This document shows positions 1-64,000 of a stretch of 64,000 nucleotides of DNA, one piece after another. The position numbers and the translations under genes were made by a program. Each line of letters begins with the position of its first letter. Position 1 is the stretch's first letter. Location: the NCBI GenBank assembly GCA_902572695.1, contig CACGGZ010000001.1, forward strand, positions 1 to 64,000, in the 5' to 3' direction. The DNA is from an uncultured Pelagibacteraceae bacterium. Lineage in GTDB: Bacteria; Pseudomonadota; Alphaproteobacteria; Pelagibacterales; Pelagibacteraceae. The notes beneath the pieces were generated by a model that saw only the letters and a program-made list of their open reading frames with translations, did not search any database and was not told the origin of the DNA.

Positions 1-402
1 TATAAATTTCAACCTATTTTAGTTTCGGATGTAGCTAGTGCTATTTTAAAATCAATTGAGTTAAAAAAAAATGAAGGATGTATTTATGAGATAGGAGGAC
101 CTAAAGTCATAAGCTTTGGTGAAATGGTAAAATCAATTTTATCTACAATTAAAAAAAAAAGATTTGTAATAGAAATGCCAATGCCTATTGCAAAAATACA
201 AAGTTCAATCACTGATCTTTTGCCAATTCCACCTATCTTAACTAGAGATCAATGTGAAATTCTCTCTGAGGGAGACAATATTGTTTCTAATAATAATCTA
301 ACTTTAAAAGATTTAGGCATCACACCACTAGACGTCGAGGAGGCTATGAAAAAATGGTTGTGGAGATATAAAGACGGCGGACAATTCTCAAAAGCAAAAT
401 GA
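1..402 (+). CDS. NAD(P)-dependent epimerase / NDUFA9-like protein, 3' part (5' end outside window)
   Basis: Frame is open from base 1 (YKFQPILVSDVASAILKSIELKKNEGCIYEIGGPKVISFGEMVK...) into ORF 124..402; the C-terminal pattern resembles complex-I NDUFA9-like epimerases. Confidence 0.7.
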   Translation, partial: YKFQPILVSDVASAILKSIELKKNEGCIYEIGGPKVISFGEMVKSILSTIKKKRFVIEMPMPIAKIQSSITDLLPIPPILTRDQCEILSEGDNIVSNNNLTLKDLGITPLDVEEAMKKWLWRYKDGGQFSKAK

Positions 403-743
403 AAAGTATAAGTTTGTTCACAGGATATATTTATTTAGTTTTTGCAATCATAAGCGGTATTGCGTCGAATGGTTTTCTTAAAACCACAGAAAGTTTTACA
501 AAGCTTTACCCTACTGTTTTTTGTATTATAAGTATTGTTGTATGCATTTTCTGCTTATCGAGAGCTATGAGTATTATCCCAGTAGGATTTACTTATGCTA
601 CTTACGGAGCCCTAACAATTACAGCTGTAACTTTTTTTGGAATTTTTAAGTATAATCAGACCCCTAATCTTTATGGCACAATCGGGCTAACTTTAATAAT
701 AGTGGGTGTTATACTTTTAAACGTTTTTGGTAAGGTAAAATAA
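399..743 (+). CDS. small multidrug resistance (SMR/EmrE-like) membrane protein
   Basis: 114 aa, four hydrophobic segments, SMR-like motifs (RAMSIIPVGFTYATYGALT, G.ILI.GV.LLN). Confidence 0.75.
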   Translation: MKSISLFTGYIYLVFAIISGIASNGFLKTTESFTKLYPTVFCIISIVVCIFCLSRAMSIIPVGFTYATYGALTITAVTFFGIFKYNQTPNLYGTIGLTLIIVGVILLNVFGKVK

Positions 744-839
744 AACCATAGGTAGAAATTTAATTTATTCATCTGACTCCTCTTTGTATATTTTTTATGT
801 TAGCTTTTTTTAATTAAAAGAAAACGGGGGAAATAAAAA

Positions 840-2153
840 ATGAAACATTTAAAAGCAATAATTGCTTCAATAGCGCTTTTTGCAATGTTTGCAGGAACAG
901 CTGTTCAAGCAAAAGTAGAAATACAATGGTGGCATGCTTTTGGTGGAAGACTTGGAGAATTGCTTGATGAACAAGTAAACAAGTTTAACGCAAGCCAAAA
1001 TAAATACACAGTTGTACATACTAGAAAAGGTAACTATTCAGAAACTTTGAATGCCGGTATTGCAGCATTTAGAGCTGGACAACATCCAAATATACTTATG
1101 GTGTTTGAAGTTGGAACAGCCAGTTTAATGGCTGCAAAAGGAGCTTACGTTCCTATGTACCAACTGATGAAAGATGCTGGTCAAAAATTTAATCCGAAAG
1201 GGTTCGTGTCAGCGGTAAGTGGTTATTACACTACTACTGATGGTAAAATGTTATCTATGCCATATAACTCTTCAACACCAGTTCTTTGGGTTAACAAAGA
1301 CTTAATGAAAAAAGCAGGTTTAGATCCTGAAATGGATTTGAGCACTTGGAAAAAAGTTGGAAACGCGCTGGACGCTGCTAAAGCAAAAGGTATTGATATG
1401 CCTTTCTGTACTTGTTGGCACAGTTGGATTCATCTTGAGAATTTTTCAGCCTATCACGACATACCATTCGCGACTAAAGCAAATGGATTTGGTGGTTTAG
1501 ATACTGAGTTGGCTTTCAATAGCCCAGTACATATAAAACACATTCAAACGTTAGGTAAATGGGCTCAAGAAGGTAAATTTAAATACATGGGTAGACGAAA
1601 CGAAGCAGGTAAAAATTTCAGAGCAGGTGAATGTATGTTAATGACAGAGTCGTCAGCGGGTTATGCTGGAATTAAAAAAGCTGCTAAGTTTGAGTTTGGT
1701 ATAAGACACTTACCTTACTATGGTGCAACAAAAGCTCCTCAAAATACTATAATTGGAGGATCTTCTCTTTGGGCACTTTCAGGAAAATCTGACGAAGAAA
1801 ATAAGGCTACTGCAGCATTTTTAGCTTTTCTTTCAAGAACTGATATTCAAGCGAAGTGGCATCAAGACACTGGTTACCTAGGTGTTACAACAGCTGCTGC
1901 TAAAAAAACTAAAAGTTCTGGTTTTTACAAATCAAATCCTGGAACTGATTTAGCTGGAATACAGATGATGAGAAATAAAGTTACTCAAAACTCTAAAGGC
2001 TTACGTCTTGGATCTTTTGATCAAATAAGAGGAATTATTGATGAAGAGATGGAAGGAGTTTACAGCGGTAAAAAAACTGCGCAAGTCGCTTTAGACAGCG
2101 CTGTAAGAAGAGGTAACGTTCTTTTAAGAAGATTTGAAAGAGCTAACAAATAA
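840..2153 (+). CDS. ugpB: sn-glycerol-3-phosphate ABC transporter substrate-binding protein
   Basis: Signal peptide then VEIQWWHAFGGRLGELLDEQVNKFNASQNKYTVV; followed by ugpA/E/C. Confidence 0.9.
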   Translation: MKHLKAIIASIALFAMFAGTAVQAKVEIQWWHAFGGRLGELLDEQVNKFNASQNKYTVVHTRKGNYSETLNAGIAAFRAGQHPNILMVFEVGTASLMAAKGAYVPMYQLMKDAGQKFNPKGFVSAVSGYYTTTDGKMLSMPYNSSTPVLWVNKDLMKKAGLDPEMDLSTWKKVGNALDAAKAKGIDMPFCTCWHSWIHLENFSAYHDIPFATKANGFGGLDTELAFNSPVHIKHIQTLGKWAQEGKFKYMGRRNEAGKNFRAGECMLMTESSAGYAGIKKAAKFEFGIRHLPYYGATKAPQNTIIGGSSLWALSGKSDEENKATAAFLAFLSRTDIQAKWHQDTGYLGVTTAAAKKTKSSGFYKSNPGTDLAGIQMMRNKVTQNSKGLRLGSFDQIRGIIDEEMEGVYSGKKTAQVALDSAVRRGNVLLRRFERANK

Positions 2154-2163
2154 ATCAATTTGA

Positions 2164-2191
2164 TATACTGGGGGCGAAAGCCCCTGGTATA
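2164..2191 (+). promoter_or_regulatory. strong GNRA-capped hairpin in the ugpB-ugpA intergenic region
   Basis: ATACTGGGGGC-GAAA-GCCCCTGGTAT, about 11-12 bp with two G-U pairs, not followed by a U-tract. Confidence 0.75.
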
Positions 2192-2205
2192 AATCTTAAA
2201 TTTAA

Positions 2206-3087
2206 ATGGAAAAAAGAGTTTTTTTTAAAGGCTGGAAGCTTCCGTTACTTTTAGTAACTCCACAATTAATTATTTCAGCAGTATTTTTCTTTTACCCCTC
2301 GGGTCAAGCAATTTGGAACTCATTATTTTTGCCAGATCCTTTTGGATTAAAAACTGAATTTGTTGGATTGGATAACTTTAGATTTTTACTTTCTGACAGT
2401 TATTACTTAGCGAGTTTTAAAACAACTATAATATTTTCAGTTGCAGTGACGATTTCATCAATGTTAATCGGATTATACCTTGCTGCTTTAGCTGATAGAT
2501 TAATTAAAGGGTCAGGTGTATATCAAACACTTTTAATTTGGCCATATGCCATAGCACCCGCAATCGCAGGAGTTCTTTGGCTATTCTTATTTAATGGAAA
2601 TATAGGCTTAGTTTCGTGGTACCTAAAGGGATTAGGATACGAATGGAATCATAATTTAGATGGTGATCAGGCTATGTTTTTAGTTGTGCTTGCATCTGCT
2701 TGGGGAAGAATTAGCTATAATTTCCTTTTCTTTTTTGCTGGGCTTCAAGCAATACCAAAAAGTATTTTAGAGGCAGCTGCTATTGATGGCGCAAGTTTTT
2801 GGAAAAGATTTATGTCTGTTGTAATACCACTACTTTCACCAATTACTTTTTTCTTATTGGTTGTAAATATAGTTTACGCTTTTTTTGATACATTCGGTGT
2901 AATTCATACAATTACGTCTGGCGGACCAGAGCAATCGACAACGATACTGGTTTATAAAGTATTTAGTGATGGATTTGTAAGTCAAGATTTAGGATCGAGC
3001 GCAGCTCAGTCAGTTATTTTATTAATTTTGGTTGGAGTACTTACAGTGATTCAATTTAAATATATAGAGAGAAAGGTTCATTATTAA
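2206..3087 (+). CDS. ugpA: sn-glycerol-3-phosphate ABC transporter permease UgpA
   Basis: MalF/UgpA-type permease with EAAxxDGA motif (EAAAIDGASFWKRF), operon context. Confidence 0.9.
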   Translation: MEKRVFFKGWKLPLLLVTPQLIISAVFFFYPSGQAIWNSLFLPDPFGLKTEFVGLDNFRFLLSDSYYLASFKTTIIFSVAVTISSMLIGLYLAALADRLIKGSGVYQTLLIWPYAIAPAIAGVLWLFLFNGNIGLVSWYLKGLGYEWNHNLDGDQAMFLVVLASAWGRISYNFLFFFAGLQAIPKSILEAAAIDGASFWKRFMSVVIPLLSPITFFLLVVNIVYAFFDTFGVIHTITSGGPEQSTTILVYKVFSDGFVSQDLGSSAAQSVILLILVGVLTVIQFKYIERKVHY

Positions 3088-3947
3088 TGGTTGAGAAAAA
3101 GAAAACAGCTTACTGGATGACTCATTTAGGATTAATTTGTGGAGTTGTTCTTATTTTTTTCCCAGTCTGGGTCGCTTTTGTTGGCTCAACTGTTTCGCAA
3201 GATGATATAATTTACCCACCACTTCCTTTATTACCCGGACCACATTTAATTGATAATTATGCTAACGCTTTATTTAGAGGTGGCCCAGAAGGGTATGCTG
3301 GAGCCAGCCAAGTCCCAGTGATTAGAATGTTAATGAATTCAGCTATAATGGCTTTCGGTATAGCAATTGGTAAAATTATAATTTCATTATTATCAGCTTT
3401 TGCTTTTGTGTATTTTAGATTTCCTTTTAGAAAAACTGCCTTCTGGTTAATATTTATAACTCTAATGTTACCAGTTGAGGTAAGAATTTATCCCACATAT
3501 GAGGTTGTTGCCAATTTAGGATTACTAAATAGTTATGCAGGATTAATTTTTCCATTAATTGCTTCCGCTACAGCCACTTTTCTTTTTAGGCAATTTTTTA
3601 TGACTATTCCGGATGAAATGGTTGAGGCTGCTAGAATGGATGGTTGTAAGCCTATGAGGTTCTTTTTTGATATCTTAATTCCAATTAGCAAAACCAATCT
3701 AGCAGCGATATTTGTGATTATGTTTTTATTTGGCTGGAACCAGTTTTTGTATCCAATGTTACTTACGACAGATCCAAACATGAAGACCATTGTAATGGCA
3801 GTTGACTCAATGATACCAGCAGGTGACGACTATGCGCATTGGCCTACTGTATTTGCTAGTGCCATTTTAGCAATGTTACCACCAATAATAATTATAATTA
3901 GTATGCAAAAATTCTTTGTTAAGGGACTACTGGAAAGCGATAAATAA
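3087..3947 (+). CDS. ugpE: sn-glycerol-3-phosphate ABC transporter permease UgpE
   Basis: MalG/UgpE-type permease with [14 protein letters not shown], operon context. Confidence 0.9.
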
Positions 3948-5002
3948 TGACTGATATTAGTTTACAAAATCTTAAAAAATCTTTTGGTGATACGAAAGTA
4001 ATTCATGATTTAAGCATAGACATTAAAGACGGCGAACTGATAGTCATTGTTGGTCCCTCAGGATGCGGTAAGTCAACTCTTCTTCGAATGATAGCTGGCT
4101 TAGAAGATGCTAATGATGGAAATATATTAATAGATGGCAAAAAAGTAAATTCCCTCGAGCCTATGGAAAGAAATATAGCGATGGTTTTTCAAAATTATGC
4201 TTTATATCCTCATATGTCTGTGTTTGATAATATGGCTTACGGATTAAAAATTGCAAAAATTCCTAAGGATGAAATCAACTCAAGAGTTCAAAAGGCAGCA
4301 AAAATTTTAGAAATTCAAGATTACTTGGAGAGAAAACCAAATCAATTGTCAGGTGGTCAAAGACAAAGGGTAGCAATGGGAAGAGCAATAGTAAGAAATC
4401 CAGTTGCTTTTTTATTTGATGAACCTTTATCAAATTTGGATGCAAAACTGAGAGTTCAAATGAGACTTGAAATTAAAAAACTTCAAACACAATTAAAAAC
4501 TACTTCATTATTTGTAACGCACGATCAAGTCGAAGCTATGACGTTAGCTGATAGAATGATAGTAATGAACGAGGGCAATGTCGAGCATATTGGAAGCCCA
4601 TTGGAAGTTTACACTAAACCAAAAACTTTGTTTACTGCACAATTTATCGGAAGCCCTGCTATGAATATATTAAAAGGAGATTGTAAAAATAATATTGTTA
4701 CTTTTTCTAACCAATCCTCATTAAAAACAATCTCAAAATTTAATGGAAAGGTAAATGTAGGTCTTAGACCAGAAGATTTTAAAATAGATGAAAATGGACC
4801 CATAAAACTTAAGGTAGAATTAGTCGAACTGGTTGGATCTGATACTTTGATACATGGAAAACTTGACGGAAGCGATGAAATACTGATTGCAAGTATCCAA
4901 GGAGTTATCAACGACAATTTGAGAGGAAAAAGTATAAATTTATCTTTTGATGAAAATAAATTACATTTGTTTGATATTAGTACAGATCAAAGGATAAATT
5001 GA
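3947..5002 (+). CDS. ugpC: sn-glycerol-3-phosphate ABC transporter ATP-binding protein
   Basis: Walker [10 protein letters not shown], signature LSGGQRQR, Walker B, C-terminal TOBE-like region. Confidence 0.92.
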
Positions 5003-5931
5003 AAAATTCATTTCTAATAAAACCTAATTACATCAGGATCTACGGACATCGTGGAGCTAGAGGTGATATTGTAGAAAATAGCATTGAGGGATTTAAATAT
5101 ACTTTTGCTTTAGGAATAAAAGCTATTGAATTTGATGTCGTTATTACTAAAGACAATATTCCAGTTTTATTTCATGATTACCGTTTAAATAAAGATATGG
5201 TTAAAGATAGTTCCGGAAACTGGTTGTCGGACACAGGACCAAAAATTTTGGATTTAACTTACGAAGAATTAAATAGTTATAGTATTGAGAGCACAAAACC
5301 GGATAGTGCATATTTTAAAAGATTTAAAAATCAAAATCCTGCAAAGGGAGCTAAAATCCCAAAACTTGTAGACCTTTTTGAACTAGTAACAAAAAAAGAA
5401 AACAAAGACGTCTTTTTAAACTTAGAAATTAAATCTACGCCAACACAAGAAAATGTTACACCCGATCATAAAACTTTTGTTTCACTAATTTTAAAAGATA
5501 TTAAAAAGTATAATTTGGAGGATAGAATTTTAGTAACCTCATACGATTTTAAAAACCTATATGAATTAAAAAAACAAAACCCCAATATTTTGAGAGGATT
5601 TATCACTTTGCAGCAAGATCTCTCAAGAACTAAAAAAAACATTTATGAGGGTTCGCCTTGGATGGCAAAGTCTTTTCCAATAGAAGATTTATTTTTATTA
5701 CCAAATTTAATAAAATCTTTAGAGGGACATGTTTGGAGTTCTTTCTATAGAGATATTACTAAAAAAAATGTTGAACTTGCACATAAACATGGCCTTGCGG
5801 TAGCAGCATGGACAGTGAATAGAGAAAAAGATATTATTAGAATGATCGAGTACGGAGTTGATGGAATTATCACTGACTATCCAAAAAAAGTTCAAGAAAT
5901 TTGTAAATCCAAAAATATCTCTTGGTTTTAA
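4999..5931 (+). CDS. ugpQ: glycerophosphodiester phosphodiesterase
   Basis: [18 protein letters not shown]..., GDPD family; TTG start overlaps the ugpC stop codon (TTGA). Confidence 0.88.
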
Positions 5932-5975
5932 GCCTGAAAACTTGAAAATATATTTATCATCGTGTAAATAAACCC

Positions 5976-6113
5976 ATGGCAAAAAAAAAATACCAAAGAA
6001 ACTGGTTAGAGAGAAAACTTGATGAATATAACCATACAATGGAGCTGATTAGAACTATCCTACCTTTTTTAATACTTTTGCTACAAATTTACATACTAAC
6101 GAAACTCATTTAA
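5976..6113 (+). CDS. 45-aa putative single-TM small protein (below the ORF-track length cut-off)
   Basis: Read directly: ATG GCA AAA AAA AAA TAC CAA ... CTC ATT TAA = MAKKKYQRNWLERKLDEYNHTMELIRTILPFLILLLQIYILTKLI; fits the gap between ugpQ and the next ORF. Confidence 0.55.
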   Translation: MAKKKYQRNWLERKLDEYNHTMELIRTILPFLILLLQIYILTKLI

Positions 6114-6144
6114 CACTTAGCTAAATTTCAGGTATAATTTATCA

Positions 6145-6387
6145 ATGTCTTTGTTGTTTTTATCACTAGCAGGTATCATTGCAATCATTGTTATTCTTGT
6201 ATCGGCAAAATTTATTAAAGCAGGATTTGATGCTAGAGGTGAGGTTAAAGAGGAACAAAGAAAAGAGAAACTCAAGCAAGAGGATGAAGATATTTTAGAT
6301 GAATTAAAAAGAAAAGACCTTTCTGAGGAAGACTTAAAAGATCTTTACGATAAAATTCAGAATAAAAAAAAAGATGACAATGAGTGA
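6145..6387 (+). CDS. 80-aa protein: N-terminal TM segment plus highly charged helix
   Basis: MSLLFLSLAGIIAIIVILVSAKFIKAGFDARGEVKEEQRKEKL...; overlaps the downstream kinase ORF by 14 nt. Confidence 0.7.
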   Translation: MSLLFLSLAGIIAIIVILVSAKFIKAGFDARGEVKEEQRKEKLKQEDEDILDELKRKDLSEEDLKDLYDKIQNKKKDDNE

Positions 6388-7414
6388 GACTTTGAAAGAG
6401 ATTAAATTTCTAAATGATTTACCTGACCAAGTTATAGTAATAGATAAATTTAAAACAATTAACTTTGCAAATAAAAGTGCTAAAACTCGTTTTGGATCTA
6501 ATATTGAGAGTCAAAATATTTCAAGTATTGTGCGTGATGCTGAATTGTTGGATCAGATCGATAAATCATTGGAAAAAAATCAAGGCGGGATCTTGGATAT
6601 TGAAATTAAGGCACCTAATTTCCAATATTATAAAGTAAGTGTCATGCCTGGACCAAAAAATTTATTAAATACGAGTGATAGTGTAATTATCTTTTTTAAA
6701 GATTTAACTGATATCATTAAAGTTCAAAAACTCAAATCCGATTTCGTTGCGAATGTCTCTCACGAACTAAGAACGCCTTTGCAAAGTATTAAACTTGGTC
6801 TTGAAACAATAAATAATGGTCATGCGTCTAAAGATTTAGAAAGTCAAAAAAAAATATTACCAGTTGTTCTTCAGCAAACTTCAAGGATGGAAAGTATTGT
6901 AAATGATCTATTATCTCTCTCAAGAATAGAACTCCAAGAACATATAAGACCGAGTGAAAAAGTGGATTTAAATGAGATTATTTCTCACTCAATTGATTTA
7001 AATAAAGAAATCATAAAAAAAAATAATATGAGCTGTAGTTTCGACAAACAATCAGACAATATAAAAATTAATGGCGATAGAAACAGGTTAATTGAGGTTT
7101 TTAATAATCTTATAGATAACGCAATAAAATATAGTGAGAAAAATAAGAAAATAAAAATAACTACTAAATCTAAAGACAATAATTTTCATGCAATAGTCGA
7201 GGATGAAGGTATTGGGATATCTAAAGAAAACATACCCCAGATAACTGAGAGATTTTTTAGGGTAAATCCTGCTAAAAGCAAAGAAGTTGGAGGAACTGGT
7301 TTAGGTTTAGCAATAGTAAAACATATAGTGAATCAACATAGAGCAGAAATGTCTATAACAAGCGAATTAAATAAAGGTACCCGTATTTCCTTAGTTTTTC
7401 CAATCAGTTTATAA
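6374..7414 (+). CDS. phoR: PhoR-like sensor histidine kinase (PAS-HisKA-HATPase), no obvious TM segment
   Basis: H-box FVANVSHELRTPLQSIK, N-box NLIDNAIKYS, G-box GGTGLGLAIVKHIV; next to the pst/phoU/phoB cluster. Confidence 0.88.
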   Translation: MTMSETLKEIKFLNDLPDQVIVIDKFKTINFANKSAKTRFGSNIESQNISSIVRDAELLDQIDKSLEKNQGGILDIEIKAPNFQYYKVSVMPGPKNLLNTSDSVIIFFKDLTDIIKVQKLKSDFVANVSHELRTPLQSIKLGLETINNGHASKDLESQKKILPVVLQQTSRMESIVNDLLSLSRIELQEHIRPSEKVDLNEIISHSIDLNKEIIKKNNMSCSFDKQSDNIKINGDRNRLIEVFNNLIDNAIKYSEKNKKIKITTKSKDNNFHAIVEDEGIGISKENIPQITERFFRVNPAKSKEVGGTGLGLAIVKHIVNQHRAEMSITSELNKGTRISLVFPISL

Positions 7415-7517
7415 ATTCAACTAAAAAGTTAGGTTTGTAACAAAAATTTAATATTTGTTTAATAAATCAATAACTTTGAAAAATTAGATTATGGCTATGT
7501 ATAACAAGGAGAAAAAT

Positions 7518-8534
7518 ATGAAAATAATAAAAAACATAGTAGCAGTTATTGCTATTCTCTCTTTTGCTTCATACGCACAAGCAAGAGACCAAATTAAAAT
7601 TGTAGGTTCTTCAACAGTTTACCCATATGCAACAGTAGTTGCTGAGAAATTTGGAAAACAAGGTAGTTTTAAAACCCCAGTAATTGAAAGTACTGGTACT
7701 GGTGGTGGAATGAAATTATTTTGTGCTGGTATTGGAGTAAACCACCCAGACATCACTAATGCTTCAAGAGCAATTAAATCTAAAGAAAAGGCTTTATGTG
7801 AAAAAAATGGTGTAAAAGATATAATCGAAGTAGTTGTAGGAAATGACGGTATAACATTTTCTCACTCAGTAAAATCACCTGACGCAAATTTCACAAAAGA
7901 GCAACTTTGGAGAGCTTTAGCAGCGAAAGTAGATGTTAATGGTAAATTAGTAGAAAACCCATATAAAAAATGGAGTGATATAGATGCAAGTTTACCCAGC
8001 AAGAAAATTGAAATCTTAATTGCACCCCCAACATCTGGAACAAGAGATGCTTGGAATTCATTGGTAATGAATAAAGGTTGTTCAAAAGAGGCTAAATCTT
8101 TATTTGGTGATAAATCTAAAAAAGAATGTGCAAAAATGAGAGAAGATGGTTACGCGGTTGAAGCAGGTGAAAACGACACTTTAATTGTACAAAAACTTGC
8201 AGCAAATCCTGATGCTTATGGTTTCTTTGGCTATAGTTATTATTTAGCAAACAAAGACAAAATAAAAGCAGCGGCTATCAATGGGGTAAAACCTTCATTA
8301 GAAGGGATTCAAGATTATTCTTATCCAATAGCAAGACCATTATTCTTTTATGCAAAGAAAGCTCACGTTGGAGTAGTCCCTGGTCTGAAAGAATTTTTAG
8401 ACACATTCACTTCAAAAAAAGCTATGGGATCTAGAGGTTACTTAACTGATATTGGATTAGTGCCACTAGCTAGTGATAAATATAAAGTTACTAGAACTGC
8501 AGCAAAAGACTTAGTTACAATCAACCTCAAGTAA
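7518..8534 (+). CDS. pstS: phosphate ABC transporter substrate-binding protein
   Basis: Signal peptide then IKIVGSSTVYPYATVVAEKF; the ORF track start at 7491 is probably too far upstream, MKIIKN at 7518 preferred. Confidence 0.93.
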   Translation: MKIIKNIVAVIAILSFASYAQARDQIKIVGSSTVYPYATVVAEKFGKQGSFKTPVIESTGTGGGMKLFCAGIGVNHPDITNASRAIKSKEKALCEKNGVKDIIEVVVGNDGITFSHSVKSPDANFTKEQLWRALAAKVDVNGKLVENPYKKWSDIDASLPSKKIEILIAPPTSGTRDAWNSLVMNKGCSKEAKSLFGDKSKKECAKMREDGYAVEAGENDTLIVQKLAANPDAYGFFGYSYYLANKDKIKAAAINGVKPSLEGIQDYSYPIARPLFFYAKKAHVGVVPGLKEFLDTFTSKKAMGSRGYLTDIGLVPLASDKYKVTRTAAKDLVTINLK

Positions 8535-8550
8535 CAGTTGTTAATTAATG

Positions 8551-8580
8551 AAAAAAAGGCCGATTATTCGGCCTTTTTTT
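8551..8580 (+). terminator. Rho-independent terminator after pstS
   Basis: AAAAAAAGGCCGA-TTAT-TCGGCCTTTTTTT followed by more T. Confidence 0.9.
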
Positions 8581-8644
8581 TTATTCTCAATTTAAAGTTT
8601 AAATATTTAACAAATCTGTAACATTACTCATTTACATAAAGATC

Positions 8645-10024
8645 ATGAATTCTTTAATTGCGGGAGTAATTTTAATTCTCTGCCTTTCAAGTTATTTTTT
8701 CGGTAGATCTGAAGCTCGTAAGTTAGTTACTCAAAATATTAAACTAAAAGCGCTTCCAGCTTATTATGGTTATTATTTATCTCTATGGTGTGGCTTACCG
8801 GCATTAATTATTTTTGGATGTTGGTCACTGTTTGAACCCACAATAATCAAAGTCTTAATACTTAATAATTTTCCTCAAATTGAGTCTAAAGACTTATTTT
8901 ATGAGCAAACATTATCATTTTTTAATGGAAATTTTTCAGGTGAGATAACAAATGAAATTAAAGCAGCTTCAATAAAGTACTCTTCAATTAATATTATTGC
9001 TCAAAATTCAAAAATTGTAATTATAGCTGCTGCGTTAATTGGCTCTCTAACTTTTGCATACAGAAAAATTCAAAATAATAATAAAGCCAGAGATGATGTT
9101 GAGATAATACTAAAAGTTTTATTATTTACCTCTTCTTTAGTAGCAATTTTGACAACAGTAGGGATAATTGTATCTCTGTTATTTGAAAGCCTAAAGTTTT
9201 TTTCTACGATAAACATATTCGAATTTATATTTGGTACCTCTTGGAGTCCTCAACGTGCTTTCGTAAGGGATGCATCTGCTATAACTCCTGAAGAACTTTT
9301 AGAGCTTCAAGATGCTTTTGGTTCTGTGCCTTTATTTGCAGGTACCGCATTCATCGCCTTAATTGCAATGTGTGTGGCTGTCCCAATAGGTTTATTTTCT
9401 GGAATATATTTAGCTGAATATGCTTCAACGAAAGTTAGAAAATATTCCAAACCAATTATTGAAATCTTAGCTGGTATACCAACTGTGGTTTACGGTTTTT
9501 TTGCTGCTTTAACTGTTGGACCTTTCTTTAGAACCCTTGGTGAGAGTTTGGGTCTCACTGTTTCATCAGAAAGTGCACTAGCAGCTGGATTGATTATGGG
9601 AGTTATGATTATTCCTTACATATCTTCTTTATCTGATGATGTAATAAATTCAGTTCCACAATCCTTAAGAGAGGGCTCTTACGCAGTTGGCGCTACCAAA
9701 TCCGAAACTATAAAAAAAGTTGTAATACCAGCAGCTCTACCGGGAATAATTGGATCTATTCTTTTAGCGGTCTCAAGAGCTATTGGAGAAACTATGATTG
9801 TAGTCATGGCTGCAGGTTTAGCTGCAAACCTAACTATAAATCCTCTTGAGTCCACTACAACCATCACAACTCAAATTGTTATGATATTGGTGGGAGACCA
9901 AGAATTTGACAGCCCTAAAACACAAGCTGCATTCGCATTAGGATTAACATTATTTATCGCAACATTAATTTTAAATTATATCGCGCTGAGAGTTGTTAAA
10001 AAATACAGAGAAAAATATGACTAA
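8645..10024 (+). CDS. pstC: phosphate ABC transporter permease PstC
   Basis: PstC family, REGSYAVGATKSETIKKVVIPAALPGI, order pstS-C-A-B. Confidence 0.93.
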   Translation: MNSLIAGVILILCLSSYFFGRSEARKLVTQNIKLKALPAYYGYYLSLWCGLPALIIFGCWSLFEPTIIKVLILNNFPQIESKDLFYEQTLSFFNGNFSGEITNEIKAASIKYSSINIIAQNSKIVIIAAALIGSLTFAYRKIQNNNKARDDVEIILKVLLFTSSLVAILTTVGIIVSLLFESLKFFSTINIFEFIFGTSWSPQRAFVRDASAITPEELLELQDAFGSVPLFAGTAFIALIAMCVAVPIGLFSGIYLAEYASTKVRKYSKPIIEILAGIPTVVYGFFAALTVGPFFRTLGESLGLTVSSESALAAGLIMGVMIIPYISSLSDDVINSVPQSLREGSYAVGATKSETIKKVVIPAALPGIIGSILLAVSRAIGETMIVVMAAGLAANLTINPLESTTTITTQIVMILVGDQEFDSPKTQAAFALGLTLFIATLILNYIALRVVKKYREKYD

Positions 10025-11279
10025 AGAACAAAGGTTAAAAAAAAGATATAGAGCAGAAAAAAGATTTAAGATGTACGGCTTAATCTCTGTCAGTTTAGCA
10101 GTTATCTTTGTATTAATTCTTGTACAAAATATTTTTTCTAAGGGAAGTTCAGCTTTCAGTAGAACGATGATAGAAGTGGCAGTAAATTACGACTCCTCTC
10201 TTCTAGAATTAGAGGGTCCAATTAATCAAAATTCTCTTAAAGATGCAGATTTCTATGATTTAGCTGTAGAAAGTCTTTTGAAAATATATCCTGCAAAAGA
10301 CTCTAAAGAGGAAAGACAAATTTTAAGATTATTTAGCCCTGATTACGAATTTGAGATTAAAGATTTTTTAATTAAAAATCCGAATAAAATTGATCAAATT
10401 GTTCCAGTTAAAATCACAGCATCCGATGATATTGATCAGCTGAATAAAGGAAATTTTCCTAGAGATTTACCAGAGGACAGAAGACGAGTTAGCAATTATC
10501 AATTAAATATTTATGACAATTTAATTGAAAAAGAAAAAATTGATAAAAAGTTTAATAATTATCTTTTTACCAAAGGAGATTCTAGAGATCCTGAGTTAGC
10601 TGGTATAGGCGGTTCTTTAATGGGATCATTCTTTACAATTATAATTTGTTTAATCTTGTCTTTCCCAATAGCTATAATGGCTTCAATTTATCTGGAAGAG
10701 TTTGCTCCAAAAAATAAAATAACCGACTTTATAGAAATTAATATTAATAATTTAGCAGCAGTACCATCAATAGTTTACGGTCTTTTAGGTTTAGGAATAT
10801 TATTAAGTGTAATGGAATTTCCTAGGTCTACCCCATTAGTTGCAGGAATTACATTATCTCTAATGACTTTACCGAGAATAATAATTCCATGCAGAGCATC
10901 ATTAAAAGCAGTTCCACCCTCTATAAGAGAAGCAGCATTATCAGTTGGAGCTTCAAAATTTCAGACAGTGTTTCATCACGTTGTTCCACTGGCTATGCCA
11001 GGAACTTTATCTGGAACAATAATTGGTCTAGCTCAAGCTTTAGGAGAAACGGCTCCTTTAATTCTTATCGGGATGGTGGCTTTTGTAGTTGATATTCCAA
11101 GTTCGCCAGTTGATCCATCAGCATCTTTACCAGTACAGGTTTACTTATGGTCTGAGCAAGCTGAGAGAGGATTTGTGGAAAAAACGTCGGCAACAATTAT
11201 GATGTTGCTTGGCTTTCTTATTGTAATGAATTTCATTGCCGTTTATCTTAGACAAAAATTCGAAAAAAAATGGAATTAA
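10017..11279 (+). CDS. pstA: phosphate ABC transporter permease PstA
   Basis: PstA family, [26 protein letters not shown]; likely start MTKEQRL at 10017, overlapping the end of pstC. Confidence 0.92.
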
Positions 11280-12043
11280 ATAATTCAAAAATAAAAATAA
11301 AAGCAAAAAACTTAAATGTTTATTATGGAAAAAAACAAGCTTTATTCGATATTAATTTAGATATTAATCAAAAAGAAGTAACAGCATTAATTGGTCCATC
11401 AGGATGTGGTAAATCTACATTTATAAGATGCATTAATAGAATGAACGATGTAATTGATATTTGTAAAGTAGAAGGGTCTGTTGAAATAGACGGAGCTGAA
11501 ATTAATGAAAAAAATGTTGATGTAGTTACACTTAGAGAAAAAGTGGGAATGGTGTTTCAAAAGCCAAATCCTTTTCCAAAAAGTATTTATGATAATATTG
11601 CTTATGGCCCAATTATACATGGTGCTGCTGAGAACAAAGATCAAATGGATAACATAGTTGAGACAAGTTTAAAAAAAGCAGCTCTTTGGGATGAAGTAAA
11701 AGATAGATTAAATGAGCCTGGCACAAGTTTGTCAGGGGGGCAACAACAAAGACTTTGTATTGCTCGAGCACTATCGGTTAATCCAGAAGTAATTTTAATG
11801 GATGAACCTTGCTCTGCTTTAGATCCAATCGCTACCGCGAAAATAGAGGAATTAATAGATGATTTAAAAAAAAGCTACACAATCGTAATTGTTACGCACT
11901 CAATGGCACAAGCAGTAAGAGTTTCACAAAAAACAGGTTTTTTTCATCTTGGAAAAATAATAGAAGTAGACTCAACGGATAAAATATTTAAAAATCCGGC
12001 TAATAAAATGACGCAAGATTATATTACAGGGAGATTTGGATAA
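11270..12043 (+). CDS. pstB: phosphate ABC transporter ATP-binding protein
   Basis: [43 protein letters not shown] typical of PstB. Confidence 0.95.
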
Positions 12044-12739
12044 ATGTCTGGAACAGGCCATACAGTAAAATCATACGAAGAGGAGATGCAAAGCCTAAAT
12101 GATAATCTTGTAATGATGGGAAGCCTTACAGAAAATCAGATGGCAGATGCGATGGCAGCCGTTATTAAAGTTGATAAAGAATCAGTAGACAAAATCGTAA
12201 AAAATGACGGAAAAATAAATGAATTAAGATCCACTATTGATAATCAAATTACAACTGTTTTAGTGAAAAGAGCTCCAATGGCAGTTGATTTAAGAATTAC
12301 TATTTCAACAATGAAGATTTCACATGATTTAGAAAGAATTGGAGACCTAGCGAAAAGTGTTGCTAAAAAAGTTAAACCGCTACCAGTAGATTTACCTGAC
12401 GAACTTATAGGAAGTCTTAGAAGGTTGGGAGATTTAGTACAAAAACAATTAAAAGATGCTCTAGACGCTTATCTAAATAGATCAAAAGATAAGGCAATTG
12501 AAATTTGGAAAAAAGATGAACAAGTAGATGATTTGACTAATTTAGCTATGAATGAAGTTGCAACTTATTTACAAAAAGACAAAAAAAATTTAGAAATGGC
12601 AACACATTTATTATTTGTAACAAAAAATATAGAAAGAGCTGGAGACCATATAACTAATATTGCCGAGTCTCTTTATTATTTAATTGAAGGCGAATATCTT
12701 GAGGGAGCAAGACCAAAAGGTAAACCTGTAGAAAGTTAA
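12044..12739 (+). CDS. phoU: phosphate transport system regulator PhoU
   Basis: PhoU-type repeats with DLERIGDLAKSVA and NIERAGDHITNIAE. Confidence 0.94.
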   Translation: MSGTGHTVKSYEEEMQSLNDNLVMMGSLTENQMADAMAAVIKVDKESVDKIVKNDGKINELRSTIDNQITTVLVKRAPMAVDLRITISTMKISHDLERIGDLAKSVAKKVKPLPVDLPDELIGSLRRLGDLVQKQLKDALDAYLNRSKDKAIEIWKKDEQVDDLTNLAMNEVATYLQKDKKNLEMATHLLFVTKNIERAGDHITNIAESLYYLIEGEYLEGARPKGKPVES

Positions 12740-13422
12740 TGAGCGCCCATATTTTTGTTGTAGAAGATGAAAAGCCAATTTTAACCCTTCTTACTTATAA
12801 TCTTCAAAAGGAAGGATATAAAGTATCCTCTAGCTCAAATGGAGAAGAAGCTCTTTCGAGTATAAAAGAAAAAAAACCAGACCTTGTTTTGTTAGATTGG
12901 ATGTTACCTGATTTATCTGGGATAAAAATTTGTCAATATTTAAAACAAGATGAAAAAGTAAAAAATATACCTATCATTATGCTTACGGCAAAAGGTGAAG
13001 AAGAAGATAAAGTCAAAGGACTTAATACTGGTGCAGAAGATTACATGACAAAGCCCTTCAGTTTCCCAGAGCTGTTAGCGAGAATAAAATCTTTATTAAA
13101 AAGAGTTAAACCTAATATTGTAAGTGAAGAGGCTACTTATTTAGATCTTAAAATAGATAGAGAATCTATGAAAGTATTTAGGAAAGAAAAAGAAATTACT
13201 TTAGGTCCTAAAGAATATAAATTACTTGATTTTTTAATTAAACAACCAAAAAGAGTGTATTCAAGAGAGCAGTTGCTAGAACATGTTTGGGGAGATGATA
13301 TTAACGTGGAGTCTAGAACAGTAGATGTTCATATTACCAGATTAAGACAATCAATAAACATTGAAGGGGCTAAACCTTTAATTAGAACTGTCCGTTCAGC
13401 TGGGTATTCTTTAGAAAATTAA
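12739..13422 (+). CDS. phoB: phosphate regulon response regulator PhoB
   Basis: Receiver domain (DLVLLDWMLPDLSG) plus winged helix (SREQLLEHVWGDDINVESRTVDVHITRLR). Confidence 0.93.
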   Translation: MSAHIFVVEDEKPILTLLTYNLQKEGYKVSSSSNGEEALSSIKEKKPDLVLLDWMLPDLSGIKICQYLKQDEKVKNIPIIMLTAKGEEEDKVKGLNTGAEDYMTKPFSFPELLARIKSLLKRVKPNIVSEEATYLDLKIDRESMKVFRKEKEITLGPKEYKLLDFLIKQPKRVYSREQLLEHVWGDDINVESRTVDVHITRLRQSINIEGAKPLIRTVRSAGYSLEN

Positions 13423-13635
13423 TTGATAAAACCCTATTAAAAATAAAGGAATTTGTAATCCGAAGTTTGTAAGAATAGCTTTATCCTTTGATAAAAAACC
13501 AGCAATAGTCCAACCCACAACTCCAGCACCATGAAACATTATATTTACTGGATAAATATTTAAGTTAGTTAATAGTATTCCGGTTAATACTAAAAAAGTA
13601 CTTAACCATTTAAGGTATTTGTTTATAAATTCCAT
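13411..13635 (-). CDS. small (74 aa) multi-TM hypothetical protein
   Basis: Hydrophobic ORF filling the gap between phoB (convergent 3' overlap) and gcrA. Confidence 0.6.
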   Translation of the reverse strand: MEFINKYLKWLSTFLVLTGILLTNLNIYPVNIMFHGAGVVGWTIAGFLSKDKAILTNFGLQIPLFLIGFYQLIF

Positions 13636-13646
13636 TATCTCTTGAA

Positions 13647-14150
13647 TTAACCAGCGGATTTGACCTTTTTCTCAATAAATTCTGGTATCTCATCGTCTTT
13701 TTCAAGAACTTCATCTTTTTGTCCTTTAGGCTGAAATGCGTAAATAATATGTAATTTGCAATAAGGAAAATCTTGCTCAGGTTTTCTTCCGCAAAAATAA
13801 AATTTTTCCTCATTAGGGTGTCCTATTGGCCATTTACAAGTATCTTCGGTCAGTTCCTCAAGTGATTTCGGGTTTTCTGGCTCAAAATTTTTATCTAAAA
13901 GTATTGATTGAAATCTTGCTTTCCGGCTCATTGGTTGAGAGCTTTTTTTAAAGTTTTTATTTTTGCTTACCTCTCTTTGACCACTACTAGTGTTTTTAGA
14001 CGGAGCTCTAGCTTCTAAATTCAATCTGTGAGCTTTCCCAATAACTGCATTTCTTGTGGTATCACCTAAAATTTCTGCAATTTGGCTAGCAGTTTTTCCT
14101 TTGCTCCAAAGCTCTCTTAATTTTTTAATTTTTTCTTCTGTCCAACTCAT
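13647..14150 (-). CDS. gcrA: GcrA-like cell cycle regulator
   Basis: MSWTEEKIKKLRELWSKGKTASQIAEILGDTTRNAVIGKAHRLNLEAR is the canonical GcrA N-terminus; Cys-rich C-terminus. Confidence 0.92.
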   Translation of the reverse strand: MSWTEEKIKKLRELWSKGKTASQIAEILGDTTRNAVIGKAHRLNLEARAPSKNTSSGQREVSKNKNFKKSSQPMSRKARFQSILLDKNFEPENPKSLEELTEDTCKWPIGHPNEEKFYFCGRKPEQDFPYCKLHIIYAFQPKGQKDEVLEKDDEIPEFIEKKVKSAG

Positions 14151-14278
14151 TTCAACTTATACTATATATAGATAACATTATTATTTAATTACATTATCTA
14201 GTAGGTGTGTTGTTTTACAATTAAAAAATCATTTAGGCTTGAGGGTAACTTTAGTTTTGCACAGATTTTTAACAATTT

Positions 14279-15109
14279 ATGGATATAAGACTATTAATGG
14301 TTGAAATTAAAATGAAATATAAAATTGGTGTTAGAAGATTTGGTTTAATCAATTGGATTGGCGCATGGACGCTTTATAAAAAAGAAGTATTAAGATTTCT
14401 AGTTGTATGGATACAAACTATTTTTTCCCCATTAGTATCATCTTTGCTTTTTTTGCTTGTTCTCTCTTTAGCAATTGGTGCCGAAAGAGGAGAAGTTCTA
14501 GGTGTTCCATTTATTACTTTTTTAGCTCCAGGTTTGATATCTATGCAAGTAATCCAACAAGCATTTTCACACTCTTCCTCCTCATTTATGATTGGAAAAA
14601 TTCAAGGAAATATTGTTGATATTTTATATGCACCTCTTTCTCCAGCAGAGGTTACTCTATTAATTTCCCTCGCTTCAGTGACAAGAAGTGTATTGATAGC
14701 TATAGTTTCGATAATCACTTTTAAACTCATAATTGATATTCAAATTACAAATTATTTTTATTTAATAGTTTTTACATTTCTATCCTCTTTCATACTTGGC
14801 AACATCGGTATAATAGCTGGTCTTTGGGCAGAAAAATTTGATCACATGGCAACAGTTACTAATTTTGTAATAATACCACTTTCATTTTTATCTGGAACCT
14901 TCTACACTATTGATAGACTTCCAGAGTTTTTACAAACTATCAGTAAAGCAAATCCATTTTTTTATATGATAGATGGTTTCAGATATAGCTTCTTAGGAAA
15001 AGCAGACGGCTCTATCATGATAGGTTTGATCTATCTTAGTATTTTAAGTATTGTTAGTTGGTTTATTACTTATTTATTATATAAAAAAGGGTATAAACTT
15101 AAGTCTTAA
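14279..15109 (+). CDS. ABC-2 type transporter permease (start may be 14312)
   Basis: Six-TM ABC-2 permease with FLAPGLISMQ and LSFLSGTFYTIDRLPEFLQTISKANPFFYMIDGFRYSFLG. Confidence 0.85.
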   Translation: MDIRLLMVEIKMKYKIGVRRFGLINWIGAWTLYKKEVLRFLVVWIQTIFSPLVSSLLFLLVLSLAIGAERGEVLGVPFITFLAPGLISMQVIQQAFSHSSSSFMIGKIQGNIVDILYAPLSPAEVTLLISLASVTRSVLIAIVSIITFKLIIDIQITNYFYLIVFTFLSSFILGNIGIIAGLWAEKFDHMATVTNFVIIPLSFLSGTFYTIDRLPEFLQTISKANPFFYMIDGFRYSFLGKADGSIMIGLIYLSILSIVSWFITYLLYKKGYKLKS

Positions 15110-15112
15110 TTT

Positions 15113-16279
15113 ATGAGTAAAATTTTAAACACTTATAACAGAAAAAAAATTGCTTTTACCAAAGGAAAGGGAAGCTTTCTTTATTCAACAAATGGTAAAA
15201 AATATTTAGATTTTGTTCAAGGTATTGCTGTTAATTGCTTGGGCCATTCGAATGATTATTTAATAAAATCAATTTATAAACAATCTAAAAAACTATGGCA
15301 TGTATCTAATGCTTTTATAATACCTGAACAAGAAAGATTGGCAAAAAGAATAACACAGAAGTCTTTTGCAGATTTTGTATTTTTCCAAAATTCCGGTCTC
15401 GAAGCAACCGAAGCAGCAATCAAAATTGCTAGAAAATATTTTCATAATAAAGGTCAAAAAAATAAAAATAGAATTTTATGTATAAACAATAGTTTTCATG
15501 GAAGATCTTTAGCAACTATTTTTGCAAGCAATAGCAAAAAAATGACGGAGGGTTTTTATCCAAAGGTTCCTGGATTCGATCATTTTAATTTTGCAGATCA
15601 TCAAGGTCTAGAAAAAGCTATTACTAAAAAGACCGCAGCCATAATGGTGGAAACTATAATGGGAGAGGGTGGGATTAAAGTAATCCCTGACTTTTGTCTT
15701 CAAGGATTAAGAAAAATATGTAACAAAAAAAAAATTTTACTTATTCTTGATGAGGTTCAATGTGGAATAGGAAGAAGTGGTAAGTTTTTCGCTTATGAGC
15801 ACGCAAAAATTAAGCCAGACATTGTCCCTATTGCAAAAGGTATAGGAGGAGGTTTCCCTATAGGTGCAGTATTAGTAAACAAAAAAGTAGCTTCATGTAT
15901 GAAACCAGGATCACACGGATCAACTTTTGGCGGCAACCCTTTAGCAATGAGTGCTGGAAATGCAGTTATGGATGTTATGTTTAAAAAAGGTTTTCTTTCT
16001 AATGTAGCTAAAAACGGTAAATTTTTAATTTCAGAGTTAAATAAAATAAAAAAAAAATATCCTAAAATTATAAAAGAAGTGAGAGGCAGAGGTTTACTAG
16101 TTGGTCTTTGTCTTTATAAGGATCAAACGAAATTCATAAATAAATTACTTGAAAATAAATTACTAACTGTCAAGGCTGCAGAAAATGTTGTCAGACTTTT
16201 GCCTCCTTTAAATGTCAAAAAGAGTGAAATTAAATTAAGTTTAAAAATAATAGAAAAAGTTTGTAAAAATATAATATGA
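15113..16279 (+). CDS. argD: acetylornithine aminotransferase
   Basis: Class III aminotransferase with LILDEVQCGIGRSGKFFAYEH and GSHGSTFGGNPLA; followed by argF. Confidence 0.92.
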   Translation: MSKILNTYNRKKIAFTKGKGSFLYSTNGKKYLDFVQGIAVNCLGHSNDYLIKSIYKQSKKLWHVSNAFIIPEQERLAKRITQKSFADFVFFQNSGLEATEAAIKIARKYFHNKGQKNKNRILCINNSFHGRSLATIFASNSKKMTEGFYPKVPGFDHFNFADHQGLEKAITKKTAAIMVETIMGEGGIKVIPDFCLQGLRKICNKKKILLILDEVQCGIGRSGKFFAYEHAKIKPDIVPIAKGIGGGFPIGAVLVNKKVASCMKPGSHGSTFGGNPLAMSAGNAVMDVMFKKGFLSNVAKNGKFLISELNKIKKKYPKIIKEVRGRGLLVGLCLYKDQTKFINKLLENKLLTVKAAENVVRLLPPLNVKKSEIKLSLKIIEKVCKNII

Positions 16280-17202
16280 AAAATTTTATTGATATTTCAG
16301 ATTGTTCATCAAAAGAATTAAGAGAAATTCTTGAAGAGGCAAAAAAAAGAAAATCACTAAGAGCTGGGTTAAATAAATCTGCTCCTGATGAAGACAAGCC
16401 CTTTGAGGGTAAATCCATGGCTATGATATTTGAAAAACCCTCCACAAGAACGAGAATGTCTTTTGATATTGCGGTAAAACAATTAGGTGGTTCATCAATA
16501 ATTTTAAATCCTGATGGAATACACTATGGAAAAGGTGAAGAAACTTTAAAGGACACTGCAAAAGTATTATCTGAATATGTAGATATTGTGATGCTTAGAA
16601 CTTCCTCTCATGAGAACTTAATTTCTTTTGGAAAACACTTAAGTATTCCTATTATAAATGGTCTATCAGACAAAAGTCATCCCTGCCAAATTATGTCAGA
16701 TATTTTTACTTTCGAAGAAAGTAATGGCGATATATCAGGAAAAACAATTTCTTGGATAGGGGACGGAAATAATAATATGTCAAATTCTTTAATCGAGTCT
16801 GCAGCTAAGTTAAACATTGTTTTAAAAATCGGATGTCCAAAAAAATATTCTCCAAATAAAAACATTATAAGTTGGGCCAAAAAAAATAAAGTAAACCTTA
16901 AAATTACATCTGACCCTTACGAGGCAGTAAAAAATTCGGATTGTATTATGACAGACAAGTGGGTTTCTATGAATGATAAAGTAAATAAAAAAACAAAGAA
17001 AAAAATTTTAAAACCTTATCAAGTTAACAAAAAGCTTATGTCAAATGCAAAACCTTCAGCTATTTTTATGCACTGTTTACCAGTTGGAAGAGGAGAAGAG
17101 GTTACAGACGAGGTTATTGATGGAGATCAATCAGTTGTTTGGAGACAAGCATTAAACAGAGTGCATGCACAGAAAAGTATAATTAAGTGGTGTTTAGATT
17201 AA
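16276..17202 (+). CDS. argF: ornithine carbamoyltransferase
   Basis: EKPSTRTRMSF, HPCQIMSD, MHCLPVGRGEEV. Confidence 0.94.
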   Translation: MKNFIDISDCSSKELREILEEAKKRKSLRAGLNKSAPDEDKPFEGKSMAMIFEKPSTRTRMSFDIAVKQLGGSSIILNPDGIHYGKGEETLKDTAKVLSEYVDIVMLRTSSHENLISFGKHLSIPIINGLSDKSHPCQIMSDIFTFEESNGDISGKTISWIGDGNNNMSNSLIESAAKLNIVLKIGCPKKYSPNKNIISWAKKNKVNLKITSDPYEAVKNSDCIMTDKWVSMNDKVNKKTKKKILKPYQVNKKLMSNAKPSAIFMHCLPVGRGEEVTDEVIDGDQSVVWRQALNRVHAQKSIIKWCLD

Positions 17203-17744
17203 GGAAGTGGTTTTGGACTATCACTTTTAGAATTCATATATAAAATAACAGAAGCCCTATCTTTCTCTTTTCTTAAACCTGCAAAAGCCATTTTTGTGCC
17301 TTTGATATAAGCCTGAGGTTTTATTAAGTAACTATTCATTTCCTCAAATGACCATTCTTTCGCATAAGCTATCATAGCTTTAGAGTACTTATAATCACTT
17401 ACAGAGCCAGCAGTTCGTCCAATCACACTCCATAGATTAGGACCAATCATATTTTTTCCATCGCTCGCAATTTGATGACAAGCACTACATTTTTTGAAAA
17501 CTTTTTCACCGTGAGCTAAATCCCCCATGGCTAGTAAAGCTTTTATATCAACTTCAACTTTTTCCTCTACGGTCTCACTAACCTGACTTGCAGTTTTTGC
17601 AGGCTCTAATCCCTCGACTTTGTAAGCTGATTGTTCTGGTTTATCTACAAAGAATAAATAATCAGCAAATTTACCAATTCCAATGATTATTAAAGCAGCG
17701 AGCAAAACTGCGGCTATTATTTTGTTTATCTCGAAACTATCCAT
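17199..17744 (-). CDS. membrane-anchored c-type cytochrome (CycM-like)
   Basis: N-terminal TM, CSACHQ haem motif, GPNLWSVIGRTAGS, MAFAGLRKEKDRASVILYM. Confidence 0.88.
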   Translation of the reverse strand: MDSFEINKIIAAVLLAALIIIGIGKFADYLFFVDKPEQSAYKVEGLEPAKTASQVSETVEEKVEVDIKALLAMGDLAHGEKVFKKCSACHQIASDGKNMIGPNLWSVIGRTAGSVSDYKYSKAMIAYAKEWSFEEMNSYLIKPQAYIKGTKMAFAGLRKEKDRASVILYMNSKSDSPKPLP

Positions 17745-17838
17745 ATTTTTGACAATAAGTTAATTCAGGTATAACACGAGAATATAAAAAAAACTTTAAA
17801 TTACTATAATTTTTTTGCGTCTAAGAGACGCATAAACT

Positions 17839-18573
17839 ATGAGAGATTTAGCAATAATTATACCGTCTAGACTTGCTGCTGTCAGATTTCCAAATAAACC
17901 TTTAATGAAAATTAATAACAAGGAGATGATTCTTCATGTCCATCAAACAGCGATTAAATCTGATGTGGGTGAAGTTTATGTTGTTTCTCCTGACGAGGAA
18001 ATTCTGAAACTAATAAAACAAAACGGTGGAAATGCGATTAAATCTTTAAAGAGTCATGAAACTGGAACTGATAGAGTTTACGAGGCCTATGATAAATTTT
18101 TAAAAAAAAAAAATGATATAATTATAAATTTACAAGGAGATATGCCAAATTTAGATCCTAACTCAATTAAACTATTGGCAACCCATGCAAAAGAGAGCAA
18201 TTGTGATATAGGAACATTAGCTGGAAATTTTGATGACAATGCCTCACAAAAGAATATAAACAACGTCAAAGTTTTAACCGCAGAAAGTATAAATAATGGT
18301 AAATTTTCACGGGCTTTGGATTTTTTTAGAACCAATGAAGATAATAAAATTAATAATATTTATCATCACATTGGAGTTTATGCATTCAAAAGATCTGCAA
18401 TAGAAAAGTATGTAAATTTAAAAAGATCAAAACTTGAAATCGACAGAAAACTCGAACAAATGAGAGCATTAGAAAACAAAATGGCTATTGACGTAGGATT
18501 TATAAAAGATATTCCTTTAAGTGTTGATACAGAGGAAGATCTTGTTAAAATAAAAAAGCTAATGGGAAATTAA
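17839..18573 (+). CDS. kdsB: 3-deoxy-manno-octulosonate cytidylyltransferase
   Basis: IIPSRLAAVRFPNKPLMKI, NLQGDMPNLDP, HIGVYAFKR. Confidence 0.93.
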   Translation: MRDLAIIIPSRLAAVRFPNKPLMKINNKEMILHVHQTAIKSDVGEVYVVSPDEEILKLIKQNGGNAIKSLKSHETGTDRVYEAYDKFLKKKNDIIINLQGDMPNLDPNSIKLLATHAKESNCDIGTLAGNFDDNASQKNINNVKVLTAESINNGKFSRALDFFRTNEDNKINNIYHHIGVYAFKRSAIEKYVNLKRSKLEIDRKLEQMRALENKMAIDVGFIKDIPLSVDTEEDLVKIKKLMGN

Positions 18574-18574
18574 A

Positions 18575-19417
18575 ATGTCAAAAACTAAAATAGCTATCCA
18601 AGGTGAATTAGGTGCTTATTCGCATATTGCTGCGAAAGAATTTTTTAAGGATTTAGATGTCAAGACATGTCTTACTTTTGAGGAAGCTTTTAAAACAGCT
18701 TTCGAAAATGAGAACTATAAAATAATAATTCCTCTGGAAAACTCATTAGCTGGGAGAGTTGCAGATATTCATTATCTTTTACCTAAATATAAATTACAAA
18801 TTCATGCTGAACATTACCAAAAAGTAGAACATAATTTGTTATGTAGACAAGAAGCTGATTTGAAAGATATTAAATATGTCAGAAGCCATGCCCAAGCGAT
18901 TGGTCAGTGTCAAAAAATGATAAACGAATTAAAATTTAAAACAATAATATCGGCTGATACAGCTGGCTCAGCAAAAGATTTATCAGCAAGTAAAGATAAA
19001 TCAATAGCAGCTATTGCGTCTCAACTTTCGGCTGAAATTTATAATTTGAAAATACTTAAAAAAAATATTGAAGATGAGTCTGGAAATGTAACTAGGTTTT
19101 TAATTATGGGTAAAAATACGCAACAGCCTGAATTCAATAAAGACAAAGTCTTTATTACCACTTGTATTTTTAGATTAAAAAGCGAGCCATCTGCTCTCTA
19201 TAAATGTCTGGGTGGTTTTGCGACGAATCAAATTAATTTAACTAAATTGGAAAGTTTTTCTGTAAAAAATACGTTTGACCAAACGAATTTCTATATGGAC
19301 TTCGAGGGTCATCTTGATGAAAAAAACGTTCAAAACGCAATGGAAGAGCTAGGCTTCCATACTGAAAGTTTAGATATATTGGGTGTTTATGAAGCATCGA
19401 ATTATAGGCATAATTAG
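18575..19417 (+). CDS. pheA: prephenate dehydratase
   Basis: IAIQGELGAYSHIAAKEFF, PLENSLAGRVADIHYLL, ESGNVTRFLIM, ACT domain. Confidence 0.93.
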   Translation: MSKTKIAIQGELGAYSHIAAKEFFKDLDVKTCLTFEEAFKTAFENENYKIIIPLENSLAGRVADIHYLLPKYKLQIHAEHYQKVEHNLLCRQEADLKDIKYVRSHAQAIGQCQKMINELKFKTIISADTAGSAKDLSASKDKSIAAIASQLSAEIYNLKILKKNIEDESGNVTRFLIMGKNTQQPEFNKDKVFITTCIFRLKSEPSALYKCLGGFATNQINLTKLESFSVKNTFDQTNFYMDFEGHLDEKNVQNAMEELGFHTESLDILGVYEASNYRHN

Positions 19418-19476
19418 TCCACATCAATGAATTCTTGGCTTGTGGAAGTGAAATTTATCTTGATATAATCATTTTT

Positions 19477-19567
19477 GAGGTTGGCATCAGGTGGATGTTT
19501 CATCAATCCGGTCAGGTCTGAAAGGAAGCAGCCGCAGTGAAAATTATTCAGGTTGTTGCCTGCCTCT
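19477..19567 (+). ncRNA. ffs: signal recognition particle RNA (bacterial 4.5S-type)
   Basis: Conserved core GGTCAGGTCTGAAAGGAAGCAGCC with complementary ends GAGG..GGCATCAGG / CCTGCCTC; directly upstream of dnaX. Confidence 0.92.
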
Positions 19568-19577
19568 TATAAAATAC

Positions 19578-21245
19578 ATGAAAAAAAATAACGTCCTAGC
19601 ACTAAAATATAGACCTCAAAATTTTAAAGATTTAATTGGTCAAGAAGTGATTTCTAAAACAATACTTAACGCAATTAAATTAAATAAAACCCCTAATGCT
19701 TATTTGCTAACGGGCATTAGAGGCGTAGGCAAAACAACAACAGCAAGATTAATTGCAAAAGCTTTAAATTGTTCAACAACAAATAATAATGGTGTTTGTG
19801 AAAATGAAAATTCCTGCAGCTCTTGTAAAGAAATTTCAAATTCAAATCATATAGATGTATTAGAGATGGACGCAGCATCTAAAACCGGTATTGATGACGT
19901 TAGAGAAATAATTGAAAGTTCTAAATATAGCCCGACTAGTGCAAAATTTAAAATATTTATAATTGACGAAGTTCATATGTTATCAAAGCAAGCTTTCAAC
20001 GGTTTATTAAAAACTCTAGAGGAACCGCCACCAAGTTTAAAATTTATTTTAGCTACTACTGAAGTTAGAAAAATTCCTGTAACAATATTATCAAGATGTC
20101 AGCGTTATGACTTAAAAAGAGTAGAGATTGAAAAAATACTTGACCACTTAAAAAAAATCTCAAATCTTGAAAGTGGTAAAATAACCGACGACGCTTTGAG
20201 ATTAATTTCTCAAGCCTCTGAAGGTTCAGTTCGTGATGCCATTTCATTGCTTGATAGAGCTATTATCATGCAAAATATTACAGAGTCTGGAAAAATTGAC
20301 GGAAACGATGTTAGGAATATGCTGGGGCTAGCAGATAAAACTAAACTTTTAAGTTTAATGAAGGAAATCTTTGAGGGACAAGAGAAAAATGCAATTACAA
20401 TTTTAAAAGAACTGGTAGAAAATGGCATTGATGCAAATAACTTCTTAAATGATATTCTTGAACTAATTTTCTTATTCAGCAGAAAAATAAATTTGGGAAA
20501 AATTGAGAAAGATATAATGATTTCTGAAACAGAAATTAAGTTGATTGATCAATATTCCAAAGGGCTAAATATGATTGATTTAGGACTATTTTGGCAATTA
20601 ACATTAAAAACGATTGAGGACCTAAAGATTTCTGGAAATGAAAATATTGTTTTAGAAATGTACTTAATGCAAATGGTTCATTTAAAAAAAATTGGGAAAG
20701 AAGATAGCGTTATTGAGGAAAAGCAAGATAACAATCCCGAAATAAAAGATAGTATTAAATTTGAGGAAAATAAAAACAAAGTAATAAACAAAGAAATTAA
20801 TAATAAAACTAAGAATCAATTAAAGAGCACATTTCAAATAAAAACGGAAAGCTTAAATAATAGCGAGGGAAAAGAAAGCACAAAAAAAATTGAATTAAAT
20901 TCTCTAGAAGAATTAATTGAGTTAGCTAAAAAAGAAAATGAAATTGAGCTTAGATATGATCTAGAGAGAAATGTTAAGTTAGTGAGTTTCTCTAAAGGTA
21001 AAATTGATATAAGTTTTAATGAAAAACTAAATAAGAATTTTATTAAACTTCTAAGCGAAAAATTATTAAAGTGGACAGGAGAAAGGTGGATTATTTCTCT
21101 TAGTAAGTCTGAGGGTACAAAGACAATATTTGAAAAAAATATTGCAAAAAATAAAGAAAAAATAAATGATTTAGAGAGGAGCGAAGTCAACACCAAAGTT
21201 CAAAAGTCTTTTCCAGATGCTAAGTTGACCGATGTAATAGAATAA
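19578..21245 (+). CDS. dnaX: DNA polymerase III subunits gamma/tau
   Basis: VLALKYRPQNFKDLIGQE, GIRGVGKTTTAR, Cys zinc motif; the ORF track N-terminus (19491) reads through SRP RNA, so start reassigned to 19578. Confidence 0.94.
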   Translation: MKKNNVLALKYRPQNFKDLIGQEVISKTILNAIKLNKTPNAYLLTGIRGVGKTTTARLIAKALNCSTTNNNGVCENENSCSSCKEISNSNHIDVLEMDAASKTGIDDVREIIESSKYSPTSAKFKIFIIDEVHMLSKQAFNGLLKTLEEPPPSLKFILATTEVRKIPVTILSRCQRYDLKRVEIEKILDHLKKISNLESGKITDDALRLISQASEGSVRDAISLLDRAIIMQNITESGKIDGNDVRNMLGLADKTKLLSLMKEIFEGQEKNAITILKELVENGIDANNFLNDILELIFLFSRKINLGKIEKDIMISETEIKLIDQYSKGLNMIDLGLFWQLTLKTIEDLKISGNENIVLEMYLMQMVHLKKIGKEDSVIEEKQDNNPEIKDSIKFEENKNKVINKEINNKTKNQLKSTFQIKTESLNNSEGKESTKKIELNSLEELIELAKKENEIELRYDLERNVKLVSFSKGKIDISFNEKLNKNFIKLLSEKLLKWTGERWIISLSKSEGTKTIFEKNIAKNKEKINDLERSEVNTKVQKSFPDAKLTDVIE

Positions 21246-21246
21246 A

Positions 21247-21567
21247 ATGAATAACTTTTCAGATATGTTATCTAAAGCTCGAGAAATGCAAGAAAAAATG
21301 AAAGAAGCGCAAGATATCATTAAAAAACTTCAAGTGACTGGAGTTGCTGGGGGTGACCGGGTAAAAGTAACTCTTAGCGGAGATTATGAAATAAAGTCAA
21401 TTTTTTTAAGCGATGAAGTAAAAAAAGAGGATCAGAACTTAATCAATGATCTCATAATAGCAGCATATAATAATGCCAAAGAAAATTTAAAAAAAAAGTC
21501 TTCTGAAGAGTTAAACAAAGTTACCGGAGGATTAAATTTACCTACGGACTTCAAACTTCCTTTTTAA
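21247..21567 (+). CDS. nucleoid-associated protein, YbaB/EbfC family
   Basis: MLSKAREMQEKMKEAQ..., between dnaX and recR. Confidence 0.92.
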   Translation: MNNFSDMLSKAREMQEKMKEAQDIIKKLQVTGVAGGDRVKVTLSGDYEIKSIFLSDEVKKEDQNLINDLIIAAYNNAKENLKKKSSEELNKVTGGLNLPTDFKLPF

Positions 21568-22170
21568 ATGGATAATAATATCATTGAAATTGAGGAATTA
21601 ATAAAACAGTTTTCAAGACTGCCTGGATTAGGTCCAAAATCAGCTAAAAGGATCATTTTAAAACTTATTGATAACAAAGAGTCAATGGTTAAACCATTAG
21701 CAAAATCTTTAGCAAATGTTTACAAAAAAATTACAAGGTGCACTAATTGCGGGAATTTAAAAATTATAGAAAAAAAATGCTTTTGTGAAATTGAGTCAAA
21801 TTTTGACAAAATTTGTGTTGTAGAAAATTTGGCTGATATGTGGGTGATAGAGTCTGCCAATATTTATAAGGGACATTATCACATCCTAGGAGGAACTTTG
21901 GGTATTAAAGACAACTACGATAATAAAAATTTGTTGATGGACTCTCTTATCAAACGAATAAAGAAAAATAGCTTGAAAGAGGTAATTATAGCAACAAGTG
22001 CAACAGTTGAGGGGCAAACAACTGCTCATTATATAGAAGACGCTATTAAAAATGACAAGATCAAAATAACAAAATTAGCCCAAGGATTACCGGTAGGCGG
22101 AGAAATAGAGCAATTGGATGATGGAACTTTGTTTTCTGCTTTTAAAAATAGAATTCCGGTTAGTGACTAA
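21568..22170 (+). CDS. recR: recombination protein RecR
   Basis: FSRLPGLGPKSAKRIILKL, Cys4 motif, HYHILGGTLG Toprim region. Confidence 0.94.
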   Translation: MDNNIIEIEELIKQFSRLPGLGPKSAKRIILKLIDNKESMVKPLAKSLANVYKKITRCTNCGNLKIIEKKCFCEIESNFDKICVVENLADMWVIESANIYKGHYHILGGTLGIKDNYDNKNLLMDSLIKRIKKNSLKEVIIATSATVEGQTTAHYIEDAIKNDKIKITKLAQGLPVGGEIEQLDDGTLFSAFKNRIPVSD

Positions 22171-24304
22171 GCTTCTTTTCTAATCTTCTTTTATGTAATA
22201 AAGGTTCGGTATAGCCAGACGGTTGATCTAAACCCTTTAATACTAGATCGCATGCAGCTTTAAAAGCGATAGAATTATCAAAATTATCAGACATCTTTTC
22301 GTAATTCGGGTCATTAATATTTTGTTTATCAACTACTTTTGCCATCTTCTTTAAAATTTCAATTACCTCTTCTTTGCTGCAAATATTATGTCTTATCCAA
22401 TTGGAAATATGTTGCGACGATATCCTAAGTGTGGCCCTATCTTCCATCAAACCAATATTATTAATATCAGGAACTTTTGAACAACCCACGCCCTGATTAA
22501 TCCATCTTACTACATAACCTAATATACTCTGTGAATTATTTTCAATCTCTTTAGTGATGTCATCTTTTGCCCAATTGGGCCTATCAGCTACAGGTATTTC
22601 CAAAATATTTTTTAATTCAGCTTTTTTTCTAGACTTCAATTCCTCATGTTTTTTAAAAACATTTACTAAATGGTAATGTGTTGAATGCAATGTTGCTGCT
22701 GTTGGAGATGGAACCCAGGCACAATTAGCTCCCGCTTCAGGGTGACCTATCTTTTGTTTCATCATATCAGCCATTTTATCTGGCATGGCCCACATGCCCT
22801 TACCGATCTGAGCTATACCAGAGAAACCACAAGATAAACCTATATCCACATTCCAGTTTTCGTAAGTGTTTAACCAGATTGATTTTTTCATTTCCCCTTT
22901 AAATATCATCGGCCCCGCTTCTGATGAAGTGTGCATTTCATCTCCGGTTCTATCTAAAAATCCCGTGTTTATAAAAACAATTCTATCCTTTACCTCTCTT
23001 ATACATTCTTTCAAATTAACAGTTGTTCTTCTTTCTTCATCCATTATTCCAACTTTAATTGTGTTTTTTTTTAATTTAAATATATCTTCAACTTTATTAA
23101 AAATTTCATTTGTAAATGCAACTTCCTCTGGTCCATGCATTTTAGGTTTAACAATATAAACTGAACCAGTTCTAGAATTTTTTTTATTTTTAAAATCATG
23201 TAAAGCACACATGACTGTAAAAAAAGCATCCATTATACCTTCAGGAATTTCAGAATTATCTCCCAAAATAATTGATGGACTAGTCATTAAATGACCTACA
23301 TTTCTAATTAACAACAAAGATCTACCATGCAGATGAAATTTTTTTCCAGATGGGTCATTGTAAATTCTATCCTCATTTAATTTTCTAATAAATTTTTTTC
23401 CATTTTTTTCTACTTGGGTTTCTAAAGTACCTTTCATAATACCCAACCAATTATTGTAACATCTTATCTTATCTTCAGCGTCAACAGCTGCAACGGAATC
23501 CTCATTATCCATAATTGTAGAAATAGCTGATTCCATAATTACATCAGAAATATTTGCTAGGTCAATTTTTCCAATTTCACTTTCTTTATTAATAACAATT
23601 TCTAAATGTAAATTATTATTTTTAATTAGTATCGAAGAAGGGTTATCAGGATTATTACTAAAACCTATAAATTTGGATTTGTCCTCTAAAAAATACTTTT
23701 TTTCATCCTGATACAAAGTTAAAATTTCATTCTCAATTTTGATTTTTGTTATATTCTTCCAACTAGTTCCTTTTATTTTTACAATTTTATCAAAAAAATC
23801 TCTCACATAATTAATAACTTTTTTACCTTTTATTGGATCATAAGCTGAGGTTTTTTTCCCTTCTATTGCATCAGTACCATAAAGAGAATTATATAAACTC
23901 CCCCAACGTGCATTAGCTGCATTTAACGCATATCTTGCATTGTCTACCGGTACAACTAATTGTGGGCCAGCTATTTTCGCTATTTCTTCATCTACGTTTG
24001 AGGTGCCAATCTTAAAATCCTCTTTTTCTTTTACGATGTAATTTATCGATTTCAAAAAACTTATATATTTTTCTTTATTATTTTTAATGTCTTTATTATC
24101 TTTGTGCCAATTATCAATTTTTTTTTGAATTTCATCTCTTTTCTTTAGTAACAGCTTATTTTTTTTTGCTAACTCCTCAACTGCTATTGCAAAATTATTC
24201 CAGAATACATCTGATTTTAAACCAGTCCCTGGCATAATTTGTTCATTAACAAAACTAAAAAGTTTTGAATTTATTTTTATTCCTTTTATTTCAACGATAT
24301 CCAT
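22160..24304 (-). CDS. glcB: malate synthase G
   Basis: 714 aa; VDNARYALNAANARWGSLYNSLYGTDAI, DRTGDEMHTSSEAGPM, GANCAWVPSPTAATLHSTHYH. Confidence 0.93.
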   Translation of the reverse strand: MDIVEIKGIKINSKLFSFVNEQIMPGTGLKSDVFWNNFAIAVEELAKKNKLLLKKRDEIQKKIDNWHKDNKDIKNNKEKYISFLKSINYIVKEKEDFKIGTSNVDEEIAKIAGPQLVVPVDNARYALNAANARWGSLYNSLYGTDAIEGKKTSAYDPIKGKKVINYVRDFFDKIVKIKGTSWKNITKIKIENEILTLYQDEKKYFLEDKSKFIGFSNNPDNPSSILIKNNNLHLEIVINKESEIGKIDLANISDVIMESAISTIMDNEDSVAAVDAEDKIRCYNNWLGIMKGTLETQVEKNGKKFIRKLNEDRIYNDPSGKKFHLHGRSLLLIRNVGHLMTSPSIILGDNSEIPEGIMDAFFTVMCALHDFKNKKNSRTGSVYIVKPKMHGPEEVAFTNEIFNKVEDIFKLKKNTIKVGIMDEERRTTVNLKECIREVKDRIVFINTGFLDRTGDEMHTSSEAGPMIFKGEMKKSIWLNTYENWNVDIGLSCGFSGIAQIGKGMWAMPDKMADMMKQKIGHPEAGANCAWVPSPTAATLHSTHYHLVNVFKKHEELKSRKKAELKNILEIPVADRPNWAKDDITKEIENNSQSILGYVVRWINQGVGCSKVPDINNIGLMEDRATLRISSQHISNWIRHNICSKEEVIEILKKMAKVVDKQNINDPNYEKMSDNFDNSIAFKAACDLVLKGLDQPSGYTEPLLHKRRLEKKLSH

Positions 24305-24426
24305 ATTATTAATTTCTACCTGAAGAACAGTATTATTAAAATATATAAAATTGTATCAATATTATCATTGATTTTGTTGATTTATTTCAATTCATTTTAA
24401 ATAATAAATATGTTATTCAAGATTTT

Positions 24427-25533
24427 ATGAAAAATTATTTAGATTTTGAAAAAGAAATTAAAGACCTAGAGCAAGAAATGGAAAATTTGAAAAGCCCATA
24501 TGGTGCTGAGGGTATTTCTGAAGTTGATACCGATAAAATAAGAGATCTACAAAATCAAATTAATGAAAAATTAAAATTGACATATGAAAATTTGAATAGT
24601 TGGCAAAAAACCCAGGTTGCACGACATGAAGACAGACCAAGAGCAAATCTATATATAAAAAAAATATTCGATAGTTTTACTCCTCTTTCTGGTGACAGAT
24701 TTTTTGGAGATGACAAATCTGTAATTGCTGGATTTGGTTTGATAAATAATAAATCGGTTTTAGTAATAGGACAAGAAAAAGGAGAAGATTTAAATAGCAG
24801 AATAGAAAGAAATTTTGGGATGATGAGACCTGAAGGTTATAGAAAATGTATAAGATTAATGAAACTAGCAGATAGATTCAAAATACCCGTTATTTCTTTT
24901 GTAGACACTCCTGGAGCGTATCCAGGTATTGGCGCTGAACAAAGAGGTCAAGCTTCTGCAATTGCTAATTCAATTGAGTGTAGTATGTCACTAAAAGTAC
25001 CAAATATTTCTGTAATTATCGGTGAAGGTGGGTCAGGAGGAGCGATAGCTTTGGCTTCTTCAAACAAAGTTATAATGTTAGAAAATTCAATTTACTCAGT
25101 AATATCACCTGAGGGCTGCGCGTCTATTTTGTGGAGAGATCCGAGCAAATCACTTCAAGCAGCAGAAGCGATGAAACTTACTGCGCAAGATTTATTAAAA
25201 TTAGGTATTATTGATGAGATTATTAAAGAGCCTAGTGGTGGTGCGCATAGAGACGTAGATAGCATTGTTTCAGATGTAAAAAATTCTATTATTAATAATT
25301 TAAGATTGTTCGAGAGTATGAGCAGAGATGAAATTTATGAACATAGAAAAACAAAATTTTTAAAAATTGGCAGAGACAGAGGATTTAGTAAATCATCAGA
25401 CGTCACTGGTGAAAATTTAGCGTTACAGGAGACTTCAATAGACAAATTTAGAAAAAATTTGGTTAAATTTAAGTATATTTATTTAGGTATTTCCCTAGTT
25501 TTAATTGCTTTGGCAGCTTCATTTATTAATTAA
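24427..25533 (+). CDS. accA: acetyl-CoA carboxylase carboxyltransferase subunit alpha, with C-terminal TM extension
   Basis: FVDTPGAYPGIGAEQRGQ, GEGGSGGAIAL, SPEGCASILWRD; extra tail KFKYIYLGISLVLIALAASFIN. Confidence 0.93.
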   Translation: MKNYLDFEKEIKDLEQEMENLKSPYGAEGISEVDTDKIRDLQNQINEKLKLTYENLNSWQKTQVARHEDRPRANLYIKKIFDSFTPLSGDRFFGDDKSVIAGFGLINNKSVLVIGQEKGEDLNSRIERNFGMMRPEGYRKCIRLMKLADRFKIPVISFVDTPGAYPGIGAEQRGQASAIANSIECSMSLKVPNISVIIGEGGSGGAIALASSNKVIMLENSIYSVISPEGCASILWRDPSKSLQAAEAMKLTAQDLLKLGIIDEIIKEPSGGAHRDVDSIVSDVKNSIINNLRLFESMSRDEIYEHRKTKFLKIGRDRGFSKSSDVTGENLALQETSIDKFRKNLVKFKYIYLGISLVLIALAASFIN

Positions 25534-25625
25534 TAGTTGTTGTATTTCAGCAAAAACAAGAATTTTAATAATTTTTTTAAAATCATTTCTTGACATTGAG
25601 ACCACAAATCTATTAAAGGTGCAAA

Positions 25626-25643
25626 GTTAGCAAATATGCTAAC
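25626..25643 (+). promoter_or_regulatory. hairpin in the 5' leader of the cold-shock gene
   Basis: GTTAGCA-AATA-TGCTAAC, 7 bp perfect stem; TTGACA at 25590-25595 upstream. Confidence 0.5.
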
Positions 25644-25675
25644 AAATGTTAATAACTAATAAGGATAAGACAATA

Positions 25676-25888
25676 ATGAGTACACTAAAAGGTAAAGTAA
25701 AGTGGTTCAATGGTACTAAAGGTTATGGTTTCATTGAAAGAGAAGACAAAGAGAAAGACGTGTTCGTCCATAGCTCTGCTGTAAGAGAAGCTGGGTTAAA
25801 ATACTTAAATGAGGGTGATGAATTAACGTTTGAAGTGGAGAGCACGGAAAAAGGTCCTGCTGCAGTAAAATTGCAGAAAACATCTTAA
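25676..25888 (+). CDS. cold-shock protein
   Basis: [39 protein letters not shown] start adjusted from 25646. Confidence 0.95.
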
Positions 25889-25910
25889 TTCTAAATTTTC
25901 CAAATCACAT

Positions 25911-25950
25911 ATTAGCGGGATACTGAGCTTGAAAGCCTAATCCCGTTAAT
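25911..25950 (+). other. candidate structured RNA element / hairpin downstream of the cold-shock gene
   Basis: ATTAGCGGGAT ... ATCCCGTTAAT 11-bp stem (one G-U) with an 18-nt loop; no U-tract follows. Confidence 0.5.
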
Positions 25951-26117
25951 AAGTTCTTGAAAAAGACACAATTATTTTTTAAATAGAAATCATGATTATA
26001 GATAATAAAATTATCCTCCAAAAAGCACATTCTCACAGAATGCATGCTAGGCTTGTGCTTAGCTTATAATCAAAAATATATAAATTTTACCAAAATTAAT
26101 ATAAAAATAATAGGGAT

Positions 26118-26194
26118 GCAGCAGTAGCTCAGTTGGTTAGAGCACTAGTTTGTGGAACTAGGGGTCGGTGGTTCGAATCCACCCTGCTGTACCA
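26118..26194 (+). tRNA. tRNA-His (anticodon GTG), CCA encoded
   Basis: Cloverleaf: acceptor GCAGCAG/CTGCTGT, anticodon stem-loop CTAGT-TTGTGGA-ACTAG, GGTTCGAATCC T-arm, A73 and CCA. Confidence 0.95.
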
Positions 26195-26198
26195 AACA

Positions 26199-27536
26199 AT
26201 GAAAAAAGAGAAAAAAAGAAACAAACCTTCTAAAGAAATTCCGTTAGGGTTTGTAGATAGGAAAGAAAAAGAATTATTAGTACGTGATTTTATAATTTCT
26301 AATATAAAAGAAATTATGATCAAGTATGGATTTCAATATCTTGAAACTCCAAGTTTTGAATACTCTGATAGTATTGGAAAATTTCTACCTGATAAAGATA
26401 GACCAGATGAAGGTGTATTTTCTTTTAAGGATGAAAATAAGTGGTTATCATTGAGATATGATCTCACTGCTCCGCTTGCCAGGTATGTTGCAAAAAATTA
26501 TTTAGAAATTCCAAAGCCATTTAAAAGATATCAATTGGGAACAGTTTGGAGAAATGAAAAACCAGGACCAGGAAGATTTAGAGAATTTTTACAATTCGAT
26601 GCTGATTTTGTAGGAACAAAAAGCTCTTTAGCAGATGCGGAGCTATGTGTAATGATCTCAGAAATTCTTACAAAATGTGGTTTAAATAAATCAGACTTTG
26701 TAATCAAAATTTCATCAAGGAAAATAACAGAGGAATTATTTAAAAAATTAAATATTAAAGACAATCAACAAAAACTTACTGCATTAAGAGCTTTAGATAA
26801 AATTGATAGACTTGGTTGGGATAGTGTTAAAGAATTATTAGGTGAGGGTAGAAAAGATAAATCTGGAGACTTTACTGAGGGAGCTAATTTAAGCTCAAAC
26901 AATATAGAAATTATAGAAAAAGAATTGAAGAAAAAAACACCTGAAACAGAGGATTTAATTGAGATAATAAAAATTTTCAAAGACTATAATTTTAGAAATT
27001 TTGAATTCGACTCATCAATTATAAGAGGTCTTGAGTATTATACTGGAATAATATTTGAGGTGAACTTAAAATTTGATGTTAAAAATAACAAAGGTCAAGT
27101 AATACAATTTGGTTCTATTGGAGGCGGAGGGAGATATGATAACTTGATAAATAATTTCGGCAACTATGATGCTCCTGCAACAGGTATATCAATAGGTTTA
27201 GACCGATTAGTTTATGCGTTAATGCAAAAGAAAGATTTTAAAATAAAGCAATCTAAACCTGTGGTGATTTGTGTTTTCGATAATAATTCAATGAAAGAAT
27301 ACATCAATTTACAATTATTATTAAGAGAAGCTGAAATAAGTGCCGAGATTTATCCTGGAGAGGGAAAATTAAAAAAACAAATGGAATATGCAAATAAAAT
27401 TAATTCACCAGCTGTAATCTTATATGGCGAAGATGAAATTAAATCTGGTAAACCTACTTTAAGAAACTTGAGTACTGGAAAAGAAAAATCAGCTGAAATT
27501 AGAGAATTAGTAAATGAAATCAAAAAAATTATCTGA
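26199..27536 (+). CDS. hisS: histidyl-tRNA synthetase
   Basis: Class II motifs; RYDLTAPLARYVAKN, RGLEYYTGIIFEV, GGGRYDNLI; start reassigned to 26199 because the ORF track start lies in tRNA-His. Confidence 0.93.
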   Translation: MKKEKKRNKPSKEIPLGFVDRKEKELLVRDFIISNIKEIMIKYGFQYLETPSFEYSDSIGKFLPDKDRPDEGVFSFKDENKWLSLRYDLTAPLARYVAKNYLEIPKPFKRYQLGTVWRNEKPGPGRFREFLQFDADFVGTKSSLADAELCVMISEILTKCGLNKSDFVIKISSRKITEELFKKLNIKDNQQKLTALRALDKIDRLGWDSVKELLGEGRKDKSGDFTEGANLSSNNIEIIEKELKKKTPETEDLIEIIKIFKDYNFRNFEFDSSIIRGLEYYTGIIFEVNLKFDVKNNKGQVIQFGSIGGGGRYDNLINNFGNYDAPATGISIGLDRLVYALMQKKDFKIKQSKPVVICVFDNNSMKEYINLQLLLREAEISAEIYPGEGKLKKQMEYANKINSPAVILYGEDEIKSGKPTLRNLSTGKEKSAEIRELVNEIKKII

Positions 27537-28551
27537 AACCATAATTAAAACCTTTAAAAGGAATGGTTTTGTTTTATCAGAGCCAGATGTTTTGCTCGAC
27601 TCTGAATATATTATAGAAAGATCAGGAGAAAAGTTTCGTAGCTCAATATTATCATTTGAGAGGGAAGATGGAAAAAGTATGTGTCTGAGACCTGATTTAA
27701 CTGTAGCATCTTGTTTAAGTTTTCTTCAAAAAAAAACATCATCTAAAATTTATTATTCAGGACAAGCTTATAGAAGATCCAGTAATAAAGGTTCTGATTT
27801 TATAAACAATCAATTAGGGATAGAAATACTTGGTTCGAAAAATCAAATTCAAGATGATTTTAAAGTTATCAGCACGATTTTAAGTTCAGCAAAAAAAATA
27901 AAAAGTAAGAAAATTCAAATTAAAGTGGGAGATATTAGTTTATTTAAAAGTTTAATAAATGCACTTGATATGCCAGAGAGATGGAAATTAAGATTAATCA
28001 GACACTTTTGGAGACCAAGCTATTTTAAAGAACTGTTAAAAAGATTAGAAAAAAACACGGATATAGATGCAGTCACTTTTGATACCGATAAAAAAAGATT
28101 TAATGAAATGAAAAATTTAGATCAAGAAAAAGTAGTTGCCGGAAGATCGATTTCAGAAATTTTAACAAGATTTGACAAAAAAATAAGGGACCCAAGATCT
28201 TTTTCTGATGGAAAAAAAATTGTAAAAATTATTAAATCTTTTTTAAAAATTAATTGTAAACTATCTGAACTTGACGAAAAGTTATTAGTTTTTGCAAAAA
28301 AAAATAATCTAAAAAAAAATATATTTAGAGATTTCAAATCTATTCTAAATCTTAAAAAACTAAATCAAGAAGTTATTTTTATCGCAAATTTTGGTAGGGA
28401 CATAGAGTATTATACAGGAATAGTATTTGAAGTATTTTCAGGAAATAAGGAAATTGCTAGGGGTGGGCGTTATGATGATTTACTAAAAAGTTTAGGAGCG
28501 AAAAAAAATATCCCAGCTGTTGGTGCAGCAATAAACTTAAAAAATATATGA
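27514..28551 (+). CDS. hisZ: ATP phosphoribosyltransferase regulatory subunit
   Basis: HisS-like paralogue lacking full synthetase length, RPDLTVASCLSFL, GRDIEYYTGIVFEVF, between hisS and hisG. Confidence 0.88.
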   Translation: MKSKKLSETIIKTFKRNGFVLSEPDVLLDSEYIIERSGEKFRSSILSFEREDGKSMCLRPDLTVASCLSFLQKKTSSKIYYSGQAYRRSSNKGSDFINNQLGIEILGSKNQIQDDFKVISTILSSAKKIKSKKIQIKVGDISLFKSLINALDMPERWKLRLIRHFWRPSYFKELLKRLEKNTDIDAVTFDTDKKRFNEMKNLDQEKVVAGRSISEILTRFDKKIRDPRSFSDGKKIVKIIKSFLKINCKLSELDEKLLVFAKKNNLKKNIFRDFKSILNLKKLNQEVIFIANFGRDIEYYTGIVFEVFSGNKEIARGGRYDDLLKSLGAKKNIPAVGAAINLKNI

Positions 28552-29228
28552 AAGATTTAATTACTATAGGTTTACCAAGTAAAGGGCGATTAAAAGATAA
28601 TTCAATATCATTTTTTAATAATAAAGAACTTAGAATTTTACAAACTGAAAAAGAGAGAAATTATTTCGGAAGTATTGAAAATAAACCTAATATTAAAATT
28701 ATTTTTCTTCATGCTAAAGAAATTATTCAAAGAATAGGAGATGGAACTTTAGATATTGGTATATCTGGTTTAGACCTTTTAAAAGAATCTGATAAAAATT
28801 TACAAAGTAAAATAAACGTACAAAAAAAACTAGATTTTGGTAATGCTAATTTAGTTGTGGCTGTGCCAGGAGACTGGATAGATGTGCAAACTGTAGCTGA
28901 TCTTGAAGAAGTATCATTTGATATAAGATCTAAAAGAAATGCTAGGTTAAGAGTGGCAACGAAATATCCAAATTTGACTAATGAATTTTTAACTTCTAAA
29001 GGGGTTACTCAATATAAACTTATAACAAGTCTTGGAGCTACAGAAACTTATCCTTTTATTGGATCATCTGAAATTATTACCGATATTACTTCAACAGGCA
29101 AAACTTTAGCTGATAACAATTTAAGAGTTTTAAAAGATGGATTAATTTTAAAGTCAACAGCATGTTTGTTTTCTGCAAAAAAAAAGGCTGCAAAATTGCA
29201 GCCTTTTTTAAAATCTTTGGTCGAGTGA
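28548..29228 (+). CDS. hisG: ATP phosphoribosyltransferase (short form)
   Basis: ITIGLPSKGRLKDNSISFF, DGTLDIGISGLDLL, VATKYPNLT; short HisG paired with HisZ. Confidence 0.92.
   Translation: MKDLITIGLPSKGRLKDNSISFFNNKELRILQTEKERNYFGSIENKPNIKIIFLHAKEIIQRIGDGTLDIGISGLDLLKESDKNLQSKINVQKKLDFGNANLVVAVPGDWIDVQTVADLEEVSFDIRSKRNARLRVATKYPNLTNEFLTSKGVTQYKLITSLGATETYPFIGSSEIITDITSTGKTLADNNLRVLKDGLILKSTACLFSAKKKAAKLQPFLKSLVE
29177..29209 (-). terminator. bidirectional intrinsic terminator inside the hisG 3' coding end, serving groEL
   Basis: A9-GGCTGCAA-AA-TTGCAGCC-T6; the minus-strand reading ends with nine Ts. Confidence 0.8.
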
Positions 29229-29230
29229 AC

Positions 29231-30901
<1,671 letters not shown>

Positions 30902-30906
30902 TTAAG

Positions 30907-31203
30907 CTATTTTTTTTTCTTTGAAACTCCCATAATGTCTGACTCTTTCATAATACTATATTCTTTTCCATCTATCTTGACTTCTGTACCAGACCATTTT
31001 CCAAATAAAACAATATCACCAGTTTTGACGTCCATAGGTGAAATTTTACCATTACTATCTCTTGCACCTGGGCCAACGGCTACAACTTCTCCCTCTTGTG
31101 GCTTTTCTTTTGCTGTGTCTGGGATAATTATTCCACCAGACGTTTTTTCTTCACTATCTAAAACTTTGATTAGAACACGGTCATGTAAAGGCCTAAATTT
31201 CAT
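30907..31203 (-). CDS. groES: co-chaperonin GroES
   Basis: [44 protein letters not shown]. Confidence 0.97.
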
Positions 31204-31234
31204 ATGTTTTTCCTCCTATTAGTATATGCACATG

Positions 31235-31262
31235 ATATGGTGTGTGATAGTCAAATTTCAAG
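31235..31262 (-). promoter_or_regulatory. candidate heat-shock (sigma-32 type) promoter for groESL
   Basis: Minus strand CTTGAA - 14 nt - CACCATAT, close to CTTGAA / CCCCATtt; no CIRCE inverted repeat recognised. Confidence 0.55.
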
Positions 31263-31348
31263 TGCCAATTCAATAATTTAGCTAAATCTCTTAATATTGC
31301 TATATTTTATGAAGTTTTCTATAAGTTGAATTACGGGACAATTTTAAA

Positions 31349-32155
31349 TTGAAAAAAATAGAACATTTATCTGAGATTTTTAAGGACTATAACGTTTTCG
31401 TTATAGATTTGTGGGGGGTTATGCATAACGGAATATCACCTATTCCCGAAGCCTTAGAAGCGATTGAGCAATTACATAGAAACGGCAAAAAATTTATTTT
31501 TCTATCTAATGCACCCAGACCGAGCAAAGTTGTAAAAAATTTTTTAGAAAAAATGAAAATAAATAAAAAATATTTAAACAATATTCTCACATCAGGTGAA
31601 GCTGCATTAAAATCTATTAAAGAATTTAAATACGGAAAGAAATTTTTTCACTTAGGACCAGATAGGGATAGCAAACTATACAATGGTCTTGAAAATCATA
31701 GAACAACTTTAAATAATTGTGAGTATATTCTTTGTACAGGTTTATATGATGAACACATGAATGATTTAAACTTCTATTCAAAATTACTTATTAATTTTAA
31801 AGATAAAATTATGGTATGTACTAATCCAGATTTAATAGTTGATAGAGGAAATGAAACAGAATTTTGTGCAGGAAAAATAGCACAAATTTTTGAAAACCTA
31901 GGCGGTAAAGTAGTTTATTTTGGTAAACCTCACTTCAGCATTTATAATTTGATTTTAAAAAAAAATGATAAAGCATTAATGATAGGAGATAATCTACAGA
32001 CTGATATAAAAGGTGCAAATTTAATAAATCAGGACTCTATTTTCATAACAGATGGAATTCATTTGAAAGAGATCAGAGAAAGTAAAAATATTGAGAGCAT
32101 TTTCAAAAAATATGATGTTCGTCCGAAATTTATTCAAAACAAATTACAGTGGTGA
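31349..32155 (+). CDS. HAD-superfamily hydrolase, class IIA (NagD-like), TTG start
   Basis: VFVIDLWGVMHNGISPIPEALEAI, FLSNAPRPS, MIGDNLQTDIKGA. Confidence 0.85.
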   Translation: MKKIEHLSEIFKDYNVFVIDLWGVMHNGISPIPEALEAIEQLHRNGKKFIFLSNAPRPSKVVKNFLEKMKINKKYLNNILTSGEAALKSIKEFKYGKKFFHLGPDRDSKLYNGLENHRTTLNNCEYILCTGLYDEHMNDLNFYSKLLINFKDKIMVCTNPDLIVDRGNETEFCAGKIAQIFENLGGKVVYFGKPHFSIYNLILKKNDKALMIGDNLQTDIKGANLINQDSIFITDGIHLKEIRESKNIESIFKKYDVRPKFIQNKLQW

Positions 32156-32156
32156 A

Positions 32157-33068
32157 ATGAAAATATTTAATAATTTTACACTTCCAAACAATTATAAACA
32201 TTGTGCTTTGGCGATCGGTAATTTTGATGGTGTACACAAAGGCCATAAAAAAGTACTAAATGAAAGTAAAATTCTAGCAAAGAAAAATAATTTAAAGTTT
32301 GGAGTGATGACCTTTGAACCAATTCCATATATTTACTTTACAAAGAAAAAAAATTACAGAATAAATTCCTTAAGTCAAAAAATTAAGTTTCTCAAGAATC
32401 AAAAATTGGATTTTTTAATTATTAAAAAGTTTGATAAAAAATTTAGAAATTTGGGTTACCGTGATTTTTTACAAAAAATTATTCAAAAAAGAATTAATAC
32501 AAAATATATTTTTGTTAGTAAGAATTTTAAATTTGGAAAAAATAGATTGGGAAATACAGTTAAGATGAAAAAACTAGAAAAAGAATTTAAATTTAGTACT
32601 CTTGTAACAGAACCTTTCAAATTAAAAAATAAAATTATATCTTCTACTAAAATTAGAAAACTTATATCGCAGGGAGAAATAAAAAAAGTTGAAAAATATT
32701 TAGGAAGAAAATGGGAAGTAGAAGGTAGGGTGTTAAGAGGTTTTCGAAGAGGTAGAAAAATTGGTTTCCCGACGTGTAATATTGATTTAAAAAATTATAT
32801 TATTCCTAAAAATGGAGTTTATGCCGTGAATGTCTCATGTGAAAAAGTCTTTAATAAAAGAAATGGTATTGCAAACATCGGATATAGGCCGACATTTAAT
32901 GGTAAAAATTTGTTATTAGAGGTAAATATATTTGGGATAAATAAAAATTTGTACGATAAAAAAATACAAATTGAATTTAAAGACTTTATAAGACCAGAAA
33001 AAAAATTTAAAAATGTAAGTGAATTAAAAAAACAAATAAAATTAGATATAAAAAAATCAAAAAAATAA
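32157..33068 (+). CDS. ribF: bifunctional riboflavin kinase / FAD synthetase
   Basis: ALAIGNFDGVHKGHKKVL, RVLRGFRRGRKIGFPTCNI, NGIANIGYRPTF; start adjusted from 32091. Confidence 0.92.
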   Translation: MKIFNNFTLPNNYKHCALAIGNFDGVHKGHKKVLNESKILAKKNNLKFGVMTFEPIPYIYFTKKKNYRINSLSQKIKFLKNQKLDFLIIKKFDKKFRNLGYRDFLQKIIQKRINTKYIFVSKNFKFGKNRLGNTVKMKKLEKEFKFSTLVTEPFKLKNKIISSTKIRKLISQGEIKKVEKYLGRKWEVEGRVLRGFRRGRKIGFPTCNIDLKNYIIPKNGVYAVNVSCEKVFNKRNGIANIGYRPTFNGKNLLLEVNIFGINKNLYDKKIQIEFKDFIRPEKKFKNVSELKKQIKLDIKKSKK

Positions 33069-35809
33069 TGTCAAAAGATACTGTTCAATTACCAAAAACA
33101 TCATTTTCAATGAAAGCAAATTTGCCTAATAAGGAACCTGAGATAATTAAAAGATGGGAAAGAAACGACCTCTATAAAAAGATAAGAAAAAAGTCTAAAG
33201 GTAAAGAAAAATTTATTCTTCATGATGGCCCGCCTTACGCAAATGGCCATATACATATGGGCACTGCGTTAAATAAAATTTTAAAAGATATGGTTACCCG
33301 ATTTCAGCAAATGAACGGAAAAGATTCAATTTATGTTCCCGGCTGGGATTGTCACGGATTACCCATTGAATGGAAAATTGAGGAGCTTTATAAAAAAAAT
33401 AAGAAGAATAAAGACGAAATTCCAATTAAAATATTTAGAAAAGAGTGTAGGGATTTTGCAAAAAAATGGATAGATGTTCACGTTGATGAATTTAAAAGGT
33501 TGGGAGTAACTGGTGATTTTGACAACTATTATTCTACGATGAGTTTTACTGCAGAGGCTCAGATTGTGAGAGAGCTTGGTAAATTTTTATTAGATGGCAG
33601 TTTATACCAAGGTTTTAAGCCTGTACTCTGGTCCACAGTCGAAAAAACTGCTTTAGCCGACGCTGAAGTTGAATACAAAGATCATACTTCAAATACTATT
33701 TATACTTCATTTAGAGTGGTTGAAAGTCCTAAAAACTTTCTAGGTGATTGCAGCATAGTTATTTGGACAACAACACCATGGACAATCCCTGCAAATAGAG
33801 CTTTAGCTTATAATTCAGATATTCAATATTCTGTAATTGAGATTAATTCGAATAATAGTTTTGACTCAAAAAAAATTGTTGTTGCTAGCGAGCTTAGCGA
33901 GGATTTATTGAAAAGATGCGAGATTAAAAAATTTACAATTTTAAAAAATTTTAAGGGAATAGATTTTAAAGGAACAATATGCAGTCATCCTTTAAAAAGA
34001 TTAGGTTTTAATCAAAAAATTCCAATGTTAGATGCGTCATTTGTCAATCTGGAGCAAGGAACTGGTATTGTACATTGTGCACCTAGCCATGGACCCGATG
34101 ACTTTAATTTATGTTTAAAAAATAATATTCAGTCAAATTATACTGTAGATAATTCTGGTTATTACACAGATGAAATTCCACACTTTAACAAAGTACATAT
34201 TTTTAAAGCAGACAAACTTGTGATAGATGAGTTAAAAAAAGAAAAAAAATTGTTACAAAGCGATATACTAAATCATAGTTACCCTCATTCTTGGCGATCA
34301 AAAGCGCCACTAATTTATAGAGCTACACCACAATGGTTTATATCAATGGAAAAAAATTCGTTAAGAAAAAAAGCGCTTAAATCAATTCAGGAAACATCTT
34401 TTTTTCCACCTAAAGGTAAAGAAAGATTATTATCAATGATTGAGGGAAGGCCAGACTGGTGCGTTTCGAGACAAAGAGTTTGGGGTGTGCCGTTACCAAT
34501 ATTTCTGAATAAAAAAACAAAAGAGCCTTTGAAAGATCAAAAGGTTATAGAAAGAATAGCTCAAATTTACGAAAAAGAAGGATCTGATTGTTGGTTTACA
34601 GACAAATCAAAGAAATTTTTAGGAGAAGACTACAATGAAAATGATTTTGAAAAATTAAATGACATCGTTGAAGTATGGTTTGATAGTGGCTCAACACATA
34701 GTTTCGTTCTTGAAAAAAGAGATGATTTAAAGTGGCCAGCAGATATGTATTTAGAAGGTTCAGATCAACACAGGGGCTGGTTTCACTCTTCCTTATTGCA
34801 ATCTTGTGGAACGAGAGGCAAAGCACCTTTTAAAAGCATCCTGTCCCACGGATTTGTAGTCGATGGAAAAGGTTTAAAAATGTCAAAATCTGCTGGAAAC
34901 GTTATTTCTCCCGACGATATATTAAAAAATTATGGTGCAGATATTTTAAGAGTTTGGGTTGCATCCTCTGATTATGGAGAAGATCTAAGGATAGATAAAT
35001 CTATCCTATCTCAACACGCAGAGTCTTATAGAAAAATTAGAAATACTTTTAGATTTATATTGGGTAATATTAAAGATGATTTCAAAAAACAAAATTATAA
35101 TGAAGTCAACGTAAAAGAGCTACCAGAGCTTGAACAATTTATTTTACACAAAATTTTTAAGATTAATAAGTCGGTCAAATATAATTTGGAAAATTACACT
35201 TTCCACAAATTATATAAAGAGTTGTTAAATTTTTGTTCTCTCGATTTATCATCATTTTATTTTGATATAAGAAAGGACGTTTTATACTGCGATGATATAA
35301 ATTCAAAAAAAAGGAAAGACTGCATTAAAACTTTAAATATACTACTTGATTGTTTATTAAAATGGTTTGCACCAATTTTGGTTTTTACAACTGAGGAAAT
35401 TTACAGTTTGATTACTAAATCTGAAGAGAGTATTCACGAGTCATCATTTAATGAAATACCAAAAGTATGGAACAATAATGATCTGAATGAAAAATGGGAA
35501 CAACTTTATAAAATTAAGCAAGATGCAAATATTGCAATTGAAGAAAAAAGATCAAAAAAAGAGATTGGATCAAGTTTAGAGGCAGAATTAGAAATTTATA
35601 CTAATAGTTATAATTTTAAATTAATGAATGAGCTTGATTTAGCAGAGTATTTTATTACCTCAAAAGCTAAAAAATTTAAAAACCAAAACGATAAAGGAGA
35701 AACAAAAATTATTGTGAAAAAAACATCAGGAGTAAAATGTAATAGATGTTGGAAAATAGTTGAAAAAAATTGTATCCGATGTGACTCTATAATTAAAACA
35801 TCTAAGTAA
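33068..35809 (+). CDS. ileS: isoleucyl-tRNA synthetase
   Basis: DGPPYANGHIHMGTALNKILKD, KMSKSAGNVISPDD, C-terminal Cys zinc motif. Confidence 0.96.
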   Translation: MSKDTVQLPKTSFSMKANLPNKEPEIIKRWERNDLYKKIRKKSKGKEKFILHDGPPYANGHIHMGTALNKILKDMVTRFQQMNGKDSIYVPGWDCHGLPIEWKIEELYKKNKKNKDEIPIKIFRKECRDFAKKWIDVHVDEFKRLGVTGDFDNYYSTMSFTAEAQIVRELGKFLLDGSLYQGFKPVLWSTVEKTALADAEVEYKDHTSNTIYTSFRVVESPKNFLGDCSIVIWTTTPWTIPANRALAYNSDIQYSVIEINSNNSFDSKKIVVASELSEDLLKRCEIKKFTILKNFKGIDFKGTICSHPLKRLGFNQKIPMLDASFVNLEQGTGIVHCAPSHGPDDFNLCLKNNIQSNYTVDNSGYYTDEIPHFNKVHIFKADKLVIDELKKEKKLLQSDILNHSYPHSWRSKAPLIYRATPQWFISMEKNSLRKKALKSIQETSFFPPKGKERLLSMIEGRPDWCVSRQRVWGVPLPIFLNKKTKEPLKDQKVIERIAQIYEKEGSDCWFTDKSKKFLGEDYNENDFEKLNDIVEVWFDSGSTHSFVLEKRDDLKWPADMYLEGSDQHRGWFHSSLLQSCGTRGKAPFKSILSHGFVVDGKGLKMSKSAGNVISPDDILKNYGADILRVWVASSDYGEDLRIDKSILSQHAESYRKIRNTFRFILGNIKDDFKKQNYNEVNVKELPELEQFILHKIFKINKSVKYNLENYTFHKLYKELLNFCSLDLSSFYFDIRKDVLYCDDINSKKRKDCIKTLNILLDCLLKWFAPILVFTTEEIYSLITKSEESIHESSFNEIPKVWNNNDLNEKWEQLYKIKQDANIAIEEKRSKKEIGSSLEAELEIYTNSYNFKLMNELDLAEYFITSKAKKFKNQNDKGETKIIVKKTSGVKCNRCWKIVEKNCIRCDSIIKTSK

Positions 35810-35810
35810 C

Positions 35811-36314
35811 ATGATAACAAAAGTTGAAAAAGAAAAACTTAGCTTAAAAAATATTCTAAAAAAAAATCTATTTACACTAGGTATAATTTCCTTCTGCTTT
35901 TTAGTAGACAGATTCACTAAAATTAAGATTTTAAAATTAAACCCCGATATAAACAAAATATTTTTAAATGATTTTATTAATATCGATCTTGTTTGGAATA
36001 CAGGAATAGGATTTGGTTTATTAAGCCTTGACTCGAATTTTTTTTATCATTTTATCAGCTTATTAATTTTTGTAATTATCTTATTTATTTTATTTTTAAT
36101 GATAAAATCAAATAGTCTTGAAAAATATTCTTACGCGATAATAATTGGTGGAGCCGTTGGAAATTTTTACGATAGACTGGTATATTTTGCTGTTCCAGAC
36201 TTTATAGACTTGCATTATAAAGATTTTCATTGGTTTACATTTAATTTTGCTGATATATTTATCACTTTAGGAGTAATTTTAATTTTAATAAATGAAATAT
36301 TGTTAAAAAAATGA
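35811..36314 (+). CDS. lspA: lipoprotein signal peptidase
   Basis: NTGIGFGLLS and GGAVGNFYDRL motifs, four TM segments. Confidence 0.9.
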   Translation: MITKVEKEKLSLKNILKKNLFTLGIISFCFLVDRFTKIKILKLNPDINKIFLNDFINIDLVWNTGIGFGLLSLDSNFFYHFISLLIFVIILFILFLMIKSNSLEKYSYAIIIGGAVGNFYDRLVYFAVPDFIDLHYKDFHWFTFNFADIFITLGVILILINEILLKK

Positions 36315-36610
36315 TTAATCAAAAAATTATAATTTTTTTACTTTTAGTTTTTCTAGGTGCGTGTGAAAGTTTTAAAACTGCAGGAAAAGTTTTAAGAAAT
36401 GAAAAAATAAGTAATACAGATGAATTTCTAGTGCAAAAGAAAACACCTTTAATTGAACCTCCAAATTTAAATGAAATTCCTGTTCCTGATTCAATTAAAA
36501 AAGCAGAGCAAAACACAAAAAAAAATCTTGGGGAATTAAAAATACAATCCAAAATCAAAAAAGATATCTCTGATGTTGAAAAGGCTATTTTGAATGAAAT
36601 TAGAAAATAG
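36311..36610 (+). CDS. small lipoprotein (DUF3035-like)
   Basis: Lipobox LLVFLGAC, TDEFLVQKKTPLIEPPNLNEIP pattern. Confidence 0.7.
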   Translation: MINQKIIIFLLLVFLGACESFKTAGKVLRNEKISNTDEFLVQKKTPLIEPPNLNEIPVPDSIKKAEQNTKKNLGELKIQSKIKKDISDVEKAILNEIRK

Positions 36611-37799
36611 TAATATTTCTTCAAATAATTTTTTTTTTGGGAATAATTTATTACAGAAAAAAAATATTAATTTTATAAAAAATAAACTTAAATTATACAA
36701 AAATAGTATTAATAAAAAAGAAAATTTTTTTAATCTTTTTAAAAAGAATATTAATATAAAAAAAAATAAATTTAAAAAATATCAAAAATTTAATCAAATA
36801 TACATTATAGGCATGGGTGGATCTATTTTGGGATCAGAGGCAATTTATAATTTTTTAAATTTTAAAATCAAAAAGAAAGTCAAATTTATTAATAATTTAG
36901 ATAAAAACTATTTAGTTAAATTAAAAAAACAATTCTCAAAAAAAACTTTATTTATTCTAATTTCAAAGTCAGGTAATACTCTTGAGACATTAACTAATAT
37001 TAACTTTTTTGCCAAATATATAAATAAAAATAATTCAATTATAATTACAGAAAATAAAAATAATTCTTTACAAAATTTCTCAAAAGATAAAAACATTTTA
37101 TTCATAGAGCATAAACCTTTTTTCGGTGGCAGGTTCTCTGTTTTAAGTGAAGTTGGCATCGTACCTTGCATATTGTTTAATTTGAATGTAAGTAATTTTA
37201 AAAAAAACGCTCAAGACTATTTTGCAAAGAAAAAAATGAGCTATCTTATTAAAAACGCAAATAGCATGAGTGAAATTTACAGAAACAAAAAAATAAATTC
37301 AATTGTATTATTAAATTACGTGCCTGAGTTAGAAAAGTTTTTGTTTTGGTTGCAGCAGTTACTCTCTGAAAGTTTAGGAAAAAAAGGACGAGGTCTTTTA
37401 CCAGTGGTTTCAAATGCACCTAAAGATCATCATAGTTTGCTACAACTTTATCTTGATGGGCCAAAAGATAAAATTTTTTACATTTTTGAGAGCAAGAGAA
37501 AAAAAATCTCGGACTTAAAAATTAATTCATTCAATAAAACGGCTAGTTATTTAAATAAAAAAAATTATCACCAAATAATTGAATCACAAAAAAAAGCGAT
37601 AATACAAACATTTAAAAACAAAAAAATTAGATTTAGAAGTTTTGTTTTAAAAAAACATAATGAGCAAACTTTAGGTGAGTTATTTTGCTATTTTATATTA
37701 GAAACTATTTTAATAGGAAATTTAGCCCACATAAACCCATATAGCCAACCAGCCGTTGAGCAAGTTAAAATAAAGACTAGAAGAATTTTAATTAAGTAA
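36594..37799 (+). CDS. pgi: glucose-6-phosphate isomerase (short, divergent)
   Basis: IIGMGGSILGSEAIY, LISKSGNTLETLTN, SIS-domain isomerase. Confidence 0.82.
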   Translation: MKLENSNISSNNFFFGNNLLQKKNINFIKNKLKLYKNSINKKENFFNLFKKNINIKKNKFKKYQKFNQIYIIGMGGSILGSEAIYNFLNFKIKKKVKFINNLDKNYLVKLKKQFSKKTLFILISKSGNTLETLTNINFFAKYINKNNSIIITENKNNSLQNFSKDKNILFIEHKPFFGGRFSVLSEVGIVPCILFNLNVSNFKKNAQDYFAKKKMSYLIKNANSMSEIYRNKKINSIVLLNYVPELEKFLFWLQQLLSESLGKKGRGLLPVVSNAPKDHHSLLQLYLDGPKDKIFYIFESKRKKISDLKINSFNKTASYLNKKNYHQIIESQKKAIIQTFKNKKIRFRSFVLKKHNEQTLGELFCYFILETILIGNLAHINPYSQPAVEQVKIKTRRILIK

Positions 37800-38372
37800 A
37801 GTGCAATATAAAATTTTAGACCTTCCAAATCTGCGCTGCGCGTAAATTTTTATAAATTTGTCCAAATTTTCTTTTGTTTTATTTTCTCTGTGAAGAATTA
37901 AAAGATTATTTTGCTTTAAGATATTATTTCCTTGAAGGCATCTGAATATATTTTTGTAGTCTTGGTTTATGAAGGGGGGGTCCAAAAAAACTATATCATA
38001 ACTAACTTTGGTCAAATTTTTTTCAAAAAATTGATTTATATCTATATTAAAAATTTCACATTTCTTAATTAGATCGAGTTGTGTTAGATTTTTTTTTAAC
38101 AAATTAAAAATATTCCTATCTTTTTCAATAAAAGTAACGTGACTTGCCCCATGCGAGAGACATTCGATACCAAAAGAACCTGTTCCCGAAAATAAGTCTA
38201 AGATATTTGCATCAATCAATTTTATGTTAAATTTATTAGAATTAATAACTGTGTTAAATATACTTTGTTTTACGATCTCTTTGAGCGGGCGAGTGATTTT
38301 GTTATTTGAAAAAATTAATTTTTTTCCTTTTAGATTTCCACCACAAATCCTCATTTTTTTATTACTCTCCAT
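37788..38372 (-). CDS. rsmD: 16S rRNA (guanine966-N2)-methyltransferase
   Basis: MRICGGNLKGKKLIF, ILDLFSGTGSFGIECLSHGA, VFLDPPF. Confidence 0.9.
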   Translation of the reverse strand: MESNKKMRICGGNLKGKKLIFSNNKITRPLKEIVKQSIFNTVINSNKFNIKLIDANILDLFSGTGSFGIECLSHGASHVTFIEKDRNIFNLLKKNLTQLDLIKKCEIFNIDINQFFEKNLTKVSYDIVFLDPPFINQDYKNIFRCLQGNNILKQNNLLILHRENKTKENLDKFIKIYAQRRFGRSKILYCTLLN

Positions 38373-39613
38373 CCTATATCTCGTCTAAAAAAACCATGCT
38401 CCCATTTAATTTCTTTAATTTTTTTTATTATATTAAACCTAATGGTTTTAAAAGATGATCCTAATCCAACGAAATTAAGCACTCTTCCGCCATCTGAAAC
38501 TATTTTATTGCCATTTGTTTTGGTTCCAGCGTGAAATAAATAAAAATTTTTACTTTTTGAAATTTGTTTTAGGTTATTTATCTCAAATCCTTTTTTAAAA
38601 CTATTTGGATATCCTTTTGAACATAAAACTATTGTTAAGGCTTTAGATTTTTTCCAATTAATATTAATTTTATTTAATTTATTTTTACAGGAGTTATAAA
38701 TTATATTAAATAAATCAGTTTTGACTCTAGGTAATATTACCTGACATTCAGGGTCTCCCATTCGCACATTAAACTCAACTAAATAAGGATTGTTTTTTTT
38801 TATCATTAATCCAACATATAAAAAACCAGTGAATGAAGATTTTTTCTTTAAAAATTTTATGGTTGGTATTACAATTCTTTTTAAAATCTTTCTCTCCAAA
38901 TCATGACTCATTAATCTTGCAGGTGAGTAAGCTCCCATTCCACCGGTGTTTGGCCCAGTATCTTTTAGACCTACTCTTTTATGATCTTGAGCAGAACCAA
39001 AAAATTTAAAGCTTTTTTTATCTACTACAAGAAAATAACTGAGCTCTTCACCCTCAAGAAATTCTTCGATGACTACCTTTTTTGAATTTTTAAATTTTCC
39101 ATTTAAAATTTCTTTAGAAAATACTAAAGCTTTTTTTTTAGTTTTACATACCGAGACACCTTTTCCACTTGCCAACCCATCTGCTTTAATAACAATTGGG
39201 AGATTACACTCTTTTATATATTTTTTTACTTGTTGAAAATTTGTGCAAATTTTAAAATTAGCTGTTGGAATACTCAGTTTTCTACAAATTTTTTTTACAA
39301 AAGCTTTAGACCCCTCAAGTTTTGCTGCGTATTTATTAGGGCCAAAAACTAAAATCCTATTTTTCCTTAAGAAATCCGTTAGACCCATCACAAGTGGGAG
39401 TTCAGGGCCTATTATGACTAATTTAATTTTTAGTAGTTTAATAACATTTAAAAGACTTTTAAAGTTTAAGTAGTTGATATCTAAATTATTTGCAATCTGA
39501 GCAGTTCCAGCATTTCCTGGGAAGCAAAAAATATTACTTATTTTTTTTGACTCTGATAATTTTTGGCATAAAGCATGCTCTCTACCACCACTACCTATAA
39601 TTGCAATATTCAT
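38351..39613 (-). CDS. purD: phosphoribosylamine-glycine ligase
   Basis: MNIAIIGSGGREHALCQKL, GPNTGGMGAYSPA, FNVRMGDPECQVIL; start adjusted from 39706. Confidence 0.94.
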   Translation of the reverse strand: MNIAIIGSGGREHALCQKLSESKKISNIFCFPGNAGTAQIANNLDINYLNFKSLLNVIKLLKIKLVIIGPELPLVMGLTDFLRKNRILVFGPNKYAAKLEGSKAFVKKICRKLSIPTANFKICTNFQQVKKYIKECNLPIVIKADGLASGKGVSVCKTKKKALVFSKEILNGKFKNSKKVVIEEFLEGEELSYFLVVDKKSFKFFGSAQDHKRVGLKDTGPNTGGMGAYSPARLMSHDLERKILKRIVIPTIKFLKKKSSFTGFLYVGLMIKKNNPYLVEFNVRMGDPECQVILPRVKTDLFNIIYNSCKNKLNKININWKKSKALTIVLCSKGYPNSFKKGFEINNLKQISKSKNFYLFHAGTKTNGNKIVSDGGRVLNFVGLGSSFKTIRFNIIKKIKEIKWEHGFFRRDIGWRVIKK

Positions 39614-39641
39614 ATAAGTTAATTTAATATATATTACTCTT

Positions 39642-39842
39642 ATGAGCGAAATAAAAGCTAAATTGAAATTTAAACAAAACCATTTTGAAATTATTGAAGA
39701 AGGCAACTATGTCAATTGTGCTGTGTCTAAAAAAAAAATTCTTTTAAAAGACCTAAGGTATTGGAATGTAGAACTACAAGAAGCATATTTTTCACCAATA
39801 GAGGTTAATGTTAGATACCGAAAACTTAAGAAGTTAGATTAA
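39642..39842 (+). CDS. DUF2093-like protein
   Basis: 66 aa, GNYVNCAVSKKKILLKDLRYWNVELQEAYFSPIEV. Confidence 0.75.
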   Translation: MSEIKAKLKFKQNHFEIIEEGNYVNCAVSKKKILLKDLRYWNVELQEAYFSPIEVNVRYRKLKKLD

Positions 39843-40709
39843 TTATTTCCACCTATTATGAGTTAATATCCATTGAGAGGGGTCTTTTAAAATCATTTCT
39901 TCTATAATTTTATTTAATTTTTTTGAGATATTGTACTTTTTATTAGTATCACTTTTGAATTGATCGATACGCAACGGTTGTTTTATTTCCATAGTAAATT
40001 CATTATTGTCTTTTCGTTTCAAGTAAATAGGTACAATATTACAATTATATTTAATTGCTAGTTGGGCTGGTAAGGTAGTTGTATAAGCTTCATGGCTAAA
40101 AAATTTAATTTTTTCACCCTCGCTTAATCTTTGATCAATCATTAAAGCAATACAAAATTTTTTATCAAGGTAATCTATTGCTTGTTTTAGTCCCTTCATA
40201 CCTTTAACAAATTGATTTTTACAAACATATTTTTTTCTAATATTAGTCATTAAAGGATTTATCAGATAATTATTTAGCGGTCGATAAAGAATTGCTAAAT
40301 TTATATTTTTTTTTACTAACTCCATCGACATCAATTCAAAATTAGAAAAGTGACCAGATACAAATATAACTGGTTTATTATCTTCTTTAATTTTATCAAG
40401 CATCTCTAATCCTGAAATTTTTACATGATTAAGACTTTTTTTAAATTCTTTAAGAAAAAAATATTCGACAAAAGTTTTAGCATAATTTGACCACATCTTT
40501 TCAATTAACACTTTTTTTTCTTTTTCTTTCAAATTAGGTAAAATGTAGCTCAAATTTTTTTTTATAATTTTTTCAGATCTAAAAAATTTTCCAAGTAAAT
40601 TAAAAATTTTAGAAAATAACACTCTACTTAAATTGACACCTAGAGTTTTTATGATAATCATAAATAGGTAAACAAAAACTGCTTGAAGAAAATACCCTAA
40701 ATGTTTCAT
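39843..40709 (-). CDS. lpxL: lipid A biosynthesis lauroyl acyltransferase (LpxL/HtrB family)
   Basis: VSGHFSNFELM, ALMIDQRLSEG, followed upstream on the same strand by lpxK/waaA. Confidence 0.85.
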   Translation of the reverse strand: MKHLGYFLQAVFVYLFMIIIKTLGVNLSRVLFSKIFNLLGKFFRSEKIIKKNLSYILPNLKEKEKKVLIEKMWSNYAKTFVEYFFLKEFKKSLNHVKISGLEMLDKIKEDNKPVIFVSGHFSNFELMSMELVKKNINLAILYRPLNNYLINPLMTNIRKKYVCKNQFVKGMKGLKQAIDYLDKKFCIALMIDQRLSEGEKIKFFSHEAYTTTLPAQLAIKYNCNIVPIYLKRKDNNEFTMEIKQPLRIDQFKSDTNKKYNISKKLNKIIEEMILKDPSQWILTHNRWK

Positions 40710-41629
40710 TATAAAAACTTCTTTATTTCTTCAAAAAATCTTTTTTCATTTTCGATAGATAGCTTTATTTTTAAGAACTTAATATTTTTTTTATCTTTAT
40801 TTTTAATCCTAAAATAATCTTTCTCTGTTGTAATAATCATTAATTTTTCCTTTTTTGCCTCAAATTTTATTTTTTTTAGATCCTCATCTTTAAAATCGTA
40901 ATGATCTGGAAAACTATATCTCTTTAATATCTTAATTCTATTTTTTTCTAAGATATCATAAAAGTCATCAGAATTTCCAATACCGCAAAATGCTAACACT
41001 CTTTTTCCCCTTAAATTCTTATGATTTACAGGCAAATATTTTGAGTAATATATTTTTATATAAGGGTGTATTTCCAAAAGTTTATTTTCAAATTTTTTAT
41101 CTTTTTTTCCATTGATAACCGCAAAGTTACATTTTTTTACTGAATTTAAAGGCTCTCTTAAAGGCCCAGAGGGTAGAGTGAAGCCGTTTCCGATTAATTT
41201 ACTTGTTTTGAAACAAATTATATTTATATCAGCGTTAATATTAGGATCTTGCATTCCATCATCAAGAATTATTAATTTCGATTTTTTTTTTATTGCCTCA
41301 TTAATTGCATCTACTCTGGACTTATTTATAAAAAAATTATTTACGTAATGCTTAGTTAAATTAATTTCGTCTTGATGACTATTATAAAATTTCTTGATTA
41401 CTGCAGCCTTATGTTTGTAAAGTTCATCGTAAATCTTTATCACAAGAGGTGTTTTTCCAGTGCCACCTACATATATATTTCCAACACAAATAATTGGTTG
41501 TTCAAAAAATTTTTTGTTCACAAAATTATTGAATATTTTAATTACAATCTGAGAAAATATTGAAATAGGTAAAAGCAATATAGAAACAAAATTTTTACTT
41601 TTCCAAAATAACGGTTCATTAAGTTTCAT
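40709..41629 (-). CDS. lpxK: tetraacyldisaccharide 4'-kinase
   Basis: CVGNIYVGGTGKTPLVIKI, ILDDGMQDP, GIGNSDDFYDIL. Confidence 0.9.
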   Translation of the reverse strand: MKLNEPLFWKSKNFVSILLLPISIFSQIVIKIFNNFVNKKFFEQPIICVGNIYVGGTGKTPLVIKIYDELYKHKAAVIKKFYNSHQDEINLTKHYVNNFFINKSRVDAINEAIKKKSKLIILDDGMQDPNINADINIICFKTSKLIGNGFTLPSGPLREPLNSVKKCNFAVINGKKDKKFENKLLEIHPYIKIYYSKYLPVNHKNLRGKRVLAFCGIGNSDDFYDILEKNRIKILKRYSFPDHYDFKDEDLKKIKFEAKKEKLMIITTEKDYFRIKNKDKKNIKFLKIKLSIENEKRFFEEIKKFL

Positions 41630-42897
41630 TTTATTAAAAGTTTTTTAGTTGAGTAAATAGTTTTCTTAAAAATTTGATTTCCCATTTTATTCATAAACAG
41701 TACTCTCTTTTTGTTCAATTTATTTCTTAACTTAAAATCAATTTTTATATTTCTAAATAAATCCTCAGAATTTTTTATTTGGGAAGAAATATTTTTTCCT
41801 TTTAAAATAGAATATATATCTTTAAAATTTGATATGTATTCTCCATGATAAATTCTACAACCTAGCCTAGCAGCTTCAATTGGATTTTGACCACTATCGT
41901 TTTTTAATTTTTCAATGGTAGATTTACCAATAAATACACTTTTACAATATTTAAAAAAATCATTCATTGCACCGAAAGAATTAACTATTATTACCTCAGG
42001 TTTGCCAATTATTTTTTCCCCCTTAATCCAAATTTGAGTTTTCAAATTGTGAGAATAACAAACTTTATTAATATTTTGAATGTTATCTAAATGTCTTGGT
42101 ATCAATACAGTAATAACATTATTAAAATTTTTTTTTAACATTAAATGAGTATTAATTGACAGAACCTCCTCACCAGGATGAATACTAGCAGCGCACCACA
42201 CGTTGTACTTTTCCAAGCTCTTTAAATGTTTTTGATTGTTTTTATCTTTTTTATCATAAGGTATAAATTTCAAATTACCAAAATCTTTAATTTTTTTTGC
42301 CTTGAAATCTCTTAAAAAGTATTTTGTTTCTTTATTTGCGACTAAAAAAAAATCAAAGACTGAAAAAATATCCACAGCAAAATTTTTGACAATTTTCCAT
42401 CTTCTAAAAGATTTTTTTGTAATTCTAGCATTAAATAAAGCTATTGGTATTCTTTTGCTTCTTATATTAGATAAATAGTTTGGCCAAATTTCTGAGTCCA
42501 GAAAAATTATTCCTTTAGGTTTCCATTTTTTTAAAAAATTTTTTATGAGAAAGTTGATGTCAAGAGGCAAAAATTTATGTACGACATTTCTCGATTTAAA
42601 TTCTTTTTCCACCAAACGGGCAGAGCTGAGGGTTGAGGTAGTTATAAGAAAATTTACATTTTTCTTTTTTAAAAAATAATTTATTACAGGAAAAAAAGTT
42701 CTTATTTCACCCACACTCGCGCCATGAACCCATAAAGTATTTTTTTTTTTATTTTTTTTTAAATCGGTATTATTTAAAAAAATTTTTTCACCAAATCTTT
42801 TAGGATCTTCTTTATTAAAAAATTTTCTAAAATAAATAAGAATAATTAAGAAAGGGTATAATATTAAAGTAATATAATTATATATTCTTATCATCAA
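41626..42897 (-). CDS. waaA: 3-deoxy-D-manno-octulosonic acid transferase
   Basis: LWVHGASVGEIRTFFPVI, ARLVEKEF, ASIHPGEEV, GQNPIEAARLG. Confidence 0.9.
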   Translation of the reverse strand: MMIRIYNYITLILYPFLIILIYFRKFFNKEDPKRFGEKIFLNNTDLKKNKKKNTLWVHGASVGEIRTFFPVINYFLKKKNVNFLITTSTLSSARLVEKEFKSRNVVHKFLPLDINFLIKNFLKKWKPKGIIFLDSEIWPNYLSNIRSKRIPIALFNARITKKSFRRWKIVKNFAVDIFSVFDFFLVANKETKYFLRDFKAKKIKDFGNLKFIPYDKKDKNNQKHLKSLEKYNVWCAASIHPGEEVLSINTHLMLKKNFNNVITVLIPRHLDNIQNINKVCYSHNLKTQIWIKGEKIIGKPEVIIVNSFGAMNDFFKYCKSVFIGKSTIEKLKNDSGQNPIEAARLGCRIYHGEYISNFKDIYSILKGKNISSQIKNSEDLFRNIKIDFKLRNKLNKKRVLFMNKMGNQIFKKTIYSTKKLLIK

Positions 42898-42899
42898 TT

Positions 42900-44642
42900 T
42901 TAATTAAGTTGTTTTTGATATAAGGATTTATATTCTTTACATTTTTTAAGCAAAGCTTCATGTGTGCCAGCATCAATTATATTTCCCTCTTTTATAACAA
43001 ATATTTTTTCGGCACTTAAAATTGTCGACAACCTATGAGCTATTACTAAAGTTGTTTTATTTTTTGTTAAATTTTTGATAGCATTTTGAATGATTTCTTC
43101 GGATTCTGCGTCCAAAGATGATGTAGCTTCGTCGAGTAATATTATAGGTGATTTCTTTAAAATTGCTCTTGCAATTGATATTCGTTGTTTTTGACCACCT
43201 GATAGTTTGATACCGTTCTCTCCTATAATTGTGTTTAACTTGTTTGGTAATTTATCTATAAATTCAGAAGCCGCAGCAAATTTACAGGCGTCTGCAACTT
43301 CCTGTTCGCTCGCAGAGCTATTAGCATATTTTATGTTAGCAAGAACGGTTTGATCGAAGAGTACTATATCTTGACTTACTAACGATATGTTTCTTCTTAA
43401 TGAATTTAAATTAACTTTTTTTATGTTTTGTCCGTCAATTTTTATTTCACCGTTTTGAGGGTCATAAAATCTTGGTAACAAATTTAAAATTGTACTTTTT
43501 CCAGCACCACTGTGACCAACAAATGCGACCATAGTGCCTCCTTTAATATCTAAATTAATATTTTTTATAGCTCTTTCTTTGGTATTTTTATAAGCAAAAC
43601 CAATATTCTCATATTCAATATTACACTTATTTATATTTATAGGTGGTAAACTATCATCATTTTTTACCTCAATTGGCTCATCAATAACGGCAAAAATTCG
43701 TTTAGCCGAGGCAGCGCCTTGATATGCTGTCATATTAATGGTTGCTAAAGACCTAACAGGTTGATAGGCGAGCATCATTGCTGCTAAAAAAGAGAAAAAT
43801 TGATTAACTTCTAACTCTCCAGAAGAAATCAGTTTTCCCGAATAGAAAATAAACCCAGCGATCATGATACCTGTTAGAATTTCCATTATTGGGGTAGCTC
43901 TAATTAAAATTTTATTAATTTTAATATTTTTATCTACCATTAAATCAATTTTCTTACCTGCATTTGACAACTCAGCGGTTTCTTTCTGATAAATTCTAAT
44001 CATTCTTGAGCCTTTTATTATCTCGCTTAAAAAAGATGCAAAATTTCCTGTAACTTCCCCAGCCTCACTTGTGGCCTTACCAATTCTTTTTCCTAATGAT
44101 TTTGCTAAAATTGCAGCTAGGGGCATCATAATTAAAGCGAATATTGCTAATTTCCAATTTTGATAAAACATCAAAAAAGTTAGAGCAAATAAAGTGAAAC
44201 TGTCTTTCATTAAGTTTAAAACTCCAACACTTACTAAATTTTGAACCATTCCACAGTCATACATCATATTACCAACATATTTTCCAGAGTGTCTATTATC
44301 CAAAGTTTGTACATCAGAAATTAAAATATTTTTGGAAATTCTGTTTTGTAATTCTCCTGTGATTTTTCCCCCTATACCAATTATAAGTGATCTTGCGAAA
44401 TATAAAGAAATCCCTTTTGATGAAAAAGCTAGTATTATTGCAATTGGTATTAATGCAGCTAAAGTTTGATCCTTATCTATAAAAACTTTTTTTACCGCTG
44501 GATCTAATAACCACGCAGTTGCTGAAGTGCTTAAAGCAACAACTATAGATAATAATAGAGCTAAAAAGATATTTTTCAAATATTTTTTCACATGCTCTTT
44601 ATAAAGCCTCTTTAAAATTTTTATTAATTCCTCTTTTTTCAT
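42900..44642 (-). CDS. msbA: lipid A export permease/ATP-binding protein
   Basis: Type I ABC exporter with fused NBD (GHSGAGKST, LSGGQKQR), between waaA and ubiA. Confidence 0.88.
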   Translation of the reverse strand: MKKEELIKILKRLYKEHVKKYLKNIFLALLLSIVVALSTSATAWLLDPAVKKVFIDKDQTLAALIPIAIILAFSSKGISLYFARSLIIGIGGKITGELQNRISKNILISDVQTLDNRHSGKYVGNMMYDCGMVQNLVSVGVLNLMKDSFTLFALTFLMFYQNWKLAIFALIMMPLAAILAKSLGKRIGKATSEAGEVTGNFASFLSEIIKGSRMIRIYQKETAELSNAGKKIDLMVDKNIKINKILIRATPIMEILTGIMIAGFIFYSGKLISSGELEVNQFFSFLAAMMLAYQPVRSLATINMTAYQGAASAKRIFAVIDEPIEVKNDDSLPPININKCNIEYENIGFAYKNTKERAIKNINLDIKGGTMVAFVGHSGAGKSTILNLLPRFYDPQNGEIKIDGQNIKKVNLNSLRRNISLVSQDIVLFDQTVLANIKYANSSASEQEVADACKFAAASEFIDKLPNKLNTIIGENGIKLSGGQKQRISIARAILKKSPIILLDEATSSLDAESEEIIQNAIKNLTKNKTTLVIAHRLSTILSAEKIFVIKEGNIIDAGTHEALLKKCKEYKSLYQKQLN

Positions 44643-44645
44643 TGC

Positions 44646-45497
44646 TTAAAATGATATTGATAAAAATAAAAATAATCCTGACAAATTATTAATTTTAAAA
44701 GCGTCTAAGCAAGTCTTTGGATTATCTTTTTTAAAATAAATTATTTGAAATAATAATGATGAAATAAATAAAATAAAAAATAAACTAAAAAAGTTAATTC
44801 CAATTTTAAAACTAAATAAGTAAGTAAGTATAATTATTGAAACGAAATAACACAAAAAAACGAAAATTTTTATATTCTCTTTGAATTTAATTGCAGTTGA
44901 TTTTATACCTATAATTTCGTCATCAGACATATCTTGCACCCCGTAAATAGTGTCATAGCCCAATGTCCAAAATATGGCCGCAAGATACAAAGCGACAATT
45001 TCATAGTTAATTTGATTGTCCATTGCGAACCAAGCCATTATTATACCCCAATTAAAAGTCAGCCCTAAAAATAATTGAGGCCAATATGTTATTCTTTTCA
45101 TAAAAGGGTAACTAAAAGCCAGAATCATTGAAGACATACCTAGTAAAATAGTTTTATGATTAAATTGAATTAAAACTAAAAAAGCTATTGAGCAAAGAAT
45201 TAAAACATATGAAGAGGCTTTTTTTATACCTATCTCGCCAGAAGCTAAAGGTCTTTTCTTTGTTCTCTCAACTTTTTGATCTAAATCTTTGTCAACAATA
45301 TCATTTACAATACAACCAGCGCTTCTCATAAGAACTGATCCTAAGAAGAACAATAATAAATAAAAAAAGTAATTCGAATTCTGAACCCCATAATGAACTG
45401 CGTAATTTAATCCCCAAGCACAAGGCCAAAACAAAAGCATAAAACCAATGGGCTTGTTCAACCTTGTTAACTCTATAAATATTTTAAGATCATGCAT
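44646..45497 (-). CDS. ubiA: 4-hydroxybenzoate polyprenyltransferase
   Basis: RSAGCIVNDIVDKDLDQKVERTKKRPLASG, DTIYGVQDMSDDEIIGIKST. Confidence 0.92.
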   Translation of the reverse strand: MHDLKIFIELTRLNKPIGFMLLFWPCAWGLNYAVHYGVQNSNYFFYLLLFFLGSVLMRSAGCIVNDIVDKDLDQKVERTKKRPLASGEIGIKKASSYVLILCSIAFLVLIQFNHKTILLGMSSMILAFSYPFMKRITYWPQLFLGLTFNWGIIMAWFAMDNQINYEIVALYLAAIFWTLGYDTIYGVQDMSDDEIIGIKSTAIKFKENIKIFVFLCYFVSIIILTYLFSFKIGINFFSLFFILFISSLLFQIIYFKKDNPKTCLDAFKINNLSGLFLFLSISF

Positions 45498-45550
45498 GAA
45501 ATATTACTTGTAAATATCAAACACTAACTACATAATCAATTTGATTCGAT

Positions 45551-45961
45551 ATGGATATTGATTACACAGTAGCTGCATTAATGTTTCCAGCAATACCTTT
45601 AATGATGACGATGTATAGCAACAGATTTCACACGTTGAGTGCATTAATTCGAAAACTTCATGATCAGTACACTTTTGAAAAAAAAACACCACCAGAATGG
45701 GAAAATCAATTACATGTTCTTAACAAAAGAACTAATTATTTAAAATATGTAATGGGCTTCTCTTCTTTTGGGTTTCTTTTCAATATGCTCACCGTCCTTC
45801 TTCTATATCTAAATTTAGTTTTTTACGCCAGATTAAGCTTCGCTTCTTGTTGTGTTTGTATGATAGTTTCGATTTTTTTATTTTTGCAAGAGGTCAGAAT
45901 GTCAAATGAAGCCTTAAAGTATCACCTAAGCGATATGGACTCAATGAAAAAAGATTTTTAA
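45551..45961 (+). CDS. DUF2721-like membrane protein
   Basis: Three hydrophobic segments, R..HTLSALIRKLHDQY pattern. Confidence 0.7.
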   Translation: MDIDYTVAALMFPAIPLMMTMYSNRFHTLSALIRKLHDQYTFEKKTPPEWENQLHVLNKRTNYLKYVMGFSSFGFLFNMLTVLLLYLNLVFYARLSFASCCVCMIVSIFLFLQEVRMSNEALKYHLSDMDSMKKDF

Positions 45962-46224
45962 TTATTTTTTAATAAAACTTTTTTTTTATAAATAGAAACT
46001 CCCGTCACTATTTTATGTTTATATGATTCATTAAATGTTACAAGTTGCCATCCTTTCATTCTTTTCTTAATTTTTTTTAAATTTTCCTCTTTCCAATGAT
46101 TATTTGTACTTTCATTTTTCCAAGTTTTTTTTTCCTCATCAGTTCTTGCACATCCATAGCAATAACCTGTTAAAGGATCTGTTTTACAAATACTAATACA
46201 TGGAGAAATAATTCTTTTATTCAT
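45958..46224 (-). CDS. DUF1289 family protein
   Basis: SPCISICKTDPLTGYCYGCARTDEEKKTW cysteine motif. Confidence 0.82.
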   Translation of the reverse strand: MNKRIISPCISICKTDPLTGYCYGCARTDEEKKTWKNESTNNHWKEENLKKIKKRMKGWQLVTFNESYKHKIVTGVSIYKKKVLLKNN

Positions 46225-47198
46225 TACGGTATTAGAATTGCAGGGCCAAGAATTTTTCTAGACTCTAAATCTTCATGAGCTTTTTTAGCGTCCTCAAGCT
46301 TGTATTCTTTAAAGATTTTTATTTTAATTTTACCAAATTTAACTTTTTCAAAAATTTCATCTGCTCCGGCTTGTAACTCTTCTCTATTTGTAAAATAATG
46401 ACCTATTGTTGGTCTTGTCAAAAATAAGCTTTTGGATTGAATATCTTTTGGAACATTGACAGGATCTAAGGGGCCAGATGCATTTCCAAAACTGATTAAC
46501 ATTCCTCTTGGCCTCAAACATGCCAAAGATCCTTTAAATGTTTTTTTACCAACGCCGTCAAATACAGCCGGCACACCCACATTATTTGTCAGTTTCATTA
46601 CTTCCTCCTCAAATTTCATTTTTGAGTAATTTATTACATGTTTATATCCGTGCTCTTTTGCTATTTTTATTTTTTCATCCGAACCAACTGTGCCTATTAC
46701 ATTTGCTCCAATGCTATTAGCCCATTGTGCAAATATTTGCCCAACACCTCCAGCAGCTGCGTGAAATAAAACAGTTTCACCAGCTTTTAAATGATAAGTT
46801 TTACTTAGAAGGTAATTTGTTGTCAGGCCTTTAGTCATTAATGAAGCTGCTACTTTGTGATTAATTCCATCTGGAATTTTTACCGCAATCTTCTCAGGAA
46901 TAATTCTTTGTTGTGCGTAAGCTCCAATTGGCATTGATGCATAGGCAACATTATCCCCTTTATTAAATTCTTTTACGTTTGCACCGACTTCATCAATTTT
47001 TCCTGCAGCTTCTAGACCAATACCACTAGGCATAGGTAAAGAGTAGAGACCAGATCTATGGTAAGTATCTATGTAATTTAAACCAATAGCCAAGTTAGTA
47101 ATTTTTATTTCATTTGGTCCTGGCGAACCAACTTTAGTATCTGTTAGCTCCAAAACTTCTGGTCCACCGGGTTTTTTTATAATAATCGATCTAGACAT
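46224..47198 (-). CDS. NADPH:quinone oxidoreductase (zinc-less MDR family)
   Basis: LFHAAAGGVGQIFAQWA, GLEAAGKIDEVG. Confidence 0.9.
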   Translation of the reverse strand: MSRSIIIKKPGGPEVLELTDTKVGSPGPNEIKITNLAIGLNYIDTYHRSGLYSLPMPSGIGLEAAGKIDEVGANVKEFNKGDNVAYASMPIGAYAQQRIIPEKIAVKIPDGINHKVAASLMTKGLTTNYLLSKTYHLKAGETVLFHAAAGGVGQIFAQWANSIGANVIGTVGSDEKIKIAKEHGYKHVINYSKMKFEEEVMKLTNNVGVPAVFDGVGKKTFKGSLACLRPRGMLISFGNASGPLDPVNVPKDIQSKSLFLTRPTIGHYFTNREELQAGADEIFEKVKFGKIKIKIFKEYKLEDAKKAHEDLESRKILGPAILIP

Positions 47199-47220
47199 TT
47201 AAAAGAAAATACTTGAACAC

Positions 47221-48063
47221 TTAATATTTTGCAAATTTTCCTTCATTATAATCTTTTATAGCTTCAAGTATTTCAGCTTTAGTGTTCATTACAAATGGCC
47301 CACCTCTAGCGATGGGTTCTCCAATAGGCTTACCAGCTATAAATAAAAATTCAGATTTTTTGTTTGCTAAAATTTTGAGCTTAATGCCTCGTTCTAGCAA
47401 AATTAAGCTTGAGTCAGTTGTTTTCTCATGTTTTTTATTACCAATTATCAGTTCACCTTTTAGCAAGTATATAAAAGAGTTATGTTCTTTAGGAACATCA
47501 TAATCAAAAACTTTTCCCTCTTCTAAAACTACATGAATATATATTGGCTCAACGTTGTGATTTTTTTCTGGACCTTCAGCTTTTTTGTACTTTCCTGCAA
47601 TTACTTTTACTATTTTCTCGTTGTCTTTATGAATTCCAAGCTCATTACCCTTTATATAAAGATATTCAGGTTTATTCTTTTTTAATTTAGCGGGCATATT
47701 GATCCATAATTGAAAGCCTAATAATTTTCCTTCTTTCATAGCAGGCATTTCAGAGTGAATAATTCCTCTACCAGTTTTCATCCATTGCACATCTCCTGAA
47801 GTCATTATACCTTCGGCACCGGTACTGTCTTGGTGTTTAAATCCTCCATTAAGCATATATGTTACAGTTTCTATTCCTCTATGAGGATGTGGAGGAAATC
47901 CTGCAATATAATCATCTTTATTTTCAGATCCAAACTCGTCAAGCATCAGAAAAGGATCAATATAATCTGCCTCGGGAGTTCCTATACTTCTTTTTAATTT
48001 TACACCCGCACCATCTGAAGCATTCAGGGCTTTAATTATTTTTTTTACTTCGATCTGTGACAT
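47221..48063 (-). CDS. pirin family protein
   Basis: FPPHPHRGIETVTYMLNGGFKHQDSTG, GRGIIHSEMP. Confidence 0.92.
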   Translation of the reverse strand: MSQIEVKKIIKALNASDGAGVKLKRSIGTPEADYIDPFLMLDEFGSENKDDYIAGFPPHPHRGIETVTYMLNGGFKHQDSTGAEGIMTSGDVQWMKTGRGIIHSEMPAMKEGKLLGFQLWINMPAKLKKNKPEYLYIKGNELGIHKDNEKIVKVIAGKYKKAEGPEKNHNVEPIYIHVVLEEGKVFDYDVPKEHNSFIYLLKGELIIGNKKHEKTTDSSLILLERGIKLKILANKKSEFLFIAGKPIGEPIARGGPFVMNTKAEILEAIKDYNEGKFAKY

Positions 48064-48084
48064 TTAAATATTTATATAAGAAGT

Positions 48085-48744
48085 TTAAACTATATCAAGT
48101 AGCTGCGATAAATTGTTAATCTCATTTTTTGGCTTATAATCAAGAATATCAAATACTGATTTGTTCCTATTTACCCAAATAGAATTATAACCGTAGTTTC
48201 CACCTCCTGAAACGTCCCAAGTGTTAGCACTCAAAAAAAATATTTCATCAGCTTTTAAATCATATTTTTTAACTGGAATTTCATAAACTTTCGAGTGAGG
48301 TTTATAAACCTTTACCTCTTCAATAGAAAAAAGGTCATCAAAAAAATTATTTAGACCATTGCTCGTAACTAGTTCTCTTAATAGAGCAGGTGTCCCATTA
48401 GAAAGAATAGCAAGTTTAAATTTTCTTTTTTTTAAATTATTCAAAACCTGTTTAACTTCTGGATACGGAGACAAAATCTTGTAAAGATTTAGTAATTCAT
48501 TTCTCATACTTTTATCTATATTAAATATCTTCATTGATTTATCTAAACTATCTTCTGTGATTTCCCAGAAGTTTCTGTGTCTTTTCATTAAACTTCTAAG
48601 CCAAGTATATTCAAGTTGAGTTGTTCTCCAAAAATTTGCAAACTCTTCCCATCTGTCACCAATTTTATCTTTACATTTTTCTGCAGCAGAATTTACATCG
48701 AACAGCGTACCATAAGCATCAAATACAACAGATTTTATTTTCAT
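48085..48744 (-). CDS. haloacid dehalogenase type II
   Basis: VVFDAYGTLFDVNSAAEKC, LAILSNGTPALL, SANTWDVSGGGNYGYNSIWVNR. Confidence 0.9.
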   Translation of the reverse strand: MKIKSVVFDAYGTLFDVNSAAEKCKDKIGDRWEEFANFWRTTQLEYTWLRSLMKRHRNFWEITEDSLDKSMKIFNIDKSMRNELLNLYKILSPYPEVKQVLNNLKKRKFKLAILSNGTPALLRELVTSNGLNNFFDDLFSIEEVKVYKPHSKVYEIPVKKYDLKADEIFFLSANTWDVSGGGNYGYNSIWVNRNKSVFDILDYKPKNEINNLSQLLDIV

Positions 48745-48747
48745 ATT

Positions 48748-48987
48748 TTATTTTATATTGTGAGAACCATCACACAAAGGTTGATCATTCGTTTGTTTAC
48801 ATGTGCAGAAAAAAACTTTTTTTGACTGATCAGCCAAAAATTTAAATGGTGCAAAATCAGTTCCTTTATGCGAACCATCACAAAAAGGTTGTTTTGAACT
48901 TAAGCCACATGTGCACCAAAAATAAGATTTTCCTTCTATCAAATCAATACCCACTGGAGACTCTCCAGCTCTCTTACCTTTTTTCAT
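48748..48987 (-). CDS. CDGSH iron-sulfur domain protein (two CDGSH motifs)
   Basis: CTCGLSSKQPFCDGSHKGT and CTCKQTNDQPLCDGSHNIK. Confidence 0.92.
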   Translation of the reverse strand: MKKGKRAGESPVGIDLIEGKSYFWCTCGLSSKQPFCDGSHKGTDFAPFKFLADQSKKVFFCTCKQTNDQPLCDGSHNIK

Positions 48988-49032
48988 TATTGATCCTTTA
49001 TATATTTAAAATTTATTTATATTATATAACAA

Positions 49033-49743
49033 ATGAATATTAGATTATATCATCTTGACAGTATACAGGAAAATACAACAAGTTTATTAAGTAAGGAACA
49101 TACCCATTATGTTGTAAACGTTATGCGTCTAAAAAAAGGGTCATACTTAAATTTTTTTAATAAAAATGGAGAATGGAAAAGTAAAATAATTTTTTTAGAT
49201 AAAGATAGAGTTGAGGTAAAATTTTTAGAAAAAATAAAGTTTCCAAATAATTTATCAAACGTTGAGCTGGCAATTTGCTTAGTAAAAAAAAATCCAATGG
49301 AAAATATTTTGCAAAAGGTTACTGAACTCGGTGTAAGGAAAATTATACCGTTGGTATCGGAAAGAACTGAGGTTAAAGAATTAAATCAAGAGCGAGCTAA
49401 GAAAATAGTTGTTGAGGCTACTGAGCAATCCAACCAACTTTCGCCTCCTGAAATCTCTGAAGTTGTTAAACTAAAAGATTTTTTAGAAAGTTTAGACAAT
49501 TCAACTAAACTATTATTTGCCGACTTGAATTCAAAAGATAAGTTGAAAATTTCAGATTTTAAAGATAATAAAAACTTAACAATCCTCATTGGCCCAGAGG
49601 GTGACTTTTCTCCTTCAGAACGAGAATTTATTTTATCGTTTGCTATGGTAATACCTTTTACCATGTCAAAAAATATACTTAGGTCAGATACGGCTGCAAT
49701 AAGTGCCATTTCTCAGGTAAATTTAATCAATAATAAACCTTAA
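49033..49743 (+). CDS. rsmE: 16S rRNA (uracil1498-N3)-methyltransferase
   Basis: HTHYVVNVMRLKKGS, TEQSNQLSPPEI, LIGPEGDFSPSE, LGSDTAA-like LRSDTAAISAI. Confidence 0.92.
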   Translation: MNIRLYHLDSIQENTTSLLSKEHTHYVVNVMRLKKGSYLNFFNKNGEWKSKIIFLDKDRVEVKFLEKIKFPNNLSNVELAICLVKKNPMENILQKVTELGVRKIIPLVSERTEVKELNQERAKKIVVEATEQSNQLSPPEISEVVKLKDFLESLDNSTKLLFADLNSKDKLKISDFKDNKNLTILIGPEGDFSPSEREFILSFAMVIPFTMSKNILRSDTAAISAISQVNLINNKP

Positions 49744-49796
49744 TTGTCGCATTTATTGAATTTGTCAAAGTATTAAAAAGTTGTATAAAAAATAAA

Positions 49797-52225
<2,429 letters not shown>

Positions 52226-52226
52226 A

Positions 52227-53150
52227 TTGATACAAGCAAGCGCAAAAGCAAAATATAGTAAAACATCAACTTTTTATTTCGACTCATTTTTTAACTTAAT
52301 GAAACCAAGGGTGATGTCTTTAGTTTTGTTTACATGTGCGGTAGGCTTAATTATTGCTCCAAATGAAATAAGTTTCTTAAACTCGGCTATTTCTCTATTC
52401 GCAGTAGCTCTTGGAGCAGGCGCAGCAGGGACATTAAACATGTGGTATGAGTCTGATCTCGACGCTCTTATGACAAGAACATGCTTAAGACCAATCCCAA
52501 CAGGAAAAGTTACCAAGAATCAAGCCTTATTATTTGGAATTTTATTATCTTTTTTTTCAGTTTCTTTATTATTTTATTCATCTAATTTTTTGTCAGCTCT
52601 TTTACTTTTATTTACGATATGTTTTTATTTCTTCGTGTATACGGTCTGGCTTAAAAGACGAACTGTACAAAATATTGTTATCGGAGGGGCAGCCGGTGCA
52701 CTTCCACCAGTCATAGGTTGGACTGTTGTTACTGGGTCCTTGTCTTTAGAACCATTAATTTTATTTTTAATAATATTTCTATGGACACCATCACATTTTT
52801 GGGCTCTTAGTCTTTATAAATCTAAAGATTATAAAAAGGCTAAAATACCAATGTTGCCAGTCATCTATGGTCAAGAGAAAACTAAAAAGAATATTTTCTT
52901 GTACTCGATATTGATGTTGCCTGTTGTATCTGCTCCATATTACTTAAATTTTGCATCAAACGTTTATTTTTTTCCTTCGTTAATACTAACAATATATTAC
53001 ACTTACTTGTGCGCTTCTTTAGTAAAAACAAAAAAAAATAAAATTTCAAATTTTATAGCGAAAAAAATATTTGTTTTTTCAATTTTTTATTTATTTTCAA
53101 TTTTTTTATTAATTTTAATAGATAATTTGTTCAATTTAATTTATGGATAA
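52227..53150 (+). CDS. ctaB: protoheme IX farnesyltransferase
   Basis: LMKPRVMSLVLFT, NMWYESDLDALMTRTCLRPIPTG. Confidence 0.95.
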   Translation: MIQASAKAKYSKTSTFYFDSFFNLMKPRVMSLVLFTCAVGLIIAPNEISFLNSAISLFAVALGAGAAGTLNMWYESDLDALMTRTCLRPIPTGKVTKNQALLFGILLSFFSVSLLFYSSNFLSALLLLFTICFYFFVYTVWLKRRTVQNIVIGGAAGALPPVIGWTVVTGSLSLEPLILFLIIFLWTPSHFWALSLYKSKDYKKAKIPMLPVIYGQEKTKKNIFLYSILMLPVVSAPYYLNFASNVYFFPSLILTIYYTYLCASLVKTKKNKISNFIAKKIFVFSIFYLFSIFLLILIDNLFNLIYG

Positions 53151-53253
53151 AAAAAAAAAGAATATAATAACAGCTATTTTACTTGTAGCTTTCATGTTAA
53201 TTTTGTTTTTACTTACGTTTTATAATATTGGTATTTACAATAGAGAAATTTGA
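53143..53253 (+). CDS. 36-aa putative single-TM protein between ctaB and ctaG (below the ORF-track cut-off)
   Basis: Read directly: MDKKKKNIITAILLVAFMLILFLLTFYNIGIYNREI; overlaps the ctaB stop and the ctaG start (TGATG). Confidence 0.65.
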   Translation: MDKKKKNIITAILLVAFMLILFLLTFYNIGIYNREI

Positions 53254-53801
53254 TGATGAATAAAAAAACACTTACTCCATTAGCATTAGTTTCAATTTTT
53301 CTTTTGATGCTAGGACTATCTTTTGCAGCAGTGCCACTATATGATTTATTCTGCCGCGTAACTGGCTTTGGTGGCACTACTCAAAATGCTACAATTAAAG
53401 AAATACCTAAAATAATAGTGGATCAAAATTATAAGATAAGATTTGATACAAACTCTAATGGATCTTTAGCATGGAAATTTTATCCTGAAAAAAATACTTT
53501 AAATTTGAAACCTGGCGAAGTTCATACAATAAAATTCTTTGTTGAAAATGAGACTCAAAATTTAAGTTCTGGTTCAGCGTCTTTTAACGTATCACCATCA
53601 CCTTTTGGTGTTTATTTAAATAAAATTGGCTGTTTTTGTTTTGAAAAACAAACGCTAGAACCAGGACAAAAAAAACATTTTGTTTTAACTTTTTTTTTAG
53701 ATCCTGAAGTAGTAGATGACAACAAAACCAAAAATTTATCAGATGTAACTCTTTCATTTACTTTCTTTTCATCTGATTATTATAAAAAGGATACAATTTA
53801 A
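53253..53801 (+). CDS. ctaG: cytochrome c oxidase assembly protein CtaG/Cox11
   Basis: AAVPLYDLFCRVTGFGGTTQ, CFCFEKQTLEPGQ. Confidence 0.94.
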   Translation: MMNKKTLTPLALVSIFLLMLGLSFAAVPLYDLFCRVTGFGGTTQNATIKEIPKIIVDQNYKIRFDTNSNGSLAWKFYPEKNTLNLKPGEVHTIKFFVENETQNLSSGSASFNVSPSPFGVYLNKIGCFCFEKQTLEPGQKKHFVLTFFLDPEVVDDNKTKNLSDVTLSFTFFSSDYYKKDTI

Positions 53802-54592
53802 TGTCGTCTGGAGAAAAAAAACACGATTATCATTTAGTTGACCCGAGCCCTTGGCCAATATTTTCATCTTTCGCTAGCTTGATATTAGCCATTGGTGCAG
53901 TTTATTATTTTCATACAAAAGCATTGTGGTTATTGTTAATAGGAACTGCCCTATTAATTTATGGAGCGTTTATGTGGTTCAGAGATGTTGTTGACGAAGC
54001 TGAAAAACAAGGTCACCACACATTGGTCGTGCAAATCACACATAGATATGGAATGACATTATTCATTGCATCAGAAGTTATGTTTTTTGTTGCTTGGTTT
54101 TGGGCTTTTTTTAATGCGAGTCTTTTTCCAACTGAGGCTATCGGAAAAATTTGGCCGCCAGCAGATATAAAAACTTTTGATCCGTGGGATATTCCATTAA
54201 TAAATACTTTGATCTTATTACTTTCAGGAACAACTGTTACTTGGGCTCACCATGCTATGTTAGAAAATGACAGGAAGAGTTTAATTAATGGTTTAATAGC
54301 TACAGTTTTTTTGGGATTTGTTTTTTCTTGCTTCCAAGCTTATGAGTATCATCACGCAACATTTACAATCGATGGCAATATTTATGGTTCAACTTTTTAT
54401 ATGGCAACAGGATTTCATGGTTTTCATGTCATAATAGGCACAATTTTTTTAGCAGTCTGCTTGTACAGATCTATGAGAGGACATTTTAAACCCGATCATC
54501 ACTTTGGATTTGAGGCTGCCGCATGGTACTGGCATTTCGTTGACGTTGTGTGGTTATTTCTGTTCGCAGCCATTTACATTTGGGGAAGTTAA
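53801..54592 (+). CDS. coxC: cytochrome c oxidase subunit III
   Basis: HDYHLVDPSPWPIFSSFASL, GFHGFHVIIGTIFL, AWYWHFVDVVWLFLF. Confidence 0.96.
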   Translation: MSSGEKKHDYHLVDPSPWPIFSSFASLILAIGAVYYFHTKALWLLLIGTALLIYGAFMWFRDVVDEAEKQGHHTLVVQITHRYGMTLFIASEVMFFVAWFWAFFNASLFPTEAIGKIWPPADIKTFDPWDIPLINTLILLLSGTTVTWAHHAMLENDRKSLINGLIATVFLGFVFSCFQAYEYHHATFTIDGNIYGSTFYMATGFHGFHVIIGTIFLAVCLYRSMRGHFKPDHHFGFEAAAWYWHFVDVVWLFLFAAIYIWGS

Positions 54593-54598
54593 AATTAA

Positions 54599-55255
54599 TT
54601 GAAAAATATTTCCTTTAGTATTTTTGTATTTTTTTCTATAATTTTATTTTGTTCTCTTGGAACATGGCAAGTTTATAGATTACAATGGAAACTTAACTTA
54701 ATAAATGAGATTAAAATAGGTTTAGACTCACAACCAATTTCTTTTTCTAAAAATAAAATAAAAAATTACCAAAGGGTTTTTTTAGAAGGTGATCTGGATT
54801 TTAACAAGCAAATTTTCTTATACAGTTTAAATAAAAACGGCGCTCCTGGTTATGACATAATTACTCCTTTAAAGACAGTAGACGGACTATTTATTTTAGT
54901 AAATAGAGGATGGATCGAAAAAGACCAAAAAAATGATTTAAAAAAAATAAACATTATAGAAACTAACAAATACGAGGGTATAATTAAAAAAATTACTAGA
55001 TCAAATCCATTTAAACCAAAAAACGATATTAAGAATAATGAATGGTATACATTAAACTTGAACGATTTAAAAATTTATACTGGAAATGAATTTAGTAATT
55101 ATGTTTTACATATTGAAAAAATAAGCAATACATATTTACAATTAAAACAAATAGATCCTGATTTGCCAAATAATCACCTTAAATACGCAATAACATGGTA
55201 CTCTGTCGCTATGTCAATTTTAATATATTTTTTGTATTTTAGAAGAAAAAGATGA
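54599..55255 (+). CDS. SURF1 family protein (TTG start)
   Basis: LGTWQVYRLQWKLNLI, FILVNRGWIEKDQ, YAITWYSVA; position in the cox cluster. Confidence 0.9.
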   Translation: MKNISFSIFVFFSIILFCSLGTWQVYRLQWKLNLINEIKIGLDSQPISFSKNKIKNYQRVFLEGDLDFNKQIFLYSLNKNGAPGYDIITPLKTVDGLFILVNRGWIEKDQKNDLKKINIIETNKYEGIIKKITRSNPFKPKNDIKNNEWYTLNLNDLKIYTGNEFSNYVLHIEKISNTYLQLKQIDPDLPNNHLKYAITWYSVAMSILIYFLYFRRKR

Positions 55256-56628
55256 ATTATTTAAGCACCAGAGATAAATCTCTAAAATTCAGTTTTAAAG
55301 ACATTTTCTTAAGAGGTCTCGCACCTGGAGGGGGATTATTCTTACCTAGTGAAATAAAAAAATATACTAGAGAGGAACTAATAAATTTAAGTAAATTAAA
55401 TTACTGTGAGCTAGCATCAGAAATAATTTTTAATTTTTGTTCAAACGAAATTAAAGAAGATGAATTAAGTTCTCTTATAGAAAAATCATACAAAAACTTC
55501 GAAGAAAATGAAGTTGTAAAATTAAAAAAAGTTGGAAATATAAATCTCCTTGAACTTTATCATGGCCCAACTTTAGCTTTTAAAGATATTGCAATGCAAG
55601 TCATTGGAAATATGTATGACCATTTACAAGTCGCTAAAAATAAAACTGTGAATATTGTTGTGGCTACTTCTGGAGACACAGGATCAGCAGCTATAGCTGC
55701 ATTAAGTAATAGAAAAAATATAAATCTTTTTGTGCTACATCCACATAATAAGATTTCTAATATTCAAAGAAAAATAATGACAACAATTGGTGGAACAAAT
55801 ATTTATAATATAGCTTTAGAGGGATCATTTGATGATTGTCAAAAAATTGTAAAAGAGCTTTTTAATGAGGAAAGTTTTAGAACAAAAATAAATATGTCAG
55901 GTGTAAACTCTATAAACTGGGCAAGAGTCGTTTGTCAGATTGTTTATTATTTTTATTCTTTCTTTAAATTAAAAAAAGAGAATATTAGCTTCTCAGTGCC
56001 AACTGGAAATTTTGGTGATATCTTTGCTGGTTATATAGCAAAAAAAATGGGTTTACCAATTAATAAACTTATAGTCGCAACTAATAAAAATGATATTTTA
56101 CAAAGAGTAATTAATACTGGCGAATATAAACCTGATAAAGTGAAACCAACCATCACGCCTAGCATGGATATTCAAGTTGCCAGCAATTTTGAGAGGCTTC
56201 TGTATTACATATTAGATGAAAATGATAGTAAGGTAGGGTCATTAATGAGTGATCTGTCATCAAAAAGTTTATTTAATTTAGAAAAAAAAGAAATCGATAA
56301 AATAAAAAAAGATTTTGAAGCAGTAAAAGTTTCAGATGAAGAGACAGTATCTATAATTGATGAAATATATAAAGAGCATAAATTTATAATTGATCCTCAT
56401 ACTGCTACTGGCCTAGGCGCAGCAAAAAGCTTTAAAAATTTAGGAGATATAGTTGTTCTTGGTACAGCTCATCCCTATAAATTCAATGATACTATAAAAA
56501 AAGCTATAGGGAAAAACTTAGACTCACCAAAACATTTAAAATTGAACATGGATAAAAAGGAAACATTTGATATTATTAAAAATTCAAATGCTGAAGTAAA
56601 AAATTATATTTTAGAAAAAATACAATGA
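55252..56628 (+). CDS. thrC: threonine synthase
   Basis: LELYHGPTLAFKDIAMQ, VVATSGDTGSAAIAAL. Confidence 0.95.
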   Translation: MNYLSTRDKSLKFSFKDIFLRGLAPGGGLFLPSEIKKYTREELINLSKLNYCELASEIIFNFCSNEIKEDELSSLIEKSYKNFEENEVVKLKKVGNINLLELYHGPTLAFKDIAMQVIGNMYDHLQVAKNKTVNIVVATSGDTGSAAIAALSNRKNINLFVLHPHNKISNIQRKIMTTIGGTNIYNIALEGSFDDCQKIVKELFNEESFRTKINMSGVNSINWARVVCQIVYYFYSFFKLKKENISFSVPTGNFGDIFAGYIAKKMGLPINKLIVATNKNDILQRVINTGEYKPDKVKPTITPSMDIQVASNFERLLYYILDENDSKVGSLMSDLSSKSLFNLEKKEIDKIKKDFEAVKVSDEETVSIIDEIYKEHKFIIDPHTATGLGAAKSFKNLGDIVVLGTAHPYKFNDTIKKAIGKNLDSPKHLKLNMDKKETFDIIKNSNAEVKNYILEKIQ

Positions 56629-57110
56629 AAATAAAAAAAGGAGATAAACTCCCAGGCTCAGAATTATTTTATCTTGATCAAAATAATGATGTAAAAAAGA
56701 TTGATATTTTGGATCTTTGTAAAGGCAAGACTATTATTTTAGGTATGCCGGGAGCTTTTACAAAAACTTGCTCAGCTCTTCATCTTCCTGGTTATATAAA
56801 AAATTACGAACTAGCTAATAAAAAAGGTATTTCCAAAATTATATGTATTGCTGTGAATGACCCTAATGTAATGAAAGCTTGGGGCGAAAATCAAAATGCT
56901 GGAAGTAAAATCTTCATGGCCGGTGATCCCTTTCTAAAATTTACAAAAGCCATTGGAGCAGAAGTAGACAAATCCGAAAAAGGATTAGGAATTAGATCAA
57001 ATAGATACACTATGCTTGTGGAGAATGGTGAAGTTAAAAAAGTAGAGGAAGAAAAAGAAACAGCTTCTTGTGAATTATCTGCCGCTGAAAACTTTTTAAA
57101 ATCTATTTAG
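56625..57110 (+). CDS. peroxiredoxin (Prx5/AhpE-like)
   Basis: LGMPGAFTKTCSALHLPGYI. Confidence 0.93.
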   Translation: MKIKKGDKLPGSELFYLDQNNDVKKIDILDLCKGKTIILGMPGAFTKTCSALHLPGYIKNYELANKKGISKIICIAVNDPNVMKAWGENQNAGSKIFMAGDPFLKFTKAIGAEVDKSEKGLGIRSNRYTMLVENGEVKKVEEEKETASCELSAAENFLKSI

Positions 57111-57528
57111 TTTTTGAGACTGCTAACTCATCAGCAAGATTATTATATTTATTTCCAGCGTGTGCTTTAACCCATCTCCAAGTAACCTTATGTTTTTGAC
57201 AAAAATTATCCAATTTAATCCAGAGATCTTTATTTTTAACTGGTTTCTTGTTTGAACTTTTCCAATTATTTAGTTTCCAATTTTGAATCCAATCAGTAAT
57301 CCCATCTTTTACGTATTTTGAGTCTGTAAAAATTGTAATCTCTGATTTCTTTTTAATTTTTTTTAATGCCATTATTGGTGCCATTAATTCCATCCTATTG
57401 TTAGTTGTATTACTTTCACCCCCAGAAATACTTGATTGATTAAAATCATTATCTAATATGATGGCTGCCCAGCCTCCTTTACCAGGATTTCCAGAGCAAG
57501 CACCATCAGTATAAATTTTTAATTTCAT
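57103..57528 (-). CDS. rnhA: ribonuclease HI
   Basis: IYTDGACSGNPGKGGWAAII, NRMELMAPIMALK, VKAHAGNKYNNLADELA. Confidence 0.95.
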   Translation of the reverse strand: MKLKIYTDGACSGNPGKGGWAAIILDNDFNQSSISGGESNTTNNRMELMAPIMALKKIKKKSEITIFTDSKYVKDGITDWIQNWKLNNWKSSNKKPVKNKDLWIKLDNFCQKHKVTWRWVKAHAGNKYNNLADELAVSKTK

Positions 57529-58496
57529 TAAAAGAAATAATCCTCATGATTTTTTGCATTTTTGTGAAATTCTAATCTTTTTAAATATTCTATCGGATCT
57601 TTTACTTTAACAATAGCTCCTTCAACAGTATTTAAGGCATCAAAAACTCGAGTTAGTAAAAATCTCAATGCAGCCCCCTGAGAGAGAACTTTTATGTTTT
57701 GTTTTTCTATGTTCGATAATTTTCTTACTGAGGAGTAACCTTCTATAAAATTTTTAGCTTTTGTTACATTGAAACTTAAATTTTCCTTTATGCCATCAAA
57801 ACATAACGCATTGAAACAAATAGCTATTTCAAAAGCAAAGAAGTCTTCGCAAGAAAAATAAAAATCTATTATCCCACTAAATTTATCTTTATTAAAAAAA
57901 ATATTATCATTAAACAAATCAGCGTGAATAATTCCTTTTGGTAAATCTTTTGGCCAATTCTTTTCGACACTAATAAGGTTTTCTTCTATCAATTTTGGTA
58001 GATCTTCATTCAATTTAGAGCATTGATCTTTTACTGAGTTAAATAAATTTCTCCATGAATTTACAGATAAATTATTTTGCCTTTTTATTTTGAAATTTTT
58101 TGTTATTTCATGCATTTTGGCTATTTCTACACCTATAGCTTTACAATTGTCAGGAGATAAATTTGGTTTAGCCTTACCTTCTAAAAAAGAAACTATCATT
58201 AATTTTTTACCATCAAAATTTGTAATTGTAGAGTTATCATTGTTTAAAATTGGAGCAGGGCATTTAAAACTAGCTTTATTTAAAAAAGACATCAAATCAG
58301 AAAAAAAAGGCAGATCTTTTGATTGTACTCTTTTTTCATAAATTGTTAGAATAAATTTTTTTTTGTTTGCTGAAAAAAAATAATTCGTATTTTCTATTCC
58401 TTCTTCAATTCCTTTAAAAGTATCGAGTTTTCCTAAATTATAATTAGATAAAATCTCCTCAATTTTGCTTTGGTTCAACTTTGTATAGACAGCCAT
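57528..58496 (-). CDS. thrB: homoserine kinase
   Basis: MAVYTKLNQSKIEEILSNYNLGKL..GIEEGIENTNYFF, GIIHADLFNDNIFF; APH-fold ThrB as in proteobacteria. Confidence 0.92.
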   Translation of the reverse strand: MAVYTKLNQSKIEEILSNYNLGKLDTFKGIEEGIENTNYFFSANKKKFILTIYEKRVQSKDLPFFSDLMSFLNKASFKCPAPILNNDNSTITNFDGKKLMIVSFLEGKAKPNLSPDNCKAIGVEIAKMHEITKNFKIKRQNNLSVNSWRNLFNSVKDQCSKLNEDLPKLIEENLISVEKNWPKDLPKGIIHADLFNDNIFFNKDKFSGIIDFYFSCEDFFAFEIAICFNALCFDGIKENLSFNVTKAKNFIEGYSSVRKLSNIEKQNIKVLSQGAALRFLLTRVFDALNTVEGAIVKVKDPIEYLKRLEFHKNAKNHEDYFF

Positions 58497-59440
58497 TAGT
58501 TTAATTCTTTCGGCAATTTAAAAATAACTTTTTCTTCTGCAACTATTACTTCTTCAATAGAGACTTTTCTATACTTTCTTACACTTTCCAACAAAGATTG
58601 AACAAGCTTTTCTGGTGCAGATGCTCCAGATGATATTCCTATAGTTTTTGAATTTTCTATCTCATAAAAGGGAATTTCTTTTTCTGAGTGCATTAAATGA
58701 GAATTATTACAACCAGCTTTTTTTGCAACCTCAACTAATCTTACAGAATTAGATGAGTTACGACTACCAACTACAAAAAACATATCACACTTGGGAGCTA
58801 TCTTTTTGACAGCCGATTGCCTGTTCGTAGTTGCATAACATATATCTTCTTTTATAGGACCTTTGATTTTTGGAAACTTATTTTTAAGAGCTTCAATAAT
58901 TTCAGCTGTATCATCTACTGACAGAGTTGTTTGAGTTATATATGCCAAAGGGTTTTTGAAATCTTCTTTTTTAATTAAATCAACATCATTTTTTGTCTCG
59001 ATAAGTTTAATCGAGCCTTTTGGAAGTTGACCCATTGTACCAATAACTTCTGGATGATTTTTGTGTCCAATTAACAATATATCGAACCCATTTTTATTTA
59101 ATTGTTCTGACTCTCTATGAACTTTTGAAACTAATGGACATGTAGCATCTACAAAGGATAAATTTTTTAATTTAGCTTCTTCTGGAACAGATTTAGGAAC
59201 CCCATGAGCAGAAAAAATTACAGGTCTGCTTGAGTCATCTACATCAGATAATTCATTAACGAAAATCGCCCCTTTTTCTTTTAATTCTTCGACAACTTGC
59301 TTGTTATGTACTATTTCATGACGAACATAAACTGGAGCCCCAAATTTGTGGATTGATTTTTCAACTATTTCAATCGCTCTTTTTACCCCAGCACAGAAAC
59401 CTCTTGGTGACGCTAAATAAATTTTAAGCTCTTTTTTCAT
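58496..59440 (-). CDS. ispH: 4-hydroxy-3-methylbut-2-enyl diphosphate reductase
   Basis: LASPRGFCAGVKRAIEIVE, HEIVHNKQVVEELKEKGAIF, FSAHGVPKSV, DATCPLVSKVHRE. Confidence 0.96.
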   Translation of the reverse strand: MKKELKIYLASPRGFCAGVKRAIEIVEKSIHKFGAPVYVRHEIVHNKQVVEELKEKGAIFVNELSDVDDSSRPVIFSAHGVPKSVPEEAKLKNLSFVDATCPLVSKVHRESEQLNKNGFDILLIGHKNHPEVIGTMGQLPKGSIKLIETKNDVDLIKKEDFKNPLAYITQTTLSVDDTAEIIEALKNKFPKIKGPIKEDICYATTNRQSAVKKIAPKCDMFFVVGSRNSSNSVRLVEVAKKAGCNNSHLMHSEKEIPFYEIENSKTIGISSGASAPEKLVQSLLESVRKYRKVSIEEVIVAEEKVIFKLPKELN

Positions 59441-60329
59441 TTTTTTCTAAAAGATATTCTAACAATATATGCGGAAAAGTAAGTGACGCCAATCCAATAA
59501 AAATTACTTTGTAAATAGCCTCATCAAGTCTATAAAAATTATCTAGTGTATAAATGGCGATTATAAACATAGTAGCCGTAATCACAGTCAAAGGTATTGC
59601 TTTTTTAATAAATTTTTTTAGTCCAACTTTGAAGGTCTTATCCAACTCAAAAATAAGAGAAATCGAGTGTCTTATTGAATGGAGAAAACAAAAGTAAATT
59701 GTAAAAGCTAGAACTGGGGTTAAAAAATAGTTTAGAATAATTATAGAGAAAAAATCAATAATCATCAGAGATTTAAAATTTATATTTCTTTTACTTGAAA
59801 GCAAAATTGAAGATAAAAAACTTAAAATCAAAAAAATAATTAAAGAATAGTCCCTAAATAATGAGGTTTCAAAAACACTAAAATTTAAAATTTGAAATAT
59901 CTCAATTGTTTCCTGTCTATTAAAATATAGTGGTGCAATGATTACTGACGAGCCTTTTAAAAAATAAAGTATTTCTGGAAAAAAAAAATTTAATTTAATT
60001 TTCTCAATGGTATCTTCTCTACCAAAATGGTAAGCGCCAACAGTTAAAAAAATTAATAAAATTGTATTAGGAAGTAGCGTCCAAGACAAAATAATAAACA
60101 AGGATATTAATAAATAAAAAGTATAAAATAAAAATATTGATTTGTATCCTAACAATTTCATAAGTTTTGCTCCTTTAATATTATCAAGCGAACCATGAGA
60201 AATACCTAAGAAAAGAATTAAAAATAAGCACAAAATTATTGGCTCATTATTAATTAAAAAATAAAAAGGACTTGATAAAATACATAAATTAAAAAAAATT
60301 AAAGAATGCTTAAAATTAATATTTATCAT
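59424..60329 (-). CDS. blh: Brp/Blh family beta-carotene 15,15'-dioxygenase (retinal-forming)
   Basis: Polytopic; LGISHGSLDNIKG, AYHFGREDT, FCFLHSIRHSI, adjacent to crtY. Confidence 0.88.
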   Translation of the reverse strand: MININFKHSLIFFNLCILSSPFYFLINNEPIILCLFLILFLGISHGSLDNIKGAKLMKLLGYKSIFLFYTFYLLISLFIILSWTLLPNTILLIFLTVGAYHFGREDTIEKIKLNFFFPEILYFLKGSSVIIAPLYFNRQETIEIFQILNFSVFETSLFRDYSLIIFLILSFLSSILLSSKRNINFKSLMIIDFFSIIILNYFLTPVLAFTIYFCFLHSIRHSISLIFELDKTFKVGLKKFIKKAIPLTVITATMFIIAIYTLDNFYRLDEAIYKVIFIGLASLTFPHILLEYLLEKNEKRA

Positions 60330-61395
60330 TATTAATTAGCTCCTTTATAAACAACCATTTTGGCATTTTTAAAATTATATTTATATCTTCGAAAATATTA
60401 CTTTTATTAGATAAGAATTTTATAACTGAGTCTGTAGATCCTTTAAACATATTATAAAAAATTTCTGGCATTTTTCTTGGATTATTTTTTAAAACTTTCA
60501 AAAATAATTTATCTAGAATTTCATATTTTTTTCCAAGTTTAAAATCTTGTATTTTTTCCATGTTATTTAAATTTTTTCTAATATACTTGCTATGATTTTG
60601 GATATTTAAAAAGGTATAACCTGTGCTAAGTCTAGTCATCCCCCCTGCGGAACCTATGTTTATTTTTTTTTTATCTTGATCTATAAAATTTCTTGATAAA
60701 GGTATAGCTCCCCTTTCTGTAAATTTTATTTGATAATTATTTATTCGTAAATTTCTCTTAATATAATTCTCAAGTTGAAAATCATAATTCATTAAACTCT
60801 TATCTTCCAAATTAGATATCCAGGTAGTTTCAATTAAAGCTCTATTTTTTGAAAATGGTAAAGTATAAAAAAAATGTACCTCATCCCTTTGCTCACAATC
60901 AAAGTCCATTAAATTAATAATTGAGTCATCAAATATATCTTTTTGTGTTTCAATCTCAAAGCCCTGAAAATGTTGCCATAACTCAGATTTATCAGGTTCA
61001 TTCTCGATAACGCTATTAAAAACAATTGATTTAGATATATCTAACTCGGTTAAATTTTTAAAAAAACTTATGTTAGAGTTTGACGAAAGTTTTGAGTTAA
61101 TTTTGCTATAAAACTTTCCACTATTTATACTTTGGTAAGGAAATTTTTGAGATTTTAACTCGTTTGAATTCTTAGATGTATTTATTGTAAAAGTGTTCCA
61201 ACTTTTTATTACACAATCATCAAAATTATGATCATTTACTTTCCAAAATGACCAAGTTTTATCTCTTTTATATTCTTGTCTTGGTTCAATTATAGCCAAG
61301 GATTTATTGTCCAGCATTTTATTAATTTCAAGTTCATAAGCTAAAGATAAACCCGAGCATCCTCCTCCAATAATTACGTAGTCAAATTCTCTCAT
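60316..61395 (-). CDS. crtY: lycopene beta-cyclase
   Basis: YVIIGGGCSGLSLAYEL, IEPRQEYKRDKTWSFW, GSAGGMTRLSTGYTFLNIQ. Confidence 0.9.
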   Translation of the reverse strand: MREFDYVIIGGGCSGLSLAYELEINKMLDNKSLAIIEPRQEYKRDKTWSFWKVNDHNFDDCVIKSWNTFTINTSKNSNELKSQKFPYQSINSGKFYSKINSKLSSNSNISFFKNLTELDISKSIVFNSVIENEPDKSELWQHFQGFEIETQKDIFDDSIINLMDFDCEQRDEVHFFYTLPFSKNRALIETTWISNLEDKSLMNYDFQLENYIKRNLRINNYQIKFTERGAIPLSRNFIDQDKKKINIGSAGGMTRLSTGYTFLNIQNHSKYIRKNLNNMEKIQDFKLGKKYEILDKLFLKVLKNNPRKMPEIFYNMFKGSTDSVIKFLSNKSNIFEDINIILKMPKWLFIKELINNDKY

Positions 61396-62227
61396 TTATA
61401 TTTAACTCCTGTGTTAGCAAGTTATGACTTTCGTGACGTTCATATTTAAAATTTCTTACAAATAAAAGTCTAAAAAAATCAAAAATAGAAAAAAAAGTCT
61501 CATTAATTTTGCTGATAAGTGGCACATAGATCTTACCAGCTTCGTTATAATTCTCTAAATTTCCTTTTTCTAAAATATGATCACCAATTTTTTTATAAAC
61601 TCTTCGCGCAACAATGACTGAAAATCTTGATCTTATAGGTATTTTGCTTATTGAATTAAAGGATTTTTGATAAAAAACCTCTGACTCTTCAATTATTTTT
61701 TTTATTGATGAAAAATTAAATTCTATATAATGACGTTTATTCTTTTTATCTTCAACCACATCTCTGGCAATATTTGTTAGTTGCATAGCAACTCCTAAAT
61801 CTATCGCACCTCTCAAAGCTTCTTTATCCTCAACTTTAAAAATTTTAGACATCATGAGCCCGACTGTGCCGGCAACTCTATAAGAATATACAAGTAAATC
61901 TTTCTTAGAATTGATAATTACGTTCTGGTTTAAATCCATTTCGACACCGTCAAAAAGATCTAAAACAATTTTTTCTGAAATATTCTCGCTTTTTATAATT
62001 GACTTCATTTCATTTATTATAGAGTTTTTAGAATTTTTACTTAAAAATTCTTTTTTAAATTTTGCAAAATTTTCTTTTTTATTTTTTAAATCACTCACAT
62101 TATCAGCAATATCATCTAGCGTTCTGCAAAAATTGTATAAGGAAATTGATTTTTTAACAGTATCTTTTGATAAAAAAAAACTTGCCCAATAAAAAGATTT
62201 TGCATGTTTTTTTAGTAAATTATTCAT
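61382..62227 (-). CDS. crtB: phytoene synthase
   Basis: AKSFYWASFFLSKD, YNFCRTLDDIADN, LGVAMQLTNIARDVVED. Confidence 0.93.
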   Translation of the reverse strand: MNNLLKKHAKSFYWASFFLSKDTVKKSISLYNFCRTLDDIADNVSDLKNKKENFAKFKKEFLSKNSKNSIINEMKSIIKSENISEKIVLDLFDGVEMDLNQNVIINSKKDLLVYSYRVAGTVGLMMSKIFKVEDKEALRGAIDLGVAMQLTNIARDVVEDKKNKRHYIEFNFSSIKKIIEESEVFYQKSFNSISKIPIRSRFSVIVARRVYKKIGDHILEKGNLENYNEAGKIYVPLISKINETFFSIFDFFRLLFVRNFKYERHESHNLLTQELNINERI

Positions 62228-63693
62228 TATAATAAATTATCCAAAACTTTCGCAGAGGATAGTACTCCAGGTATTCCTGCACCAGGATGAGTTCCAGCGC
62301 CAACAAAATATAGATTTTTAAATATTTCTGATTGATTATGAAATCTAAAATAAGCAGATTGTGAAAATTTTGGTTGTATTGAAAATCCAGAACCATGTAA
62401 AGTTGCTAAATCGTTTTCAAAATAATCAGGGGTTAAATAAAAATCATTAGTCACATTTTCTTTTATTCCTGGCAATACTGACTTATCCATTTTGTCTAAA
62501 ACTAACTTCTTAAATTCCTCTCCTTTATTAGCCCAATTAATTTTGGAGAGATTGTTTGGCACCGGTACTAGAACATAAAATGCATCATGATCCTTGGGAG
62601 CCATATTCGGATCTGTTGCTGAGGGCCTATGTAAATAATAGCTTATATCATTAGATAATATTTTTTCTTCAAAAATTTTTTTTAAATGTTTTTCGTACGC
62701 GTCTCCAAAAAAAATTGTATGGTGAGCAACTTCTGTATATTTTTTTTTCGATCCAAAATAATAAACAAATAAGCCCATCGAATAATCCATTCTGTTAATT
62801 TTTTGCTTGAACAAAAAATTATATTTCGTTTCTGATTTTATTAAATTTTTGTAAACATTTGGTGGATCTGAATTGCAGATAATATAATCGCAGCTCAGTA
62901 TCTTTGAATTATTTATTTTTACACCTTTAACCTCATCTTTGTTTGATATTATCTCAGTTACTTCCGCACCTTTAATAATTTTTATATTTTCTTCGTACAT
63001 TAATTTTTCCAAAGCATTTACAACACTTCCAGTGCCACCCATTGAATAATGAATTCCCCACTTTTTTTCTAAAAATAAAATAAGAGTGTATATTGATGTT
63101 GTGGTAAAAGGATTTCCTCCAACTAAAAGAGGGTGCATGCTAAACACTCTCCTCAATTTTTCATCTGAAATATATTTAGATACTAAATTATAAACAGATT
63201 GATAGCTTTTTAGATTTAATAGAGCAGGAATTTGTTTAATCATGAAAAAAAGATTATTAAATGGTTTGTCTGACAAATCAGTGAAACCTTTGTTAAAAAT
63301 TTTCTCAGTAAATTTTACTAAATTGTTATAACCTTCAAAATCTTTATCTGAAAATTTTTGTATTTCTTTTTCCATTGATTTTTCATCTCCAGAATAATCA
63401 AATGTTTTTCCATCACTAAATACAAATCGATACCATAAGTCCAATGGAACAATTTCAACATAATCAGAAATTTTTTTATTAAATAAAGAAAATAATTCCT
63501 CAAGAAGGTAAGGAGCAGTAATAACGGTGGGTCCACCATCGTATGTAAATTTTCCTTTTTTAAATACTCTCGCTCTTCCCCCTAAATCAGGGTGTTTTTC
63601 AACTAAAGTTACGTTATAACCTTTTGCTTTTAGCCTTAAAGACGCTGAAAGTCCTCCAAAACCAGATCCAATAACTATAATTTTTTTTGCCAT
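62227..63693 (-). CDS. crtI: phytoene desaturase
   Basis: KKIIVIGSGFGGLSASLRLKAKGYNVTLVEKHPDLGGRA, GAGTHPGAGIPGVLSSAKV. Confidence 0.95.
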   Translation of the reverse strand: MAKKIIVIGSGFGGLSASLRLKAKGYNVTLVEKHPDLGGRARVFKKGKFTYDGGPTVITAPYLLEELFSLFNKKISDYVEIVPLDLWYRFVFSDGKTFDYSGDEKSMEKEIQKFSDKDFEGYNNLVKFTEKIFNKGFTDLSDKPFNNLFFMIKQIPALLNLKSYQSVYNLVSKYISDEKLRRVFSMHPLLVGGNPFTTTSIYTLILFLEKKWGIHYSMGGTGSVVNALEKLMYEENIKIIKGAEVTEIISNKDEVKGVKINNSKILSCDYIICNSDPPNVYKNLIKSETKYNFLFKQKINRMDYSMGLFVYYFGSKKKYTEVAHHTIFFGDAYEKHLKKIFEEKILSNDISYYLHRPSATDPNMAPKDHDAFYVLVPVPNNLSKINWANKGEEFKKLVLDKMDKSVLPGIKENVTNDFYLTPDYFENDLATLHGSGFSIQPKFSQSAYFRFHNQSEIFKNLYFVGAGTHPGAGIPGVLSSAKVLDNLL

Positions 63694-63710
63694 TTTATTT
63701 ATGGCCTATT

Positions 63711-64000
63711 CTAACTAGATTTTTTACTTAGTGCTAATTTTGTTTCTTCAATACTTTTGAGAAAAACCTTGTCCAATTTACTTTTATCCATTGAGTTTTT
63801 AAGTAGTTTCTCCACAGAATTTATTGCTATTGAGACCGAAGCATTCTTAACATCTTTAATTGCTTGTTGTTTCATTTGATTTATTCTGAGTTCAGCATTC
63901 TTTTTCCTTAACTCCATTAATTGATGAAACTCTTTGTTAGTCTTTAAAATCTCCTTTTCAACATTATCATTTGCTTCATCAATCATTTTTTTTATCTCTT
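63711..64000 (-). CDS. atpF: F0F1 ATP synthase subunit b (b or b'), C-terminal part; 5' end outside window
   Basis: ...KKMIDEANDNVEKEILKTNKEFHQLMELRKKNAELRINQMKQQAIKDVKNASVSIAINSVEKLLKN, long amphipathic helix typical of F0 b C-terminus; frame open to window edge. Confidence 0.8.
   Translation of the reverse strand, partial: EIKKMIDEANDNVEKEILKTNKEFHQLMELRKKNAELRINQMKQQAIKDVKNASVSIAINSVEKLLKNSMDKSKLDKVFLKSIEETKLALSKKSS

Follow-up and report, generated by a model that had tools for sequence, protein, structure and literature searches.

The histidine kinase PhoR encoded in the phosphate island of an uncultured Pelagibacteraceae bacterium lacks a membrane anchor and follows directly upon a gene for a small membrane protein, sm80, whose N-terminus is homologous to the anchor that PhoR carries in sister lineages. 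Taken as a whole, we consider it likely that sm80 and PhoR are two separate proteins, probably coupled in their production, and that no programmed slippage joins them; in sister lineages sm80 and PhoR have traded the anchor module by recombination. The features on which this reading depends are listed in Table 1, where positions refer to the window, that is, the whole 64,000-nucleotide stretch of DNA that was analysed. The coordinates that a preliminary description of this DNA had given for the 80-residue reading frame, the phoR reading frame, their 14-nt overlap and the A9 tract proved exact.

Table 1. Features of the phosphate island and its flanks in the window.
Feature	Position	Strand	Description
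w124 (3' end of NAD-epimerase gene) and SMR transporter gene	124..743	+	island-flanking core genes; Pfam PF01370 (homologue), PF00893 (SMR)
ugpBAECQ-like cassette	840..5931	+	in some genomes stands between SMR and sm80
sm45	5976..6113	+	hyperconserved 45-aa single-TM protein, just 5' of sm80
sm80	6145..6387	+	ORF of 80 aa; TM helix at about aa 3-24, charged linker, C-terminal helical hairpin
A9 tract	6364..6372	+	within sm80 codons (NKKK)
phoR	6374..7414	+	ORF of 346 aa; PhoR-type histidine kinase, soluble and without anchor
Overlap of sm80 end and phoR ORF	6374..6387	+	14 nt, ATGACAATGAGTGA
PAS-like sensory domain of PhoR	6407..6703	+	aa 12-110; weak Pfam PAS_8 match, E=0.0074
HisKA of PhoR	6734..6931	+	H-box SHELRTPL; Pfam PF00512, E=2.5e-18
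HATPase_c of PhoR	7073..7405	+	Pfam PF02518, E=1.1e-27
Remainder of pho cassette: pstS, pstC, pstA, pstB, phoU, phoB	7521..13422	+	translations; Pfam for pstS and phoB; order conserved
gcrA	13650..14150	-	opposite island flank; Pfam PF07750, E=1.8e-38

The island is laid out as NAD-epimerase, SMR, sm80 and gcrA, with a ugp cassette, where present, between SMR and sm80 and a pho cassette, where present, between sm80 and gcrA; the window has both, the ugpBAECQ-like genes being followed by phoR-pstS-pstC-pstA-pstB-phoU-phoB. Genome comparison shows that the pho cassette is gained and lost at one and the same island site, of which sm80, a core gene, is the resident. The genome is of SAR11 type; related named records all belong to uncultured Pelagibacteraceae or Pelagibacterales, except for one metagenome-assembled genome (MAG) that is probably mis-binned. 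On a 'Rhodobacteraceae' MAG contig (L168, 114-2364), sm80 and roughly the first 85 residues of a soluble PhoR are continued in frame by a DNA polymerase of phage type, an arrangement that is probably a SAR11/phage assembly or binning chimera. The neighbouring protein sm45 is identical or nearly so in dozens of loci, with synonymous sites that differ by up to 0.63. Other SAR11 genera and another family have relatives of it with the motif ERKLDxxNHxMELxRT, which adjoin phoR divergently in two genomes (G140 and G233); searches of Pfam and NCBIfam with sm45 gave no match.

PhoR comprises PAS, HisKA and HATPase_c parts in that order, with an intact H-box, and is linked in the genome to pstSCAB-phoU-phoB. 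It matches the PhoR profile TIGR02966 over residues 12-342 (E=7.9e-88), with a score of 294.7 bits that lies below the equivalog cut-off of 334.2. The AlphaFold2 (AF2) model is good from residue 11 (mean pLDDT 84) and contains PAS-like, DHp and CA parts; the PAS region has a PAS-like topology, with pLDDT mostly between 72 and 90, and the top Foldseek matches are histidine kinases bearing PAS or LOV domains. The preliminary description was right to assign these three parts to the protein and to find no hydrophobic stretch in it: no hydrophobic or transmembrane segment was found ahead of the PAS domain of the window PhoR. Most PhoRs across the family have one N-terminal TM helix. The soluble PhoRs of the genus form a single clade (support 100/100), and hence their ancestor either lost the anchor or had never acquired one. 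A second soluble PhoR heads the same cassette in a complete genome (G131), where the pst genes are 73-84% identical and sm80 was found neither beside PhoR nor, at the level of detection, anywhere in the genome. Such a PhoR can therefore exist without sm80, which is thus not strictly required by soluble PhoR. Two PhoR-like kinases from a second family of the order (L198 and L199, family f2) likewise begin at the PAS domain, without a TM segment.

The small protein has a history of its own. In the AF2 model of sm80, helices span residues 3-31, 37-55 and 61-79 (pLDDT 65). Its orthologue in the neighbouring genus, flanked by the same epimerase gene (w124) and by gcrA, has at its end a SHOCT domain recognised by Pfam (33.9 bits against a cut-off of 27); SHOCT is a small C-terminal domain of unsettled function (PMC3581485). 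Profile comparison of sm80 with these SHOCT-bearing copies gives N-terminal homology (97.7%, E=2.5e-12), so that synteny and N-terminal homology together establish orthology with the TM-SHOCT proteins. The C-terminus of the window sm80 has no SHOCT match in Pfam and is instead a hairpin, predicted at modest confidence; hhalign of the C-terminal slices gave 3%, a fold search with sm80 gave no usable match, and a family match to DUF1127 was not seen. Copies of sm80 in genomes that lack a detectable PhoR are under purifying selection, with a median pN/pS of about 0.23. Thus sm80 is a single-pass membrane protein in its own right, old in the SAR11 family and of the TM-plus-SHOCT type. That sm80 might be the relic of a decayed phoR 5' end was considered and rejected, since stand-alone orthologues with a SHOCT end exist in the order w124-sm80-gcrA and the orphan copies are under purifying selection.

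Three states of the locus were distinguished in a survey of 121 genomes of the same genus, themselves incomplete, to which one genome (G154) was added from an order-level search. The split state, in which sm80 is followed immediately by a soluble PhoR, occurs in 8 of the 121, the window's own included, and in G154. The orphan state, with sm80 and no detectable PhoR, occurs in 26 genomes, and as many independent absences of PhoR are not explicable by genome incompleteness. In the fused state, found in about 50 genomes, a PhoR of 395-404 aa begins with an sm80-like N-terminus. One locus (L031 1097-1690, in G104) bears a visible scar of cassette replacement: behind an orphan sm80 stand the opening codons of a soluble phoR that has been deleted, after which the w124 3' end and SMR appear for a second time, with a fused phoR 4 kb further on. 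In the nine split genomes whose upstream region is intact, sm80 and soluble phoR are adjacent without exception, and sm80 still stands directly 5' of phoR where its N-terminus has been replaced (L040, G154).

The relationship to the PhoR membrane anchor that had been suspected for the 80-residue protein is borne out, in that its first 50 or so residues are homologous to the N-terminus of the fused PhoRs, which occupy the same island in frame, downstream of w124-SMR, with or without ugp. The main anchor type of these PhoRs has a relationship to sm80 that exceeds what composition explains (z=12.7), and the anchors of PhoRs in genus g3 and of the second PhoR of G024 were tested against sm80 and are unrelated to it (z about 0). 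Two PhoR-type kinases per genome were seen in G024 (L059 and L060), where the two anchors are unrelated, and in G244 (L207).

In two fused lineages (L032 and L061) the anchors conflict with the kinases. The kinase of L032 is 97% identical to that of L044, where the anchors share only 53%, and an orphan sm80 has 88% identity to the L032 anchor. At the DNA level, a block of about 180 bp in L032, which begins 41 nt before the start and extends to codon 46, matches the SMR-sm80 locus at 84-93%, and the DNA directly 3' of it matches fused phoR at 95%; the 41 upstream nucleotides correspond to the 3' end of the SMR gene, a relic of the anchor's origin. The kinases of L061 and L063 are 88% identical and their anchors 38%, and the L061 anchor is 57% identical to the sm80 of G154 (z=21.7), with which it has ARxELKRDGTLxKN in common. 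In both lineages, then, sm80 and PhoR have swapped the TM-plus-linker module by recombination; for the older fusion, the direction is one that we infer.

At the junction itself, deleting one A of the A9 tract, or adding two, does join the frames as had been pointed out, and yields a computed fusion of 422 or 423 aa with the junction peptide ..QNKKMTMSETLK.. Runs of this kind are common: the same strand of the window has 26 A-runs and 21 T-runs of at least nine, two of the A-runs within phoR itself (at 6846 and 7015), and 7 of 33 close out-of-frame gene pairs have an A or T run of at least seven in their shared open region, sm80/phoR having the longest. Among 35 split loci compared, with several loci from one genome, only the window's near twins reach 9 in the longest A run of the shared region, four assemblies having A9 (L001, L002, L138, L139); elsewhere that run is 8, 6, 5 or 4. 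The frame offset is +1 in most split pairs and +2 in G154, where the phoR frame is already closed four codons ahead of the phoR start. Since neither the tract nor the offset is conserved, a conserved slippage mechanism is unsupported, and the slippage fusion that the preliminary description had offered as one alternative was rejected, as a programmed mechanism, on these grounds. A homopolymer sequencing error, which that description had meant to exclude by resequencing, is also set aside, because independent single-cell assemblies (L002/G053, L138 and L139) carry the same junction. What is kept is contact between stop and start. Orthologous PhoRs begin MNELLKEI.. or MSTSLKEI.. and the window PhoR, if read from the ATG at 6380, begins MSETLKEI..; that ATG is therefore a likelier phoR start than 6374, and the real overlap is then probably 8 nt, ATGAGTGA. 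Split pairs have three types of junction (ATGAGTGA/ATGAATGA, TAA-T-TTG and TAATG), each of them with a separate start codon for phoR, and stop and start are spaced from -14 to +1 nt in all, so that the genes overlap or abut throughout. From this contact we infer that translation of sm80 and phoR is probably coupled.

On our preferred reading, sm80 and PhoR would be made separately from overlapping co-directional genes, the ribosome probably restarting at the overlapping stop and start. In the window's clade the pho cassette stands immediately behind the resident sm80, its PhoR having, on this reading, lost its own anchor; in sister lineages the same site holds a PhoR joined in frame to an sm80-type TM-plus-linker module. 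The cytosolic PhoR would signal with its PAS domain docked on PhoU/PstB, the arrangement by which PhoU and PstB are proposed to control PhoR of E. coli (PMC5775613, PMC12501420), and sm80 would be at most an optional in-trans tether. The adjacency in all nine split genomes could nevertheless reflect a functional partnership stronger than this reading allows.

How far the two proteins have to do with each other can be weighed in several ways. The chances are about equal, in our judgement, that they are functionally unrelated neighbours, the compact SAR11 genomes having set the cassette behind sm80 by chance. The selection on orphan sm80, the gain and loss of the cassette at one site, the soluble PhoR of G131 without sm80 and the swapping of phosphate islands known from a fixed genome position in marine bacteria of the related order HIMB59 (PMC10734472) all agree with this, but it is difficult to square with the recurrent fusion of this very TM module to PhoR and its exchange with PhoR, even if shared position alone could provide the raw material. 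A less probable alternative is that sm80 binds the soluble PhoR and tethers it to the membrane near PstSCAB-PhoU, the pair thereby rebuilding the fused sensor of sister lineages. The homology of the sm80 N-terminus to the fused-PhoR anchor of the same locus constitutes a fusion (Rosetta-stone) link, the nine split genomes keep the order of the genes even behind a replaced N-terminus, and there is precedent in the DUF1127 small proteins that bind PhoR (PMC12501420); however, 26 genomes retain sm80 without PhoR, G131 has the same cassette and a soluble PhoR with no detectable sm80, and the C-terminal hairpin, specific to stand-alone sm80, is missing from fused PhoR. Of the two proposals in the preliminary description, a separate subunit of PhoR is a role that sm80 may possibly have, and the PhoR-less copies come close to the observation that the description had named as counting against it. 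Similarly tentative is the idea of a detachable anchor, in which the soluble PhoR would be recruited in trans by sm80 and populations would interconvert split and fused sensors by recombination at one island. It is very improbable that RNA polymerase slips at A9 and so makes, in minor or major amounts, a 422-aa protein of the order TM-linker-PAS-HisKA-HATPase. One A fewer fuses the frames, slippage at A/T runs is documented (PMC6149199, PMC5009743), and low-level slippage may occur at the A9 shared by the window's species and its near twins; but the frequency of such runs, the shorter tracts and different frame of orthologues and the separate phoR start codon speak against it, and the product would have the hairpin left between its linker and PAS, which true fusions do not.

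The membrane region of PhoR is usually taken for granted, yet with PstSCAB and PhoU reading phosphate its role is unclear. In SAR11 a single locus has this sensor in several natural forms, with its anchor, split from a small membrane protein related to it, or soluble without such a protein, and hence the need for a PhoR anchor is directly testable. Sensor-anchor modules are seen here to be fused, and exchanged by recombination, among some of the most abundant marine bacteria. In a short literature search we did not find described an island membrane protein that stands alternately alone, upstream of a soluble PhoR, or within PhoR, and the literature on split histidine kinases and on SphS yielded nothing relevant.

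Among known systems, the small proteins with a TM segment and SHOCT domain (PF09851; PMC3581485) resemble sm80 in that its same-locus orthologues in the neighbouring genus end in SHOCT, whereas the window protein ends in a helical hairpin to which Pfam assigns no SHOCT. The action of DUF1127 on PhoR, and of MgrB on PhoQ (PMC12501420), is similar in that a small separate protein adjoins or acts on a PhoR-type kinase, but sm80 is related to the kinase's own anchor and is at most a putative partner of PhoR. E. coli PhoR has an N-terminal membrane domain followed by PAS, DHp and CA domains (PMC5775613); the window PhoR shares with this proteobacterial type (TIGR02966) its domain order, its profile match and its place beside pstSCAB-phoU-phoB, and departs from it in having no membrane segment at all and in scoring under the equivalog cut-off. 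Also close is the fused single-TM PhoR of sister SAR11 (e.g. L032, L044), from the same genus and island, with a kinase about 51-52% identical and an anchor homologous to sm80, unlike the window pair in that anchor and kinase form one polypeptide from which the C-terminal hairpin of sm80 is absent.
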